Positions 1 through 47,523 of a stretch of 47,523 nucleotides of DNA are shown here, one piece after another. A program made the translations under genes and the position numbers. The DNA is from Deltaproteobacteria bacterium (GTDB taxonomy: Bacteria > Desulfobacterota > Binatia > UBA9968). A model generated the notes under the pieces. That model had not been told where the DNA came from, searched no databases, and saw nothing but the letters and a program-made list of their open reading frames with translations. The number at the start of each line of letters is the position of its first letter. The stretch's first letter is position 1. The stretch lies in the NCBI GenBank assembly GCA_016874755.1, contig VGTH01000043.1:1-47523 (forward strand), in the 5' to 3' direction.

Positions 1-96
1 AAGAGCTTCCGCAAACTGAACGCACCACAGCTTGTCGGAAAAGTAGCGCGCGGGACGAAGTATGACAATGGCAAAGAGATGAGGGTCGCCGCCTAG
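1..96 (+). CDS. C-terminal end of a possible transposase (5' truncated by window)
   Basis: Frame 1 is open from the first base to a TAG at 94-96 and encodes 31 residues (begins KSFRKLNAPQLVGKV). The short basic sequence with an 'FRKLN..LV.KV..G.KY.NG.E' pattern resembles the C-termini of IS256/mutator-type transposases as I remember them. Just downstream (101-127) lies an AT-rich run containing TTTACACACCTATTGACAA, which looks like an IS256-family right inverted repeat. Both are recalled resemblances, not search results. The start lies outside the window, so family and completeness cannot be judged; it could equally be the end of an unrelated gene. Confidence 0.3.
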   Translation, partial: KSFRKLNAPQLVGKVARGTKYDNGKEMRVAA

Positions 97-421
97 TATC
101 TTTTTACACACCTATTGACAACGGCTCATTCGCTTTCCTCCTCCTTTGTTGTTCCGTTTTGCGTTAATAATTAGCAAAAATTTCCTTGCCAAGTTGTGAC
201 AGCAATAGCTGTGCCGTTCTAGAATATGCTGATTTAACTCATTTTTTTCGTTTTTTCTAAATCAAAACTGTTAGCCAATCTTACACTTTCTAATTCCATC
301 TCCTCACCACACTAAAGGGCTGTTTTTACATGATAATTTTGTCGTATTTTTGTATCTCCTATTTACACTTTTTCGCGATAGCATCGGTTTACACCCTTTT
401 TTGTCTGCAACCAACCTCGGG
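97..421. other. AT-rich gene-poor region
   Basis: This stretch is clearly richer in A and T than the rest of the window, with many T-runs (for example around 243-258). Short open frames starting at 330 and 350 run into the antisense of the neighbouring transporter gene and look like chance. Positions 101-127 may be the right end of an insertion sequence. I see no tRNA, no CRISPR-type repetition and no convincing gene. It probably marks the edge of an inserted or degraded element next to the 3' end of the MFS gene. Confidence 0.5.
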
Positions 422-1855
422 CTACTTTGTTTCACTCACTGGCGTTTGGCCCCGCATCGCCGAGCAGCCCATCGCCACCAGCGCCATGCAGCCGCCAATT
501 GTAAAGCTGAAATTCATCGCTTGCACGAAGACCGTCGGGTTGGCTGGGGTCGGCGTGGCGCTCGCATCTCCACTGAAATAGCGAAAGGCCATGGTCAAGA
601 GCAGCGTTCCCAACGACACGCCGAAGGTCGTGCCCAGGCCGAACATCACGTAGATGGCGCCGGTGGCGACGCCACGATGTTGCGGCGGCACCGAGGTGAT
701 CATCGCCGTGTGGTTCGACGTAAAAAATAGCGATGTGGCTAGCCCCCAGAGCATCAGTACTAAAACCGACGAGCTCCAGTGCGAGTCAGGCCGGAGAAAC
801 GAGCCATAGAAGCCGGCGGCGGCAAGAAACGAAATACCCATCGTCGCGGGCAGCCGCGGACCGACCTTGTCCACGGCCCAACCTACCAGCGGCGATAACG
901 TAACCGTAAAGATCGGCGCGCTGATGAACATGAGACCGATAAACGATGGTTTCAAGCCCAGGATATCTTGCAGATAGAACGGCAGCACAAAACCGAGCAT
1001 CACCTGCGCGATGCCGACCAGCATCAACGCCAGAGCGCTCAGCGTGAACATACGAATGCGAAACAAAGACAAGTCCAAAATCGGGCTCGCCACCGTCGCT
1101 TCGCGATAGAGAAACCCGCCAAAGGAAGCGAGAAACCCGCAGACCAACATTACCTTCAGCGGCGTGGAAAGGCTTTCCATGACGCGATGATCGACCACGG
1201 CGATGAGCGCGCCCGTGGCCGCCACCAGCAACAGTGCGCCAAGATAATCGATCGATTTGTCCGTCTCAGGCGGAGCTTCGCGCTGCGGCACGTGACCTTT
1301 CGCGCGGTTGAATAGCGTTAACCCTAAACCGCACAACGCAATCGGCACGAGAAAAAAGAACACGGCGCGCCAGTGAATATAGTCGATGATCAAACCGCCG
1401 ACGCTGGGACCAATCAGCACGCCGGTGTGAAAGGCGGTCGTCATAAACCCTTGGGCACGCCCGGACAGTTCCTTGGGCGCCGCTTCCAGCGCCAGCGCAC
1501 GCCCCTGGGTTTGCGTCATCGAAGCGCCGATGCCTTGAAACAAGCGAAACAGAATCAACTGACCGGCGGTCTGCGACAGGCCGCAGAGCATGGCGGCCAC
1601 CGAGGAGACCACCAAACCGATGCCAAAAAGTGTGTGGCGCCCGTAGATATCGCCGATGCGGCCGAAAACGAACGACAGACTTATTTGCGAAATCTGATAG
1701 GCGATCACCGCCCATGAAATGCCGACGATGGTCGTCTGTAGACTCGCAGCCACGGTCGGTAGCGACACGGCGAAGATTCGGCTGGCGGTGCCGGCCAAGA
1801 AATTTCCCAGGGCAGCGTTGATCAGCAACGGCCAATTGATGCGTGTTGTTGACAT
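422..1855 (-). CDS. MFS transporter, DHA2-like drug/efflux type
   Basis: A 477-residue polytopic membrane protein of the major facilitator superfamily. The N-terminal half carries the family motif A between the second and third helices (GRIGDIYGRHTLF, near residue 65) and a motif-C-like segment (GVLIGPSVGGLI, near residue 145). The long hydrophobic helices and the length of about 480 residues fit the 14-helix DHA2 (EmrB/QacA-like) group better than the 12-helix group. It probably exports a lipophilic or toxic compound by proton antiport; the substrate cannot be read from sequence. The gene is monocistronic here. Its 3' end borders the AT-rich region, and a small unknown gene lies just upstream on the same strand. 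Confidence 0.85.
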   Translation of the reverse strand: MSTTRINWPLLINAALGNFLAGTASRIFAVSLPTVAASLQTTIVGISWAVIAYQISQISLSFVFGRIGDIYGRHTLFGIGLVVSSVAAMLCGLSQTAGQLILFRLFQGIGASMTQTQGRALALEAAPKELSGRAQGFMTTAFHTGVLIGPSVGGLIIDYIHWRAVFFFLVPIALCGLGLTLFNRAKGHVPQREAPPETDKSIDYLGALLLVAATGALIAVVDHRVMESLSTPLKVMLVCGFLASFGGFLYREATVASPILDLSLFRIRMFTLSALALMLVGIAQVMLGFVLPFYLQDILGLKPSFIGLMFISAPIFTVTLSPLVGWAVDKVGPRLPATMGISFLAAAGFYGSFLRPDSHWSSSVLVLMLWGLATSLFFTSNHTAMITSVPPQHRGVATGAIYVMFGLGTTFGVSLGTLLLTMAFRYFSGDASATPTPANPTVFVQAMNFSFTIGGCMALVAMGCSAMRGQTPVSETK

Positions 1856-1906
1856 CGGCAGGACTGGGCTCGGTGGCGCGCGAAATATCCGAAATGAAAA
1901 CCGGAC

Positions 1907-2320
1907 TTAGGCTGGCGGCTGCCAGTGTTCGTTGATCAGATCGATGCAAAGGAGCAACCCGGCTTCGGCCTCCGAGTGCGTCACGCCGCCGCGCCCTTCG
2001 CGCATTTCAAGTCGCGCCCGATGGATGCGTTCTAGGGGCGCGACGGCCTGCCCTTTGAGCCAACGTTGCTGCACCGCCCGGGACAATAGGTTGGTAAAAT
2101 CGCTCTGCGCCCAGGGAGAAAGCCCTAGGCGCGCTCTAAGCCAATCACCGATCGCTTGGTCGCACAGAATAATCACGTCGTAGACGCCTAGCATCTGTGC
2201 TGCCCAACCGTTGAGGGCGCGGCTAAGCATGCGCATCGCGCGCCCCTCCGGCGAATGATGGCCGCAGCGCCGCTCCTTCTCTGCCAAATTAGCGAACAGC
2301 TCCTGCGTATCGACGGTCAT
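1907..2320 (-). CDS. hypothetical protein (137 aa)
   Basis: The frame is open further upstream, but that part is antisense to the divergent binding-protein gene. I choose the ATG at 2318-2320 (MTVDTQELFANLAEKE), giving about 137 residues. The protein is soluble and mostly helical in appearance, with many Arg, Leu and Ala residues, and I see no signal peptide or metal motif. I do not recognise the family. It lies 51 bases upstream of the MFS gene on the same strand, so the two may be cotranscribed. It is divergent from the TAXI-type binding protein, with about 120 bases for two promoters. Confidence 0.55.
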   Translation of the reverse strand: MTVDTQELFANLAEKERRCGHHSPEGRAMRMLSRALNGWAAQMLGVYDVIILCDQAIGDWLRARLGLSPWAQSDFTNLLSRAVQQRWLKGQAVAPLERIHRARLEMREGRGGVTHSEAEAGLLLCIDLINEHWQPPA

Positions 2321-2385
2321 CCGAGTTTCTATAGCACGTAAGTTTGCTTGGCCATAGCACTGAGCCTCGCTTGGCGGCAATCTGT

Positions 2386-2415
2386 TTGACAGGTGCATCG
2401 GCACATCCCTATGTT
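2386..2415 (+). promoter_or_regulatory. sigma70-type promoter for the TAXI-type gene
   Basis: A perfect TTGACA (2386-2391), an 18-base spacer and TATGTT (2410-2415). A start point near 2422 would give a leader of about 20 bases ending in a GGAGG ribosome site before the ATG at 2441. An upstream in-frame ATG at 2393 falls inside the spacer, which argues for the 2441 start. Confidence 0.55.
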
Positions 2416-2440
2416 GGTCGAAAACTTTGGAGGTTCGATC

Positions 2441-3406
2441 ATGGAGAAGCTCCCCCGCGGCGCCAATTTTCAACGCGCTTTGATGCTCTGGCAGATCGGT
2501 TTGCACATCGCCAGCGATCCGAAAACGCCCTATTACGGTCCGCGCGATATGTGCATTACCGTCGGCAGCGGCTCGCACGAAAACATGCAGCCCTGGCTGC
2601 GCATGTGCACCGGCTCGCCGATACTCGCCCACGGCATTTGCCGTGGAGAGCTGGAAGCGGCGATGATCAACCCTTCCGGGCTATTGACTCAAGCCTATCG
2701 CGGCACTGGGATTTTTCCGACGCCCCTGCCGGTGCGCATCATCGCCGTCTACCCATCGCTGGATCACTTTGTCTATCTCATCCATCCGCGCACCGGCTTG
2801 AAATCATTGGCTGAGATCAAAGCCAAAAAATATCCGCTGCGCCTGTCGATTCGCGAGGACGCCACCCATTCGACCCGCGTCCTGGTCGATCAAACCCTCG
2901 CGGCCTACGGCATGACGCTCAAGGACATCGAATCCTGGGGTGGCAGTTTTCAATTGAACGGCGGCCCTGGCGACGAGCGCCGCTTGCAAGCACTCAAAGA
3001 TGAATCCATCGACGCCATCTTCGACGAAGGCTTACCGCTGTGGTTCGAAGCCGCCTTGGCGGCCGGCATGAAACCGGTGACGCTCGAGGACAAAGTGTTT
3101 AAATACTTGGTCGACGAGCTCGGCTGGCGCCGCTACACGATTGCGCCCGGGCGCTTCAAAGGCTTAAACGAAAACTATACCTGCATCGACTACAGCGGCT
3201 GGCCGCTCTACACCCGCGCGACACTGCCGGACGACGACGCCTACAAAATCTGCGACGCCATCATGGCGCGGCAAGAGGCGATCTATTGGGAGGAGTCCTA
3301 CACCGGCGTCGGCCAATTGGGCGAAAACACCGACGCCACCCCGCGCGATGTGCCGCTTCATCCGGGAGCGGAAAGATGGTACCGCGAGCACGGCTTTAGA
3401 GTGTAG
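2441..3406 (+). CDS. TAXI-family solute-binding protein without signal peptide
   Basis: A 321-residue protein related to the TAXI (TRAP-associated extracytoplasmic immunogenic) receptors. Features include an early 'ITVGSGSHEN' segment, 'GELEAAMINPSG' (the typical 'G..D.a.......' region) and a 'GLKSLAEIKAKK' segment typical of binding-protein domain 2. The start at 2441 is set by GGAGG seven bases upstream and by the promoter at 2386. From this start, and from any start further upstream, there is no hydrophobic export signal, whereas classic TAXI receptors are periplasmic. No TRAP permease (DctQM-like) gene is nearby. It may be a cytoplasmic ligand-binding or enzyme-like derivative, or may have lost its leader. 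Confidence 0.75.
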   Translation: MEKLPRGANFQRALMLWQIGLHIASDPKTPYYGPRDMCITVGSGSHENMQPWLRMCTGSPILAHGICRGELEAAMINPSGLLTQAYRGTGIFPTPLPVRIIAVYPSLDHFVYLIHPRTGLKSLAEIKAKKYPLRLSIREDATHSTRVLVDQTLAAYGMTLKDIESWGGSFQLNGGPGDERRLQALKDESIDAIFDEGLPLWFEAALAAGMKPVTLEDKVFKYLVDELGWRRYTIAPGRFKGLNENYTCIDYSGWPLYTRATLPDDDAYKICDAIMARQEAIYWEESYTGVGQLGENTDATPRDVPLHPGAERWYREHGFRV

Positions 3407-3413
3407 GAGAAAA

Positions 3414-4643
3414 TTAGCGCCGCAGACGCTCACGCAGAGCTGCCAAGGTCGGCGCGATCGGCCCGACCTCTTGCGGCGGGATGGCCAGCGCTTCCGGTTG
3501 TTTCAAGCCGTGACCGGTTAGGTTGCAAACCACAATGTCGTCGCGCGCGATGGTGCCCCGGGCGCGCATCTGATTGGCGACGGCCACCGACACCACCGCT
3601 GCTGGCTCAGCGAAAACCCCGCAAAGACTGCCGGTTAGTGTCTGAGCTTCAAAAATTTGTTGATCGCCAACAGCCACCGCGGCGCCACCCGAATCGTAGA
3701 CCGCCTCAAGCGCGCGCCAGCCGAGTGACGACGGGTTGCCGACTTGGATGCTCTCGGCGACCGTGTCACGCGCGTCGACCGGCTCGACCGTGCGCAGCCC
3801 CTTTGCGAATGCCTTGACGATGGGCGCCGCAGCTTCGCTTTGAGCGGCGACCAGCTTGGGCATTTTTTCAATCCAGCCCAACGAACGGAATTCTTTGAAC
3901 CCCTGCCCCATGGCAAAGATGCCTGTGCCTCCGGCAGTGGGATGAATCACCCAATCGGCAATGACTCCATCGAGTTGATCGACCAGCTCATAAGCATAGG
4001 ATTTCTTGCCGACGCGGTAGGGATTGGAGGACACGCAATCGTACCAGCCAAATTCACCCACCGCCCGGCTGTACAATTCGGCCACTTCGTAGTCGAACCG
4101 GCCGTCGACAACGACAACCTCCGCGCCATAGGCGCGGGCTTGAATAATCTTCGACAGCGCGGTCCCCGCCGGCACCATGACAACGCTCCGCATGCCGGCA
4201 GCGGCGGCGTAGGCGGCCACCGAAGCCGCCGCGTTGCCGGTGGAGATGACGCTGGCGACTTCAAACCCCATCTCTTTGCCTGCCGAGATGCCGACCGTAT
4301 TGCTGCGGTCTTTGAGCGAGCCGGTGGGCAGAACTGTATCGTTCTTTAGATATAGATTTGGAATACCGATCCGCTCGCCGAGACGCTGCGCGCGCAAAAG
4401 CGGCGTGCTGCCCTCGCCCAGAGACACAATCGAAGCAGGGTCTCGCACTGGAAAAAATTCGCCCCAGCGCCAGATCGACAGATCGCGGCGCTGGCGCATG
4501 GTTTGAAAATCGGCGCGCGTCAGATGGTCGATCTGAACAGCCACTTCAACGATGACGTTGCATGACGGGCAGCGAAACGTCCTCTTGGTCGGCGGCTCTG
4601 TGCCACACAGAGGACACTGGAGGCAAAATTGTTTGGCCATCAT
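3414..4643 (-). CDS. thrC: threonine synthase (PLP-dependent)
   Basis: A 409-residue fold-type II PLP enzyme that should convert O-phospho-homoserine to threonine in the cytoplasm. The N-terminus has a zinc-ribbon-like set of cysteines (Cys10/Cys13 and Cys25/Cys28), common in one branch of threonine synthases. PLP-binding elements follow: GEGSTPLL near residue 76, the Schiff-base lysine in GSLKDRS (about Lys111), STGNAAAS near residue 134, and a C-terminal NLTGHGLK loop. The length is normal. It starts with ATG ATG at 4643; either could be used, and no strong ribosome site is visible. Other pathway genes are not adjacent. A threonine-synthase-like side activity is the main alternative. Confidence 0.8.
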   Translation of the reverse strand: MMAKQFCLQCPLCGTEPPTKRTFRCPSCNVIVEVAVQIDHLTRADFQTMRQRRDLSIWRWGEFFPVRDPASIVSLGEGSTPLLRAQRLGERIGIPNLYLKNDTVLPTGSLKDRSNTVGISAGKEMGFEVASVISTGNAAASVAAYAAAAGMRSVVMVPAGTALSKIIQARAYGAEVVVVDGRFDYEVAELYSRAVGEFGWYDCVSSNPYRVGKKSYAYELVDQLDGVIADWVIHPTAGGTGIFAMGQGFKEFRSLGWIEKMPKLVAAQSEAAAPIVKAFAKGLRTVEPVDARDTVAESIQVGNPSSLGWRALEAVYDSGGAAVAVGDQQIFEAQTLTGSLCGVFAEPAAVVSVAVANQMRARGTIARDDIVVCNLTGHGLKQPEALAIPPQEVGPIAPTLAALRERLRR

Positions 4644-4724
4644 TCGAATCCGCAGTCACCGGCAAATAGCGCCGCGCCGAAACGCGCTCTTGCCCATTTT
4701 CAACTCTCCACTTTCAATTTTCCA

Positions 4725-5234
4725 TTAACTCGCGCGCTTTTCGACTTCGTTCAACGACTTTTCCAACTCGCCTTCGAGATCGCCGACGTCGAAACCGACG
4801 GCGCGGGCGCCGTCAAGGATAGCGATGCAAATCATGATCATATCGAGGCACTCGCGCGGCGGGGCTGCGTCAGGATGATCGTAAAGATAGTGATCGACGC
4901 GCTGCCTGAGGGTATGAAAGTCGCGCAAACAGACGACCGCCGGCAAGCCAGCCACCGGACCGGAATTTTTGACTACGGGCGCAAAGGCGATGCCGCCCGG
5001 ATCGACAAGCGCGATCTGGGTGCCCTCTGCGAAAAGCAAAACCAAATAAGGCTCGCGGGATTCGGCATGCATCTTTTCCTCAAACGCGCTCAAGTCGCGC
5101 CACGAGATCTGCAATCTTTTCCCCGAAGCAACGTCGAGCAAGATGGCGCTCTCGACGTCGTAGGAAACCGCTTGGCGATGAGTCTCAGCCCACTGGCGAA
5201 CCTTCAGCTTTGCTTGATCGACCGTCGAATCCAC
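4725..5234 (-). CDS. hypothetical protein (169 aa)
   Basis: A soluble protein of 169 residues beginning with a GTG at 5232-5234. The middle (about residues 60-105) is a hydrophobic beta-rich segment (PYLVLLFAEGTQIALVDPGG), and the C-terminal third is helical and acidic with a Cys-Met-Ile-rich helix. I do not recognise the family. No clear ribosome site precedes the GTG, so the start is uncertain. It lies about 80 bases upstream of thrC on the same strand. The gap (about 4690-4735) holds a low-complexity run of the 'TTTTCAACTCTCCACTTTC' type, one of the word-like intergenic repeats of this genome. Confidence 0.5.
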   Translation of the reverse strand: MDSTVDQAKLKVRQWAETHRQAVSYDVESAILLDVASGKRLQISWRDLSAFEEKMHAESREPYLVLLFAEGTQIALVDPGGIAFAPVVKNSGPVAGLPAVVCLRDFHTLRQRVDHYLYDHPDAAPPRECLDMIMICIAILDGARAVGFDVGDLEGELEKSLNEVEKRAS

Positions 5235-5362
5235 AACGAAATTTATATCAGGCGCGGCGCGCGGGAACTACTCCGCTGTAAGATTGACTTCAAGCGAAAA
5301 GGCCCCATACTAGCGGAGATTTCGCGCCACCCCATCACCATGAAACGCCGCGTCGGCTCGGT

Positions 5363-6730
5363 TTGACCGTTGTCACTGTGCACTCTGAGGACCCCACCGA
5401 ATTTCGCCTGATCGAACGGCGCGCGCTGCGTTGGCTGTTGGTTCTGTACGGCCTGTTTATCCTCTACGGCACGTTCATTCCGTTTCGCTTCAACGACGAT
5501 CCGGCGTTCCTGCAGTTGCAGTGGCAAGGGGTTTTCACACCTCCGTTTAACCAAGGTCGTAAGACCTTTTCACTCCTCGACGTGGCTGCTAACTTTTTGC
5601 TGTTTGTGCCGTTGGGTTTCCTCTGGGTCGGCAGCGCCTTTCGCAGGTTGTCCGCGGCCGGTTTCTTTGGCGCCCTGTTACAAGCTGGCTTGTGCGGTTT
5701 GCTGTTGAGCCTCGCCGTCGAGTTGGGCCAAGTCTATTCTCCCGGCCGCACGCCCTCAATCCTCGACGTGGCATTCAATGCCGCGGGTGCCGCCTTTGGC
5801 GGCGCGCTCGGCATTGTGATTTTCACAGGATTGCGCGGCGCCCTCGGCAAAAACTTATTGTTTGTCATCTGCTGGCGTCCCGCCCGGGTTCTGCTCGCCA
5901 TGCTGGCCGTGGCGCCGGTCGCCGATGCCTTCTACCCGTTCCACCTCACCCTCGACGTCTCCACCGCCTGGTCCAACCTCAAGCGTGCCCAGTGGATGCC
6001 CTTTCTCGCCGGCACGCACCGCTATTGGCTCGACCTGGTGGTCGAGAAAGTTTTTGTCTATGCGGCGATGGCACATCTGGTCATTCTTGGTTTCAGGCAA
6101 AGCTATCGAACTGGCGGAGCCGGTGGTGCGCTAGGTTTCTGCTTCGCGCTCGGCTTTGCGGTCGAAGCAGGCAAACTGCTTTTCGTCGGCCGCGTGCCCA
6201 ACGCCGAAAACTTTCTGCTCGCCGTTTGCGGCGCTCTCTTCGGAGTCATGGTGGTCACGCCGCTCAGTGAAACCCATTTCTGCCGGCGCCACGGCCGCCG
6301 GATCTTGCTGATACTGGCGCTTGCCCTGATGATTTATGCCCAACTGTCGCCGTTCGATTGGCTTGTGTCTTTGGCGGAGCTGCCGCAGCGCTGGCAGCGC
6401 GTCGAGTGGCTGCCGCTGGCAGCGTACTACGGCGCCGATCCGCAATCGGCCCTCTTCGATCTTGGCAAGAAGATTTTCATCGCCGGCCCTTTCGGCCTCC
6501 TGGTGGCGGCACGGCGCCACGCGTTATCGGGTAAGCCCGGGCGCAATCAAGCGCTTTTCTTTGGCTTGGCAATCGGCTTAATCTTAGAAGCTTGCCAGCG
6601 GGGGCTCCGCTCACGCACCCCTTCGATCACCGACGTGCTGCTTTTCGGCGCCGCTTCTTGGACCGGCGCGACGCTGTTTAGCCAGCGGCTAAGACTAATG
6701 AAATCGCAAACTCGGTCGTCTAATCGATAG
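5363..6730 (+). CDS. duplicated VanZ-family membrane protein
   Basis: A 455-residue membrane protein holding two VanZ-like domains. The first (about residues 20-160) has the hallmark pattern 'NFLLFVPLGF', then 'SLAVELGQVYSPGR', then 'SILDVAFNAAGAAFGG'. The second (about residues 310-445) repeats it more weakly with 'KKIFIAGPFGLL', 'LILEACQRGLRSRTPSITDV'. Further helices lie between them. VanZ proteins are linked to low-level teicoplanin resistance, but most homologues have unknown envelope roles, so no resistance claim is made. The start is doubtful: TTG at 5363 gives the longest form and GTG at 5378 is possible. The gene stands alone on this strand. Confidence 0.75.
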   Translation: MTVVTVHSEDPTEFRLIERRALRWLLVLYGLFILYGTFIPFRFNDDPAFLQLQWQGVFTPPFNQGRKTFSLLDVAANFLLFVPLGFLWVGSAFRRLSAAGFFGALLQAGLCGLLLSLAVELGQVYSPGRTPSILDVAFNAAGAAFGGALGIVIFTGLRGALGKNLLFVICWRPARVLLAMLAVAPVADAFYPFHLTLDVSTAWSNLKRAQWMPFLAGTHRYWLDLVVEKVFVYAAMAHLVILGFRQSYRTGGAGGALGFCFALGFAVEAGKLLFVGRVPNAENFLLAVCGALFGVMVVTPLSETHFCRRHGRRILLILALALMIYAQLSPFDWLVSLAELPQRWQRVEWLPLAAYYGADPQSALFDLGKKIFIAGPFGLLVAARRHALSGKPGRNQALFFGLAIGLILEACQRGLRSRTPSITDVLLFGAASWTGATLFSQRLRLMKSQTRSSNR

Positions 6731-6736
6731 GTCAGC

Positions 6737-6766
6737 TTGACAGCATGAGGGATTCCCGGCTAAGAG
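6737..6766 (+). promoter_or_regulatory. candidate promoter for the GlsB/RNase/barstar group
   Basis: TTGACA at 6737-6742, an 18-base spacer and TAAGAG at 6761-6766 (or CTAAGA one base earlier). The -10 is imperfect. It lies about 55 bases before the GlsB-like start at 6820, with AAGGAGG just ahead of that ATG. Confidence 0.4.
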
Positions 6767-6819
6767 CTTGGCAGCCGCCTAGAATCGGGAGGCACAGCTA
6801 CATTCACTAAGGAGGCGCT

Positions 6820-7068
6820 ATGTTCGGACTCATTTGGACGATTGTTATCGGCTTTGTCGTTGGGGTCATCGCCAAGTTCATCATGCCGGGCAAGGAAAAC
6901 CTGGGTTTTGTCTTGACCACCGTCCTCGGCATCGTCGGCTCCATCGCCGCTTCCTATGCCGGGCAAATCATCGGCTTGTACGATGCTGGCCAGGGCGCCG
7001 GGTTTATCGGCTCCATCGTTGGCGCCTTTGTTGTCTTGTGGGGCTACCTGAAAGTAAAGTCCGCCTAA
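6820..7068 (+). CDS. GlsB/YeaQ/YmgE family stress-response membrane protein
   Basis: An 82-residue, very hydrophobic, glycine-rich protein with three predicted membrane segments and the family pattern 'IVIGFVVGVIAKFIMPGKE' followed by 'TTVLGIVGSIAASYAG' and a C-terminal 'GFIGSIVGAFVVLWGY'. Members are small inner-membrane proteins often induced by stress (the former transglycosylase-associated family); the biochemical role is not settled. The ATG at 6820 has a strong AAGGAGG upstream. It leads a short group with the RNase and barstar-like genes; the RNase gene starts 15 bases after its stop. Confidence 0.85.
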   Translation: MFGLIWTIVIGFVVGVIAKFIMPGKENLGFVLTTVLGIVGSIAASYAGQIIGLYDAGQGAGFIGSIVGAFVVLWGYLKVKSA

Positions 7069-7083
7069 CTTCGGCAGCTCATC

Positions 7084-7449
7084 GTGCGCCGCATCGCGAT
7101 ATCTATATTGATTCTGTTCTCCCTCTGCGCGTCGGCGTCGCCGGCTTGCGCACGCGAGAAACGCGCCAACACCGGCGCGGAAATTCTCTTGGCCGAGCTG
7201 CCCAAAGAGGGACGCGCGACCTTGGCGCTGATCAAGCAGGGCGGCCCCTTTCCGTACAAACGTGATGGCATCGTCTTTGGCAATTTCGAAAAGCGACTCC
7301 CCGCGAAGAAGCGCGGTTACTACCGTGAATATACCGTGGCGACGCCGGGAGCGCGCGATCGCGGCGCGCGCCGCATTGTCGCCGGCGACGGCGGCGAGTA
7401 CTACTACACCGCCGATCACTACAAGAGTTTTCAACGCATTCGGGAGTAA
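7084..7449 (+). CDS. secreted RNase Sa/barnase-like guanyl ribonuclease
   Basis: A 121-residue protein starting at GTG 7084. An N-terminal hydrophobic signal peptide (about residues 1-22, ending near SPACA) is followed by a compact microbial RNase (N1/T1 type). The C-terminal half matches the RNase Sa core closely as I remember it: YREYTV carries the expected catalytic Glu, RGARRIVAG the catalytic Arg, and YYTADHYKSFQRI the catalytic His. It should cleave RNA 3' of G. Export would protect the producer, and the next gene, five bases downstream, encodes a barstar-like inhibitor. Roles in nutrition or competition are both possible. Confidence 0.85.
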   Translation: MRRIAISILILFSLCASASPACAREKRANTGAEILLAELPKEGRATLALIKQGGPFPYKRDGIVFGNFEKRLPAKKRGYYREYTVATPGARDRGARRIVAGDGGEYYYTADHYKSFQRIRE

Positions 7450-7454
7450 CTCCA

Positions 7455-7901
7455 TTGGCAAGTCTGAACGAGATTCTCGGCGATCCCAAACGCTGCGGCG
7501 TGTTTCGCTACGGTGGCGACTTGGACAGGCTGGAAAGCGCAGCCGAGCGCGCCAATCTCTCGCTGCACAAGCTTGATCTTAGCCTAGCCCGCAGCAAGAA
7601 AGACGCGCTCAAGAGCTTCGCCAAGACGCTAAAGTTCCCGACCTATTTCGGCGAGAACTGGGATGCCCTCGACGAATGTCTGAGCGACCTAGACTGGCTC
7701 GACGCGCCGGGCTGGATGCTAATCGTAACCGGCGCCGGCAAGTTCGCAGCGGTCGACGAGGAAAGCCTAGTGACGATTTTAGATGTGCTAAATAGCGCCG
7801 CTGAATACTGGAGCGAAGAAGGGAAACCGTTTTGGGCGATTGTTATCGGCGAGGGTCAGACTAAAGGCTTAGCCAACCTTAAACCTGTGCCCGAGAAATA
7901 A
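7455..7901 (+). CDS. barstar-family ribonuclease inhibitor
   Basis: A 148-residue cytoplasmic protein from a TTG start at 7455. Residues about 57-85 contain the barstar signature (LKFPTYFGENWDALDECLSD), where the acidic helix blocks the RNase active site. The C-terminal part (FWAIVIGEG) fits the last strand. It is longer than the classical inhibitor of about 90 residues because of an N-terminal extension of about 50 residues. The five-base gap after the RNase stop means the two are almost surely cotranscribed, forming a toxin-immunity style pair. Both use weak start codons (GTG and TTG), so translation may be kept low. Confidence 0.85.
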   Translation: MASLNEILGDPKRCGVFRYGGDLDRLESAAERANLSLHKLDLSLARSKKDALKSFAKTLKFPTYFGENWDALDECLSDLDWLDAPGWMLIVTGAGKFAAVDEESLVTILDVLNSAAEYWSEEGKPFWAIVIGEGQTKGLANLKPVPEK

Positions 7902-7927
7902 AATTCCGTGCTAGGTCGGCGCGCAGG

Positions 7928-7957
7928 TTGACAAATGCGCCGAACATCGGCTATTTC
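7928..7957 (+). promoter_or_regulatory. candidate promoter for the ComEA-like gene
   Basis: TTGACA at 7928-7933, an 18-base spacer and TATTTC at 7952-7957, giving a leader of about 85 bases before the ATG at 8051, which is preceded by a strong AGGAGG. Confidence 0.45.
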
Positions 7958-8050
7958 CAGGGGAACCAAGCTTTGAATAGCTCAACATTCGCTGCGTCTA
8001 AGAGTGCAAATTGGGCGGATATCCCGCCGAAAAAAAACCAGGAGGCATAG

Positions 8051-8536
8051 ATGAAAAAATTGGTATTAGCAACTGCGTTGTGGTTTGCCGCGGCGGGCGT
8101 CGCGGGCATCGCAACCGCCGCCGACAAGGCGATGGAAAAGGAGAAAAAGGAAGCCGCCAAAGCTGAGGCGAAAGCAGAGACCAAAGCCAAGGAAGCGACC
8201 AAGGACGCCCCCAAACCGGCGGCAGCAAAACCCGGAAGTTTGATGGTCAACATCAACACCGCGAACGTTGATGAGCTGAAAGCTCTCAAGGGCATCGGTG
8301 AGACGCGGGCCAAGGACATCATCGAGTACCGCAAGAAAAACGGCGACTTCAAAACCATTGAAGACTTGGAAAAAGTTAAGGGCATCGGCCCCGGCACGAT
8401 GAAACAGATTCGCGCCAATATCTCCGTGAGCGGCGACACCGTTGTCCCGAAAAAGGCCGAGCCGGCTGCCAAAGCCAAGGACACCAAAGCCCCGGCCAAA
8501 GCGATGGACAAAATGGAAGAAAAGGGCAAAAAATAA
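8051..8536 (+). CDS. ComEA-like helix-hairpin-helix protein with signal peptide
   Basis: A 161-residue protein. Residues 1-24 form a signal peptide (MKKLVLATALWFAAAGVAG, then ATAA). A Lys/Ala/Glu-rich tract follows to about residue 62, then one ComEA-type helix-hairpin-helix domain (about 66-125) with VNINTANVDELKAL and KVKGIGPGTMKQI, and a second Lys/Ala-rich tail. The domain binds double-stranded DNA; in ComEA proteins it acts in DNA uptake across the periplasm. The lysine-rich flanks could add nonspecific DNA affinity. No other competence gene is in the window, so an uptake role is inferred. A strong AGGAGG precedes the start and a clear terminator follows the stop. Confidence 0.8.
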   Translation: MKKLVLATALWFAAAGVAGIATAADKAMEKEKKEAAKAEAKAETKAKEATKDAPKPAAAKPGSLMVNINTANVDELKALKGIGETRAKDIIEYRKKNGDFKTIEDLEKVKGIGPGTMKQIRANISVSGDTVVPKKAEPAAKAKDTKAPAKAMDKMEEKGKK

Positions 8537-8554
8537 CGCCTAGCACTCCCGGCA

Positions 8555-8593
8555 ACAACCCCGCTCGCGGCAACGCGGCGGGGTTGTTTTTTT
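8555..8593 (+). terminator. intrinsic terminator after the ComEA-like gene
   Basis: A perfect 10-bp stem (ACAACCCCGC at 8555-8564 with GCGGGGTTGT at 8578-8587) encloses a loop that can itself pair CGCG with CGCG. The T-run at 8587-8593 follows immediately. It lies 19 bases after the stop codon. Confidence 0.9.
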
Positions 8594-8645
8594 CCGCCAA
8601 AGTCATATCCAGAAGCTAAACGAAAGAGTGGCCGGGAGGATACCT

Positions 8646-9497
8646 ATGCGGCTCGACAACGAACAAGAAAGTCGGAACATCGAAGATCGCCGCGGTTCAC
8701 GGGTCTCACGCGGCGCCATTGGCGGCGGCATCGGCACCATCGCGTTGGCGCTGATCGCCATGTTTCTTGGTTTTGACCCGGGCGCGATCCTGCAAGGTAG
8801 CCCGCAATCGAATATTTCCAACGAACCACAGGTGCAGCAGGCCGGCGGGCGCGACGAAGGACGCGAATTTATCGCCAAAGTGCTCGGCAGCAACGAACGG
8901 GTCTGGGGTGAAATTTTCCAAAAAGCTGGACGCCAGTACGTTCCCCCTAAGCTCGTGCTTTTCTCCGGCGAAGAGCAGTCCGCCTGCGGCTTTGCTTCGG
9001 CGGCATCGGGGCCGTTTTACTGCCCCGGCGACCAAAAGGTTTACATTGACCTTTCCTTCTATCGTGAGCTAAGCCAGCGCTTCAAAGCGCCGGGCGATTT
9101 CGCTCAAGCTTACGTGGTTGCGCACGAGGTCGCGCATCACGTGCAAAATCAGCTTGGCATCATGGGTAAGGTGCAGGCGGCGCAACAGCGTTCCAGCGAG
9201 CGCGAGGCCAACGCGCTTTCGGTGCGCCTCGAGCTGCAGGCCGATTGCCTCGCCGGCATCTGGGCCAACTTCGCCAACCGCGATCGCAAAATCCTTGAAC
9301 CAGGTGACGTGGAAGAAGGCCTAAACGCCGCTGCCCAAATCGGCGACGACACCCTGCAAAAGCGTTCCCAAGGCTATGTCGTACCCGAAGGCTTCCCCCA
9401 CGGCAGCGCCGAACAGCGCGTGCGCTGGTTCCGCGCCGGCCTCCAATCCGGCGACATAAAACAGTGCGACACCTTTGCCGGACGCGGTGTGATGTAA
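8646..9497 (+). CDS. YpfJ/KPN_02809-family neutral zinc metallopeptidase
   Basis: A 283-residue protein. The ATG at 8646 is preceded by GGGAGGA with five-base spacing, so I prefer it to the upstream GTG at 8628. The layout fits the family: a short hydrophilic Arg-rich N-terminus (MRLDNEQESRNIEDRRG), one membrane segment after a glycine-rich stretch (about residues 26-50), and a zinc protease domain with the HExxH motif in VVAHEVAHHVQNQLG (about residue 160) and a later 'RLELQADCLAGIWA' helix that supplies the third ligand region. It is probably anchored in the inner membrane facing the periplasm. Natural substrates of this family are unknown. Confidence 0.88.
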   Translation: MRLDNEQESRNIEDRRGSRVSRGAIGGGIGTIALALIAMFLGFDPGAILQGSPQSNISNEPQVQQAGGRDEGREFIAKVLGSNERVWGEIFQKAGRQYVPPKLVLFSGEEQSACGFASAASGPFYCPGDQKVYIDLSFYRELSQRFKAPGDFAQAYVVAHEVAHHVQNQLGIMGKVQAAQQRSSEREANALSVRLELQADCLAGIWANFANRDRKILEPGDVEEGLNAAAQIGDDTLQKRSQGYVVPEGFPHGSAEQRVRWFRAGLQSGDIKQCDTFAGRGVM

Positions 9498-9599
9498 CCT
9501 CGTCTAAACGAACCATCCGGCTATGCTCATTGGCAGGTGGCGGCATCGCCGCCGCCTCTGTCTTGTTCACTCCGATCCCCGGCTCCCACTCGATTTTAT

Positions 9600-9628
9600 T
9601 TGACAGGGTTTTCCCCTTTCTTTTAGAC
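9600..9628 (+). promoter_or_regulatory. possible promoter for the substrate-binding protein gene
   Basis: A perfect TTGACA at 9600-9605, with a poor -10 (TTTAGA/TTAGAC) 16-17 bases later. It lies about 50 bases before the ATG at 9675. Only the -35 is convincing. Confidence 0.3.
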
Positions 9629-9674
9629 TCCGGCAGTTCCTAAACCAATTCGCTCGGGATACCGGGAGCACTTC

Positions 9675-10673
9675 ATGATTTTGATCAAGGAACCTAAACT
9701 CGATCGGCTCAAGCGCGCAGCCCTTCCGGCTCTGTGCGTCGTTCTTGTCGCCATGGCTGTAACGAGCAGCGCCGCGGCACAAAAGGTGCGCATCGCCATG
9801 CCGGCCAAGAGCATGACGTTTTTGAACTTCTACGTCGGCGAGAAGTTCGGCATTTACAAAGCTGAAGGCTTCGATGTCTCTTTGGAAGTGATCAAGCCCG
9901 ACGTCGGCGTGGCCGGCATGGTCGCCGGCGAGATCGATTATACATCGGCCATCGGTACCGCGATGCGCGCCGCCGCCACCGGCGTGCCGACCAAGGCGGC
10001 GATGTTCACCATGGATCGCGTGCTCGTCTACCTGTATTCCAAGCCATCGATCAAATCGATCGAAGAATTGAAAGGCGGCAAGACCGTCGCGTCCACCGGT
10101 TTGGTCGCCACACCAACTTTCGCGGCGAAGGCGATGGCGCGCGCCCATGGATTGAATCCCGATCGCGACCTGACGTTCGTCTTCACCGGCGACGCCGGCA
10201 ATTCGCTGACCTCGCTGCTGAGCGGCGCCACCGACGCAGCGATGTTGTCCATGCCTTTTAATATCAAAGCCGAAGAGTCCGGTTTTCGAAATCTCGGCAA
10301 TGCGGTCGATTATCTGCAAACCCCTTTTGCCGGGCTTGGCGCGACTGATGCGAAGCTGAAAAACAATCCCGCCCAGGTAAAGCGCATGATCCGCGCCACA
10401 TTAAAAACGGTCGAGTACACCAAAGACCCGGCGAACCAGGAAAGAATCGTGGGCCTGTTAGTCGATGAGTTTAAGATCGACCGCAAGGCCGCCGCCGGCG
10501 CGCTGCGTGACATCATCCGGGCTTTCAGCAAAGATGGCACGACCACGGAAGAAGCCATCAAGATTGAAATCCGCGACATCCGCGAGCAAGCCAAGATCAA
10601 GAACGAAGTGCCGGTGAGCCAGGTGGTCGATTACAGATTGCTCGAAGAAGTGTTGGCGGAGATGAAGCGATAA
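9675..10673 (+). CDS. ABC-type substrate-binding protein, NMT1/SsuA-like
   Basis: A 332-residue periplasmic binding protein. A basic N-terminus and hydrophobic core end at an Ala-rich cleavage site (SSAAAQ, about residue 36). The mature part begins KVRIAMPAKSMTF and has the family pattern 'YVGEKFGIYKAEGFDVSLE' and 'GGKTVASTGL'. Family members feed ABC importers for taurine/alkanesulfonates, nitrate or thiamine precursors, but in genomes like this one they are numerous and often far from permeases. None is adjacent here, so the ligand is unknown. GGGAG lies a few bases before the ATG. The 3' side runs straight into a dispersed hairpin repeat. Confidence 0.85.
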   Translation: MILIKEPKLDRLKRAALPALCVVLVAMAVTSSAAAQKVRIAMPAKSMTFLNFYVGEKFGIYKAEGFDVSLEVIKPDVGVAGMVAGEIDYTSAIGTAMRAAATGVPTKAAMFTMDRVLVYLYSKPSIKSIEELKGGKTVASTGLVATPTFAAKAMARAHGLNPDRDLTFVFTGDAGNSLTSLLSGATDAAMLSMPFNIKAEESGFRNLGNAVDYLQTPFAGLGATDAKLKNNPAQVKRMIRATLKTVEYTKDPANQERIVGLLVDEFKIDRKAAAGALRDIIRAFSKDGTTTEEAIKIEIRDIREQAKIKNEVPVSQVVDYRLLEEVLAEMKR

Positions 10674-10704
10674 AATTTTTGCGAAAAAATCGAAATGAAT
10701 GACT

Positions 10705-10785
10705 CACCACGAAGACCCGAAGTACACGAAGTTCGGAAAACATATTTTCTTTCCTTACCTTCGTGATCTTCGTGCCTTCGTGGTG
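10705..10785. repeat. CACCACGAAG hairpin repeat, copy 1
   Basis: An 81-base imperfect inverted repeat. The left arm starts CACCACGAAG and continues with periodic CGAAG units, and the right arm ends CTTCGTGGTG after matching CTTCG units. Related copies lie at 16356-16447 and 42276-42359. It separates a binding-protein gene from a Rieske oxygenase fragment. Confidence 0.85.
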
Positions 10786-10815
10786 AACAATTCCGAAAAC
10801 AAGCGATGCTCTGCA

Positions 10816-11037
10816 GTCGACCGCAGCGTCGAGCACCTAGGCGCCAGCGACGCCTTCATCATCCAACTGCGCCGCTTCCTGCAGCGCGCGATTAAAGAAG
10901 TACAAGCCGGCAAAGACGCACCGGGCACGATCTTCGATTCCCAACCGCGAGACTACGTGCATCTCCGCCGCGAAGCCGCTGATTTGCCAGCGGACGTTTC
11001 TTGGCGAACACTGTATTCAAATGCAGCGAATTCGTAG
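10816..11037 (+). pseudogene. C-terminal fragment of a Rieske aromatic-ring dioxygenase alpha subunit
   Basis: About 70 codons read VDRSVEHLGASDAF, then a basic helix (IIQLRRFLQRAIKEV), a proline/acid segment and LPADVSWRTLYSN, ending at TAG 11035-11037. This pattern (R/S-EHLGxSD, R-R-x-L, then 'LP..V.W') is typical of the extreme C-terminus of phthalate-dioxygenase-like oxygenase alpha subunits. The Rieske domain and the iron site are absent. In-frame sequence upstream comes from the hairpin repeat, so the gene was cut there. It is probably a remnant of a deletion or recombination at the repeats; it cannot be active. Confidence 0.7.
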
Positions 11038-11058
11038 GGTGCGCATGGCGCACCCTAC
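11034..11058. repeat. perfect palindrome GTAGGGTGCGC-ATG-GCGCACCCTAC
   Basis: Arms 11034-11044 and 11048-11058 pair over 11 bp around a three-base loop. A truncated relative with loop ACG lies at 13360-13376. It sits across the stop codon of the dioxygenase fragment. It belongs to the group of intergenic hairpins ending in CCCTAC or CCCCTAC. Confidence 0.85.
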
Positions 11059-11083
11059 ACGCTGAATAGTATATTGATTGTGC

Positions 11084-11638
11084 ATGCCTCCGCGGAAACA
11101 TAAACAATCGACTTGGTCGTCTGTCAAAGCGGCAGCATCAGGGCTCAGCCGTGATGACTTGCTTGCCCTTTTGCGAAATCTGTACGAGCTCTCGTCGAGC
11201 AACAAGCAGTTCGTCGACGCACGTCTGCGAATCGGCTCGGACCACGTCGCGCCGCACAAAAAAATAGTTAGTGACTGCATGTACCCAGACGTCCTTCGGA
11301 ATCACCCTGTGCAGATTTCGAAAGCGAAAAAGGCCATCAGCGATTATCGCAAGGCGGCCGGAGATATTCACGGAGAGATCGATCTCATGATCCACTTCGT
11401 CGAATGTGGAAACCGATTCACGTGCGACTACGGTGACATTAACGAGCCATTTTACGATGCGCTGCTCAATATGTACGCGAAAGCTGTCCAGGCCGTAGCG
11501 GGACTCCCCGAGCCAGCGATGGCGCCGTTTCGAAACAGGCTATGGAAACTCACGGAAGCATCTCGCGGAATAGGATGGGGGTACCATGATGATCTATGTG
11601 AGGCGTACTACTCGGTGTTTCCCGAGGACGACGCCTGA
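11084..11638 (+). CDS. hypothetical protein, possibly DUF6155-like
   Basis: A 184-residue soluble protein from the ATG at 11084 (an upstream TTG at 11078 is also in frame). It begins MPPRKHKQSTW and has a helical N-terminus of the form 'LSRDDLLALLRNLYELSSSNKQFVDARL', which recalls the DUF6155 family; the rest is helical with a Cys at 'HFVECGNRFTC'. The biochemical role is unknown. Base use is less GC-rich than the flanking genes, and it sits between a palindromic repeat and a gap with repeat-like sequence, which suggests recent acquisition. No good ribosome site is visible. Confidence 0.6.
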   Translation: MPPRKHKQSTWSSVKAAASGLSRDDLLALLRNLYELSSSNKQFVDARLRIGSDHVAPHKKIVSDCMYPDVLRNHPVQISKAKKAISDYRKAAGDIHGEIDLMIHFVECGNRFTCDYGDINEPFYDALLNMYAKAVQAVAGLPEPAMAPFRNRLWKLTEASRGIGWGYHDDLCEAYYSVFPEDDA

Positions 11639-11764
11639 AAGCTGCGTGTAACAATATGGGAGCCGAATGAGGTAAAAAATCAAAAGTAAAGATCTGACCT
11701 TAGTCTTCCCGGCGGTTCCTTAACGAAAGTCCAAGCCGCCATTCGTCTTCGCTGCTCCCGCAAA

Positions 11765-11792
11765 TTGACACCGTTTCGAGTTATCGGATAAC
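11765..11792 (+). promoter_or_regulatory. possible promoter upstream of the HpaB-like gene
   Basis: TTGACA at 11765-11770, a 16-base spacer and GATAAC at 11787-11792. The following leader of about 80 bases contains no strong ribosome site. The rest of the gap 11639-11875 has no gene. Confidence 0.35.
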
Positions 11793-11875
11793 GTCGACGG
11801 ACCGGCAACGTTTGCAGCGAAGGCAAGTCGAGTTCAATTTTATTTAACCGCAAAAATTTGTTGAGAGCTATGTAA

Positions 11876-13321
11876 ATGCCAATACGTCGAGGAGAGGAAT
11901 ATCTCGAAAGCCTGAGAGACGGGCGCCGCGTGTGGCTGCACGGCGAATCGGTGGATGTCACCGCGCATCCCGGGTTGGCGGGCAGCGCGCGCAGCGTGGC
12001 TGGGGTCTATGATCTGCAGCATGACCCAGCACATCAAGATCTGCTGACAATGCCTTCGCCGGCGACGGGCCAGCGAGTGAGCCTGGCTTATCTGCTGCCC
12101 CATTCGGTCGAAGATCTCACTCGGCAGCGCAAGATGTATGAGTTCTTGGTGCGCCGTACAGGTGGCACGGCGGCGCGTCTGCCGCACCACTTGGCGACCG
12201 TCGTTTTGGGACTGCACGACTCTCGCGATATCTTCGGCCAAGAGAATCCGGCCTTCGCGGAGAACGTGACGCGCTACTTCGAGTATTGCCGTGAAAACGA
12301 TTTGAGCATCGCGACGATTTTCAACGACCCGTTTCATCATCGCAGCCATCCGGAGTCCAAGCAAGAATATTTACGGGTGGTGGAGCGGCGGGCCGATGGC
12401 ATCGTCGTGCGCGGCGCCAAAGGCGTGGGCACGCAGGCGCCCTACGCCAACGAAATCCTCTGCCTGACCCAGCCCAGACCCAACCTCCAGCCCGACGAAG
12501 TGATGTACTTCGCCGTGCCGGTCAACTCCAAAGGCCTCCAGCTCATCTGCCGCTCGTCGCTGACGCCGCCCAACCCCGAGGACCATCCGCTGAGTCCCCA
12601 CTGGGACGAAATGGACGCCATGGTGCTGTTCGACAACGTGTTCATACCCTGGGATCGGGTATTCTATTTGCGCCAATCTCATCCCAAAGACCCCGGTCTC
12701 TACGCACAGCTCTTCCAAGGAGCCATGGGCATCGGCCCTTGGTATGTTTTAGTCAGGCTCGCGGTCAAAGCGGAGGTGTTGCTCGGCATCTGCGCGGCGA
12801 TGGCGGAATATCTCGGTACTGCCAAACAACCGCACGTGCAGCTCGCCTTGGCCGACGCCATCCTCTACATGGAGACGATGCGAGCATTCATTCATGAGGC
12901 CGAATCAAATCCGGTGCGCTCGCCATCGGGCCTGACACTGCCCAACTGGACCCCGGCGCAAGCGGCGCGCATCTTTTCCATAGAGGGCTACCCTAAGATG
13001 TTACAGATGCTGCGCGAGCTGTGCGGCTCCGGCATCCTGATGTCGCCGAACCAAGCCGACATGAATAACCCCGAGATCGGCCAGCAAATCCAGCGCTATT
13101 TCGTGGGCGAGAACGAGCGCACGCAAGACATGTTTCGCATGTTGAAACTGGCGTGGGAGTACGCCTGCGATTCTTTCGGCTCGCGCCAGCTGCTATTTGA
13201 GATGTACAATGTCGCCAGCCTCGCCACCAACAAACAACGGCTAGTCGGCGCCTACGATCTGAGCCCGTACGTCCGTCTAGCCAAGGAATTGGCAGGCATT
13301 GACGGAAGGCGCGAGGCGTGA
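11876..13321 (+). CDS. 4-hydroxyphenylacetate 3-hydroxylase (HpaB) family FADH2-dependent monooxygenase
   Basis: A 481-residue oxygenase component of a two-component flavin monooxygenase, with an acyl-CoA-dehydrogenase-like fold. Recognisable parts are the N-terminal RRGEEYLESLRDGR, the central IFNDPFHHRS, GIVVRGAKGVGTQAPYANEI, the EMDAMVLFDNVFIPWDRV segment and a C-terminal helical domain with GENERTQDMFRMLKLAW. It should hydroxylate an aromatic ring next to a phenol using FADH2 from a separate reductase, which is not in the window. The start at 11876 follows TATGTAA with no obvious ribosome site. The last residues (GRREA and the TGA) are encoded by the repeat at 13309-13412. Confidence 0.85.
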   Translation: MPIRRGEEYLESLRDGRRVWLHGESVDVTAHPGLAGSARSVAGVYDLQHDPAHQDLLTMPSPATGQRVSLAYLLPHSVEDLTRQRKMYEFLVRRTGGTAARLPHHLATVVLGLHDSRDIFGQENPAFAENVTRYFEYCRENDLSIATIFNDPFHHRSHPESKQEYLRVVERRADGIVVRGAKGVGTQAPYANEILCLTQPRPNLQPDEVMYFAVPVNSKGLQLICRSSLTPPNPEDHPLSPHWDEMDAMVLFDNVFIPWDRVFYLRQSHPKDPGLYAQLFQGAMGIGPWYVLVRLAVKAEVLLGICAAMAEYLGTAKQPHVQLALADAILYMETMRAFIHEAESNPVRSPSGLTLPNWTPAQAARIFSIEGYPKMLQMLRELCGSGILMSPNQADMNNPEIGQQIQRYFVGENERTQDMFRMLKLAWEYACDSFGSRQLLFEMYNVASLATNKQRLVGAYDLSPYVRLAKELAGIDGRREA

Positions 13322-13412
13322 GGCCCTTCGATTGAACTCAGGACAGGCAACCCGGAAATGGTGCGCACGGCGCACCCTAGGTAACTCACACCTGTTGCCT
13401 CACGCCTCACGC
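13309..13412. repeat. nested compound inverted repeat
   Basis: The outer arms GCGCGAGGCGTGAGGC (13309-13324) and GCCTCACGCCTCACGC (13397-13412) match at 15 of 16 positions. Inside lie a 'CCTTCGATTGAACTCAGGAC' word and the hairpin GGTGCGC-ACG-GCGCACC (13360-13376), related to the palindrome at 11034. The TGA stop of the HpaB-like gene lies in the left arm, and the right arm ends six bases before the end of the convergent VOC gene. Confidence 0.85.
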
Positions 13413-13417
13413 TTTCT

Positions 13418-13786
13418 TCACACCGGCCAGCCATGCTTCGATAGATCAATCGGATTGCCGTCCGGATCATGCACGCGATATTCCGCCTCGCGATTGGGCG
13501 GCCTTTTATTAACATCGGTTTTCGCCTGCAGTCCTTTGCAAGCCTCGCGCACGGCCGCGACGTCGTCGACTTCGAAGCCAAAGTGATTGATGCCCACCTG
13601 AAGCTGAGGCCCTTCGATTTTACGCTCTGGGCCGATGGGAATGATCGCTAGATTGATATGACCGTCGGTCAAATAGGTCGCCGTGCCGACGCCGTGAACG
13701 ATCTTCAAGCCGAATGCGGTCGTATAAAACTTCACGAGCTTGTCTACGTCTTCTGTGAGAATCGCGAGATGTCGAATGCGTGCCAT
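13418..13786 (-). CDS. VOC-family (glyoxalase/extradiol dioxygenase-like) protein
   Basis: A 122-residue protein with a single vicinal-oxygen-chelate domain: MARIRHLAILTEDVDKLVKFY at the start (first metal-ligand His in the first strand), a central GINHFGFEVDD and a C-terminal YRVHDPDGNPIDL with the usual Glu/Asp region. Family members are small metal enzymes (glyoxalase I, extradiol dioxygenases, epimerases, resistance proteins). Sequence alone does not fix the reaction, but the neighbouring HpaB-like monooxygenase and hydrolases make a role in aromatic or xenobiotic breakdown plausible. AGGAGG precedes the ATG at 13786. It is divergent from the Bug-type binding protein. Confidence 0.85.
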   Translation of the reverse strand: MARIRHLAILTEDVDKLVKFYTTAFGLKIVHGVGTATYLTDGHINLAIIPIGPERKIEGPQLQVGINHFGFEVDDVAAVREACKGLQAKTDVNKRPPNREAEYRVHDPDGNPIDLSKHGWPV

Positions 13787-13865
13787 CGTTAGTCCTCCTT
13801 TAACTGGGGCATCCTACTGAATCAGCAACAACTATGACAAGCTGTTCAGTCCTCTATTTCTGTGG

Positions 13866-13895
13866 TTGACTTCGCCCGCGCAATCGCTTTATAGG
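13866..13895 (+). promoter_or_regulatory. candidate promoter for the Bug-type binding protein
   Basis: TTGACT at 13866-13871, an 18-base spacer and TATAGG at 13890-13895, about 40 bases before the ATG at 13934, which is preceded by GAAGGAG. Confidence 0.5.
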
Positions 13896-13933
13896 GATGC
13901 TGTCGCTGCCCGCGGGACCGAAGGAGTCTTCGC

Positions 13934-14962
13934 ATGAAGTTCGCCAGCATTATACTAACTATCGCCAGCATCTGTGGCGCACTCTTCACGCCGGGCCGAA
14001 TCGCGGCGCAAGATTTCTACCGCGGCAAAACCATTCGCTTTGTCGTTGCCTTTAGTCCAGGCGGCACTTTCGACGCCTACACGCGGGTCATCGCGCGCCA
14101 CTTCGGCAAACATGTGCCGGGTAATCCGACGATCGTGGTCGAAAACATGACTGGCGCCGGCGGATTCATCCAAGCCAATTTCATGTACCAGCGCGCCAAG
14201 CCAGACGGCCTGACCATCGGCAACAACCAAGGGAGCTTCATCCTGCAGCAAATCCTCGGCGCCAAGGGCATCGAGTTCGACAGCCGCAAGTTTGAATACC
14301 TCGGCGTGCCGACGGAATTTCACCCGGTGTGCGCACTGACCAAAGTAAGCGGTTACACCAACATGGAGCGCTGGTTCGCCGCCAAAGAACCGGTGCGGTT
14401 GGGCGGCATCGGGCCCGGCACCGGTCCGTCAGACATCGCCCGCGCGGTGAAAGCGGCGCTGCCGAATTTGCCGATCCGCGTGGTCGACGGCTACAAGGGC
14501 GCGGCCGACGTGCGCCTGGCTGCCGACGGCGGCGAGTTGGCCGGCTTCTGCGCCGCCTGGGAAGGTATCAAACTGCTCTGGCGCAAGTCCATCGACAGCG
14601 GCGACGTCTCGGTAGTCCTGCAAGTGGCGCCGAAGAAACATGCCGAGCTGCCCAACGTGCCGCTCGTCATCGATTACGTCAAGAGCGACGAAGCCAAGCA
14701 GATTCTTAAATACGCCGTGCAGGACGTGGCCGTGTTGCAGTACTTGTATTTCTTGCCGCCGGCGACTAACAAAGAGACCGTGCGGCTCTTGCGCAAGAGT
14801 TTTCTTGACACGTTGAAGGACGGTGACTTTCTCGCCGAGATGAACAAAGCCAACCTCGCCGTCACGCCGGTGGGCGGCGAGGTGATCGACGGCATCGTCT
14901 CGGGTTTATTTAAGCTAGATACGCAGATGGTCGGGAAACTAAAAGGCGTACTGGTGCCGTAG
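13934..14962 (+). CDS. Bug/TctC-type tripartite transporter substrate-binding protein
   Basis: A 342-residue periplasmic binding protein. The signal peptide ends at RIAAQ (about residue 25), followed by the Bug-family opening DFYRGKTIRFVVAFSPGG and the ligand-loop pattern FDAYTRVIARHFGKHVPGNP, then VVENMTGAGG. Bug proteins bind carboxylates such as tricarboxylates, aromatic acids or amino acids. Most genomic copies are orphans without TctA/TctB permease genes, as here. It may act in sensing or in supplying a distant transporter. A truncated relative lies on the minus strand at 21633-21698. Confidence 0.88.
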   Translation: MKFASIILTIASICGALFTPGRIAAQDFYRGKTIRFVVAFSPGGTFDAYTRVIARHFGKHVPGNPTIVVENMTGAGGFIQANFMYQRAKPDGLTIGNNQGSFILQQILGAKGIEFDSRKFEYLGVPTEFHPVCALTKVSGYTNMERWFAAKEPVRLGGIGPGTGPSDIARAVKAALPNLPIRVVDGYKGAADVRLAADGGELAGFCAAWEGIKLLWRKSIDSGDVSVVLQVAPKKHAELPNVPLVIDYVKSDEAKQILKYAVQDVAVLQYLYFLPPATNKETVRLLRKSFLDTLKDGDFLAEMNKANLAVTPVGGEVIDGIVSGLFKLDTQMVGKLKGVLVP

Positions 14963-15240
14963 CGCCGACACCAGGGGGTCGCCCCTACAAAGATTCGGAT
15001 GACCGGTAGTCGCGAGTTGAATCCAGGACGCATTGTTATTTCGCAGGAGGGCGCGATGAATCGCGCCCCTACATGCGGATCGTTTTTGCGTTCTTTGCGC
15101 TCTTTGCGGTTAAATTCTCCGGATTCCGAATCCGGGCGCGCAGCGCCTTTTGTGCCCATGTGCTCTTTATGGTTAAAGCTCTTGCCGGATTCGGTTGCCG
15201 CTGCCGCGCTGGCTGCTTCGTGGTGAGATCAGATATTCCC
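14963..15240. repeat. cluster of dispersed intergenic repeats
   Basis: This gap holds several repeat words and no gene: AGGGGG-TCG-CCCCTAC near 14973-14988; a perfect hairpin GGGCGCGAT-GA-ATCGCGCCC at 15049-15068 followed by CCTAC; then periodic TTTGCG units (TTTTTGCGTTCTTTGCGCTC and onward, from about 15086) with a related 'TGTGCTCTTTATGGTTAAA' further on; and an inverted GGATTC/GAATCC pair around 15120-15135. They are the same kinds of elements seen at other gene borders. A ribosome site (TAGGAGG) for the next gene follows. Confidence 0.7.
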
Positions 15241-15255
15241 TTGTAGGAGGAAAAC

Positions 15256-16341
15256 ATGGAACGTAAACTTATCGACGCCGACGGCCACGTGCTCGAGGAC
15301 GAAACTCTCTTAGATTTTCTCGAAGAGCCCTACCGCAGTTGCCGCACCCAGGGCGGCATCATCGGGCCGATCCGCCAAGTTATGGGCAATGTGTTTCCGG
15401 CACTGGACTTCCTGCACTTGGCGACGTTCAAGCGCAGCGAGCGCGCCTTCGGCGGCGGCAAGCGCGTCGGCCCGGAGGAGTGGGTCAACTTCTTGGAAGT
15501 ATCCAAGTTCGAAACCGCATTTCTTTACCCCACCGCCGGCTTGTCCATGGGCAACATCGTCCATCCCGACTGGGCCTGCGTGGTCGCTCGCGCCTATAAC
15601 AATTGGCTGCACGAGCGCTACATGAAGCGCAGCCCCAGATTAAAGGGAATGGCGCTGATCCCGATGCAGGACGTCACCGAAGCGGTCAACGAGCTGCGCC
15701 GAGCGGTAAAAGATCTGGGCATGCCCGGCGCCATGCTGCCGTCGCGCGGCCTGCCCTTCGATCTCGGTCACCGCACCTATTGGCCGGTCTATGCTGAAGC
15801 AGAGAAACTCGGCTGCGCCCTCGCCATCCATGGCGGCTGCCATCACGGCATGGGGCTCGACACGTTTGAAACTTTTGTGCCGATCCATGGATTGGGCCAT
15901 CCGTTGTCTTTGATCATCGCTTTCTCCGGCATGGTTTATCATGGCGTCTTCGATCAGTTTCCCAAACTGCGCCTCGGTTTTCTCGAAGGCGGCGCGGCCT
16001 GGGCGACGTTTTGGATGGACCGCATGGACCGCTCGCACCACTACTTTGGCGAATTAAATCTGCGCGAGCGCTACAAAGGCCCGTCGATGCAAAAGAAGCC
16101 GAGTGACTATGTCAAGCTTCCTAACGTTTACATCGGCTGCGAAGGCGGTGAAGACGGCTTAGACTACCAGGTCAAGCGCAGTGGCAACGGCCACTTTCTG
16201 TTTGCCAGCGACTTCCCGCACGAGATCGGCCCGGAGGACATTCTCCACGAGATCGAAGAGGTCGAAGAGTACGTGGGACTGACGGACGAAGATAAGACAG
16301 CTATCTTGGGCGGCAATGCCCGGCGATTTTACAATATGTGA
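15256..16341 (+). CDS. amidohydrolase family 2 (metal-dependent hydrolase or decarboxylase)
   Basis: A 361-residue TIM-barrel protein of the amidohydrolase-related (ACMSD-like) group. The N-terminal LIDADGHVLED carries the first metal-site motif; AIHGGCHHGMG (about residues 195-205) supplies the second His region; FASDFPHEIGPEDI (about 316) supplies the C-terminal Asp. Relatives hydrolyse or decarboxylate aromatic acids (for example gamma-resorcylate or 5-carboxyvanillate), so a decarboxylation or ring-cleavage product hydrolysis step is likely, but the substrate is unknown. TAGGAGG sits seven bases before the ATG. It is followed by a hairpin repeat and an alpha/beta hydrolase. A second member of this family lies at 45065-46180. 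Confidence 0.85.
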   Translation: MERKLIDADGHVLEDETLLDFLEEPYRSCRTQGGIIGPIRQVMGNVFPALDFLHLATFKRSERAFGGGKRVGPEEWVNFLEVSKFETAFLYPTAGLSMGNIVHPDWACVVARAYNNWLHERYMKRSPRLKGMALIPMQDVTEAVNELRRAVKDLGMPGAMLPSRGLPFDLGHRTYWPVYAEAEKLGCALAIHGGCHHGMGLDTFETFVPIHGLGHPLSLIIAFSGMVYHGVFDQFPKLRLGFLEGGAAWATFWMDRMDRSHHYFGELNLRERYKGPSMQKKPSDYVKLPNVYIGCEGGEDGLDYQVKRSGNGHFLFASDFPHEIGPEDILHEIEEVEEYVGLTDEDKTAILGGNARRFYNM

Positions 16342-16355
16342 GAGATAGACTAACT

Positions 16356-16447
16356 CACCGCGAAGACACGAAGACCGCGAAGGGAAGAAAAGATTTTTCT
16401 GAAAGACGCCTTTTTCCGCACTTCGTGGTCTTCGTGCCTTCGTGGTG
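16356..16447. repeat. CACCACGAAG hairpin repeat, copy 2
   Basis: A 92-base inverted repeat. The left arm is CACCGCGAAGACACGAAG and continues, and the right arm ends CTTCGTGGTG (16438-16447). The unpaired centre differs from copies 1 and 3 while the arms are conserved. It fills the gap between the amidohydrolase stop and the ribosome site of the next gene. Confidence 0.85.
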
Positions 16448-16482
16448 AACGATGTTTTTTCCTTTTAGATAGGAGCACGCTG

Positions 16483-17274
16483 ATGGCACCACACATTCAC
16501 GGCCCGCTTTACTACGAACGCATGGGCCGCACCGGACCGGTGCTCGCGTTTATTCATCCCAACCCAATGGATCAGTCGTGTTGGATTTTTCAGCTGGCGC
16601 ACTTCTCGACCTGGTATCGCTGCATGGCGATCGACGTGCCGGGCTATGGCCGCTCGCCCAAGGCTAGCGCCGGATTGACCATGGACGACATGGCGCAGGC
16701 TTGCTGGGAGGCGATCGATGAAATCGCGCCGGGGGAAAAAGCGATTCTAGTCGGCTGCTCGGTCGGCTCGTCGATTGCGCCGTTCATGTTTCATCAGCGC
16801 CCGGACAAAACCGCGGCGCTGGTCGTCTGCGGCACGGGTTACAACCCGACCAAAGAATTTACTAAAAAGCGCATCGACAATTACACCGCGGAAGGGATCA
16901 ACTACCGCTGGCGCTACACCTTCGAGGACATGAGCGCCGCGTTTCGCACCACGCCGCTGGCGCATTACTTCGCCAACATGTTCACCGAGCGCAACGACAT
17001 GGCTGACGTGGAAACGATCATTCACCAATTCCGCGCGTTGGCGCAGCCCTACCCGGAAGGTCATCACGAGCGCATCGCCTGCCCGATGATTATCTTGACC
17101 GGCAGCGAAGACGGCAGCCACCCGGGCAGCTTCGCGCTGCAGCAGCGCGTGCCCAATTGTGAATTGAAAGTGTTACCGGGAGCGGGCCACGCCTGTCAGC
17201 TCGAGCAGCCGTGGCTGTTCAATCGATTCATGATCGAGTTTCTGACCAGGCATGGGTTGTTCCCGGGAAAATGA
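16483..17274 (+). CDS. alpha/beta-fold hydrolase
   Basis: A 263-residue soluble hydrolase. The nucleophile elbow is GCSVGSS (Ser93), the probable acid is in TGSEDGSHPG (about residue 207) and the His is in GAGHACQLEQP (about residue 235). The oxyanion region resembles FIHPNPMDQSCW near residue 23. The family covers esterases, C-C bond hydrolases and haloalkane-type enzymes. The position behind an amidohydrolase and an HpaB-like monooxygenase makes hydrolysis of a ring-cleavage product or ester plausible. ATAGGAGC precedes the ATG. Confidence 0.85.
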   Translation: MAPHIHGPLYYERMGRTGPVLAFIHPNPMDQSCWIFQLAHFSTWYRCMAIDVPGYGRSPKASAGLTMDDMAQACWEAIDEIAPGEKAILVGCSVGSSIAPFMFHQRPDKTAALVVCGTGYNPTKEFTKKRIDNYTAEGINYRWRYTFEDMSAAFRTTPLAHYFANMFTERNDMADVETIIHQFRALAQPYPEGHHERIACPMIILTGSEDGSHPGSFALQQRVPNCELKVLPGAGHACQLEQPWLFNRFMIEFLTRHGLFPGK

Positions 17275-17317
17275 AGAAGGGCCGCTAGTTCTTGACGGCA
17301 CGCTATGAATTGCCATC

Positions 17318-17713
17318 ATGGCCTCTATCCAAGTCCTCAGCGAGCCCATCGAGTTTCATTGCGATCACCGTGGTTTGGTTTTTGAGCCATTGCTAGCCGG
17401 CCAATTCGACGCGCAACGCAACCTCCACGTTGTACTGACGGCACCCGGCCATGTGCGAGGCAACCATTACCATCGGCAAGGCACCGAGGTACTTGCAGTC
17501 GTTGGCTCCTGGCTGATTCGCTATCGAGAAAACAACGCTATTAGAGAACTCACCCTCGGCGAGAAACAAGCCATGCGTATGACAATCCCGCCGGGGATTG
17601 CGCATGCATTCAAATACATCGGAACCGGTTCAGGACTTCTTGTCGCCTTTACCGACTTGGACCGCGATGCGGCGTTGGCTGACGTGGAGAAGGACGTACT
17701 GATCGCCCCGTGA
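17318..17713 (+). CDS. cupin-fold protein (WxcM/FdtA or CapF C-terminal-like)
   Basis: A 131-residue single-domain cupin. The first cupin motif region is GHVRGNHYHRQGTEVLAVVG (about residues 45-65, with two His and one Glu as potential metal ligands), and the second is IPPGIAHAFKYIG (about 90-103, with His). The pattern resembles sugar-nucleotide ketoisomerases (FdtA) and the cupin half of CapF, but no sugar gene is nearby, so this may be a small-molecule isomerase or binding protein. The start ATG at 17318 lacks a strong ribosome site. It lies between the alpha/beta hydrolase and the FAD dehydrogenase. Confidence 0.7.
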   Translation: MASIQVLSEPIEFHCDHRGLVFEPLLAGQFDAQRNLHVVLTAPGHVRGNHYHRQGTEVLAVVGSWLIRYRENNAIRELTLGEKQAMRMTIPPGIAHAFKYIGTGSGLLVAFTDLDRDAALADVEKDVLIAP

Positions 17714-17782
17714 TTTTCTCTTGTAATTTTTCACTGCCGGTTATAAGCGATTGCTAATCTCATTATCGACGGAGGACAACCG

Positions 17783-19498
17783 ATGGCACAGGTACAGAAT
17801 TGGGATTACGAAGCCGACGTCGTGGTGATCGGTGCTGGCGCGGCCGGGCTGCCCGCGGCGATCAAAGCGGCCGACGGCGGCGCCACGGTCATTGTCGTCG
17901 AGGCGAATTACGACGTTGGCGGCCATGCGATTGTCAGCGGCGGCAACGTGCCGCTCGGCGGCGGCACCAGCGCGCAGAAGAAATACGGCATCAAAGACTC
18001 GCCTGATATTGTTTTTTCCGACTTGACCGACTGGACGGTCCTGGAGAACAACGGCTGGCCCAACTACCGCTACAACGACCGCGAGGTGATGCGCGCCTTT
18101 GCCGACCACTGCGCGCCGACGTTTGAATTTCTTTTAGAGAATGGCGTGAAGTTCAAAGAAATCGCGCCCGACAACCAGGGCGGCCACTGTTTGGGCAACA
18201 CCGCGCCACGCGAGAACCACGCGTTTTGGACCAAGGGAGCGGGCCCGGAAAGCCCCAACGCGCGGCCAGGCACCGGCGTGATCAGGCCGTTGGAAGATAG
18301 CGCGCGCAAGAAAGGTGTGCGTTTCTTGCTCAACCATCAGATGACCGGCTTCGTGCGCGAAGGGCAGAAATCCGGCCGCGTGATCGGCGTGACCGCCGAG
18401 TACAGGCCGCGCATCATGCCCGGCCAGTCGACGCCGCTGAAAAGCTTTCGCTCCGACGGCAACATCGACGATACCAAACCGTCGTGCAGCGTGCGCGCCC
18501 GCAAAGCGGTCATCGTTGCCACCGGCGGCATGACCAGCGACGTCAACTTCCGGCGCATGTTCGATCCGCGCTTGACTGAGGTCTTGACCGTCGCCGGCGA
18601 GCCCTACAGCTATCAAGACGCCAGCGGCGAGCGCGCCGCCATGGACATCGGCGCGGCGCTGTGGGGACTGGTCAACCAGACCCTGGAGGTTGGCGACCAG
18701 ATTCGCACCCAACGGGTGCTCGGCACCAAGTGGAACTATATGAACTGGGAGCTGGAGTCGCCGATTTTTCCGCTGGTGAAAGCGGTCGGCCTGACCCTCA
18801 AAGATTGGCAGAACGTGATTCTCGTCAACCAGGTTGGCAAGCGTTTTTACGACGAGACCAAGGGTGACTATCCGCACGGCAATGTCGCCGGCGACATCGA
18901 TCCTTATACGCACAATGACTTTCGCAATCACGACAAGATTCACTTCCATCCCAACCACTACAACTTCTTTAACGCTGCGGTGGCGATGAACGAATATTCC
19001 GAAGCGCCGGAGTATTCCGCCGGGCCGATCTGGGCAATCTTCGACGCCGATGCGGTGGCGCGCAACAAATGGATCGTCGAGCCGCCCCACGTCGACCCGG
19101 ACGGCTATTTTTTCAGCGCCAATACCATTCGCGAATTGGCCGGCAAGATCAAAAGCGAGTTTCAAGCCAAACCGATGAAAGGCGAAGTGCTCGAAGCAAC
19201 GGTGGCGCGCTACAATTCATTCGTCGACAAGGGCGTCGACGAAGACTTCAGTAAGCCAACGCCGAAATACAAAATCGAAAAGGCGCCCTTCTATGCCGCC
19301 TGGGGCACGCCCAACGTGCACGACACCCGCGCGGGCTTGCGCATCAACGGCAACTGCCAAGTCCTCGACATGGACGGCAAATTGATTGCCGGCCTGTACT
19401 GCGCCGGCGAAAGCGCAGGCGGCTTCAACCAGCACGGCTTGGGCCGCTGCACGACGCAAGGATTTATTTCCGGGATGAGCGCGGCGAAGGAAAAATAA
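17783..19498 (+). CDS. FAD-dependent oxidoreductase, KstD/fumarate reductase flavoprotein type
   Basis: A 571-residue flavoprotein. The N-terminal dinucleotide-binding motif VVVIGAGAAGLPAAIKA (about residues 14-30) and the following acid (VVVEANYDVGG) bind FAD. A second FAD segment, CAGESAGGFNQHGLGRC, lies near the C-terminus (about 540-556). The middle holds the catalytic cap domain. The arrangement fits the group that includes 3-ketosteroid dehydrogenases, urocanate reductase and flavocytochrome c; there is no heme motif and no signal peptide. It probably dehydrogenates or reduces an unsaturated acid or ketone, with the substrate unknown. GGAGGA precedes the ATG at 17783. Confidence 0.85.
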   Translation: MAQVQNWDYEADVVVIGAGAAGLPAAIKAADGGATVIVVEANYDVGGHAIVSGGNVPLGGGTSAQKKYGIKDSPDIVFSDLTDWTVLENNGWPNYRYNDREVMRAFADHCAPTFEFLLENGVKFKEIAPDNQGGHCLGNTAPRENHAFWTKGAGPESPNARPGTGVIRPLEDSARKKGVRFLLNHQMTGFVREGQKSGRVIGVTAEYRPRIMPGQSTPLKSFRSDGNIDDTKPSCSVRARKAVIVATGGMTSDVNFRRMFDPRLTEVLTVAGEPYSYQDASGERAAMDIGAALWGLVNQTLEVGDQIRTQRVLGTKWNYMNWELESPIFPLVKAVGLTLKDWQNVILVNQVGKRFYDETKGDYPHGNVAGDIDPYTHNDFRNHDKIHFHPNHYNFFNAAVAMNEYSEAPEYSAGPIWAIFDADAVARNKWIVEPPHVDPDGYFFSANTIRELAGKIKSEFQAKPMKGEVLEATVARYNSFVDKGVDEDFSKPTPKYKIEKAPFYAAWGTPNVHDTRAGLRINGNCQVLDMDGKLIAGLYCAGESAGGFNQHGLGRCTTQGFISGMSAAKEK

Positions 19499-19550
19499 GC
19501 TGGCCAGCGCTCGTTCAAGCGGTTCATCCTTCCCTCGATATACGTTACAC

Positions 19551-19602
19551 GCTACTTGGGACGGTCGGAAAAAATACCGTTTCCCCGTCCGCCCCGAGTA
19601 GC
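19551..19602. repeat. imperfect hairpin repeat
   Basis: GCTACTTGGGACGGTCGG (19551-19568) pairs with CCGTCCGCCCCGAGTAGC (19585-19602), with a few mismatches. Flanking 'CGTTACACGC' and 'GCGAATAGCG' extend the resemblance to word-like repeats. The rest of the 19499-19665 gap holds nothing recognisable. Confidence 0.6.
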
Positions 19603-19665
19603 GAATAGCGAGGAAGTAAGCCCGCAGGGCTGGATCAGGGGCGCTCAGTCAAAATCCTACCGCCC

Positions 19666-20139
19666 ATGACCTCTGTACCCAGCGAAGAAAATTCTTATCA
19701 ACGGGACCACGCTCTGCGCATGCTTGCGAGCTATGCTCATTGGACCGGCAAACACCTAATCGAGCCTGAGCTGCCGCCGAGCGAACGAGCGCGGCGGCTC
19801 TTCGAAGCGCCCTTCGCAGCCCTATCCCACAATACTGCCGCCGATCCGATCTTGAACTATGCGAATCGTACCGGGTTACAGCTTTTCGAGCCTTCCTGGG
19901 CGGAACTCATGCAAACGCCGTCGCGCCAGACTGCTGAGCCCATGCATCGCGAAGAGCGGGCGCGCCTGCTCGATGCCGTTACCAAGCGGGGCTTCATCGA
20001 CGACTACCGCGGCATTCGTATTTCCAAAACCGGCCGCAGGTTTCTCATCGAGCGAGCGACGGTGTGGAATCTCCTCGATGAAAACGGCGCCCCGTATGGT
20101 CAGGCAGCGACTTTCAGTCAGTGGCACTATCTCGAATGA
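19666..20139 (+). CDS. MEKHLA-domain protein
   Basis: A 157-residue protein made almost entirely of one MEKHLA domain, a PAS-like fold. Signature parts: NYANRTGLQLFEPSWAEL (about residues 65-82), the TPSRQTAEP segment, RLLDAVTKRGFIDDYRGIRI and the C-terminal ATVWNLLDENGAPYGQAATF. In plants and some bacteria the domain is thought to bind a small ligand or sense light or redox state; its bacterial role is not established. It stands alone, without an output domain, so it may act as a separate sensor subunit. ATG at 19666; no strong ribosome site. Confidence 0.8.
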   Translation: MTSVPSEENSYQRDHALRMLASYAHWTGKHLIEPELPPSERARRLFEAPFAALSHNTAADPILNYANRTGLQLFEPSWAELMQTPSRQTAEPMHREERARLLDAVTKRGFIDDYRGIRISKTGRRFLIERATVWNLLDENGAPYGQAATFSQWHYLE

Positions 20140-20166
20140 CAATGAGGCAAACACAGGGAGGACGCG

Positions 20167-20295
20167 ATGATGGCAAAGGCTCTAACTCTAATCCTGCTCC
20201 TCCTCCGCGCCGAGGAAATAGCCAAAGCGCAAGCCGCGCGATGCAAAGATTCTCATAACGCATTTCACCGAATCTGTTGGCCGACAATTGTTTAA
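20167..20295 (+). pseudogene. possible 5' remnant of a secreted-protein gene
   Basis: A short frame of 42 codons starts ATGATG with GGGAGG four to ten bases upstream and encodes a signal-peptide-like start (MMAKALTLILLLL), then degrades into an unremarkable tail and stops at 20293-20295. The good ribosome site on such a short frame suggests the beginning of a lost binding-protein or lipoprotein gene. It could also be a genuine small peptide or chance. Confidence 0.3.
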
Positions 20296-20340
20296 TATCG
20301 GCGACTCATGTACTGCTGCTAAAAACGCCTGCGGCGATGC

Positions 20341-21657
20341 TTGATTTTTATTCGCCATGCCATCGATAACGTGATCCCCAAACTTTCAGAACTATTCTAT
20401 GGTTGGCGCATGGTCGGACTATCGGCCGCCATGCGCGTGCTTGGCGCCGGTCTACACAGTTTCGGCTTTACGATCTTTTTCCTGCCGTTAAGCCAAGATC
20501 TCCACCTGAGCCGCACCGCGACTTCCTTCGCGTTCTCCCTCGCGCGCGCTGAGGGTGCCATCGAAGGGCCCCTTGTCGGGCACATTCTCGACCGCTACGG
20601 CCCGCGACCGGTGATGTTCGCGGCCATATTACTGATGGGGTTTGGTTACCTGCTACTTTCTACCGTCGACGGTTACGCGATGTTCCTCGTCGTGTATCTC
20701 GGCATGATCTCGATCGCCCACTCCGGTGGCTTCATGCACGCGCCGATCGTATTGGTCAATAGTTGGTTTATTCGCCAGCGCGCCCGCGCGATTACGCTCA
20801 ACAGCGCGGCTTTCAGTCTGGGCGGAGTTTTGATCGCGCCGATTCTTAGCGTGATTGTCTTGTCCTGGGGTTGGCGCATTGGCGCCGCCTTTGCCGGCGT
20901 GATGTTCTTGCTGATCGGCCTTCCGATATGCATGGCGATTCGCCGCTCGCCGGAGAGCATGGGGCTTTTGCCCGACGGCGATCCGCCGCAACCTTCACAA
21001 GCAGAGTCGCAGCGCACAGGAGCAGCTCGGACACCAGCCAAAGAAGTGAACGTTACGGCCAGCGATGCGTTTCGCTCGTTTACTTTTTGGACTTTGGTAT
21101 TCGGCAACGCGATCCGCAACATGGCCTACCACGGCATCTCGACGCATTTTGTGCCGATCATGGTCTGGAAAGGCATGACGCAGGCTCAAGCGGCGTTCTT
21201 GCTCAGCTCTTTCGCGCTACTCGGCTTTATCAGCACCTTGGCGTTCGGCTGGTTTGCCGACCGCATGAACAAACCGCGGCTGGTATCGACGATCCTGTTC
21301 ATCGCTGCCGCCGGCATGTTGCTGCCGCTGTTTGGCAATTCAATCTGGATACTCTGGCTCTTCACACTCCTGTTTACCTGTGTCGAAGCGACCTATGCCG
21401 TCGGCTGGGCGGTGGTCGGTGACTTCTTCGGTCGCACCCACTTCGCCAAGATCCGCGGCTACATGAGTTTCTTTTACATGTGGGGTGGCGTCGTCGGGCC
21501 GGTGATCGCCGGCGCCATTTGGGACCGCTGGCAAACCTACGAGCCGCTGCTCTGGGGCTTGATCGTCTTGTTTACCATCGCCGGCATCACCTTTGGCATG
21601 CTGAGCAAGAAATGGGCAGCATTGCGAGCGCCATCGAAGAGCCCGCCGGGAGAATAA
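20341..21657 (+). CDS. MFS transporter, MCT/oxalate-formate antiporter-like
   Basis: A 438-residue, 12-helix transporter. The opening FYGWRMVGLSAAMRVLGAGLH and the motif HILDRYGPRPVMF (loop 2-3, about residue 80) fit the monocarboxylate/OFA group of the MFS. The central cytoplasmic loop is about residues 205-240 (rich in Ala, Pro, Ser), followed by a second six-helix half with GWFADRMNKPRLV. It likely carries an organic anion, fitting the catabolic surroundings. The start is probably the TTG at 20341; an internal GTG at 20371 is possible. The C-terminal codons overlap an antisense binding-protein fragment, so the natural C-terminus may have been altered. Confidence 0.8.
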   Translation: MIFIRHAIDNVIPKLSELFYGWRMVGLSAAMRVLGAGLHSFGFTIFFLPLSQDLHLSRTATSFAFSLARAEGAIEGPLVGHILDRYGPRPVMFAAILLMGFGYLLLSTVDGYAMFLVVYLGMISIAHSGGFMHAPIVLVNSWFIRQRARAITLNSAAFSLGGVLIAPILSVIVLSWGWRIGAAFAGVMFLLIGLPICMAIRRSPESMGLLPDGDPPQPSQAESQRTGAARTPAKEVNVTASDAFRSFTFWTLVFGNAIRNMAYHGISTHFVPIMVWKGMTQAQAAFLLSSFALLGFISTLAFGWFADRMNKPRLVSTILFIAAAGMLLPLFGNSIWILWLFTLLFTCVEATYAVGWAVVGDFFGRTHFAKIRGYMSFFYMWGGVVGPVIAGAIWDRWQTYEPLLWGLIVLFTIAGITFGMLSKKWAALRAPSKSPPGE

Positions 21658-21698
21658 GCCGTGATGAAGCGTAGCTGCTTGCCGCGGTAGAAGTCAGC
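21633..21698 (-). pseudogene. fragment of a Bug/TctC binding-protein gene
   Basis: On the minus strand about 22 codons read ADFYRGKQLRFITAYSPGG and then LFD. This is the conserved start of mature Bug-family proteins; compare DFYRGKTIRFVVAFSPGG in the intact gene at 13934. Nothing recognisable continues in either direction. The 3' side is antisense to the end of the MFS gene, whose last codons (KSPPGE and stop) come from this fragment. It is the footprint of a deletion or rearrangement that joined the two genes tail to tail. Confidence 0.65.
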
Positions 21699-21857
21699 CA
21701 CCGAAGATGGCGGCGAGGGCTGGCGGTCAAGCGAATGGCTCCACGACAACCGCGAGGAAGCAGTCAAGTTTCCGGCCCAATTACAAAACTTGACCGCAAG
21801 TTTGACATGACGGGGATTTTCTGGCTCTTTTCAAATTTTGCGAAGGGAGCCATCGCC

Positions 21858-22970
21858 ATGCAAGCATCATCGATCAAGGTAGGAGTCATTACCGACCAGA
21901 CGGGCCCACTCTCATTTATGGGCATCGCCAACGCCAATGTGGCCAAGATGGTCATTGACGACATCAACGCCAAGGGCGGCTTATTGGGGCGACACGTAGA
22001 GCTGTGCCTTGAGGACGGTGCGACTACGGACAGTGTCGCGGCGGCCAAAGCCACTAAGCTCGTCGAGCGCGACCACGTGGACGTGATCTTCGGCGGCATC
22101 TATAGCTCCACGCGATAGGCGATCAAGGGACCGGCTGTCACAGACGGTAAGAAGCTCTACCTCTATCCGGAGCAGTATGAGGGGCAGGAGTGCCACCCGT
22201 TGATTTTCTGTACCGGCCCCGTGCCGGCGCAGCAGCTTGAGCCGCTGATTCCTTGGCTGATGCAGCAAACCGGCGCGAAGAAATTCTACTTGCCGTCGGC
22301 GGATTATATCTGGCCGCACACGATGAACCGGAGAGTGCTTGAGCTAGTCACGGCAAATGGCGGCGCCATCGTCGGAGAGGAATATTTTCCTCTCGATCAC
22401 GCCAATTATGCCAAGACAGTGGACAAGATTACCTCCACCGGCGCCGAGGTCGTTTTCAATACCATCGTCCCGCCCGGGCTCACGCCGTTCCTAGAGCAGC
22501 TTTACAACTCCGGCTTCGCGCGGCGCGGCGGCAAGATCGTTTGCACTTACTTCGACGAGAACTTTCTCAATTTGGTGCCGGCTGATCATGTCGAAGGACT
22601 CTACAGCTGCCTCGACTACTACCAGGAAATCAGCGATCCCTTCAGTAAGGAACTGCTCGACCGTTACAACAAACTGTATTCCGGCAGCGCCAAATTTACC
22701 GCCGGCAGCGCGTGCTCGGGCATGTACCGTGCGTTGAGGCTTTGGGAAGCCGCCGTGAAAGAGGCCGGTTCGCTCAAGCAAGAAGACGTCATCAAGGCGC
22801 TAGACCATGCAAGGATTGCCGAGGGGCCGGGCGGTCCGGCTGAAATGGTGCCGGGGCAGCATCACGTGCGCATGAACATGTACATCGCCCAGGCGCAGAA
22901 CAGCCATTTCAAGGTCGTCAAAAGCTTGGGAATGGTCGACCCCAAGGAATGCATGCAGGGCGTAAAGTAA
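21858..22970 (+). pseudogene. branched-chain/amide-type substrate-binding protein gene broken by one TAG
   Basis: One continuous frame encodes a 370-residue type I periplasmic-binding-fold protein (AmiC/UrtA/LivK-like) but is interrupted by TAG at 22116-22118. The first part (MQASSIKVGVITDQTGPLSF, then VIDDINAKGGLLGR and VEDHVD-like strands) ends at IYSSTR. The same frame continues directly with AIKGPAVTDGKKLYLYPEQ to the normal end at 22970. A CAG-to-TAG change fits the expected Gln in 'SSTRQAI'. The ATG at 21858 has GAAGGGAGC upstream and encodes no signal peptide, so the ancestor may have been cytoplasmic, like AmiC. No permease genes flank it. Amber readthrough or a sequencing error are alternatives. 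Confidence 0.8.
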
Positions 22971-22990
22971 GCGGCTGCAGCTTTCCTCGT

Positions 22991-24484
22991 CTAACTGATA
23001 GCGATCCGATGGATCGCCACTTTTTGCCCGACGCCTTTCACTTGCACATGGTCGGCGGAGGCTCGATGCGCTGCGACCAAATCGGCGACGCCTGGGGCTT
23101 CCATCACCTCCTGGCTGATACACACTTCGTCGCCCTCAACCAACCCTTGCACGCGCGCGGCGATGTTTACGTCCTGTCCGAAATAATCGATCCGGTCATT
23201 GAGCGACACCGCGACCGACCGGCCCTTGTGGATGCCGACCTTCAGGATGAGCGGCCGTGAAACGGTCCGATTGAAGCGCACCAGTTCCTGGACCATCTCG
23301 ATGCCTGCGCCGACCGCGTCACGAGACCGTTCAAAAGCCGCGAGAATCGCGTCGCCGATCGTCTTAACGATGATGCCGGAGCGTGCGCTGACAACCTTGT
23401 TCAGGATCTCGAAGTGCTGGCGCACTAAAAAATAGGCGTTCAAATCGCCCACCGTATCGTAGAGCGAGGTCGAGCCCTTCAGATCGGTGAAGAGGTAGGT
23501 CATGTCGGCGACGGGCAAGCCTTCGCCTTCGTTAATGAGCTGCGTCTTGTACAGCTCGCGAAACGTCGGCGTGAGCAGCAGCCTCTTGCCGGACAAGAAC
23601 CGTTCGTATTCGACCCGATGCGGTTCGAAGGCCGGAGGATACTGAATCATCCAGAAACGGCCGAGCTCGTTCATCCGATTGGCGATTTCGATTCGATGTT
23701 TGCCGGGGTGGACGTCGGCGACCTGCCGGAACGAAAAACGCCCCTCGCCCAAGACTTTATCCCGCGGCTCCGTTGGCCGGTTCGGCACCAGGAATTTGCC
23801 GCCGTCGAGTTGGATCTGCGTCCGTTGCGGTTCGGCGGTTTGCCCCTCCACGAAGAAAACCAAGAGCAGGTTGTGGCTCAGATCGAGCACTTCGAATCGG
23901 CCAGCAGAAATATCAAAGTCGAAGGCACACTGCTGGTGCGCATCGATGTCGACGAATTTTCGCGACAAAGCCGCGACCAACTGCTCAGGGGTCATGCCGT
24001 GCGGCGGCTTGAAGCCCTTGGCGAAATGATAGCGCAGGTAATAGTCCTCGACGGACAGCGCTTTGGGGTGGTGAAAAATGTTGTATCGAATCTTTTCAGG
24101 AAGCGTGAAGGTCACCTGGATATAGTCGTCGAGCCCCACCTCATTGATCGCGTTGCAGAACTCGCACTGAAAGCGCGGATGGACCTTGTCCAGCTCGCGA
24201 AAGCTGCCAGCAATCTGGGGACAGTACGCGCACAGAAGCTGCCAATCCATCTCGAACAGACCGACTTTCGCCGCATGGATGAACAGCTCTATAGCGTCTG
24301 CTTCCGATAGGCCGGCCGTGCTGCCATAATGGATCGGGTTGACGCGAAACAGATCGTAATCGTCGGCCGTGCGAATGAAGTGCTCCAGCGCGGGCAGCAC
24401 AGGCGACGCCCAAGCTTTGGCCGCCGCTAACTCCGACAGCCGCTGCCGTAAGACTATTTCGTCGACGGGGGAAGGACTGGTCAT
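22991..24484 (-). CDS. class III adenylate/guanylate cyclase with DUF5939-like N-terminus
   Basis: A 497-residue protein from the ATG at 24484 (a TTG two codons upstream is possible). The C-terminal third is a class III cyclase domain: YLFTDLKGSTSLYD holds the first metal Asp, VKTIGDAILAAF the second, and GIHKGRSVAVS plus YFGQDVNIAARVQ complete the site. The large N-terminal part resembles DUF5939, with a Cys pair set LLCAYCPQ and FQCEFCNAINE that could bind zinc. No membrane helix is seen, so it should make cAMP or cGMP in the cytoplasm in response to an unknown signal. It ends 20 bases from the end of the convergent broken binding-protein gene. Confidence 0.85.
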   Translation of the reverse strand: MTSPSPVDEIVLRQRLSELAAAKAWASPVLPALEHFIRTADDYDLFRVNPIHYGSTAGLSEADAIELFIHAAKVGLFEMDWQLLCAYCPQIAGSFRELDKVHPRFQCEFCNAINEVGLDDYIQVTFTLPEKIRYNIFHHPKALSVEDYYLRYHFAKGFKPPHGMTPEQLVAALSRKFVDIDAHQQCAFDFDISAGRFEVLDLSHNLLLVFFVEGQTAEPQRTQIQLDGGKFLVPNRPTEPRDKVLGEGRFSFRQVADVHPGKHRIEIANRMNELGRFWMIQYPPAFEPHRVEYERFLSGKRLLLTPTFRELYKTQLINEGEGLPVADMTYLFTDLKGSTSLYDTVGDLNAYFLVRQHFEILNKVVSARSGIIVKTIGDAILAAFERSRDAVGAGIEMVQELVRFNRTVSRPLILKVGIHKGRSVAVSLNDRIDYFGQDVNIAARVQGLVEGDEVCISQEVMEAPGVADLVAAHRASADHVQVKGVGQKVAIHRIAIS

Positions 24485-24568
24485 GCGCAAGGCCTACCAC
24501 ACCGGGAAACCCGCAGCAAATGACGGAACCCGCACTAGGTCAAATCGAACGTGGCTGCATGGACAAAA

Positions 24569-25546
24569 TCACTGCGGCTTTTTGAGGCGCTCGATCTGCG
24601 CTTTGAACTTCTCACAGGGGTCTTCGTTGTCGACGCGCGGGGTAAACCAAAGATAATCGAAGGGCGCGCGGCCCGCGTCCTCGGGCAAAGCATACAGTCC
24701 TGGATCGACAGCACGCTCATCGACCTCGGTAAAAGCAATGCTGACAACCCGCTTATTCCCCGCCGCTGCCGCGAGATAGATGGGCACACCGTAGTCATTA
24801 CGCCCATGGCCTGATCCAGCGATCAACACAGCGCCGTCGGCAGTGGCGCCCTTGATCAGACTCCGCGCCATCTGCGCGTCTCTGGCGCGCTGCACTTCGA
24901 CCATCGCGTTGACGCTCGCCTCGGAGCCGTAGCCGCAATGGGAGTGGCGAATGTCCGCGGCCATTCTAGCTCGCAGCGGATCGGCTAGCGGCCGATCCAA
25001 CCCCAACTCACGTGTCAAAGACGCATCGAGGGCTTGCCCATCGCGGCTCATTTTCCGTGCGGTGCTATTCGACAGATTGGCCGCAATGATCGGCTGTCTT
25101 GCGCCAAGCGCCGCTTCGGCAATGGGTTGGTACATCGCCCAGTCCGGCCAGCCGCTCGTGTCCCAGTTCACTGCCGGTCCCAAACCGGCGGCATCTTTCG
25201 GTGCTCGCGCCAGATGACTCGCGATCGCGTCGGCGTCATCGGCGGTGTACATTTCAAACGCCACGGCAGGTCTTCGCCCAGCCCCAATCAGCGTCCGTAA
25301 TATATCAGCTTGCAAACGGTGATGATCGGGATTGTCGTGCTTCTCACCGAGCAGCACGAAATCGGCGCGTGCCAAGCGGGTATCGAGATCGCGGCGGTCG
25401 ATAAACTTCCCAGCCGCTACATCCCAGATACGACCGACAAGCACGTGGTCGCGGCCGAGCGGGGCTTGCCACGAGGAGGCCGAACATGCCGACAGAACGT
25501 TCAGCAGCCCTAACAGGGGAATCCAACCAACTGACGGCCTTCGCAT
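24569..25546 (-). CDS. ChaN-like lipoprotein (heme/iron-regulated family)
   Basis: A 325-residue protein. I use the ATG at 25546 (MRRPSVGWIPLLGLLNV), which gives a lipoprotein signal peptide with lipobox LSAC and Cys near residue 21. The mature part has the ChaN/DUF399 features: VLLGEKHDNPDHHRLQ, AVAFEMYTADDADAI and IAGSGHGRNDYGVPIYL, with the conserved Glu-x-His and His residues. Campylobacter ChaN binds heme as a dimer at the outer membrane; other members are uncharacterised, so heme handling is only an inference. The gene is divergent from an MFS transporter. Confidence 0.8.
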   Translation of the reverse strand: MRRPSVGWIPLLGLLNVLSACSASSWQAPLGRDHVLVGRIWDVAAGKFIDRRDLDTRLARADFVLLGEKHDNPDHHRLQADILRTLIGAGRRPAVAFEMYTADDADAIASHLARAPKDAAGLGPAVNWDTSGWPDWAMYQPIAEAALGARQPIIAANLSNSTARKMSRDGQALDASLTRELGLDRPLADPLRARMAADIRHSHCGYGSEASVNAMVEVQRARDAQMARSLIKGATADGAVLIAGSGHGRNDYGVPIYLAAAAGNKRVVSIAFTEVDERAVDPGLYALPEDAGRAPFDYLWFTPRVDNEDPCEKFKAQIERLKKPQ

Positions 25547-25666
25547 ACAAGCAGGATAACACGCGGGACGACGGGTTGCAGACCGCAACACTTCAAGTTA
25601 TCTCAGTGCAAGTCTTTGGAAACTATTTAGTGGGGCCCGCAACAAGCTGCGGGAAGTTTATAGGCC

Positions 25667-26923
25667 ATGGCAGCTCCCAACGAACAGCCGAAGCCCGATA
25701 GGCGCGCGGTCTACTCAGTCGATCAATTTCTCACGCTCTACGCACCGGCGTTCATCTTCGCCTTAGGCGCGAGCATTGCAACTCCAGTCATCCCGGTTTT
25801 CGCAAAATCCTTCGACACCGGCTTCGGCGTCGCGTCGCTGGTTATCGTCATACACGCGTTGGGCGGGCTTTTCGCCGCACTGCCCACCGGTTTTTTACTC
25901 GACAAATTTGGCCGGCGGCCGGTGCTATTCATCGGCCCTACGGTGATGGCGCTGTCCTCTATTCTCACCGCGGTCGCGAGTTCTTTCCCGGAGCTGCTCG
26001 TCTACCGTTTTATCGGCGGTTGGGCGATGGAGATGTGGCGCCAGGCGCGGCTTGCGGTCGTCGCCGATCGTAGCCGGCGCAGCCAACGCGGCCGGCAGCT
26101 GACCGGCATGGTAGGCGTCGAAGCCTCGGGCCGCCTTATCGGTCCGGCGGTTGGCGGTTTCTTAGCGGCGTGGAGCATTCGCACGCCGTTCGTCGTCCAC
26201 GGCATTTTGGCATTGCTGGCAATTGTCCCGAGCTTTTTTCTCGTCAAAGAAACCGCGCCTCTGGCCAATCGCCGTGGCGCACAGAATGACGACGCGCCGC
26301 TCAGCAACCGTGAGCTCTGGCGCATGATTCGCGACGGTGGCTTGGTCGGGTTTTTTCCCGCCCAGTTTTTCGCGTCGATGACCCGCGGTGTGCTTTGGGG
26401 CGGCACGCTGCTGCTCTACGCCACGTTTGCCTACGGCACCAGCGCGCAACTGCTAGGCGGGCTCGCCACAGCGGCCAGCGTTATCGGCATACCGGTCACG
26501 CTTTCTTGCGGCTACTTGATGGACCGCTTCGGCCGCAAGACCACGATGGTGCCTGGTTTTACCCTGATCGCGCTGGGCCTTTTGTTCCTCGCGTGCGGGG
26601 CCCAATGGCACTGGAGCCTCGTCAGTTTCATCGCCGGTTTCTTCTGGGTCCACGGTGGCCACAGTGTGACCTCGGGCAGCATGCAGGTGATCGGCTCCGA
26701 CATGGCGCCGGCCAACGCCCGCGGCCGCTTCTTTGGCATTTGGCGGCTGGTCGGCGAGATCGGCGCCCTGGTCAGCCCGCTGTTGTTCGCCTTCGTCGCC
26801 GAACACTTTGCCTACAGCGCCGCTTTCGCGCTCTTTGCCCTCTGCTCTTTCGCCACCGCCCTGCTGCTCGCCTTTTCAGTCAAAGAGACGCGCCATTCGG
26901 GACGGCGCAGTGAAGATAGCTGA
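25667..26923 (+). CDS. MFS transporter (12-helix)
   Basis: A 418-residue membrane transporter. The first half opens with FLTLYAPAFIFALGASIATPVIP and has motif A GFLLDKFGRRPVLF (about residue 80); the second half repeats it as GYLMDRFGRKTTMV (about residue 285). It ends with a short basic tail. The general form matches drug-proton antiporters or sugar/aromatic-acid MFS proteins, and the substrate cannot be assigned. ATG at 25667; a small hairpin (CCCGCA/TGCGGG) lies in the leader at about 25637-25654. Confidence 0.82.
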   Translation: MAAPNEQPKPDRRAVYSVDQFLTLYAPAFIFALGASIATPVIPVFAKSFDTGFGVASLVIVIHALGGLFAALPTGFLLDKFGRRPVLFIGPTVMALSSILTAVASSFPELLVYRFIGGWAMEMWRQARLAVVADRSRRSQRGRQLTGMVGVEASGRLIGPAVGGFLAAWSIRTPFVVHGILALLAIVPSFFLVKETAPLANRRGAQNDDAPLSNRELWRMIRDGGLVGFFPAQFFASMTRGVLWGGTLLLYATFAYGTSAQLLGGLATAASVIGIPVTLSCGYLMDRFGRKTTMVPGFTLIALGLLFLACGAQWHWSLVSFIAGFFWVHGGHSVTSGSMQVIGSDMAPANARGRFFGIWRLVGEIGALVSPLLFAFVAEHFAYSAAFALFALCSFATALLLAFSVKETRHSGRRSEDS

Positions 26924-27055
26924 CAAGCTCGTTACCAACGCCGCAACAGCAACCTTGGCATTCTTCGGAGCGCCTACGCATTTTGGCGAATAACCAGGGG
27001 ATAGAGAAAATAGAGAGCATTTGGCTGATTGTATGTTAAGATCGACGCTCGCAGC

Positions 27056-27922
27056 ATGAACGCGCGCCTTACATACCCAGCTGTTCCTGGCTCGCAGCTC
27101 CAAGCGGCGCCGCTTTGGCCAAGAGTTCTCTTGGTCGAAGACGTTGCGATTAGCCAGGTGTTGGCCGCCGAAACCCTCAAGGCGTTGGCGTGCGCGGTGG
27201 TTATCGTCGGCGACGGCGAGGCTGCGGTCGAGCGCGTGGCTCGGGAAAAATTCGATTTGATTCTCATGGATTGTGAGCTGCCAGGCATAGACGGTCTGGA
27301 AGCGGCGCAACTGATTCGCTGTGAGTTGCTTGCCGCCGGTTCAGCAAGCCCACCCATCATCGCTTTTACAGGCAATGACGAGCATGATTATCGACAGGGG
27401 TGTTTGTTGGCGGGGATGAGTGGCTTTCTCAATAAGCCGCTGAATCTGAGCGGGCTCAGCGAGATATTGCGGCACCATCTTCCAGGCTATGACTTACCCG
27501 ATTCTCTACCTACAGCGGCCTTTCCGACGCAGCAGTCACTCGACGGCGCGCCGTTGACGTCGGAGCCGGTCATCGATCGCAAGGCTCTCGATGCCATCCG
27601 TGCCTTGCAGCGGCCGGATGCGCCGAATCTTGTTGCCCAAGTTATCAATAAGTTTTTCCTTCATGCGTCTAAGTTATTACATGACCTTGAACGAGCCCTA
27701 CGGGACGGCGACGCGGCGGCTGTGAGAGACGCGGCACACGGCCTAAAGTCAAGCGCTGCCACAGTTGGTGCCATCGCCCTAGCGGCGCAGTCCCGGCGAA
27801 TGGAGGCTGTGGCGCGACAGAACGATTTCGTGGCCGCAGGGCAATCTTTGGCTCAGCTGCTGATCGAGCACGACAAAGCCTTCAAAGCGTTAAACCGGGA
27901 ATCCAACGAGCTTGAACGATGA
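27056..27922 (+). CDS. response regulator receiver fused to HPt domain
   Basis: A 288-residue cytoplasmic phosphorelay protein. Residues about 22-142 form a receiver: acidic pocket VEDVAISQ, phospho-acceptor Asp72 in FDLILMDCELPGIDGLEA, and Lys in FLNKPL. Residues about 175-280 form an HPt domain with His228 in DAAHGLKSSAATVGA. It lacks a DNA-binding or enzymatic output, so it should relay phosphate between a hybrid kinase and another regulator. The ATG at 27056 is preferred over a TTG at 27029; no strong ribosome site. Its stop overlaps the start of the next gene (ATGA), so the two are translationally coupled. Confidence 0.85.
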   Translation: MNARLTYPAVPGSQLQAAPLWPRVLLVEDVAISQVLAAETLKALACAVVIVGDGEAAVERVAREKFDLILMDCELPGIDGLEAAQLIRCELLAAGSASPPIIAFTGNDEHDYRQGCLLAGMSGFLNKPLNLSGLSEILRHHLPGYDLPDSLPTAAFPTQQSLDGAPLTSEPVIDRKALDAIRALQRPDAPNLVAQVINKFFLHASKLLHDLERALRDGDAAAVRDAAHGLKSSAATVGAIALAAQSRRMEAVARQNDFVAAGQSLAQLLIEHDKAFKALNRESNELER

Positions 27923-29046
27923 GTAAGCCGTCGAAGGAGGAAAACCAGCCGCTGGTGCTCATCGCCGACGACGATCCGGCAATGTGCCTGCTGATGACCG
28001 AATCGTTGGAACGGGCCGGTTTTCGCACCGTCGAGGCGCACGACGGCAATGAGGCGTTGGCCGCGTTTCAGCGCCAGCAACCCGACGTGGTTGTCCTCGA
28101 CGTCAAAATGCCGCAGCAGGACGGCTTTGCCGCCTGTGCCGCAATTCGCCAAAAACCTCGCGGCGAACATGTCCCGATCTTGATGGTTACCGGGCTGGAC
28201 GATATCGATTCGATCAACCGCGCTTTCCAAGTGGGCGCCACCGACTTTGTTTCCAAGCCGATTAACTGGACGGTCCTGAGTCATCATGTGCGTTATCTTT
28301 ACCGCGCCGGACGCGCCATGATCGAGCTGCGTCAAAGCCAAACCGATCTCAAACATCAAGCTGAACAGTTGGCACGCTCCAATCGCGATTTAGAACAGTT
28401 TGCATACGTGGCCTCGCACGATCTCCAAGAGCCGCTGCGCATGGTGTCGAGCTACGCAAAGATGCTGGCGAAACGCTACGACGGCAAGCTGGATAGCACC
28501 GCCGATGACTATATTGGCTTTGTTCTCGATGGCGCCGAGCGCATGCGCCAACTGATCCAGGATCTGTTGAAGTACAGCCGGGCCGGCACGAGCCCAGCGC
28601 CGCTGGGCCCGGTCAATGTGGCGACGGCGTTGAGCCAGACCTTGGAGGATCTCGACGTCGCTATTCAGAGCAGTCGCGCCACGGTCACTCACGACGAGCT
28701 GCCCATCGTGATGGCCAACGAAACCCAGATGAAACAGCTCCTGCAAAACTCGATCGGCAATGCCATAAAGTTTCACGGCGACAAGGCGCCGCAAATACAC
28801 GTGTCAGCGGAACGCAAAGGATGCGAATGGCGATTTGCCGTGCGCGACAACGGTATCGGCGTCCCCGCCGAGTTTGCCGAGCGCATATTCGTCATGTTCC
28901 AACGCCTACATTCACGCGAGACCTACCCCGGCACCGGCATCGGGCTCTCGATCTGCAAGAAGATCGTCGATCACATGAACGGACGCATATGGGTGGAGCC
29001 CAACCCGGAGGGCGGCAGCTCGTTCTTTTTTACCATTCCGGCGTAA
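27919..29046 (+). CDS. receiver-histidine kinase protein (REC-HisKA-HATPase)
   Basis: A 375-residue soluble kinase. The N-terminal receiver (residues 12-130) has DDD at 17-19 and the acceptor Asp61 in VVVLDVKMPQQDGF. A coiled-coil linker (about 135-160) leads to a HisKA domain with His167 in VASHDLQEPLRMVS, then a HATPase with N-box NSIGNAIKFHGD, G1 RDNGIGVP and G2 GTGIGLSICKKIVDHM. The 'EPLR' type is common in phytochrome-like and PAS kinases, but no sensor domain is present, so its own receiver is probably the input. It overlaps the REC-HPt gene by four bases and converges with the PhnD-kinase pair. Confidence 0.88.
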   Translation: MSKPSKEENQPLVLIADDDPAMCLLMTESLERAGFRTVEAHDGNEALAAFQRQQPDVVVLDVKMPQQDGFAACAAIRQKPRGEHVPILMVTGLDDIDSINRAFQVGATDFVSKPINWTVLSHHVRYLYRAGRAMIELRQSQTDLKHQAEQLARSNRDLEQFAYVASHDLQEPLRMVSSYAKMLAKRYDGKLDSTADDYIGFVLDGAERMRQLIQDLLKYSRAGTSPAPLGPVNVATALSQTLEDLDVAIQSSRATVTHDELPIVMANETQMKQLLQNSIGNAIKFHGDKAPQIHVSAERKGCEWRFAVRDNGIGVPAEFAERIFVMFQRLHSRETYPGTGIGLSICKKIVDHMNGRIWVEPNPEGGSSFFFTIPA

Positions 29047-29078
29047 GCTTAGACCGGCAAAAAGTTCAGTATAGCCCG

Positions 29079-31418
29079 TCACAGTTCGTCGCGCTGCGCG
29101 CTGGAGGGCGGCGGCGGGTTGTCGGCGGCTTGATGCAATAACCGTAGCGAGGTTTCGATCATCGGCTGGTTCGCGTCGAGAAGGCTGGCGATTTCTTGTT
29201 GCCGGCCGGCTTTGGCCAGCTGCTGCAGTTCCGCATAACAGCGGCCGAGGGCTTGCGCGCCGAGGCCGAGGCTCGCGCCTTTGAGCGAATGGGCGGCGCG
29301 CGCCAGCGCGTCATCGACACCTGCCGCTTTTGACGCCCGCAACTGTGCGGCGAATGCTTCGACGCTGGCTGTTAATTCGCGCACCAGCTCTGGCAACGAA
29401 CCGAAGGCGCCGGAGGAGCGCAGCATCGCTGAGACCTCTGCAAAGTGCTGCCAATCGATCAGGTCACCGCCGACGAGCTCCGCCGGCTTGTTGCTAGCGC
29501 CGCTGCCCTCGCTCCCATCGCCGCGCGCCGCGCCGGCGTCGCCGAGCGCGGTACGCAGCTGCGCCAAAGTAAGCGGTTTGCTGAGCAAACCGTTCATGCC
29601 GGCGGCGAGGTAAGTCTGCCGATCGGCCGGCAGCACATTGGCGCTAACCGCAATGATAAAGGGCGAAATCGGGTTGCCTCCCGACGCGCGAATGCGCCGC
29701 GTTGCCGCTAAACCGTCCATCTCCGGCATCTGAACGTCCATCAAAATCACGTCGTAAGCGTTTGCATTTAGGCGGTCGAGCACTTCGCGACCATTGCCGG
29801 CAAAATCCGCTCGCACACCCAGCTGGTCAAGCATTAACGAGAGCAAGCGCAGGTTGATCGCGTTGTCTTCAGCCACTAGAACACGAAGGTGGTCCAAGCG
29901 CTTGCGCTCGGAGCCCTTGATGGCCACCGGCGCCACCGCCAACGCTTGCGGCGTTGCGTTTGCGACACGAAGGGTGAAGCGAAACGTCGACCCCTTGCCC
30001 GGCGTGCTCTCCACGCCGATCGCTCCGCCCATCAGCTCCACCAGGCGCTTGCTAATGGCTAACCCAAGGCCAGTGCCGCCGTAGCGCCGTGCCGTGCTGG
30101 CGTCGACTTGATGAAACGGTTGAAACAGTTCACGCTGCGCAGCTTCGTCGATGCCGATGCCGGTATCGCGCACGGCGAATTCCAAAACCTCGCTATCGTG
30201 CACCGCGCGCGCAACCTGGACAAAGACTTCGCCGCGTTCGGTAAACTTGATCGCGTTGCCCACCAGATTGATGAGCACCTGCCGCAAGCGAGTCGCGTCG
30301 CCGACGATCGCTTGCGCTACCTCCGCCGCTATTCCGTAACGCAGCTCGACCTGCTTTTCCCTTGCGGAGGCGCCGACGATGCGAAACGCCGACCCGATGC
30401 AGTCAGCCAAATTGAAGGGGGCCAGCTCCAACACCATGTTGCCAGACTCGATCTTTGAGAAATCCAGAATATCGTTGATCACCGTCAACAAGCCGCTACC
30501 GCACAAACGAATGGTATCGACGTACTCCGACTGGTCAGTGCTTAGCGAGGTGCGCGAAAGCAGATCGCTCATGCCGATAACGCCATTTATTGGCGTGCGG
30601 ATCTCATGGCTCATGTTGGCGAGGAAACTGGACTTGGCCTGGTTCGCGACGACCAATTCCGCCTCCCGCTGTTCGGCTTCGGCGCGATAACGGCGCTGCA
30701 GCGCTTCGCTGGCGGTGAGCTCGCCCATACGGCGCTCCACCTCCGCCGCCATGCGGCGAAAGTCCTCCGTCAGCGCGCCGACTTCATCCTGTCCGGCGGG
30801 AGCAAGGTCAATGTTGTAATTGCCGGCGTTGATCTGCCGGCTCGCTGCCGCCAGCTTGGCCAACGGCCGGGTCAAGAAAAACGCCACCGCCGCCAACAGC
30901 AGCGAAAACAAGAACAGGCAACCGACCCCGACAATCAGGGCGCGCTGCAACAGCTGGTCGCGCGCTTCGTCGATCACCGTGGCGTCAAGCCCAAATTTGA
31001 GTTGACCCAGGGGCTGGCCCGCTAGCTGAAGCGGCATGTCGAAGTCGAACCGCTTGCTGCCATTGACGCCAACGGAGGGCTGCGCCATTGCCACATTGGG
31101 CAAACCTTCCGAAGGCTGCCAGCCCTCGTAGGCGATGAAGCGCTGCGCGGTGTCGCACACGATCAGATAGGCGAAACCCTGCGCCGAGCGCGCCTCGCGC
31201 AGAATCGCCTGGACCGTGGCATAGTCGCGCTGTGCCATTGGCCCCGATAGGGCGGCGTTAAACATCGGCTGATCTTGTCTGACCCGTTCTTGGAACCGCT
31301 TGAGGACATAATCGTCGATCAACCGGACCGTGTTCCAGGTGAGCAGAGCGATTGCGGCGACAAGCACCAAGACACCCGACAAGACCAGCTTTGCGCGAAA
31401 GCTGAGTCGGTGCCACAT
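29079..31418 (-). CDS. hybrid sensor histidine kinase (TM-HAMP-HisKA-HATPase-REC-HPt)
   Basis: A 779-residue BarA-like tripartite sensor. Helix 1 (about residues 9-30), a periplasmic segment of about 125 residues, helix 2 (about 160-183), HAMP (184-235), HisKA with His271 in [16 protein letters not shown], HATPase with [16 protein letters not shown] and [11 protein letters not shown], a receiver with Asp561 in [13 protein letters not shown], and an HPt with His710 in [13 protein letters not shown]. It autophosphorylates at the membrane and relays phosphate internally. It starts 12 bases after the stop of a PhnD-like binding protein, which is therefore a likely periplasmic sensing partner. No cognate output regulator is visible. 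Confidence 0.92.
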
Positions 31419-31430
31419 AAAATGAAAGAA

Positions 31431-32282
31431 CTATTTTGGGGCTGGCGCCAAACCGGCGCGCGTCGCCGCGACGAACGGATCGAGGGACTCCAATTCCGCG
31501 CGGGTCACTTCACGAATGTTGGCGAATCCCGAAAGCGCAAAAAATTTCTTGCCCTCACTGTCCTGCGGCAGCTTGAGCACCAGGGTTTGAATCCGGCGTT
31601 TTTCGGCGCTGTCGAGCTTCGGATTGAGCATCACGAGAAAGCCCGGCACTTTGGCGATCTCGGTAACGACCTTGAGCGACTTGCGGATGTCTTCGCCGAT
31701 TTGGCGAAATTCGCCCAGGCTCATCATCGCCATCGGCGCCTCTCCTGAACGGATCATCGAACCTAAACTGTCATCGTTGTTGGCGCGCAGCATCTTGAAA
31801 TCGCGCCCATCCTGCAAGCCCTGTTCGCGCAGCCATTGCAGGCCGCGTAAAACCACCAGCGACTGCGGATTGGCCACGGCCAAGGTTTTGCCACGCAATT
31901 GCTCCACTGAAGAGTTGCTGTTGTCGCTGCCGGCAATCAGCAATGCTGGGATGGCTGGTTCGTAAATCGCGATGGGTTCCCACTTCCCGTCCAACTGAGC
32001 GACTCGACCGAGATTGGCGGCGGTGACAATCATGTGATAATCGCCGCGCAGCGTCGCTTCGCCGAAAGCGCGCAGATCGGCGGCAGTGACAATCTCGACG
32101 CTGCGCTTCAACTCGCGCTCGAAATAGCTGCGCACCGGTTGGTAGTTTGCGAGAATCACCCGGGCGCTGACGTTGGGGAGCACCCCCAAAAGAAACGGCG
32201 TTTCCTGCGCCGCCACTCGGCCCGCGCCCAGCGTTAGGATCATGACGGCGAACACAATCCAATTGATCGCGAGCTTCCTCAT
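31431..32282 (-). CDS. PhnD-like periplasmic phosphate/phosphonate-type binding protein
   Basis: A 283-residue secreted binding protein. The signal peptide (MRKLAINWIVFAVMILTLGA) is cleaved near VAAQ. The mature part begins TPFLLGVLPNVSARVILANY and matches the PhnD pattern: YFERELKRSVEIVTAADLRAF, then the domain-2 segment LRGKTLAVANPQSLVVLRGL. In PhnD the pattern S-x-x-S-G is conserved; here the equivalent region reads NDDSLGSMIRSGEAPMAMM. AAGGGGA precedes the ATG. No phosphonate permease lies nearby. Tight linkage to the hybrid kinase suggests it is a receptor subunit for signalling and not for uptake. Confidence 0.82.
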   Translation of the reverse strand: MRKLAINWIVFAVMILTLGAGRVAAQETPFLLGVLPNVSARVILANYQPVRSYFERELKRSVEIVTAADLRAFGEATLRGDYHMIVTAANLGRVAQLDGKWEPIAIYEPAIPALLIAGSDNSNSSVEQLRGKTLAVANPQSLVVLRGLQWLREQGLQDGRDFKMLRANNDDSLGSMIRSGEAPMAMMSLGEFRQIGEDIRKSLKVVTEIAKVPGFLVMLNPKLDSAEKRRIQTLVLKLPQDSEGKKFFALSGFANIREVTRAELESLDPFVAATRAGLAPAPK

Positions 32283-32401
32283 GAATCGTCCCCTTTCCGG
32301 CTGCCATTATCGCGCACTCCTTAGGGCCTGGCAATGTTTTCAGCTCTTGCTTCTCGATCGGGTCTGGGCGATGACAGGAAACACGAAGGGAGAAACAACC
32401 C

Positions 32402-33220
32402 ATGGCCGAAGATCTACAAACCCTCTTAGTTACCAAGGAAAGCGGCATTACTACCATCACGTTCAACCGCCCGGAAAAACGCAACGCCATGAGCCCGCAG
32501 CTACACCGCGAGATGTACCAGGTGCTAACCGAGCTGCGCTACGACAAAGAGACCCGCGTCGTCATCATCACCGGCGCCGGCGGCAACTTCTGCGCCGGCC
32601 AAGACTTGAAGCAATACGGCCTGGAGATGGAGTCCCAGCCCGAGTGGGTGAAAGATGAAGTCCGCGACAAGGTGCGCAAATGGCGCACAGAGCTATTGCG
32701 AAATCTGCCCCAGCCGGTGATCGCCAAGATCATGGGCTGGTGCCTCGGCGGAGCGCTCACCGTCACGGTCGGCTGCGACGTTGCGATCGCCTCCGACGAC
32801 GCCAAGTTCTGTCTTCCCGAAGTCAACTTCGGCCATTTCCCCGCCGGCGAAACCACGCCGATTTTGTCCAACTACCTTCAGGCAAAGCACGGGCTCTACT
32901 ACGCGCTCTCCGGCAAGATGATGTCGGCTCAAGAAGCCGAACGTATCGGCTTGGTTTCCAAGGTGGTGCCGAGCGCCGAACTGGACAAAGAAGTCGACGA
33001 ATTCGCCAAAGTCCTTGCCGAAAAAAGCCCGCGGGCATTGAAAGCCGTCAAAGAGGCTTGGTATCTCAGCCGCAACGCCTCCCTCGATATCGGTTTTACG
33101 CTTTCTAATTTCATTTCCGAGCGCATCGTCCGAGAGCAAGGCGGCCGGCCGGGCTTGGAACAGTTCGTCCAGAAAAAGCTGCGCCCGGTTTCCGGCACGA
33201 TGAAATTGGAAGAAGAGTGA
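32402..33220 (+). CDS. crotonase, p-hydroxycinnamoyl-CoA hydratase/lyase-like
   Basis: A 272-residue enoyl-CoA hydratase-superfamily enzyme. It has the first oxyanion segment GAGGNFCAGQDLKQYG (about residues 58-73), the second MGWCLGGALTVTVGCDVA, and a catalytic Glu in LPEVNFGHFPAG (about residue 140). The 'GWC.GGA', 'EVN.G..P.G' and 'YY.L.G' segments resemble feruloyl/p-coumaroyl-CoA hydratase-lyases, which shorten hydroxycinnamoyl-CoA to the aldehyde, more than fatty-acid hydratases. The C-terminus lacks trimer features needed to be certain. No CoA ligase is adjacent. It fits with the other aromatic-acid functions nearby. Confidence 0.75.
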   Translation: MAEDLQTLLVTKESGITTITFNRPEKRNAMSPQLHREMYQVLTELRYDKETRVVIITGAGGNFCAGQDLKQYGLEMESQPEWVKDEVRDKVRKWRTELLRNLPQPVIAKIMGWCLGGALTVTVGCDVAIASDDAKFCLPEVNFGHFPAGETTPILSNYLQAKHGLYYALSGKMMSAQEAERIGLVSKVVPSAELDKEVDEFAKVLAEKSPRALKAVKEAWYLSRNASLDIGFTLSNFISERIVREQGGRPGLEQFVQKKLRPVSGTMKLEEE

Positions 33221-33319
33221 TTTTCATTGCTTTATTCGTTCGGCGAATTCGTCTAACGTAAGGGCGCAACGCTACGCTTTGGCTGCGCGCGGTAATTTTC
33301 CAAGGAGTGGACAGTTTCG

Positions 33320-33544
33320 ATGGCGCTAAAACTGGTGCGGAGCAGCAACAAAGCTCCTGAGCAACCTAAAAAAGAAAAATCCCGCGGAGAATATCTCGTC
33401 GCTTGCCTGCGCGACGAACAGCACGATCCCAAATATACCGATTGGGAGCGCAACTTTATCGCCAGCGTCGCCAAACAGGTCGATCAAGGACGCAAGCTGA
33501 GCGAGCGGCAAATCGAAATCATCGAGCGCATTTGGGATAAGTAG
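33320..33544 (+). CDS. small hypothetical protein (74 aa)
   Basis: A 74-residue, charged, soluble protein (MALKLVRSSNKAPEQPKKEK, then a helical C-terminus ending ERQIEIIERIWDK). The C-terminal part looks like small helical proteins that read 'W...F..SV..Q...G..LSE.Q..I..RI..K', a pattern also seen in phage and DnaG/primase-associated short domains; I cannot name a family. An ATG with only a weak AGGAG far upstream. It lies two bases from a possible TTG and 25 bases from the preferred start of the next gene, so the two are probably cotranscribed. Confidence 0.6.
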   Translation: MALKLVRSSNKAPEQPKKEKSRGEYLVACLRDEQHDPKYTDWERNFIASVAKQVDQGRKLSERQIEIIERIWDK

Positions 33545-33569
33545 ATTGCCCACCCTTGCGGAACTAACC

Positions 33570-34094
33570 ATGAGCCGATGGTCGCTCCTAGTCTTGCTGC
33601 TCGCGTGCGTGTGGTCGAGCGGCTGCAGCTATACGCTTAAAATGCATGCGCGCGACGGCGAGCAGTTGCACGGCCGCTACCGCCACGGGCGAGAAGGCCG
33701 CGGTTTGATACGAGTGGCGCGGCCTGACGGCGAAGTGTTGTTCGGAACCTTTTTCAAAGTCGACCGCACCACGTTTGTCGACGGCTACGAAAAAGCCTTC
33801 GGCCGGGGCTCCATCGAATGGGACGGTCCCGATCTATCGGCCGCGGGCAACGTCTTCTCAAGCTTGCTCGGCCACTCCTATGCAACCGGCGAGTCGGCAA
33901 GCGGCCAGCAATTCAACGCGCCCCCGGGGAAAGCTGCCACGGTGGTGAGCGGACCGCTATTCTTTTGGACGGCTTTTCTGGAGAGCGACCGGCGCACGAG
34001 TATGCGCTGCTACTTGATCGGCTCCGCCTACACCGGCAACGGCTTCGGCCGCTGCGTCAATCAGCAAGGGATGGAATACAGCGTCGAGTTCTAG
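33570..34094 (+). CDS. putative lipoprotein of unknown function
   Basis: A 174-residue secreted protein. From the ATG at 33570 the start is MSRWSLLVLLLACVWSSGC, a clear lipoprotein leader with Cys at about residue 19. An upstream TTG (33546) would lengthen the N-terminus without benefit. The mature protein is beta-rich and glycine-rich (GRYRHGREGRG, FGRGSIEWDG) and ends RCVNQQGMEYSVEF. I do not recognise it. The last four bases overlap the end of the convergent methyltransferase gene. Confidence 0.6.
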   Translation: MSRWSLLVLLLACVWSSGCSYTLKMHARDGEQLHGRYRHGREGRGLIRVARPDGEVLFGTFFKVDRTTFVDGYEKAFGRGSIEWDGPDLSAAGNVFSSLLGHSYATGESASGQQFNAPPGKAATVVSGPLFFWTAFLESDRRTSMRCYLIGSAYTGNGFGRCVNQQGMEYSVEF

Positions 34095-35410
34095 CTGGCT
34101 TTCTTGCCCACTGCACAGTGAAACGGCTCGGTCATAAAGAAGCTGCCCTCAGCCTGAGCTTGAGCTATGGCAGCGCGCCATTCGACTAACTCATCCGCGC
34201 TCAACACACCTGCGATGCGATCCTGCATGTATTGTAAACGCTCCCCGCCGTGATGACTCGCCCACTGCGGCATCTTAGCGATGTTGCACAGCCCGGCGGC
34301 GTGCATGCGTCTATACAGACTCATGTCGGCACACCCTTCGGCATTGACATTGCCGCCCACCAGACCCGGCGCTTCGACTTTGTACTTCAGTGCCGCCGAC
34401 AGCTGTAAATTGACCCAGCGCGGCATATCGATGGAGCGCACGACGTTCGCAACCCGGCCACCCGGCTTGGTAACTCGCGTCAATTCGGCGATCATGCGAT
34501 CGGCGTCGCCCTCTTCCATGACGGTGCAGGCCATCGCGACGTCATAACTATTGTCGGCGAACGGCAACTTCTCAGCGTTGCCCTCTTGAAACTCGATCCA
34601 CTGCGCCACGCCGTCGCGCTTGGCGAGAGCCGCTGCTTCGCGCATCAAGTAGCGATTGACGTCGGCGCCGACGATGCGATTCTGCCCCGCGGTTTTCTTG
34701 GCGAGCCGGCGCACGATCGCCCCCGGTCCACAGCCAATTTCAAGGATCGATTGCCCGGGCGCAAGCCCAATTTCCGCAATCAGCGTATCGATCACCCGCA
34801 TGTAGCCGGACTGCGCCCGAGCTTCGAGATGGGCGACCATGCCCAAGTGCGGGCCGCTAAGCGTTATAGTGCAAAACTCGTCGCCCAGGCGCGCAATCAA
34901 CGGATCCCATTGCGATGGCGACAGCGCCAGCGGCATGAGAACCAACGGCTGACCTTTGCCGTGAATGCTGTAAACGATCTCGGCAAACTCACCGGAACCT
35001 TTGGTCAGAGATGCCGGTTGCAATTTCGCGTGCAGGCCGATGATGAATTCGCTGATTGCCCGATCCACTTCTTCGCCGCGGTCCTTCGCTGCGTCCGCCC
35101 AGGACGGACTGAAGTAATCGCGCAGTGTGACGATCTTCGCTTGCGGCACATCCTTGGCGGCCCGCTGTGTCTCCTGAGCCGAGCGTCCCTTGTCGCCGCT
35201 AATACAGAGAACCGGCAAAGACTCAGACGAGAGCAGCCCGACGTTGATCCCCATCGGACAGAGCAGCGTCAGTGACGCGATAGACTCCGGCTGTTTCGCC
35301 ACCAACCCTTGCCAATCGCGCGGCATGCACGCCGCCCAATGAGCGCGCTCGATACCAAGATGAGTGAGCAACTGCGTGAGGCGTTCTTCAAGTGGTAAGC
35401 TTTGCGTCAT
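34091..35410 (-). CDS. fusion of alpha/beta-hydrolase-like region and class I methyltransferase
   Basis: A 439-residue cytoplasmic protein. Residues about 1-200 resemble pieces of an alpha/beta hydrolase (LGIERAHWAACMPRDW and YSIHGKGQPLVLMPLALSPSQWDPLIARL), but the elbow has no clear Ser-His-Asp triad, so this part may be a binding or dimer module. Residues 215-400 form a SAM-dependent methyltransferase: motif I ILEIGCGPG (222-230), acidic motif II in VGADVNRYL and motif IV-like YDVAMACTVMEEG. It probably methylates a small molecule. It is the last gene of the minus-strand cluster that starts with UbiD; the crotonase ends 39 bases upstream. Confidence 0.8.
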   Translation of the reverse strand: MTQSLPLEERLTQLLTHLGIERAHWAACMPRDWQGLVAKQPESIASLTLLCPMGINVGLLSSESLPVLCISGDKGRSAQETQRAAKDVPQAKIVTLRDYFSPSWADAAKDRGEEVDRAISEFIIGLHAKLQPASLTKGSGEFAEIVYSIHGKGQPLVLMPLALSPSQWDPLIARLGDEFCTITLSGPHLGMVAHLEARAQSGYMRVIDTLIAEIGLAPGQSILEIGCGPGAIVRRLAKKTAGQNRIVGADVNRYLMREAAALAKRDGVAQWIEFQEGNAEKLPFADNSYDVAMACTVMEEGDADRMIAELTRVTKPGGRVANVVRSIDMPRWVNLQLSAALKYKVEAPGLVGGNVNAEGCADMSLYRRMHAAGLCNIAKMPQWASHHGGERLQYMQDRIAGVLSADELVEWRAAIAQAQAEGSFFMTEPFHCAVGKKAS

Positions 35411-35449
35411 GATTCTTTGTTGGTTTCAAATGCCTATTGCCTATTATTC

Positions 35450-36175
35450 TCATCCACGCATGCCCGAATAACTATTCACCGTCGCATGCAAACTGCGCGC
35501 GTAGTCGGTGGCGGCCGGCACACTCATATCGAAGGCTTGACGCGCGTACTCTTTGGCCGCAAGGATCGCCGCCATCGGTCCTTTCTTGAAATGATCGACG
35601 AGAGTCGTGACCGATCCTTGCAGTTCACCTGCGGCAACTACGTTGCTGACCAACCCGAAGCTCAAAGCCTTATGGGCATCGATCTCCTGCGTCGAATAGA
35701 TCATAAACGTCGCGGCCTTGCGCGGCATGCGATCGACCAACGCCGAGAAGGCAATCGTTGGCATGATCTTGTGCGCCATCTCGGGAAACGAAAAACGCGC
35801 TTTGTCACTCGCTAAAGTAATGTCGCACAGCGCTGCCAACGCGCAGCCTAACCCTGAGGCGCGGCCTTGCACGACGCCGATGATCGGCACTTTGGAATTG
35901 CGAAAGGCGCCGTAGAGATTGAAAATAATATCGGCCCGTTCACGCACCTGATAGGCTTCGAGCACCGGCCCGGCCTGCCCCATCGCCGCCCGTCCTAAGC
36001 AGAAGTCAGCGCCAGCGCCGCGAAAGACGATCGCCCGCGACTCTTTCGCCGCGGTGTTGAGCATCTCGGTGCATTGCGCCCAAGTGTCGTCGGACTGTTT
36101 GTTGCCGTCTTCAGGACGATTGAGTGTGATGGTTGTGATGTCACCGTCTTTTTGTTTGAGAATCGGGTCTGCCAT
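35450..36175 (-). CDS. enoyl-CoA hydratase/isomerase family protein
   Basis: A 241-residue crotonase. It has FRGAGADFCLGRAAMG (first oxyanion loop, with FCLG in place of the common FCAG), VQGRASGLGCALAALCD (second loop), and FSFPEMAHKIMPT supplying a possible catalytic Glu. The 'DGNKQSDDTW' segment in strand 1 replaces the more usual 'PKRNA'. The function could be hydration, isomerisation or decarboxylation of an acyl-CoA. The gene ends in front of repeat-like TGCCTATTGCCTATTATT and begins after a gap carrying the palindrome at 36216. Confidence 0.8.
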   Translation of the reverse strand: MADPILKQKDGDITTITLNRPEDGNKQSDDTWAQCTEMLNTAAKESRAIVFRGAGADFCLGRAAMGQAGPVLEAYQVRERADIIFNLYGAFRNSKVPIIGVVQGRASGLGCALAALCDITLASDKARFSFPEMAHKIMPTIAFSALVDRMPRKAATFMIYSTQEIDAHKALSFGLVSNVVAAGELQGSVTTLVDHFKKGPMAAILAAKEYARQAFDMSVPAATDYARSLHATVNSYSGMRG

Positions 36176-36215
36176 AGGATTCTCCTCCGACTGAAGTGAA
36201 CCGCTCTAACAAACA

Positions 36216-36240
36216 GGGCGGGTCTCAGACCCGCCCCTAC
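36216..36240. repeat. palindrome GGGCGGGTCT-C-AGACCCGCCC + CTAC tail
   Basis: Ten-bp perfect arms (36216-36225 and 36227-36236), a one-base loop, and a CTAC tail. It belongs to the same group of CCCCTAC-ending hairpins seen near 11034, 13360, 14973 and 15049. A low-complexity 'GCGCGCTCCGCGCCTCTGCG' run follows within the 111-base gap. Confidence 0.85.
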
Positions 36241-36286
36241 AGTCTTTACTTGGCGCGCTCCGCGCCTCTGCGCGAGACATTCCGAA

Positions 36287-36949
36287 CTAATGCCCCGCGT
36301 TTTCCCACACCGACAGCCCCGCGCGGCAGCACAGCCCGTCCTGTTCCGGCCGAGCCATTCCGGCAACGCCGATGGCACCGACAATGGTCACGCCGTTGAT
36401 AATCGGCAGCGCGCCGACGGCAGGCAAAATCTTGCCGCGCGAAGCAATCGACAAGCTGCGCATCTGCGGGTCGCGTGCCTGCGCCGTTAGTGTCGCAGTG
36501 GCGACGTGCAGCGCGGCGGCCGTATAGGCTTTGTTAAATGCCAACTCGGCCGTCATCGGATCGGCCTTGTCCATCTTGCCGACGGCGATCGGCGCGCCCG
36601 CTTCATCGACGACAACCGCAGTCACCGCAGCGCCGACCATCTGCGCATATTCGTGCGCAGACTTGATCATCGCCCAGGCCGTCTCGAACGGCACTGGCCC
36701 GATGGCGGCCTTGTTCTGGCGGAAGAAAGCCGCGTTGACTTCAATGAAGTCGGTGTACTTCGCCGGGATATCGACGTCTTTGAAAATCGCATCCACCGGG
36801 CAGACAATCTCACACTGCTCGCAGTCGATGCAGACTTCGGGGTCTATATAGAATTGCGGCGCGCCGGGTTTGGTATGAATGCACGCCACCGGGCAAACTT
36901 CGACGCAAGCGCCGTCGTTGGTGCAGAGGTCGGTGATTACGTAGGGCAT
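36287..36949 (-). CDS. 7Fe/8Fe-type ferredoxin fused to HbpS/GlcG domain
   Basis: A 220-residue fusion, taking ATG 36947-36949 (MPYVITDLCTNDG). Residues 1-60 are a bacterial ferredoxin with Cys9, Cys15, Cys19-Pro and Cys23, then Cys40-x2-Cys43-x2-Cys46-x3-Cys50-Pro, the arrangement for two clusters. Residues about 80-220 are an HbpS/GlcG (haem-degrading, DUF336) domain: TAWAMIKSAHEYAQMVGAAVTAVVVDEAG, and GALPIINGVTIVGAIGVAG. HbpS-type proteins bind heme and have been reported to bind aquocobalamin, so the ferredoxin could deliver electrons to a corrinoid or heme. The upstream 'CATCCTGAGCGAAGCGAA' is a repeat, not coding. Confidence 0.88.
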   Translation of the reverse strand: MPYVITDLCTNDGACVEVCPVACIHTKPGAPQFYIDPEVCIDCEQCEIVCPVDAIFKDVDIPAKYTDFIEVNAAFFRQNKAAIGPVPFETAWAMIKSAHEYAQMVGAAVTAVVVDEAGAPIAVGKMDKADPMTAELAFNKAYTAAALHVATATLTAQARDPQMRSLSIASRGKILPAVGALPIINGVTIVGAIGVAGMARPEQDGLCCRAGLSVWENAGH

Positions 36950-36974
36950 AGGTTCGCTTCGCTCAGGATGCAAA

Positions 36975-37030
36975 ATTACAGATTCCAGATTTATTCACGC
37001 GATCAGCCGAGCCAATTTGGAATCTGTAAT
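36975..37030. repeat. hairpin repeat between RDH-like subunit and ferredoxin-HbpS genes
   Basis: ATTACAGATTCC (36975-36986) pairs with GGAATCTGTAAT (37019-37030), and a further CTGGAATTTGGAATC follows. It fills most of the 117-base gap between these two cotranscribed genes. Confidence 0.75.
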
Positions 37031-37066
37031 CTGGAATTTGGAATCGCACCGCGCGCCAGCGCCGCG

Positions 37067-37630
37067 CTAGTCGGCTTTCATCGGCATGTCTGTGTAGACC
37101 GCGTCGGCGACATAGATATTGGTTCCGAATTGTTGCGTCACTAATCTGCCGTTGCCATTCAGAGTTCCCATACCGGCTTTTCCAGCCATGGCGTCGAAAT
37201 CGTGATCGCGCACAATTTTCGCTCGAAAGCCTAATTCGCGAATCCACGAGCTCAACACGAACGTGATAAACAAGCCGTTCTGCACTGGCATTTGGCCGCC
37301 GATGCCTTTGGCGCTCCGCGCGTCATAGTCGTCGCGCACCGCGCACAGGATGGCGAAGGGGAATTTTTCGGCGTTGTCCGGTGCGCCGTCACCGAGCGCA
37401 AGTATGCCGGTCCTCTCCGAACCGAAATACAGAGCCATGCCTTTGACGTGGCTCGCCGTGATCGCCGGCGTGTGCAGCTCGGTCTTCGTCGGAAAGACGT
37501 TGCCCGGCGGCGCCTTGCGAATGAGTTCAATGACCGTGTTGGTCATGTCAGCGGGCTGCGTGTTGACGAAAAAATCCCAGTAGGGATCGTCGCCGTGAGA
37601 TTCTTTCGACCAGGGAAACTTGAAGGCCAC
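37067..37630 (-). CDS. reductive-dehalogenase-like corrinoid domain protein lacking Fe-S clusters
   Basis: A 187-residue protein starting with GTG 37628-37630, directly after the TAA of the RDH-like gene, so translation is coupled. Its C-terminal 100 residues match the N-terminal core of that protein: FPFAILCAVRDDYDARSAKG against FPYIVVATTAWDYNKLQAHR, SWIRELGFRAKIVRDHDFDA, then AGMGTLNGNGRLVTQQFGTN against GVGELGRNGLVISKEFGAR. It ends at MPMKAD, where the larger protein (LPLEAD) goes on into its Fe-S domain. The N-terminal 75 residues are less similar. It has a Tyr in the RDDYD segment like the larger subunit. It is a natural short subunit, not a stop-codon artefact; a heterodimer with the RDH-like protein is inferred. 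Confidence 0.75.
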   Translation of the reverse strand: MAFKFPWSKESHGDDPYWDFFVNTQPADMTNTVIELIRKAPPGNVFPTKTELHTPAITASHVKGMALYFGSERTGILALGDGAPDNAEKFPFAILCAVRDDYDARSAKGIGGQMPVQNGLFITFVLSSWIRELGFRAKIVRDHDFDAMAGKAGMGTLNGNGRLVTQQFGTNIYVADAVYTDMPMKAD

Positions 37631-38947
37631 TTACGGTTCCCGCTTAACGAAACGGTTGGTGTTTTCTTTGAGCGGCGCGTAGTAGCCGGTGCTGCCCGTA
37701 ACGGCGCCGGAACCTGCCTTGTCATGGGACGCGGTGCAGCCGGCCACCGTGCAAGCGTGCTCGCCCGGCTTGATGCCCGAGTCATAACCCAGCCAGGTAA
37801 CGCGAGCTGTGCGCGCCAATCCCCAGAATTTGTCATCGATCCATTTGAGAAATTTCACCACCAGCGGCCGCGCGCTGTAAGGAGAGTTGTGCAGCGACCA
37901 GGTAGCTAGATGGTGCCACCACACGTTCGGTTTGGTGTACGGGCAAACCGCGGCGCAGGTCAGGCAGCTGCCCCAGTAGTCGTGCACGTAAGGCCGCAGC
38001 TTATAACAGGTCAGCCAGTTGATCTTGTATTTTTCGACGCCGTTGTGGACGACCTTGTCGCCAACAGGGATGCTGTTGGTCGGACAGGTGTTGGCGCACT
38101 TGCGGCAGATCTTGCAGAAATCATCGACGCCGATGTCAATCGGTTCGTCGGCCTCGAGTGGCAGATCGGTGACAATCGGATCGGGCATGTGGACGCGTGC
38201 GCCGAACTCTTTACTGATGACCAGACCGTTGCGCCCCAGCTCACCGACACCCGACGCGATGCCCGCCGCCTGTGGCACCGCCACGCCGCGCAGTGCGTTG
38301 TAGCCCAACTCTTTGATGTAGCCTTCCAGGGCTTTGAGGATCATGTTCCCTTTGATCTGCGAGATGTGATACGCCGCGTCGCCGATCAGATGCCGATGTG
38401 CTTGCAGCTTGTTGTAATCCCAAGCCGTGGTGGCGACGACGATGTAAGGAAACCGGCGCGCCATGTCTTCGACAGAATCGCTCTGAAAATCATCTTTCGC
38501 CGTGCCGTCCTGGACGTAGCGACCCCCACCGGGTGCATAGAGATAGTTTGGATGGGTCTTGGCGATGCGGCAAATGTCGGCGCCCATGTACTTGGCGACC
38601 GCTTTGATATGGCGCGCCATCGCCTGCGGATCGTCGACGGAAACTTTCTGCGGATTGACTTTGCCCTTGGCTGCCTGGTTGACCACCGTGCTCAAGAAAT
38701 GGCGCCGGTCGGCAAAGTGGTTCGGCGCCGACACCCGCGTCAGCGGATCTTTCGAGACCGTGTTGTGGTACCAGTTGAATAGCGGCTTGCCCAACTCGCC
38801 GCGCTGATTTTTCGGATGCGGCGATTGGTTCATGTCGACGTTTTCGAACTTGTCGACGATGCGCACCGTGCGGCCGAGATAGGGAGTGGCGAATTCCTTG
38901 CTGGAATCGGCTTTTATTTCCGGTTCGATTTTTTCTGCTTTGGACAT
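37631..38947 (-). CDS. reductive dehalogenase-like (RdhA-family) corrinoid/Fe-S protein
   Basis: A 438-residue protein with the RdhA plan. The corrinoid-binding core (about 160-265) includes PYIVVATTAWDYNK, whose Tyr178 matches the position of the proton-donor Tyr of RdhA enzymes, IKELGYNAL and GVGELGRNGLVISKEFGAR. Two [4Fe-4S] motifs follow: Cys278-x2-Cys281-x2-Cys284-x3-Cys288-Pro, and Cys314 with Cys328-x2-Cys331-x3-Cys335-Pro. There is no Tat signal or RdhB anchor gene, so it should be cytoplasmic, as in the catabolic RdhA group and QueG. Extra C-terminal cysteines (Cys399, Cys404) are unusual. Dehalogenation is possible, but other corrinoid reductions are equally possible. Confidence 0.82.
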   Translation of the reverse strand: MSKAEKIEPEIKADSSKEFATPYLGRTVRIVDKFENVDMNQSPHPKNQRGELGKPLFNWYHNTVSKDPLTRVSAPNHFADRRHFLSTVVNQAAKGKVNPQKVSVDDPQAMARHIKAVAKYMGADICRIAKTHPNYLYAPGGGRYVQDGTAKDDFQSDSVEDMARRFPYIVVATTAWDYNKLQAHRHLIGDAAYHISQIKGNMILKALEGYIKELGYNALRGVAVPQAAGIASGVGELGRNGLVISKEFGARVHMPDPIVTDLPLEADEPIDIGVDDFCKICRKCANTCPTNSIPVGDKVVHNGVEKYKINWLTCYKLRPYVHDYWGSCLTCAAVCPYTKPNVWWHHLATWSLHNSPYSARPLVVKFLKWIDDKFWGLARTARVTWLGYDSGIKPGEHACTVAGCTASHDKAGSGAVTGSTGYYAPLKENTNRFVKREP

Positions 38948-38968
38948 GAGTCCTCCAGAGAAAATTGT

Positions 38969-39096
38969 GAATTATGAAAACGGAAGGATGAAGGAAAGCA
39001 GAAACGCGGAAAACGGAAAGCGGAAATATTCACTCGGAGTTGGGCGACCTCCGAAGTTTCCGCTTTCCGCGTTTCCGCTTTCATAATTCATAATTC
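38969..39096. repeat. long imperfect inverted repeat (AACGGAAAGCGGAAA type)
   Basis: The left arm GAATTATGAAAACGG and on (38969-39027) and the right arm TTTCCGCTTTCCGCGTTTCC and on, ending CATAATTC (39058-39096), pair imperfectly. The loop includes CGGAG/CTCCG. It occupies the whole gap between the HbpS/GlcG stop and the RDH-like start, and its edge carries the stop codon of the HbpS/GlcG gene. Confidence 0.8.
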
Positions 39097-39097
39097 A

Positions 39098-39496
39098 TCA
39101 TTGATAACTCGCCAGCGCCACTTCGGCGCATTTTTGATCCTGATCGTCGGTGCCGCCCGATACGGCGATGGCACCGACGACGTTGCCGCCCTCGACAACG
39201 GGTACGGCACCGCCGCCGGGCATGACCTTGCCGCTGCTTGAAACGACCAGACTTTGAAACCATGCTTGATTGGCAACGTTGGAGAGATCTTTGGTCGGCT
39301 GCTGAAAACTCGCCGCGGTGTAGGCTTTGTTGAGCGCGATTTCCACCGTAATCGGCCGCGCCTTGTCCATGCGCCCCAGCGCGATCATGCGTCCGCTTTG
39401 ATCGACCACCACCGCTGTGACGGCGATCTCCAACTGCGCCGCCTGCGCGTGCGCGCTGCGCACCATTTGAATCGCTTTTTCTCCAGGGATAGCCAT
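39098..39496 (-). CDS. HbpS/GlcG family heme/cobalamin-binding-like protein
   Basis: A 132-residue single HbpS/GlcG (DUF336) domain: AIQMVRSAHAQAAQLEIAVT, VVVDQSGRMIALGRMDKARP, then ALNKAYTAASFQQPTKDL and the glycine-rich GGGAVPVVEGGNVVGAIAVSGG. It is about 35-40 residues longer at each point of alignment to the fused copy at 36287. No signal peptide. Relatives form octamers and bind heme and corrinoids. It lies upstream of the RDH-like gene and may help to load, store or reduce its cofactor. The stop falls at the edge of the inverted repeat downstream. Confidence 0.85.
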   Translation of the reverse strand: MAIPGEKAIQMVRSAHAQAAQLEIAVTAVVVDQSGRMIALGRMDKARPITVEIALNKAYTAASFQQPTKDLSNVANQAWFQSLVVSSSGKVMPGGGAVPVVEGGNVVGAIAVSGGTDDQDQKCAEVALASYQ

Positions 39497-39692
39497 GTCG
39501 AAGTCGCTGCCTCGTCAGGCCCTATGATGACCCCTACTAAGCCAGAAACGCTTAGAAACGGCAAGGGAAACGCAGGATGCAAAAGGATCAAAACGGAAAC
39601 CTGAGGCTCCAAACGCTGGCCCAATAGCGGCCAGGTCAACCCCAGAGCGAAAACGCGAACCCCGGAACTCGAAACCCGAAACCGCGCGCCGT

Positions 39693-41990
39693 CTAGCCGC
39701 GCTTGGCTTGCAGCGCCTGCCACACCTTCGGCGGCGTCAGCGGCAAGTCCTGAATGCGCACGCCGACGGCGCGCGATACCGCGTTCGCCACGGCCGATGC
39801 CACCGGCAAGAGCCCACCTTCACCGATGCCCTTCGAACCAAACGGCCCCGGTCCGTTGCCGTTCTCTAACAGGATGGTTTGCAGTTTCTCAGGGACATCC
39901 TCAAACGTCGGCACGCGATAATCGACCAGGTTGCCGTTGAGCAGCTGGCCGTCTTCGTAGTGCATCTCTTCGAGCAGCGTGTGGCCGATACCGAACATCA
40001 CGGCGCCTTCGTCCTGGCCTTCACATTGTTCGGGATTGATGGCTTTGCCAGCGTCGCAAGCAGAAACATACTTGAGCAGCTTCACCGTGCCGGTGTCCGG
40101 ATCGACTTCGACTTCGGCACCGCCCCAACCGACTTCCCAAAACGTCGTCGTCGAACCCAGCACTGCTTTCGTGCTGCGTTTGTCTTTGTAGAGGCCCTTG
40201 CCGATGATCTCGCCGGCTTTGCTGCCAAAGAAATCAACGATGATCTTACTGTAGGGGATCGCCTGCTCGCTCGCCGTAATCACGTGGCCGTCGCGCAGCA
40301 TCAGCTTTTCCGGTTTTTGCTTAAGCACTTTGGCGGCGCATTGGAGCAACTGCTTTTTGGCATCCTGGGCCGCGCGCAGCACCGCCGTGCCCATGACCAC
40401 CATCGAGCTACTCGCGCTGGTGGAAATATCGTAGGGCGTGACATCGGTATCGAGCTGCGCCACACCGATTTGGTCCATAGGCATTGCCAGCTCTTCGGCG
40501 ACCACTTGACTAAGAGCGGTGCGGGGCCCCTGCCCCACTTCGACCGTGCCGGTGAGCAGCATGACGCTGCCGTCGGACGACATCTTGACGGTCGCGCCGG
40601 CGACTTTATACGTGCCGCCGGCGTCTTTGATACAGCAACTTAGACCTTTGGCGCGATTGGGCTGGGAGCTTTTCTTGTTCCATTCGATGGCGTCGGCGAC
40701 TTTGAGCAACCCTTCTTTTAAATCGCAATCGAGTGGCGTGTCGCCTTTCGTGTAAAGGTCGCCTTTCTTCATGAGATTCTTCAAGCGAAACTCGAGCGGA
40801 TCGATGCCCAAACGATCGGCCATCATGTCCATCTGCGACTCATAAGCCCACGTGACTTGCAGTGCGCCGAAACCGCGAAACGCTCCAGCGGGGACGACGT
40901 TGGTGTAAACACCATAGGCTTCGACTTTGGCGTAAGGGATTTTGTAAGGACCCAGCGAACGGTAGCACGCCTTCTGTGTGACGCGCGGGCCCGCGTCGGC
41001 GTAGGCGCCAGTGTCCATGTAAACCTGACACTCACGCGCAACCAGCTTGCCGTCTTTCGTCACGCCGGTCTTGACGGTGACCCGCGACGGATGGCGCGTG
41101 ACGGTCTTAAAGCTTTCGTTGACCGAGAGCTGCAACTTCACCGGTCGGCGCGTCATCCAGCTCAGCGCCGCGGAAATCGGCTCGGCTTTGACATAAAGCT
41201 TGCCGCCGTAGCCGCCGCCGACGTAGGGGACAATCACACGAATGCGGCTGCAGGGCAGGCGAAAAATTCCCGACAGATGATCGCGCAGCGTAAACGGATC
41301 CTGGCACGACGCCCACACCGTGAGCTTCTCGCCATCGTAGTAGGCAACGTTATTGTGAGCCTCCAGCGAATAGTGCTGGACTTTTTGAAAACGAAAGGTG
41401 TCTTCGAAAATATGATCGGCTTTGGCAAAACCTTTGTCGACGTCCTCACGGCCAAAGGTCAAGTAATAGCAAATATTGGTGCCGTTAAAGCGCTCCGGCG
41501 CGCCGTAGGTCGAGCCGCGCAGCTCGGCGCGCGCAACGCCGCCCTCATGGACTTGCATGGCACCCGGCGCGGTGGCTTCTTCAATATTGGTTACCTTTGG
41601 CAACTCGTCATATTCGACTTCGATCAACTCCAGCGCGGCTTCGGCGATGTCAGGATCCTCCGCCAGCACCGCAGCGACCGGATCGCCGACGTAGCGCACT
41701 TTGTCGACGGCGACGATCGACTGGTCTTTATAGGTCGCGCCATATTTGAAATTGAACTGCTTGATGTCGTCGCGCGTCAGTGTCGCAATCACGCCGGGCA
41801 ATTGCTTTGCCTTGGAGGCATCGACTTTGACGAGTCGAGCATGTGCCACCGGGCTACGCAAAATCTTGGCATAGGCCATTCCCGGCAGCCGCACATCGAC
41901 AGTGTATGCCGCTTTGCCCGTAACTTTTTCGATGCTATCGACGCGATGCGCGCTGGTGCCGGCGATCTTAAATGCGTGCGAGGTTTTCAT
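39693..41990 (-). CDS. xanthine dehydrogenase-family molybdenum hydroxylase, large subunit
   Basis: A 765-residue molybdopterin-binding subunit of the xanthine oxidase family. It contains GGGYGGKLYVKAEP (about 258-271, the conserved glycine motif), AFRGFGALQVTWAYE (about 370) and the C-terminal active-site Glu in SKGIGEGGLLPVASA (about 720). It should hydroxylate a heteroaromatic ring, aldehyde or CoA ester carbon, or reduce a 4-hydroxybenzoyl-CoA-like substrate. The usual [2Fe-2S] and FAD subunit genes are absent from the neighbourhood. A terminator-like hairpin ends just 11 bases before the ATG. The following gap of 196 bases holds only low-complexity 'CGAAAACGCGAACCCC' type sequence. Confidence 0.9.
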   Translation of the reverse strand: MKTSHAFKIAGTSAHRVDSIEKVTGKAAYTVDVRLPGMAYAKILRSPVAHARLVKVDASKAKQLPGVIATLTRDDIKQFNFKYGATYKDQSIVAVDKVRYVGDPVAAVLAEDPDIAEAALELIEVEYDELPKVTNIEEATAPGAMQVHEGGVARAELRGSTYGAPERFNGTNICYYLTFGREDVDKGFAKADHIFEDTFRFQKVQHYSLEAHNNVAYYDGEKLTVWASCQDPFTLRDHLSGIFRLPCSRIRVIVPYVGGGYGGKLYVKAEPISAALSWMTRRPVKLQLSVNESFKTVTRHPSRVTVKTGVTKDGKLVARECQVYMDTGAYADAGPRVTQKACYRSLGPYKIPYAKVEAYGVYTNVVPAGAFRGFGALQVTWAYESQMDMMADRLGIDPLEFRLKNLMKKGDLYTKGDTPLDCDLKEGLLKVADAIEWNKKSSQPNRAKGLSCCIKDAGGTYKVAGATVKMSSDGSVMLLTGTVEVGQGPRTALSQVVAEELAMPMDQIGVAQLDTDVTPYDISTSASSSMVVMGTAVLRAAQDAKKQLLQCAAKVLKQKPEKLMLRDGHVITASEQAIPYSKIIVDFFGSKAGEIIGKGLYKDKRSTKAVLGSTTTFWEVGWGGAEVEVDPDTGTVKLLKYVSACDAGKAINPEQCEGQDEGAVMFGIGHTLLEEMHYEDGQLLNGNLVDYRVPTFEDVPEKLQTILLENGNGPGPFGSKGIGEGGLLPVASAVANAVSRAVGVRIQDLPLTPPKVWQALQAKRG

Positions 41991-42001
41991 AGGGCTCTTT
42001 T

Positions 42002-42045
42002 AAATAAAAAAAGGCCACGGCGAAGAGGAGAACATCGCCGTGGCC
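42002..42045 (-). terminator. terminator-like hairpin (minus strand)
   Basis: On the minus strand GGCCACGGCGA (42045-42035 read backwards) pairs with TCGCCGTGGCC (42023-42013) over 11 bp around an 11-base loop, and is followed by TTTTTTT and ATTTA. It ends the UbiD/zinc-ribbon unit and stands only 11 bases before the start of the Mo hydroxylase gene, so it may also attenuate that gene. Confidence 0.85.
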
Positions 42046-42057
42046 GGAATCGTTAAT

Positions 42058-42204
42058 TTACTTACGAATCTTCGGGCTGTCTTTTTCCGGGAAATATTTG
42101 TCACAGTACGGGCAATGGAAATCCATCCCCGATCCCAGCATATGGGGATTGACGACAAACACCTTCTTGCAAGACGGACAGGTTACTTCGACTGCTTGAC
42201 CCAT
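42058..42204 (-). CDS. 48-residue zinc-ribbon protein, possible UbiD partner
   Basis: A small gene with ATG 42202-42204, an AGAGGGG ribosome site six bases upstream, and TAA at 42058-42060. It encodes 48 residues starting MGQAVEVTCPSCKK and containing HCPYCDKYFPEKD: Cys-x2-Cys repeated (Cys9/Cys12 and Cys31/Cys34), a zinc ribbon. Its placement behind a UbiD-type decarboxylase is like the third, zinc-ribbon-containing subunit (BsdD/VdcD type) of non-oxidative hydroxyarylic acid decarboxylases, though the sequences are not closely alike. Codon use matches the neighbours. A terminator follows 13 bases after its stop. Confidence 0.75.
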   Translation of the reverse strand: MGQAVEVTCPSCKKVFVVNPHMLGSGMDFHCPYCDKYFPEKDSPKIRK

Positions 42205-42275
42205 GGTTCACCCCTCTTAAGAATTTTGGATTTTGGATTTGCGATTTTGGATTGTTGGATCGGAATTTCGGAATT

Positions 42276-42359
42276 CACCACGAAGACACGAAGGACGCGA
42301 AATTCGGAAAATAAGATTTTCTTTATTCTTTTCTTCGTGCTCTTCGTGTCTTCGTGGTG
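42276..42359. repeat. CACCACGAAG hairpin repeat, copy 3
   Basis: An 84-base inverted repeat (CACCACGAAGACACGAAGG and on; right end CTTCGTGTCTTCGTGGTG). The preceding run 'GGATTTTGGATTTGCGATT' is a further word-type repeat. It lies between the UbiD stop and the zinc-ribbon gene, inside one transcription unit. Confidence 0.85.
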
Positions 42360-42375
42360 AGTCTTTCTTCTCTTC

Positions 42376-43821
42376 CTACGCCCAGTATGTCGTGCGGTCC
42401 ATCGGGATGTGCTGCAGCACTTCACCCGGGACGTAGTCTTCCAACTTGATGCGCGCCATCGCTTCGTCGGGGCACTTGGACACCGGCGAGAACGGCCGGT
42501 CGGTCGGCCGAGTGGCGTCGACGATCATGCCCGAGGTCTTGATCTCGTCGCGCAGCGACGGATCCAAGAAGTTGCCGCGGAACAGCGGCTTCAAGATATT
42601 CACTTGCAGGTGCGGTTGCACGCGCGTCGCGATGGCCCAGAGAATGTCGGTCGGGTTGAACACGTCGATGTCTTCGTCAAACACGAACACGTTCTTGGTA
42701 TGGTCGAAGGTCAACGCCGCGGCGGCGGCGCGCGCCGGATCGCCTTCGGAGAGTTTTTTCATCGAGATGAAAACATTGTAGTGCGCGTGGCGACCCTGCT
42801 TGCAGACCGCGGTGACGCCGGGCACCGCCTCGCGGCAGCGGCGCAGGTAGGCACCTTCGCGCGGCAGGTCCATCCAGGGCTTGTCGCCTTCCGGCGTGAT
42901 GACCGATTGGTACATCGCCCCGTTGCGATAGTTGATCGCTTTGACTTCGTAATGCACGCAGGTGGTGTAGCGCTGCGGCCCCAAATAGCCCGGCGCTTCG
43001 CCGAACGGTCCTTCGACCACGCGGCCGCCTGGTTTAAGCACACCTTCGATGACGACTTCAGCGTCGGCGGGAATGAGCAGATCGTCGCCAAAAGTCTCCG
43101 AGGCGACCAAGCGCAGCGGTTCGCCAAGGTAGCCGCCGATAACGTCGTACTCGCTGACTTCAAACGGCCCGCTGTAGCAGGCGCCCATGTGAAACGCTGG
43201 ATGATGGCCAAGCACGGTGGCGACGGGCATTTCCAGGCCGGCGTCCTCGTGGTCTTTGAAAATCTTCCACAGGTGGCGCGGCGAAGCGTAGAGCGCCGTC
43301 GAGTTCTTCGATTTCACTTCCATGCGGTGATACGACAGGTTGTAGATGCCCGACTTGCGGTCCTTGGTGATGGTCGACAAGACGATATACGGTCCACCGT
43401 CCATTTCGTGGTGGCGCATGATCGGAATCTGGTACATGTCGACGTCTTTGCCGACCATGGTGTTTTCTTTCACCGGCGCGTCTTTCCTCTGTATTATCGT
43501 CGGCGGCACGCGGTGCTCTTCCATCTCCAAACATTTTTCCGCCATCTCCGGCCGGGTCGCGTTGCGCGGCATGCCTAACGCGATCTGCGTCTTAGCCTGC
43601 GAGATCTCGCAGTTCATCGTCAACTTGATCGGGCCGACTTTGCCATTCAGGTTTAACGGCTTATCGAAGATGATGATCGGAAACCGCTTCTGCGCCCCGA
43701 GATGTTTGATAATCGCCGTGACATCGTAGTTGGCCGGGTTCACCTCTTTCGTGATGTGGATCACCTCGCCTGGCAGCTCGCGCTCACACTGCGCGATAAA
43801 CGTTCTTAAATCCTTCGCCAT
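42376..43821 (-). CDS. UbiD-family prenylated-FMN decarboxylase
   Basis: A 481-residue UbiD-type enzyme. The active-site triad of this family appears at the right spacing: Arg166 (in NLSYHRMEVK), Glu270 and Glu275 (in VVEGPFGEAPGYLG). A conserved run GDDLLIPADAEVVIEGVLKPGG precedes it. It should decarboxylate or carboxylate an aromatic or alpha,beta-unsaturated acid using prFMN made by a UbiX-like flavin prenyltransferase, which is not in the window. AGGAGG precedes the ATG and a good promoter lies upstream. The assignment to ubiquinone synthesis is unlikely given the neighbours. Confidence 0.92.
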   Translation of the reverse strand: MAKDLRTFIAQCERELPGEVIHITKEVNPANYDVTAIIKHLGAQKRFPIIIFDKPLNLNGKVGPIKLTMNCEISQAKTQIALGMPRNATRPEMAEKCLEMEEHRVPPTIIQRKDAPVKENTMVGKDVDMYQIPIMRHHEMDGGPYIVLSTITKDRKSGIYNLSYHRMEVKSKNSTALYASPRHLWKIFKDHEDAGLEMPVATVLGHHPAFHMGACYSGPFEVSEYDVIGGYLGEPLRLVASETFGDDLLIPADAEVVIEGVLKPGGRVVEGPFGEAPGYLGPQRYTTCVHYEVKAINYRNGAMYQSVITPEGDKPWMDLPREGAYLRRCREAVPGVTAVCKQGRHAHYNVFISMKKLSEGDPARAAAAALTFDHTKNVFVFDEDIDVFNPTDILWAIATRVQPHLQVNILKPLFRGNFLDPSLRDEIKTSGMIVDATRPTDRPFSPVSKCPDEAMARIKLEDYVPGEVLQHIPMDRTTYWA

Positions 43822-43865
43822 GTATCTGGCCTCCTAGCTAAGTTATGAAAAATTTTATGCAAAAA

Positions 43866-43894
43866 TCTTTATCGGATGGTCCAAACATTGTCAA
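43866..43894 (-). promoter_or_regulatory. sigma70-type promoter for UbiD
   Basis: On the minus strand: perfect TTGACA (43894-43889), a 17-base spacer and TAAAGA (43871-43866), about 45 bases before the UbiD ATG. It is a good match to the bacterial consensus and probably starts the cluster. Confidence 0.6.
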
Positions 43895-43962
43895 CGAAGC
43901 GGCGCCGTGGCCGCCGCGGTTTCGAGTTGAAGACCCGAGCTGATTTCGCGGACCTTGACAGA

Positions 43963-44814
43963 CTATTCAAATACGACGGTTCGGTTACCGTGCAGAAATA
44001 CACGTTCCTCTAAAACCAGCTTGACCGCCCTCGCCAGCACGATTTTCTCCACGTCCCTGCCCGCCTGGGCCATCGCGGCAGCCGTATAGGCATGATTCAC
44101 CGGGATAACGTTCTGCGCAATGATCGGCCCGGTGTCGAGGTCGTCGGTAACGATGTGCGCCGTGGCGCCGATGATTTTCACGCCGCGTTGATAGGCCTGG
44201 TGATAGGGCTTGGCGCCGATGAACGCCGGTAGGAACGAATGGTGGATGTTGATGATGCGGTTACGGTAGCGTGCCACGAACGACGGCGTCAAAATACGCA
44301 TGAATTTCGCGAGCACGATGTATTCAGGGCGATAACCTTCGATCACTTCCGCAATGCGTTTTTCGTGCTCGGGTCGATCGATGTCTTTGTGACTGACGCA
44401 GTGAAACGGGATGCCAAACGGCTTAACCAGCGCGCCAAGAGTCTCGTGATTGGCGATCACAGCCTTAATCTCCCCCGGTAGCTCACCAGAGAAGTGGCGG
44501 ATCAAAAGATCGCCGAGACAGTGCGCTTCGGAAGTCGCGAGAATTACGATCGGCTGGCGCTCCTGCGACACCAGCTTGACCACGGAATCCTGCGGCAAAA
44601 TCTGCTCTAAATAAGACACCACACGGTCGGGCGCGGTTGGCCCCTCGAACGCCGTCCGCATAAAGAAACGCTTCGCCTCTAGATCAACAAACTCCTGATT
44701 ATCAAGAATATTGTAGCCGGCGTTAAAGAGCACGCCGGTGATTTTGTGAACCAGGCCCTGCTCATCAGGGCAATCAATGCGGAGGATATGGGGCGGCACG
44801 AAATGAGGCTCCAA
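43963..44814 (-). CDS. purU: formyltetrahydrofolate deformylase
   Basis: A 283-residue enzyme that hydrolyses 10-formyl-tetrahydrofolate to formate and tetrahydrofolate. An ACT-like regulatory domain (about residues 8-85, RIDCPDEQGLVHKITGVLF) precedes the formyltransferase-like domain with the hallmark NIHHSFLPAF (catalytic Asn and His, about residue 185) and the Asp in VTDDLDTGPIIAQ. The length is normal. The start gives MEPHFVPPHILRI; no strong ribosome site. It is separate from the UbiD cluster. It could return one-carbon units from a demethylation, or simply balance folate. The 250-base gap upstream (44815-45064) holds no recognisable gene. Confidence 0.92.
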   Translation of the reverse strand: MEPHFVPPHILRIDCPDEQGLVHKITGVLFNAGYNILDNQEFVDLEAKRFFMRTAFEGPTAPDRVVSYLEQILPQDSVVKLVSQERQPIVILATSEAHCLGDLLIRHFSGELPGEIKAVIANHETLGALVKPFGIPFHCVSHKDIDRPEHEKRIAEVIEGYRPEYIVLAKFMRILTPSFVARYRNRIINIHHSFLPAFIGAKPYHQAYQRGVKIIGATAHIVTDDLDTGPIIAQNVIPVNHAYTAAAMAQAGRDVEKIVLARAVKLVLEERVFLHGNRTVVFE

Positions 44815-45064
44815 TCAAAACTTTTGATCGAATCGATTATCGCACAGGATTTGTGAGATATGAAACAACAGGCCGCCTGAGTTCTCGCATCACAGCCTTA
44901 TTTCGCACCGGATATTTGAGAACGGCTTCTTTGCCAGGTGGCCAATCTCGAGGAACAGAACCTGAGGTTATTATACTTGAATAAACATTGAGAGGCGCGC
45001 AACCCCTCCCCTAGACGACCCCTTCACGCATGCCGGCGTTCGTTCGGCTTAACAACCGTGCCAT

Positions 45065-46180
45065 TCAATGCCTTGCCGCGCCGTTTTCCGCGAGCCCAAA
45101 CAACCGCATTGCGTTCTCACCCAGCACTTTCTCTTTGTCGACATCCGACAGAGATTTCATTTGTTTAATCACTTGCACTGTGCGCGGCCAGGTAGCCACG
45201 GCATCACCGTGGTCGAAGTCGCTGCCGATGATGATGTTGTGATTGGGCCAGCCGTTGACGGTGTCGGCGACATAGGTCTCCCAGGCGACACAGGCGATGT
45301 AAAACTGGTCGAAATACTCGCTCGGTTTTTTCTTGATGGCTTCTTTGCCTTCGAAGAATTGCTGCACCGCCACCGAGATCGTCGCATCGTTCGGCGTGTG
45401 GGCGTCGAGGGTGTGCATCAGCCACGGCACCCAGCCGATGCCACCTTCGAAGAAACCGAACTTCAAAGTCGGGAAGCGATCGAGCACACGACCGAAGATC
45501 AGGCGCGCCGCGCTGACCATATAGGTTAGCGGGAATCCTAACGCGGTTGGAAAATGTTGATAGCCCTGGTAGCGCTCCGAGCCTACGAGCCACGGATGGC
45601 TGTGTTGGGCTTCGAACACCCGCGCGGCCGGATGAAGTAGGATCGGAATGTTAAGATCGGCAATCTCTTCATAAAGCGGATACAGCACTTCGTTGTCGAG
45701 ATCGCCGTCGCCCCAGCCACCGTTGAACTTAACCGCCTTCATGCCCAGCTCTTTGACCGCTCGTCGCAGCTCTTTGACCGATTCTTTGATATCCGGCAGA
45801 TAAATCCACGCACAGCCGATAAAACGATTGTCGCCCTGGATATCTTCGGCCGCCGTATCGTTGTACGCGCGCGCCAACTGCCGACCCAGCTCCGGATCGC
45901 ACTCATAAATCAACGGCCGGTTGTCAGGAATCAAAACCTGGACATCGAAACCGTCTTTCTTCATAAACTCGGCGCGCAGCGGAATGCTCCAACGCCCTTC
46001 TTTGAACGAATGAACCTTCTTGCCATCGCGATAATACGTCGCCACTTTGCCCGGCACCACTTCGCCGTAGCGCACCATGTCGCCCTTGTCTTCGACGACT
46101 TCGACATGTCCCTTACCAGGGTGCTTAACCTTGTCGATAAAACGTAGCGGCCAATAGTGGCTGTCGCCGTCGATGTACAT
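45065..46180 (-). CDS. amidohydrolase family 2 protein
   Basis: A 371-residue TIM-barrel metal enzyme of the ACMSD-like group. The N-terminal MYIDGDSHYWP replaces the usual D-x-H with a S-H pair. Later metal or active-site regions are LLHPAARVFEAQHSH (about 185) and GSDFDHGDAV (about 330). It is a paralogue of the protein at 15256 but only distantly similar. The substrate is unknown; decarboxylation or hydrolysis of an aromatic ring product is likely. GGAGG precedes the ATG at 46180. The next gene upstream encodes an NMT1-like binding protein on the same strand. Confidence 0.85.
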   Translation of the reverse strand: MYIDGDSHYWPLRFIDKVKHPGKGHVEVVEDKGDMVRYGEVVPGKVATYYRDGKKVHSFKEGRWSIPLRAEFMKKDGFDVQVLIPDNRPLIYECDPELGRQLARAYNDTAAEDIQGDNRFIGCAWIYLPDIKESVKELRRAVKELGMKAVKFNGGWGDGDLDNEVLYPLYEEIADLNIPILLHPAARVFEAQHSHPWLVGSERYQGYQHFPTALGFPLTYMVSAARLIFGRVLDRFPTLKFGFFEGGIGWVPWLMHTLDAHTPNDATISVAVQQFFEGKEAIKKKPSEYFDQFYIACVAWETYVADTVNGWPNHNIIIGSDFDHGDAVATWPRTVQVIKQMKSLSDVDKEKVLGENAMRLFGLAENGAARH

Positions 46181-46198
46181 GGGAACCTCCGAACGGAA

Positions 46199-46270
46199 CG
46201 TCTAGCGTCCAGCGTCTTGTGTTTAGCGTGGGGACCGAACGAAAACGCCAGACCCCAAACGCTAGACGCT
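46199..46270. repeat. GCGTCTAGCGTTTGG-type inverted repeat
   Basis: CGTCTAGCGTCCAGCGTC (46199 on) and AAACGCTAGACGCT (46257-46270) form an imperfect hairpin with a purine-rich loop. The stop codon of the binding-protein gene overlaps the repeat edge. It fills the gap between the two genes. Confidence 0.75.
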
Positions 46271-47286
46271 CATTTCACGCCATACCGATTCAGCACTTCG
46301 TCAATAAATCCGCTCTGATCGAGCCGTTTCATGATGCGATCGTCGATCAAGTTTTCGGGCTTGACGTTTTCGACTTTCGGGTTGCTGCGCTTCATCAGAC
46401 GGATCACGTTGGTCGCGCCGGCGGGATTGGCATAAGGCCTACGATCGAGACCGCTCACCATGTCGCGGTAGCCTTCCTCGGCGTCTTTCTCCGAAACGCG
46501 CAAATACTTTTGTAGGATCTTGAGGGTGTTAGGCTTTTCCTTGGCCGACAAGCAAAATGCCGCGCCTTCGATCACCGACTTGATGACGTTCTCCACCATT
46601 TGTGGATTTTTCTGAATATAGGGGTCGCGTGCAACGATGGACGAGCTCAAGATAGGCAGATTGAGCTTGCCCAAATCGGCTAGAATGTTCAGCCCCTTAG
46701 CCGCCAAGGGTCGCGCCTGCACGCCGTCGAGGACGGTCGCGTCCACCGTGCCTTGGGCCACGGCTTGAGCCAACACCGATTGATCGCCCGCGGCGATAAT
46801 CGCGATCTTGTCACGATCGGGATCGAGGCCGAGATGTTCGAGTGCCAGAATCGCGCCCATCCATACCGTGCCGCCGATAGCCTGGACGCCAAACTTCTTG
46901 CCGCGCAGGTCCTCCGCCGTCTTGATGTTGGGCCGCGCCACCACTTCATAGGTGACCCGATTGGTCAGCGCCGAGAGCACCTTCAAGTCCGAACCTGAAG
47001 CCACCGCGCCGATGACCGCGGTGCCGCCGGTGTAACCTACTTCGATTTCGTTGGACGCCATCGCGGAAACCAAAGTCGGCGCGCCACGCACAAACAACGG
47101 CTCCGCATCGAAGCCGTATTTGGTGAACAAGCCGCGCTCCTTGGGCGCCCAAAGCGGGCAGACCCGCGCATTCATGGCGGCGTAGGCGATAACGAGTTTC
47201 TTGCCGGGGGCCGCTGCGGCGGATGCTTCCTTGCGAAAGCTCAGAAGGCTCAAAATTAAAAGCAAAACTACTGACAGATTCAACAT
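46270..47286 (-). CDS. ABC-type substrate-binding protein, NMT1-like
   Basis: A 338-residue secreted binding protein. I take the ATG 47284-47286, preceded by AGGAG; the apparent longer frame upstream is repeat sequence. The signal peptide is MLNLSVVLLLILSLLSFRKE with cleavage after SAAAAPG. The mature part has KKLVIAYAAMNARVCPLWAP, YTGGTAVIGAVASGSDLKVL and LRGKKFGVQAIGGTVWMGAI. The pattern matches NMT1/SsuA-like proteins. It lies next to an amidohydrolase, as is common in this type of genome, and may supply that enzyme's substrate. No permease is adjacent. Confidence 0.87.
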   Translation of the reverse strand: MLNLSVVLLLILSLLSFRKEASAAAAPGKKLVIAYAAMNARVCPLWAPKERGLFTKYGFDAEPLFVRGAPTLVSAMASNEIEVGYTGGTAVIGAVASGSDLKVLSALTNRVTYEVVARPNIKTAEDLRGKKFGVQAIGGTVWMGAILALEHLGLDPDRDKIAIIAAGDQSVLAQAVAQGTVDATVLDGVQARPLAAKGLNILADLGKLNLPILSSSIVARDPYIQKNPQMVENVIKSVIEGAAFCLSAKEKPNTLKILQKYLRVSEKDAEEGYRDMVSGLDRRPYANPAGATNVIRLMKRSNPKVENVKPENLIDDRIMKRLDQSGFIDEVLNRYGVK

Positions 47287-47299
47287 ACGTTCTCCTCTT

Positions 47300-47384
47300 C
47301 CGTCATGCCGGCGTAGGCCGAAATCCACTTTGTCATCGTGCAACATGAGCCATGTGTGGATGCCGGCCTTACCCGGCATGACGG
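47300..47384. repeat. CCGTCATGCCGG hairpin repeat
   Basis: CCGTCATGCCGG (47300-47311) and CCGGCATGACGG (47373-47384) pair perfectly as 12-bp outer arms, with GGCCGAAATCCAC and GTGGATGCCGGCC inside. The loop is about 25 bases. It is of the widespread 'GTCATGCCGG..ATCCA' intergenic repeat kind and sits directly upstream of the binding-protein ribosome site. Confidence 0.85.
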
Positions 47385-47523
47385 ATGATACTCGACACCA
47401 ATAATCTTCCTAGCCCGAATTATGCATGCGACGAGGAAAACCCATGACACTGTGTCGATCGAAGTGGAACTCTGGAGGAGCGAAGGCATCAGCGCAGATC
47501 GTTCGGTTTGATTCGCCGATGCT

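Follow-up and report, generated by a model that had tools for sequence, protein, structure and literature searches.

The closest described parallel to the gene pair reported here is NpRdhA, a reductive dehalogenase (RdhA) in which a vestigial corrinoid domain is fused to the live core in one chain. In catabolic RdhAs, as they are portrayed in PMC10463259, a duplicate of the cobalamin-binding core is vestigial and reportedly unable to bind cobalamin, and it mimics the monomer–monomer interface of the respiratory RdhA dimer; the self-sufficient enzymes of the NpRdhA type also carry a fused reductase (PMC10463259). For the respiratory enzyme PceA, which is a homodimer, Y246 and R305 have been described as catalytic (PMC10624902), and in NpRdhA both S422 and Y426 are placed at the substrate (PMC7565698). 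Another pair for comparison is CblC/CblD (MMACHC/MMADHC), two nitroreductase-fold proteins that form a 1:1 heterodimer of one cobalamin-binding partner and one, MMADHC, that is reported not to bind cobalamin (PMC4705923). CblC and CblD are trafficking proteins, and no sequence relation between them and the proteins described below came up. To our knowledge, they have no Fe–S clusters.

A further component of the locus leads to the HbpS/PduO C-terminal domain family (PF03928). Streptomyces HbpS binds haem, and aquo-cobalamin weakly with a Kd of 34 uM, and its relative PduOC is reported to be a strong binder of haem whose affinity for aquo-cobalamin is extremely weak at best (PMC4923194, PMC4991794). 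Here we analyse a stretch of 47,523 nucleotides from a bacterium of the Binatia (contig VGTH01000043.1, assembly GCA_016874755.1), the whole of which is called the window in the following, and describe a unit of four genes in which a complete RdhA-like protein and a free-standing RdhA core are encoded side by side.

Results

A four-gene unit with a long and a short RdhA-like gene

The two RdhA-like genes are on the minus strand of the window. The long gene (37631–38947) encodes a corrinoid/Fe–S protein of 438 aa that resembles TIGR02486 and PceA (4uqu), and the short gene (37067–37630), which starts with GTG, encodes an RdhA core-like protein of 187 aa that has no Fe–S motif. The ORF reading places the TAA stop of the long gene at 37631–37633 and the GTG of the short gene at 37628–37630, which together form the stop–start junction (37628–37633, minus strand), and since the GTG abuts the TAA, both ORFs are in one frame in the window. 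In most of the relatives read, stop and start codon share one base at this junction (TAGTG or TAATG), the usual sign of translational coupling.

Four of the eight window proteins recur across homologous loci in tblastn searches. Besides the long and the short protein, these are an HbpS-like protein of 132 aa, encoded by the first gene of the recurrent unit (39098–39496, minus strand; PF03928, E 4.7e-31), and an FdxA-type ferredoxin fused to an HbpS domain (about 36287–36949, minus strand; PF03928, E 6.9e-25; Fer4, E 2e-13), whose ORF opens at 36973 and likely starts at MPYVIT. PF03928 is common to these two flanking proteins, with scores of 107.9 and 88 bits that exceed the gathering score of 25. 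Of the 17 genomes with enough sequence for this test, 15 encode HbpS ahead of the long gene, and five other genomes end too soon; the gene is absent at this place from G724 and G730, which have other HbpS genes elsewhere (the best is 40% identical to that of the window; five loci compared). The ferredoxin:HbpS gene directly follows the short one in 20 of the 21 genomes that allow the test, with G301 ending too soon, and in G298 a pyruvate kinase gene lies behind the short gene and the fusion gene, 82% identical, is found on another contig. The short stop overlaps the ferredoxin start in the two most divergent genomes (GTGA, ATGA), and in four Rokubacteria loci the alignment of the long protein extends across the short gene and reaches into the ferredoxin, as far as residue 336. 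This ferredoxin is of the FdxA type and not an RdhA Fe–S domain.

The flanks of the unit vary, and no halogen-linked gene recurs beside it in the loci read, nor does any RdhB-like gene among ORFs of at least 80 aa. Among 10 flanking proteins scanned from other loci are pyruvate kinase, 6-phosphogluconate dehydrogenase, a transporter and FUR, and in L070 an enoyl-CoA hydratase, 71% identical, is encoded about 5 kb behind the unit. The association of the unit with UbiD, molybdenum-hydroxylase and methyltransferase genes in the window is not a conserved one, and these neighbours were rejected as a clue to the substrate; weaker relatives of such neighbours occur in few loci (UbiD, 27%, in G305; xdh, 24–35%, in L089 and L120).

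The pair is conserved and under purifying selection

The short gene was found at an identity of at least 56% in 11 of 145 relatives searched, the window's own genome included, and the same 11 relatives have the long gene at an identity of at least 71%, and vice versa. When GTDB species genomes were scanned with the short alignment, 16 loci were obtained, nine of them among the known relatives, six in Rokubacteria MAGs and one in a Chloroflexi MAG. Searches around two of these loci gave matches in 7 of 195 genomes (6 already known) and in 4 of 201 (1 already known), so that four more were added. The short gene is thus present in 22 genomes from at least three groups, with two copies cut by contig ends, and the long gene directly precedes it as a separate gene in 21 of 21 testable genomes; the contig of the 22nd, G530, ends inside the short gene. 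Several bacterial groups have retained the four-gene set. In wider draws from the phylum, with the short protein compared against 297 genomes and the long protein against 395, no further long/short pair of this type was found: the short protein matched 21 of the 297 genomes at E 0.001, the window's genome among them, and the 20 other matches were weak (best 41.6 bits) and mostly parts of RDH-length frames, and the best other match of the long protein in the draw of 395 was 42% identical.

By the Nei–Gojobori method, dN/dS of the short gene was 0.06–0.30 in 14 of 15 chosen pairs, with one pair saturated, and that of the long gene 0.06–0.23 in 15 of 15, values that are rough as dS was often above 1. 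This shows that the short gene is under purifying selection.

The long protein is related to RdhA

The long protein matches the reductive dehalogenase family TIGR02486 (NCBIfam) with 152.4 bits (E 2.4e-44), a score just below the curated cut-off for membership of 160.35, and the family was matched by 9 of 9 long proteins scanned. Its PDB sequence matches are PceA, NpRdhA and QueG, with PceA (4uqu) at E 1.4e-28. Behind the core there are two [4Fe–4S] motifs, CKICRKCANTCP (Cys278–Cys288; 38084–38116, minus strand) and CX13CXXCXXXCP (Cys314–Cys335; 37943–38008, minus strand), both of which are present in 16 of 17 long rows, the 17th being cut by a contig end. A core with two [4Fe–4S] motifs is also present in PceA and in the NpRdhA/JtRdhA enzymes (Nitratireductor pacificus type), and as in the latter, which also lack a Tat signal and have a second, vestigial core, but unlike PceA, no twin-arginine motif was seen: three of 17 long rows are cut by contig ends, and in the other 14, which have their N-terminus, a simple pattern detected none within 60 residues of the start.

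QueG belongs to the same fold group as the long and the short protein. With the QueG profile TIGR00276, the long protein scores 54 bits and the short protein 11.2 bits, far below the cut-off of 200, and a true QueG is encoded elsewhere in the host genome (L004; 397.5 bits); the two genes are therefore not misnamed QueG genes. The catalytic Asp134 of QueG is named in a PDB title, so that QueG too works without the RdhA tyrosine. Asp134 presumably occupies the position of the RdhA tyrosine.

A feature that distinguishes the long protein from PceA is a C-terminal tail, CX4CX3H (Cys399–His408; 37724–37753, minus strand), which was recognized by alignment and motif scan. It closes 19 of 19 long proteins in the alignment, and in a scan of the last 90 residues it was found in 17 of 17 long and 7 of 7 sister proteins (see below) and in none of 26 other RdhA/QueG-type proteins; 15 long rows are common to the two counts. 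The tail resembles a metal-binding motif.

The short protein is an RdhA core that ends ahead of the Fe–S domain

The short protein matches TIGR02486 with 31.5 bits (E 1.6e-7), its residues 110–187 corresponding to profile positions 114–196, and this family was matched by all 16 short proteins scanned, for which Pfam gave no match at E 0.01. It is 25% identical to the long protein (E 1e-17) over long residues 57–267, which is the core only, and a profile–profile comparison of the two (hhalign) gave 99.2%. The window's protein ends with TDMPMKAD, just ahead of the place of the first Cys motif in the long protein, and in all 21 short genes whose end is seen, the stop directly follows TDLPLxxD or a variant of this motif. 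The short proteins also have a fixed motif of their own, GGQxP.

An AlphaFold2 model of the short protein (16 short proteins) was of middling quality (pLDDT 72, pTM 0.74), with residues 108–116, next to the tyrosine site, below a pLDDT of 50. In VIA-align, in which Z differences below 1 count as ties, the best row was NpRdhA with Z 12.8 and a range that spans both cores; the vestigial domain of NpRdhA (69–219) gave Z 11.9 (rmsd 2.3, 127 residues), PceA cores mostly gave Z of about 11 (rmsd 3.3–4.7), and QueG gave about 10. CblD and CblC were the next folds, with matches at Z 6.1 to 8.0 and best values of 8.0 and 6.6, respectively. Foldseek likewise ranked RdhA and QueG first, with query TM-scores of 0.5–0.6 for the RdhA rows. 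These fold searches covered the short model alone. On the sequence level, the short profile scored higher with the live core of NpRdhA (24.5 bits) than with its vestigial domain (17.6 bits).

A model of the long and the short protein fused into one chain was uninformative (pTM 0.35) and no interface was seen; from its alignment, one misplaced sister row had been removed and one short row had been added, and two other alignments for the fused model put short rows on the long core. The case for a heterodimer therefore rests on homology, coupling and co-occurrence.

Much of what a first-pass annotation of this stretch had read from the letters is borne out by these data, namely a larger protein with an RdhA-type core and two [4Fe–4S] motifs, the start of the next gene at the base after the stop, the restriction of this gene to a core that ends where the Fe–S domain would begin, the lack of a Tat signal and, among neighbouring ORFs of at least 80 aa, of a recurring RdhB-like gene. 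Neither of the two outcomes that it had named as refuting its reading was observed: the short gene, far from being a chance duplication confined to this genome, is widespread, and both proteins match profiles, by which they are of the RdhA type and neither is QueG. The long/short pair that it took for the system was correctly recognized but incomplete, as HbpS and ferredoxin:HbpS also belong to the unit.

The catalytic residues are replaced

Residues were numbered by alignment to PceA and NpRdhA, with rows for 20 other RdhA-type proteins (PceA, the NpRdhA core and 18 hand-picked loci), 7 sister, 19 long and 20 short proteins. Rows cut by contig ends (long L066 and L069; short G301 and G530) were left out of the residue table, loci L047 and L050, which do not have the end motif, are absent from the tree and the residue tables, and PceA Asn272 was omitted from the comparison because two alignments placed it differently.

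The position of the proton-donor tyrosine (PceA 246/NpRdhA 426) is Tyr in 20 of 20 other RdhA-type proteins, Asn in six and Leu in one of the sister proteins, Gln in 17 and Leu in two of the 19 long proteins, and Val (16), Ala (3) or Met (1) in the 20 short proteins; in the window, it is Gln197 in the long (38357–38359, minus strand; aligned to PceA Y246) and Val116 in the short protein. Four residues ahead, at the position of PceA Thr242/NpRdhA Ser422, all 19 long and all 7 sister proteins have Tyr (Tyr193 in the window; 38369–38371, minus strand), the short proteins have Gly (20/20), and the others have T, S, V, A or I and in no case Tyr (0/20). At the position of PceA Arg305/NpRdhA Lys488, the others have Arg (18), Lys (1) or a gap (1), whereas each of the 19 long and 7 sister proteins has His (His253 in the window; 38189–38191, minus strand) and the short proteins have His (15), Tyr (4) or Gln (1). 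Hence, the proton-donor Tyr is present in 20 of 20 and the Arg/Lys in 19 of 20 other RdhA-type proteins, and neither is present in any of the 26 long and sister proteins. Two divergent genomes, L118 and L119, supply the two long proteins with Leu in place of Gln197, and the word fixed is therefore reserved for Tyr193, His253 and the tail. Going by the alignment, the Tyr of the long and sister clades seems to have shifted by four positions and the Arg to have given way to His, and this fixed alternative to the catalytic pair defines an RdhA-like clade. With the acid/base pair changed, ordinary dehalogenation by the long protein is uncertain.

The Glu of GLGE is found in all long and sister rows and, among the others, in 15, with Gln in four and one gap; it is missing in 18 of 20 short proteins. 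Every long and sister row has the Arg of GR, as do 19 of the 20 others, compared with 5 of 20 short proteins. The GLGELGRNG motif is thus degraded in most short copies, and the region of the YS loop is missing in the short protein. The short copy is probably catalytically dead, and an extra corrinoid site in it is unlikely; with the Arg of GR in 5 of 20 and His at position 305 in 15 of 20 short proteins, the loss of corrinoid binding is nevertheless not certain. The first-pass annotation had seen a Tyr at the proton-donor place in both proteins and had suggested that the short subunit adds or modifies a corrinoid site. The first statement is corrected by Gln197 and Val116, and we infer that the Tyr meant was the one that the two window proteins do share (long Y178, short Y102), which is part of a D-Y motif usual in RdhA cores; against the second stand the V/A/M site, the degraded GLGELGRNG motif and the likeness to the cobalamin-free domain of NpRdhA.

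Probable origin of the short gene by duplication

A one-residue insertion is shared by the long proteins (Asp in 19/19) and the short proteins (Asp in 16, Asn in three and Lys in one of 20), and none of the 20 other RdhA-type or the 7 sister rows has it, nor does the vestigial domain of NpRdhA. As the insertion is common to these two only, it points to an origin of the short gene by duplication of the long gene. In a tree of 48 rows, which carries long-branch warnings, the short, long and sister proteins each form one clade and the three group together (93/91), and the two halves of NpRdhA join each other (92/81), apart from the short proteins. Orthology between the short protein and the vestigial domain of NpRdhA was considered first and rejected because of this tree, with its long-branch warnings, and the insertion, and the two duplications look independent.

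RDH-like proteins with about 37–42% identity to the long protein make up the sister clade. In four loci of this clade that were read, an FdxA-type ferredoxin gene is directly behind the RDH gene in 6 of 6 cases, one of the six RDH genes being split over two frames, and a short gene and an HbpS match are absent. A plausible history would therefore start from an RDH–FdxA pair, continue with a duplication of the RDH gene in which the second Fe–S domain was lost, and end with the fusion of FdxA to HbpS.

Discussion

Based on the homology, the gene order, the selection on both genes, the residue replacements, and the fold of the short model, we lean, with some reserve, towards the view that the unit encodes a cytoplasmic corrinoid/Fe–S reductase of a non-canonical RdhA-related clade, in which a live long and a pseudo-enzymatic short subunit form a heterodimer with one corrinoid per pair. 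The long subunit would hold the corrinoid and the two [4Fe–4S] clusters and do the chemistry, with the acid Tyr shifted by four residues, about one helical turn, so that Tyr193 would act instead of the Tyr at position 246/426, and with His253 at the place of the partner Arg or Lys. Derived from the long core by duplication and devoid of the Fe–S domain and the catalytic residues, the short subunit would pair with the long one where RdhA has its second protomer, the role that the vestigial domain plays within the single chain of NpRdhA. Electrons would be delivered to the Fe–S clusters of the long subunit by the FdxA domain of the fourth protein, and the two HbpS domains would bind a tetrapyrrole, for which the simplest candidate is the corrinoid while it is being loaded or repaired; as PduOC is reported to hardly bind cobalamin (PMC4923194), they may carry haem instead. 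A more far-reaching version, in which the unit represents a new class of B12/Fe–S reductases, with a heterodimer that is obligate and asymmetric, composed of an RdhA-type subunit with relocated acid (Tyr at position 242, His at 305, and the CX4CX3H tail) and a corrinoid-free pseudo-subunit, corrinoid-carrying HbpS proteins, a carrier-tethered ferredoxin, and a substrate other than a carbon–halogen bond, is tentative, and we would rather doubt it than assume it.

Other explanations have to be weighed against this heterodimeric reductase. The short protein and the HbpS proteins could make up a machine for corrinoid loading or repair, in which the short protein behaves like human CblD and leaves the long protein once this is charged. 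The 1:1 heterodimer of MMACHC with an MMADHC that is reported to lack cobalamin binding (PMC4705923) would be a precedent, the reported tetrapyrrole binding of HbpS-family proteins (PMC4923194) would fit such a task, and CblD and CblC follow RdhA and QueG in the fold comparison (Z 8.0 and 6.6). However, a Z near 8 may reflect the common fold only, the sequence groups the short protein with the RdhA core and the insertion marks it as a copy of the long subunit, and the sister clade does without a short gene in the four loci read, so that we regard this machine as unlikely. Even less probable is an arrangement of two unequal RDHs, one of them split over two genes, with a corrinoid of the short protein's own at the interface to ferredoxin:HbpS. 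The close start of the ferredoxin gene behind the short gene, with overlaps in two genomes, the four Rokubacteria loci in which the long alignment runs through the short gene into the ferredoxin, and the His at position 305 in 15 of 20 short proteins would agree with it, but the short proteins have V, A or M at the Tyr site (20/20) and Gly at position 242 (20/20), have lost the Glu of GLGE (18/20), the Arg of GR (15/20) and the region of the YS loop, and the ferredoxin is of the FdxA type and not an RdhA Fe–S domain.

We likewise give little credence to an ordinary cytoplasmic reductive dehalogenase whose residue changes tune the substrate range and whose short protein is a minor stabilizer. 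A TIGR02486 score of 152 bits is not far from the cut-off of 160, which two of three sister proteins scanned exceed; yet the proton-donor Tyr and the Arg/Lys, that is Tyr246 and Arg305 of PceA or Tyr426 and Lys488 of NpRdhA, are found in none of the 26 long and sister rows, and no halogen-linked gene recurs beside the unit in the loci read. That the short gene is a decaying duplicate which persists by chance is hardly credible: it has indeed lost the Fe–S domain and the catalytic residues, but its ORF is open in 22 genomes and has the same end point, dN/dS is far below 1, and GGQxP is fixed.

The suggestion of the first-pass annotation that no such system had been described is right as far as separate genes are concerned, going by the open-access literature, and goes too far with respect to the architecture, which is described for one chain (PMC10463259): there, the vestigial domain is N-terminal in the same chain, whereas here it is a separate gene downstream. 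In the same literature, we found no description that pairs an RDH with HbpS, GlcG or Rokubacteria, and no FdxA-type ferredoxin:HbpS fusion beside an RDH in print; the main text of a Binatota genome paper (PMC8262859) names other dehalogenases and does not contain the words "reductive" or "cobalamin".

The heterodimer of a live and a dead copy would be a second, apparently independent route to the arrangement of NpRdhA, in which one live and one dead corrinoid core are kept together, and as the dead copy is encoded by a separate gene, its role can be tested by omission, which is impossible in one chain. The fixed alternative residue pair is a warning against naming genes of the long and sister type dehalogenases. 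The unit also links HbpS proteins to what looks, from its sequence, like a corrinoid enzyme. Corrinoids are probably in use in the host, whose genome has a gene for a PF01923 cobalamin adenosyltransferase as well as seven B12-binding domains that score above cut-off, and this genome has six HbpS domains in all, two of which are in the four-gene unit.

Divergent units and the position of the fusion gene

The most divergent units were found at loci L118 (genome G730) and L119 (genome G724), with identities of 54–56% for the long RdhA-like protein and 44–46% for the short core-like protein, and such units help to tell which residues are truly fixed. In both of them the short gene overlaps the ferredoxin gene, and HbpS was not found upstream at the threshold used. 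Among the genomes whose contigs reach far enough to show the gene behind the long/short pair, G298 (L063; L128) is the sole case with pyruvate kinase in that place, and its ferredoxin:HbpS gene, which is 82% identical, lies on a different contig.

Intergenic structures and neighboring genes

Within the unit of the window, the spacer that separates the HbpS gene from the long gene (38948–39097) is predicted to fold into a long hairpin of very high stability (−61.6 kcal/mol, z −7.8), and it looks like a repeated intergenic element. A shorter inverted repeat (z −2.0) occupies the next spacer, which parts the short gene from ferredoxin:HbpS (36974–37066).

Adjoining the unit, positions 39693–41990 encode a molybdenum hydroxylase alpha-like subunit of the 4-hydroxybenzoyl-CoA reductase/xanthine dehydrogenase type; no partner subunit gene was present among the eight window proteins scanned.

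With an E-value limit of 1e-40, genome G198 has seven matches to the long protein, and six of these are 39–42% identical over most of the length. ABC-transporter binding proteins are encoded close to the sister-clade RDH–ferredoxin pairs of G198 (L074) and G298 (L075), an EutA-like gene is also close to those of G198, and one sister RDH at L075 is broken across two frames.
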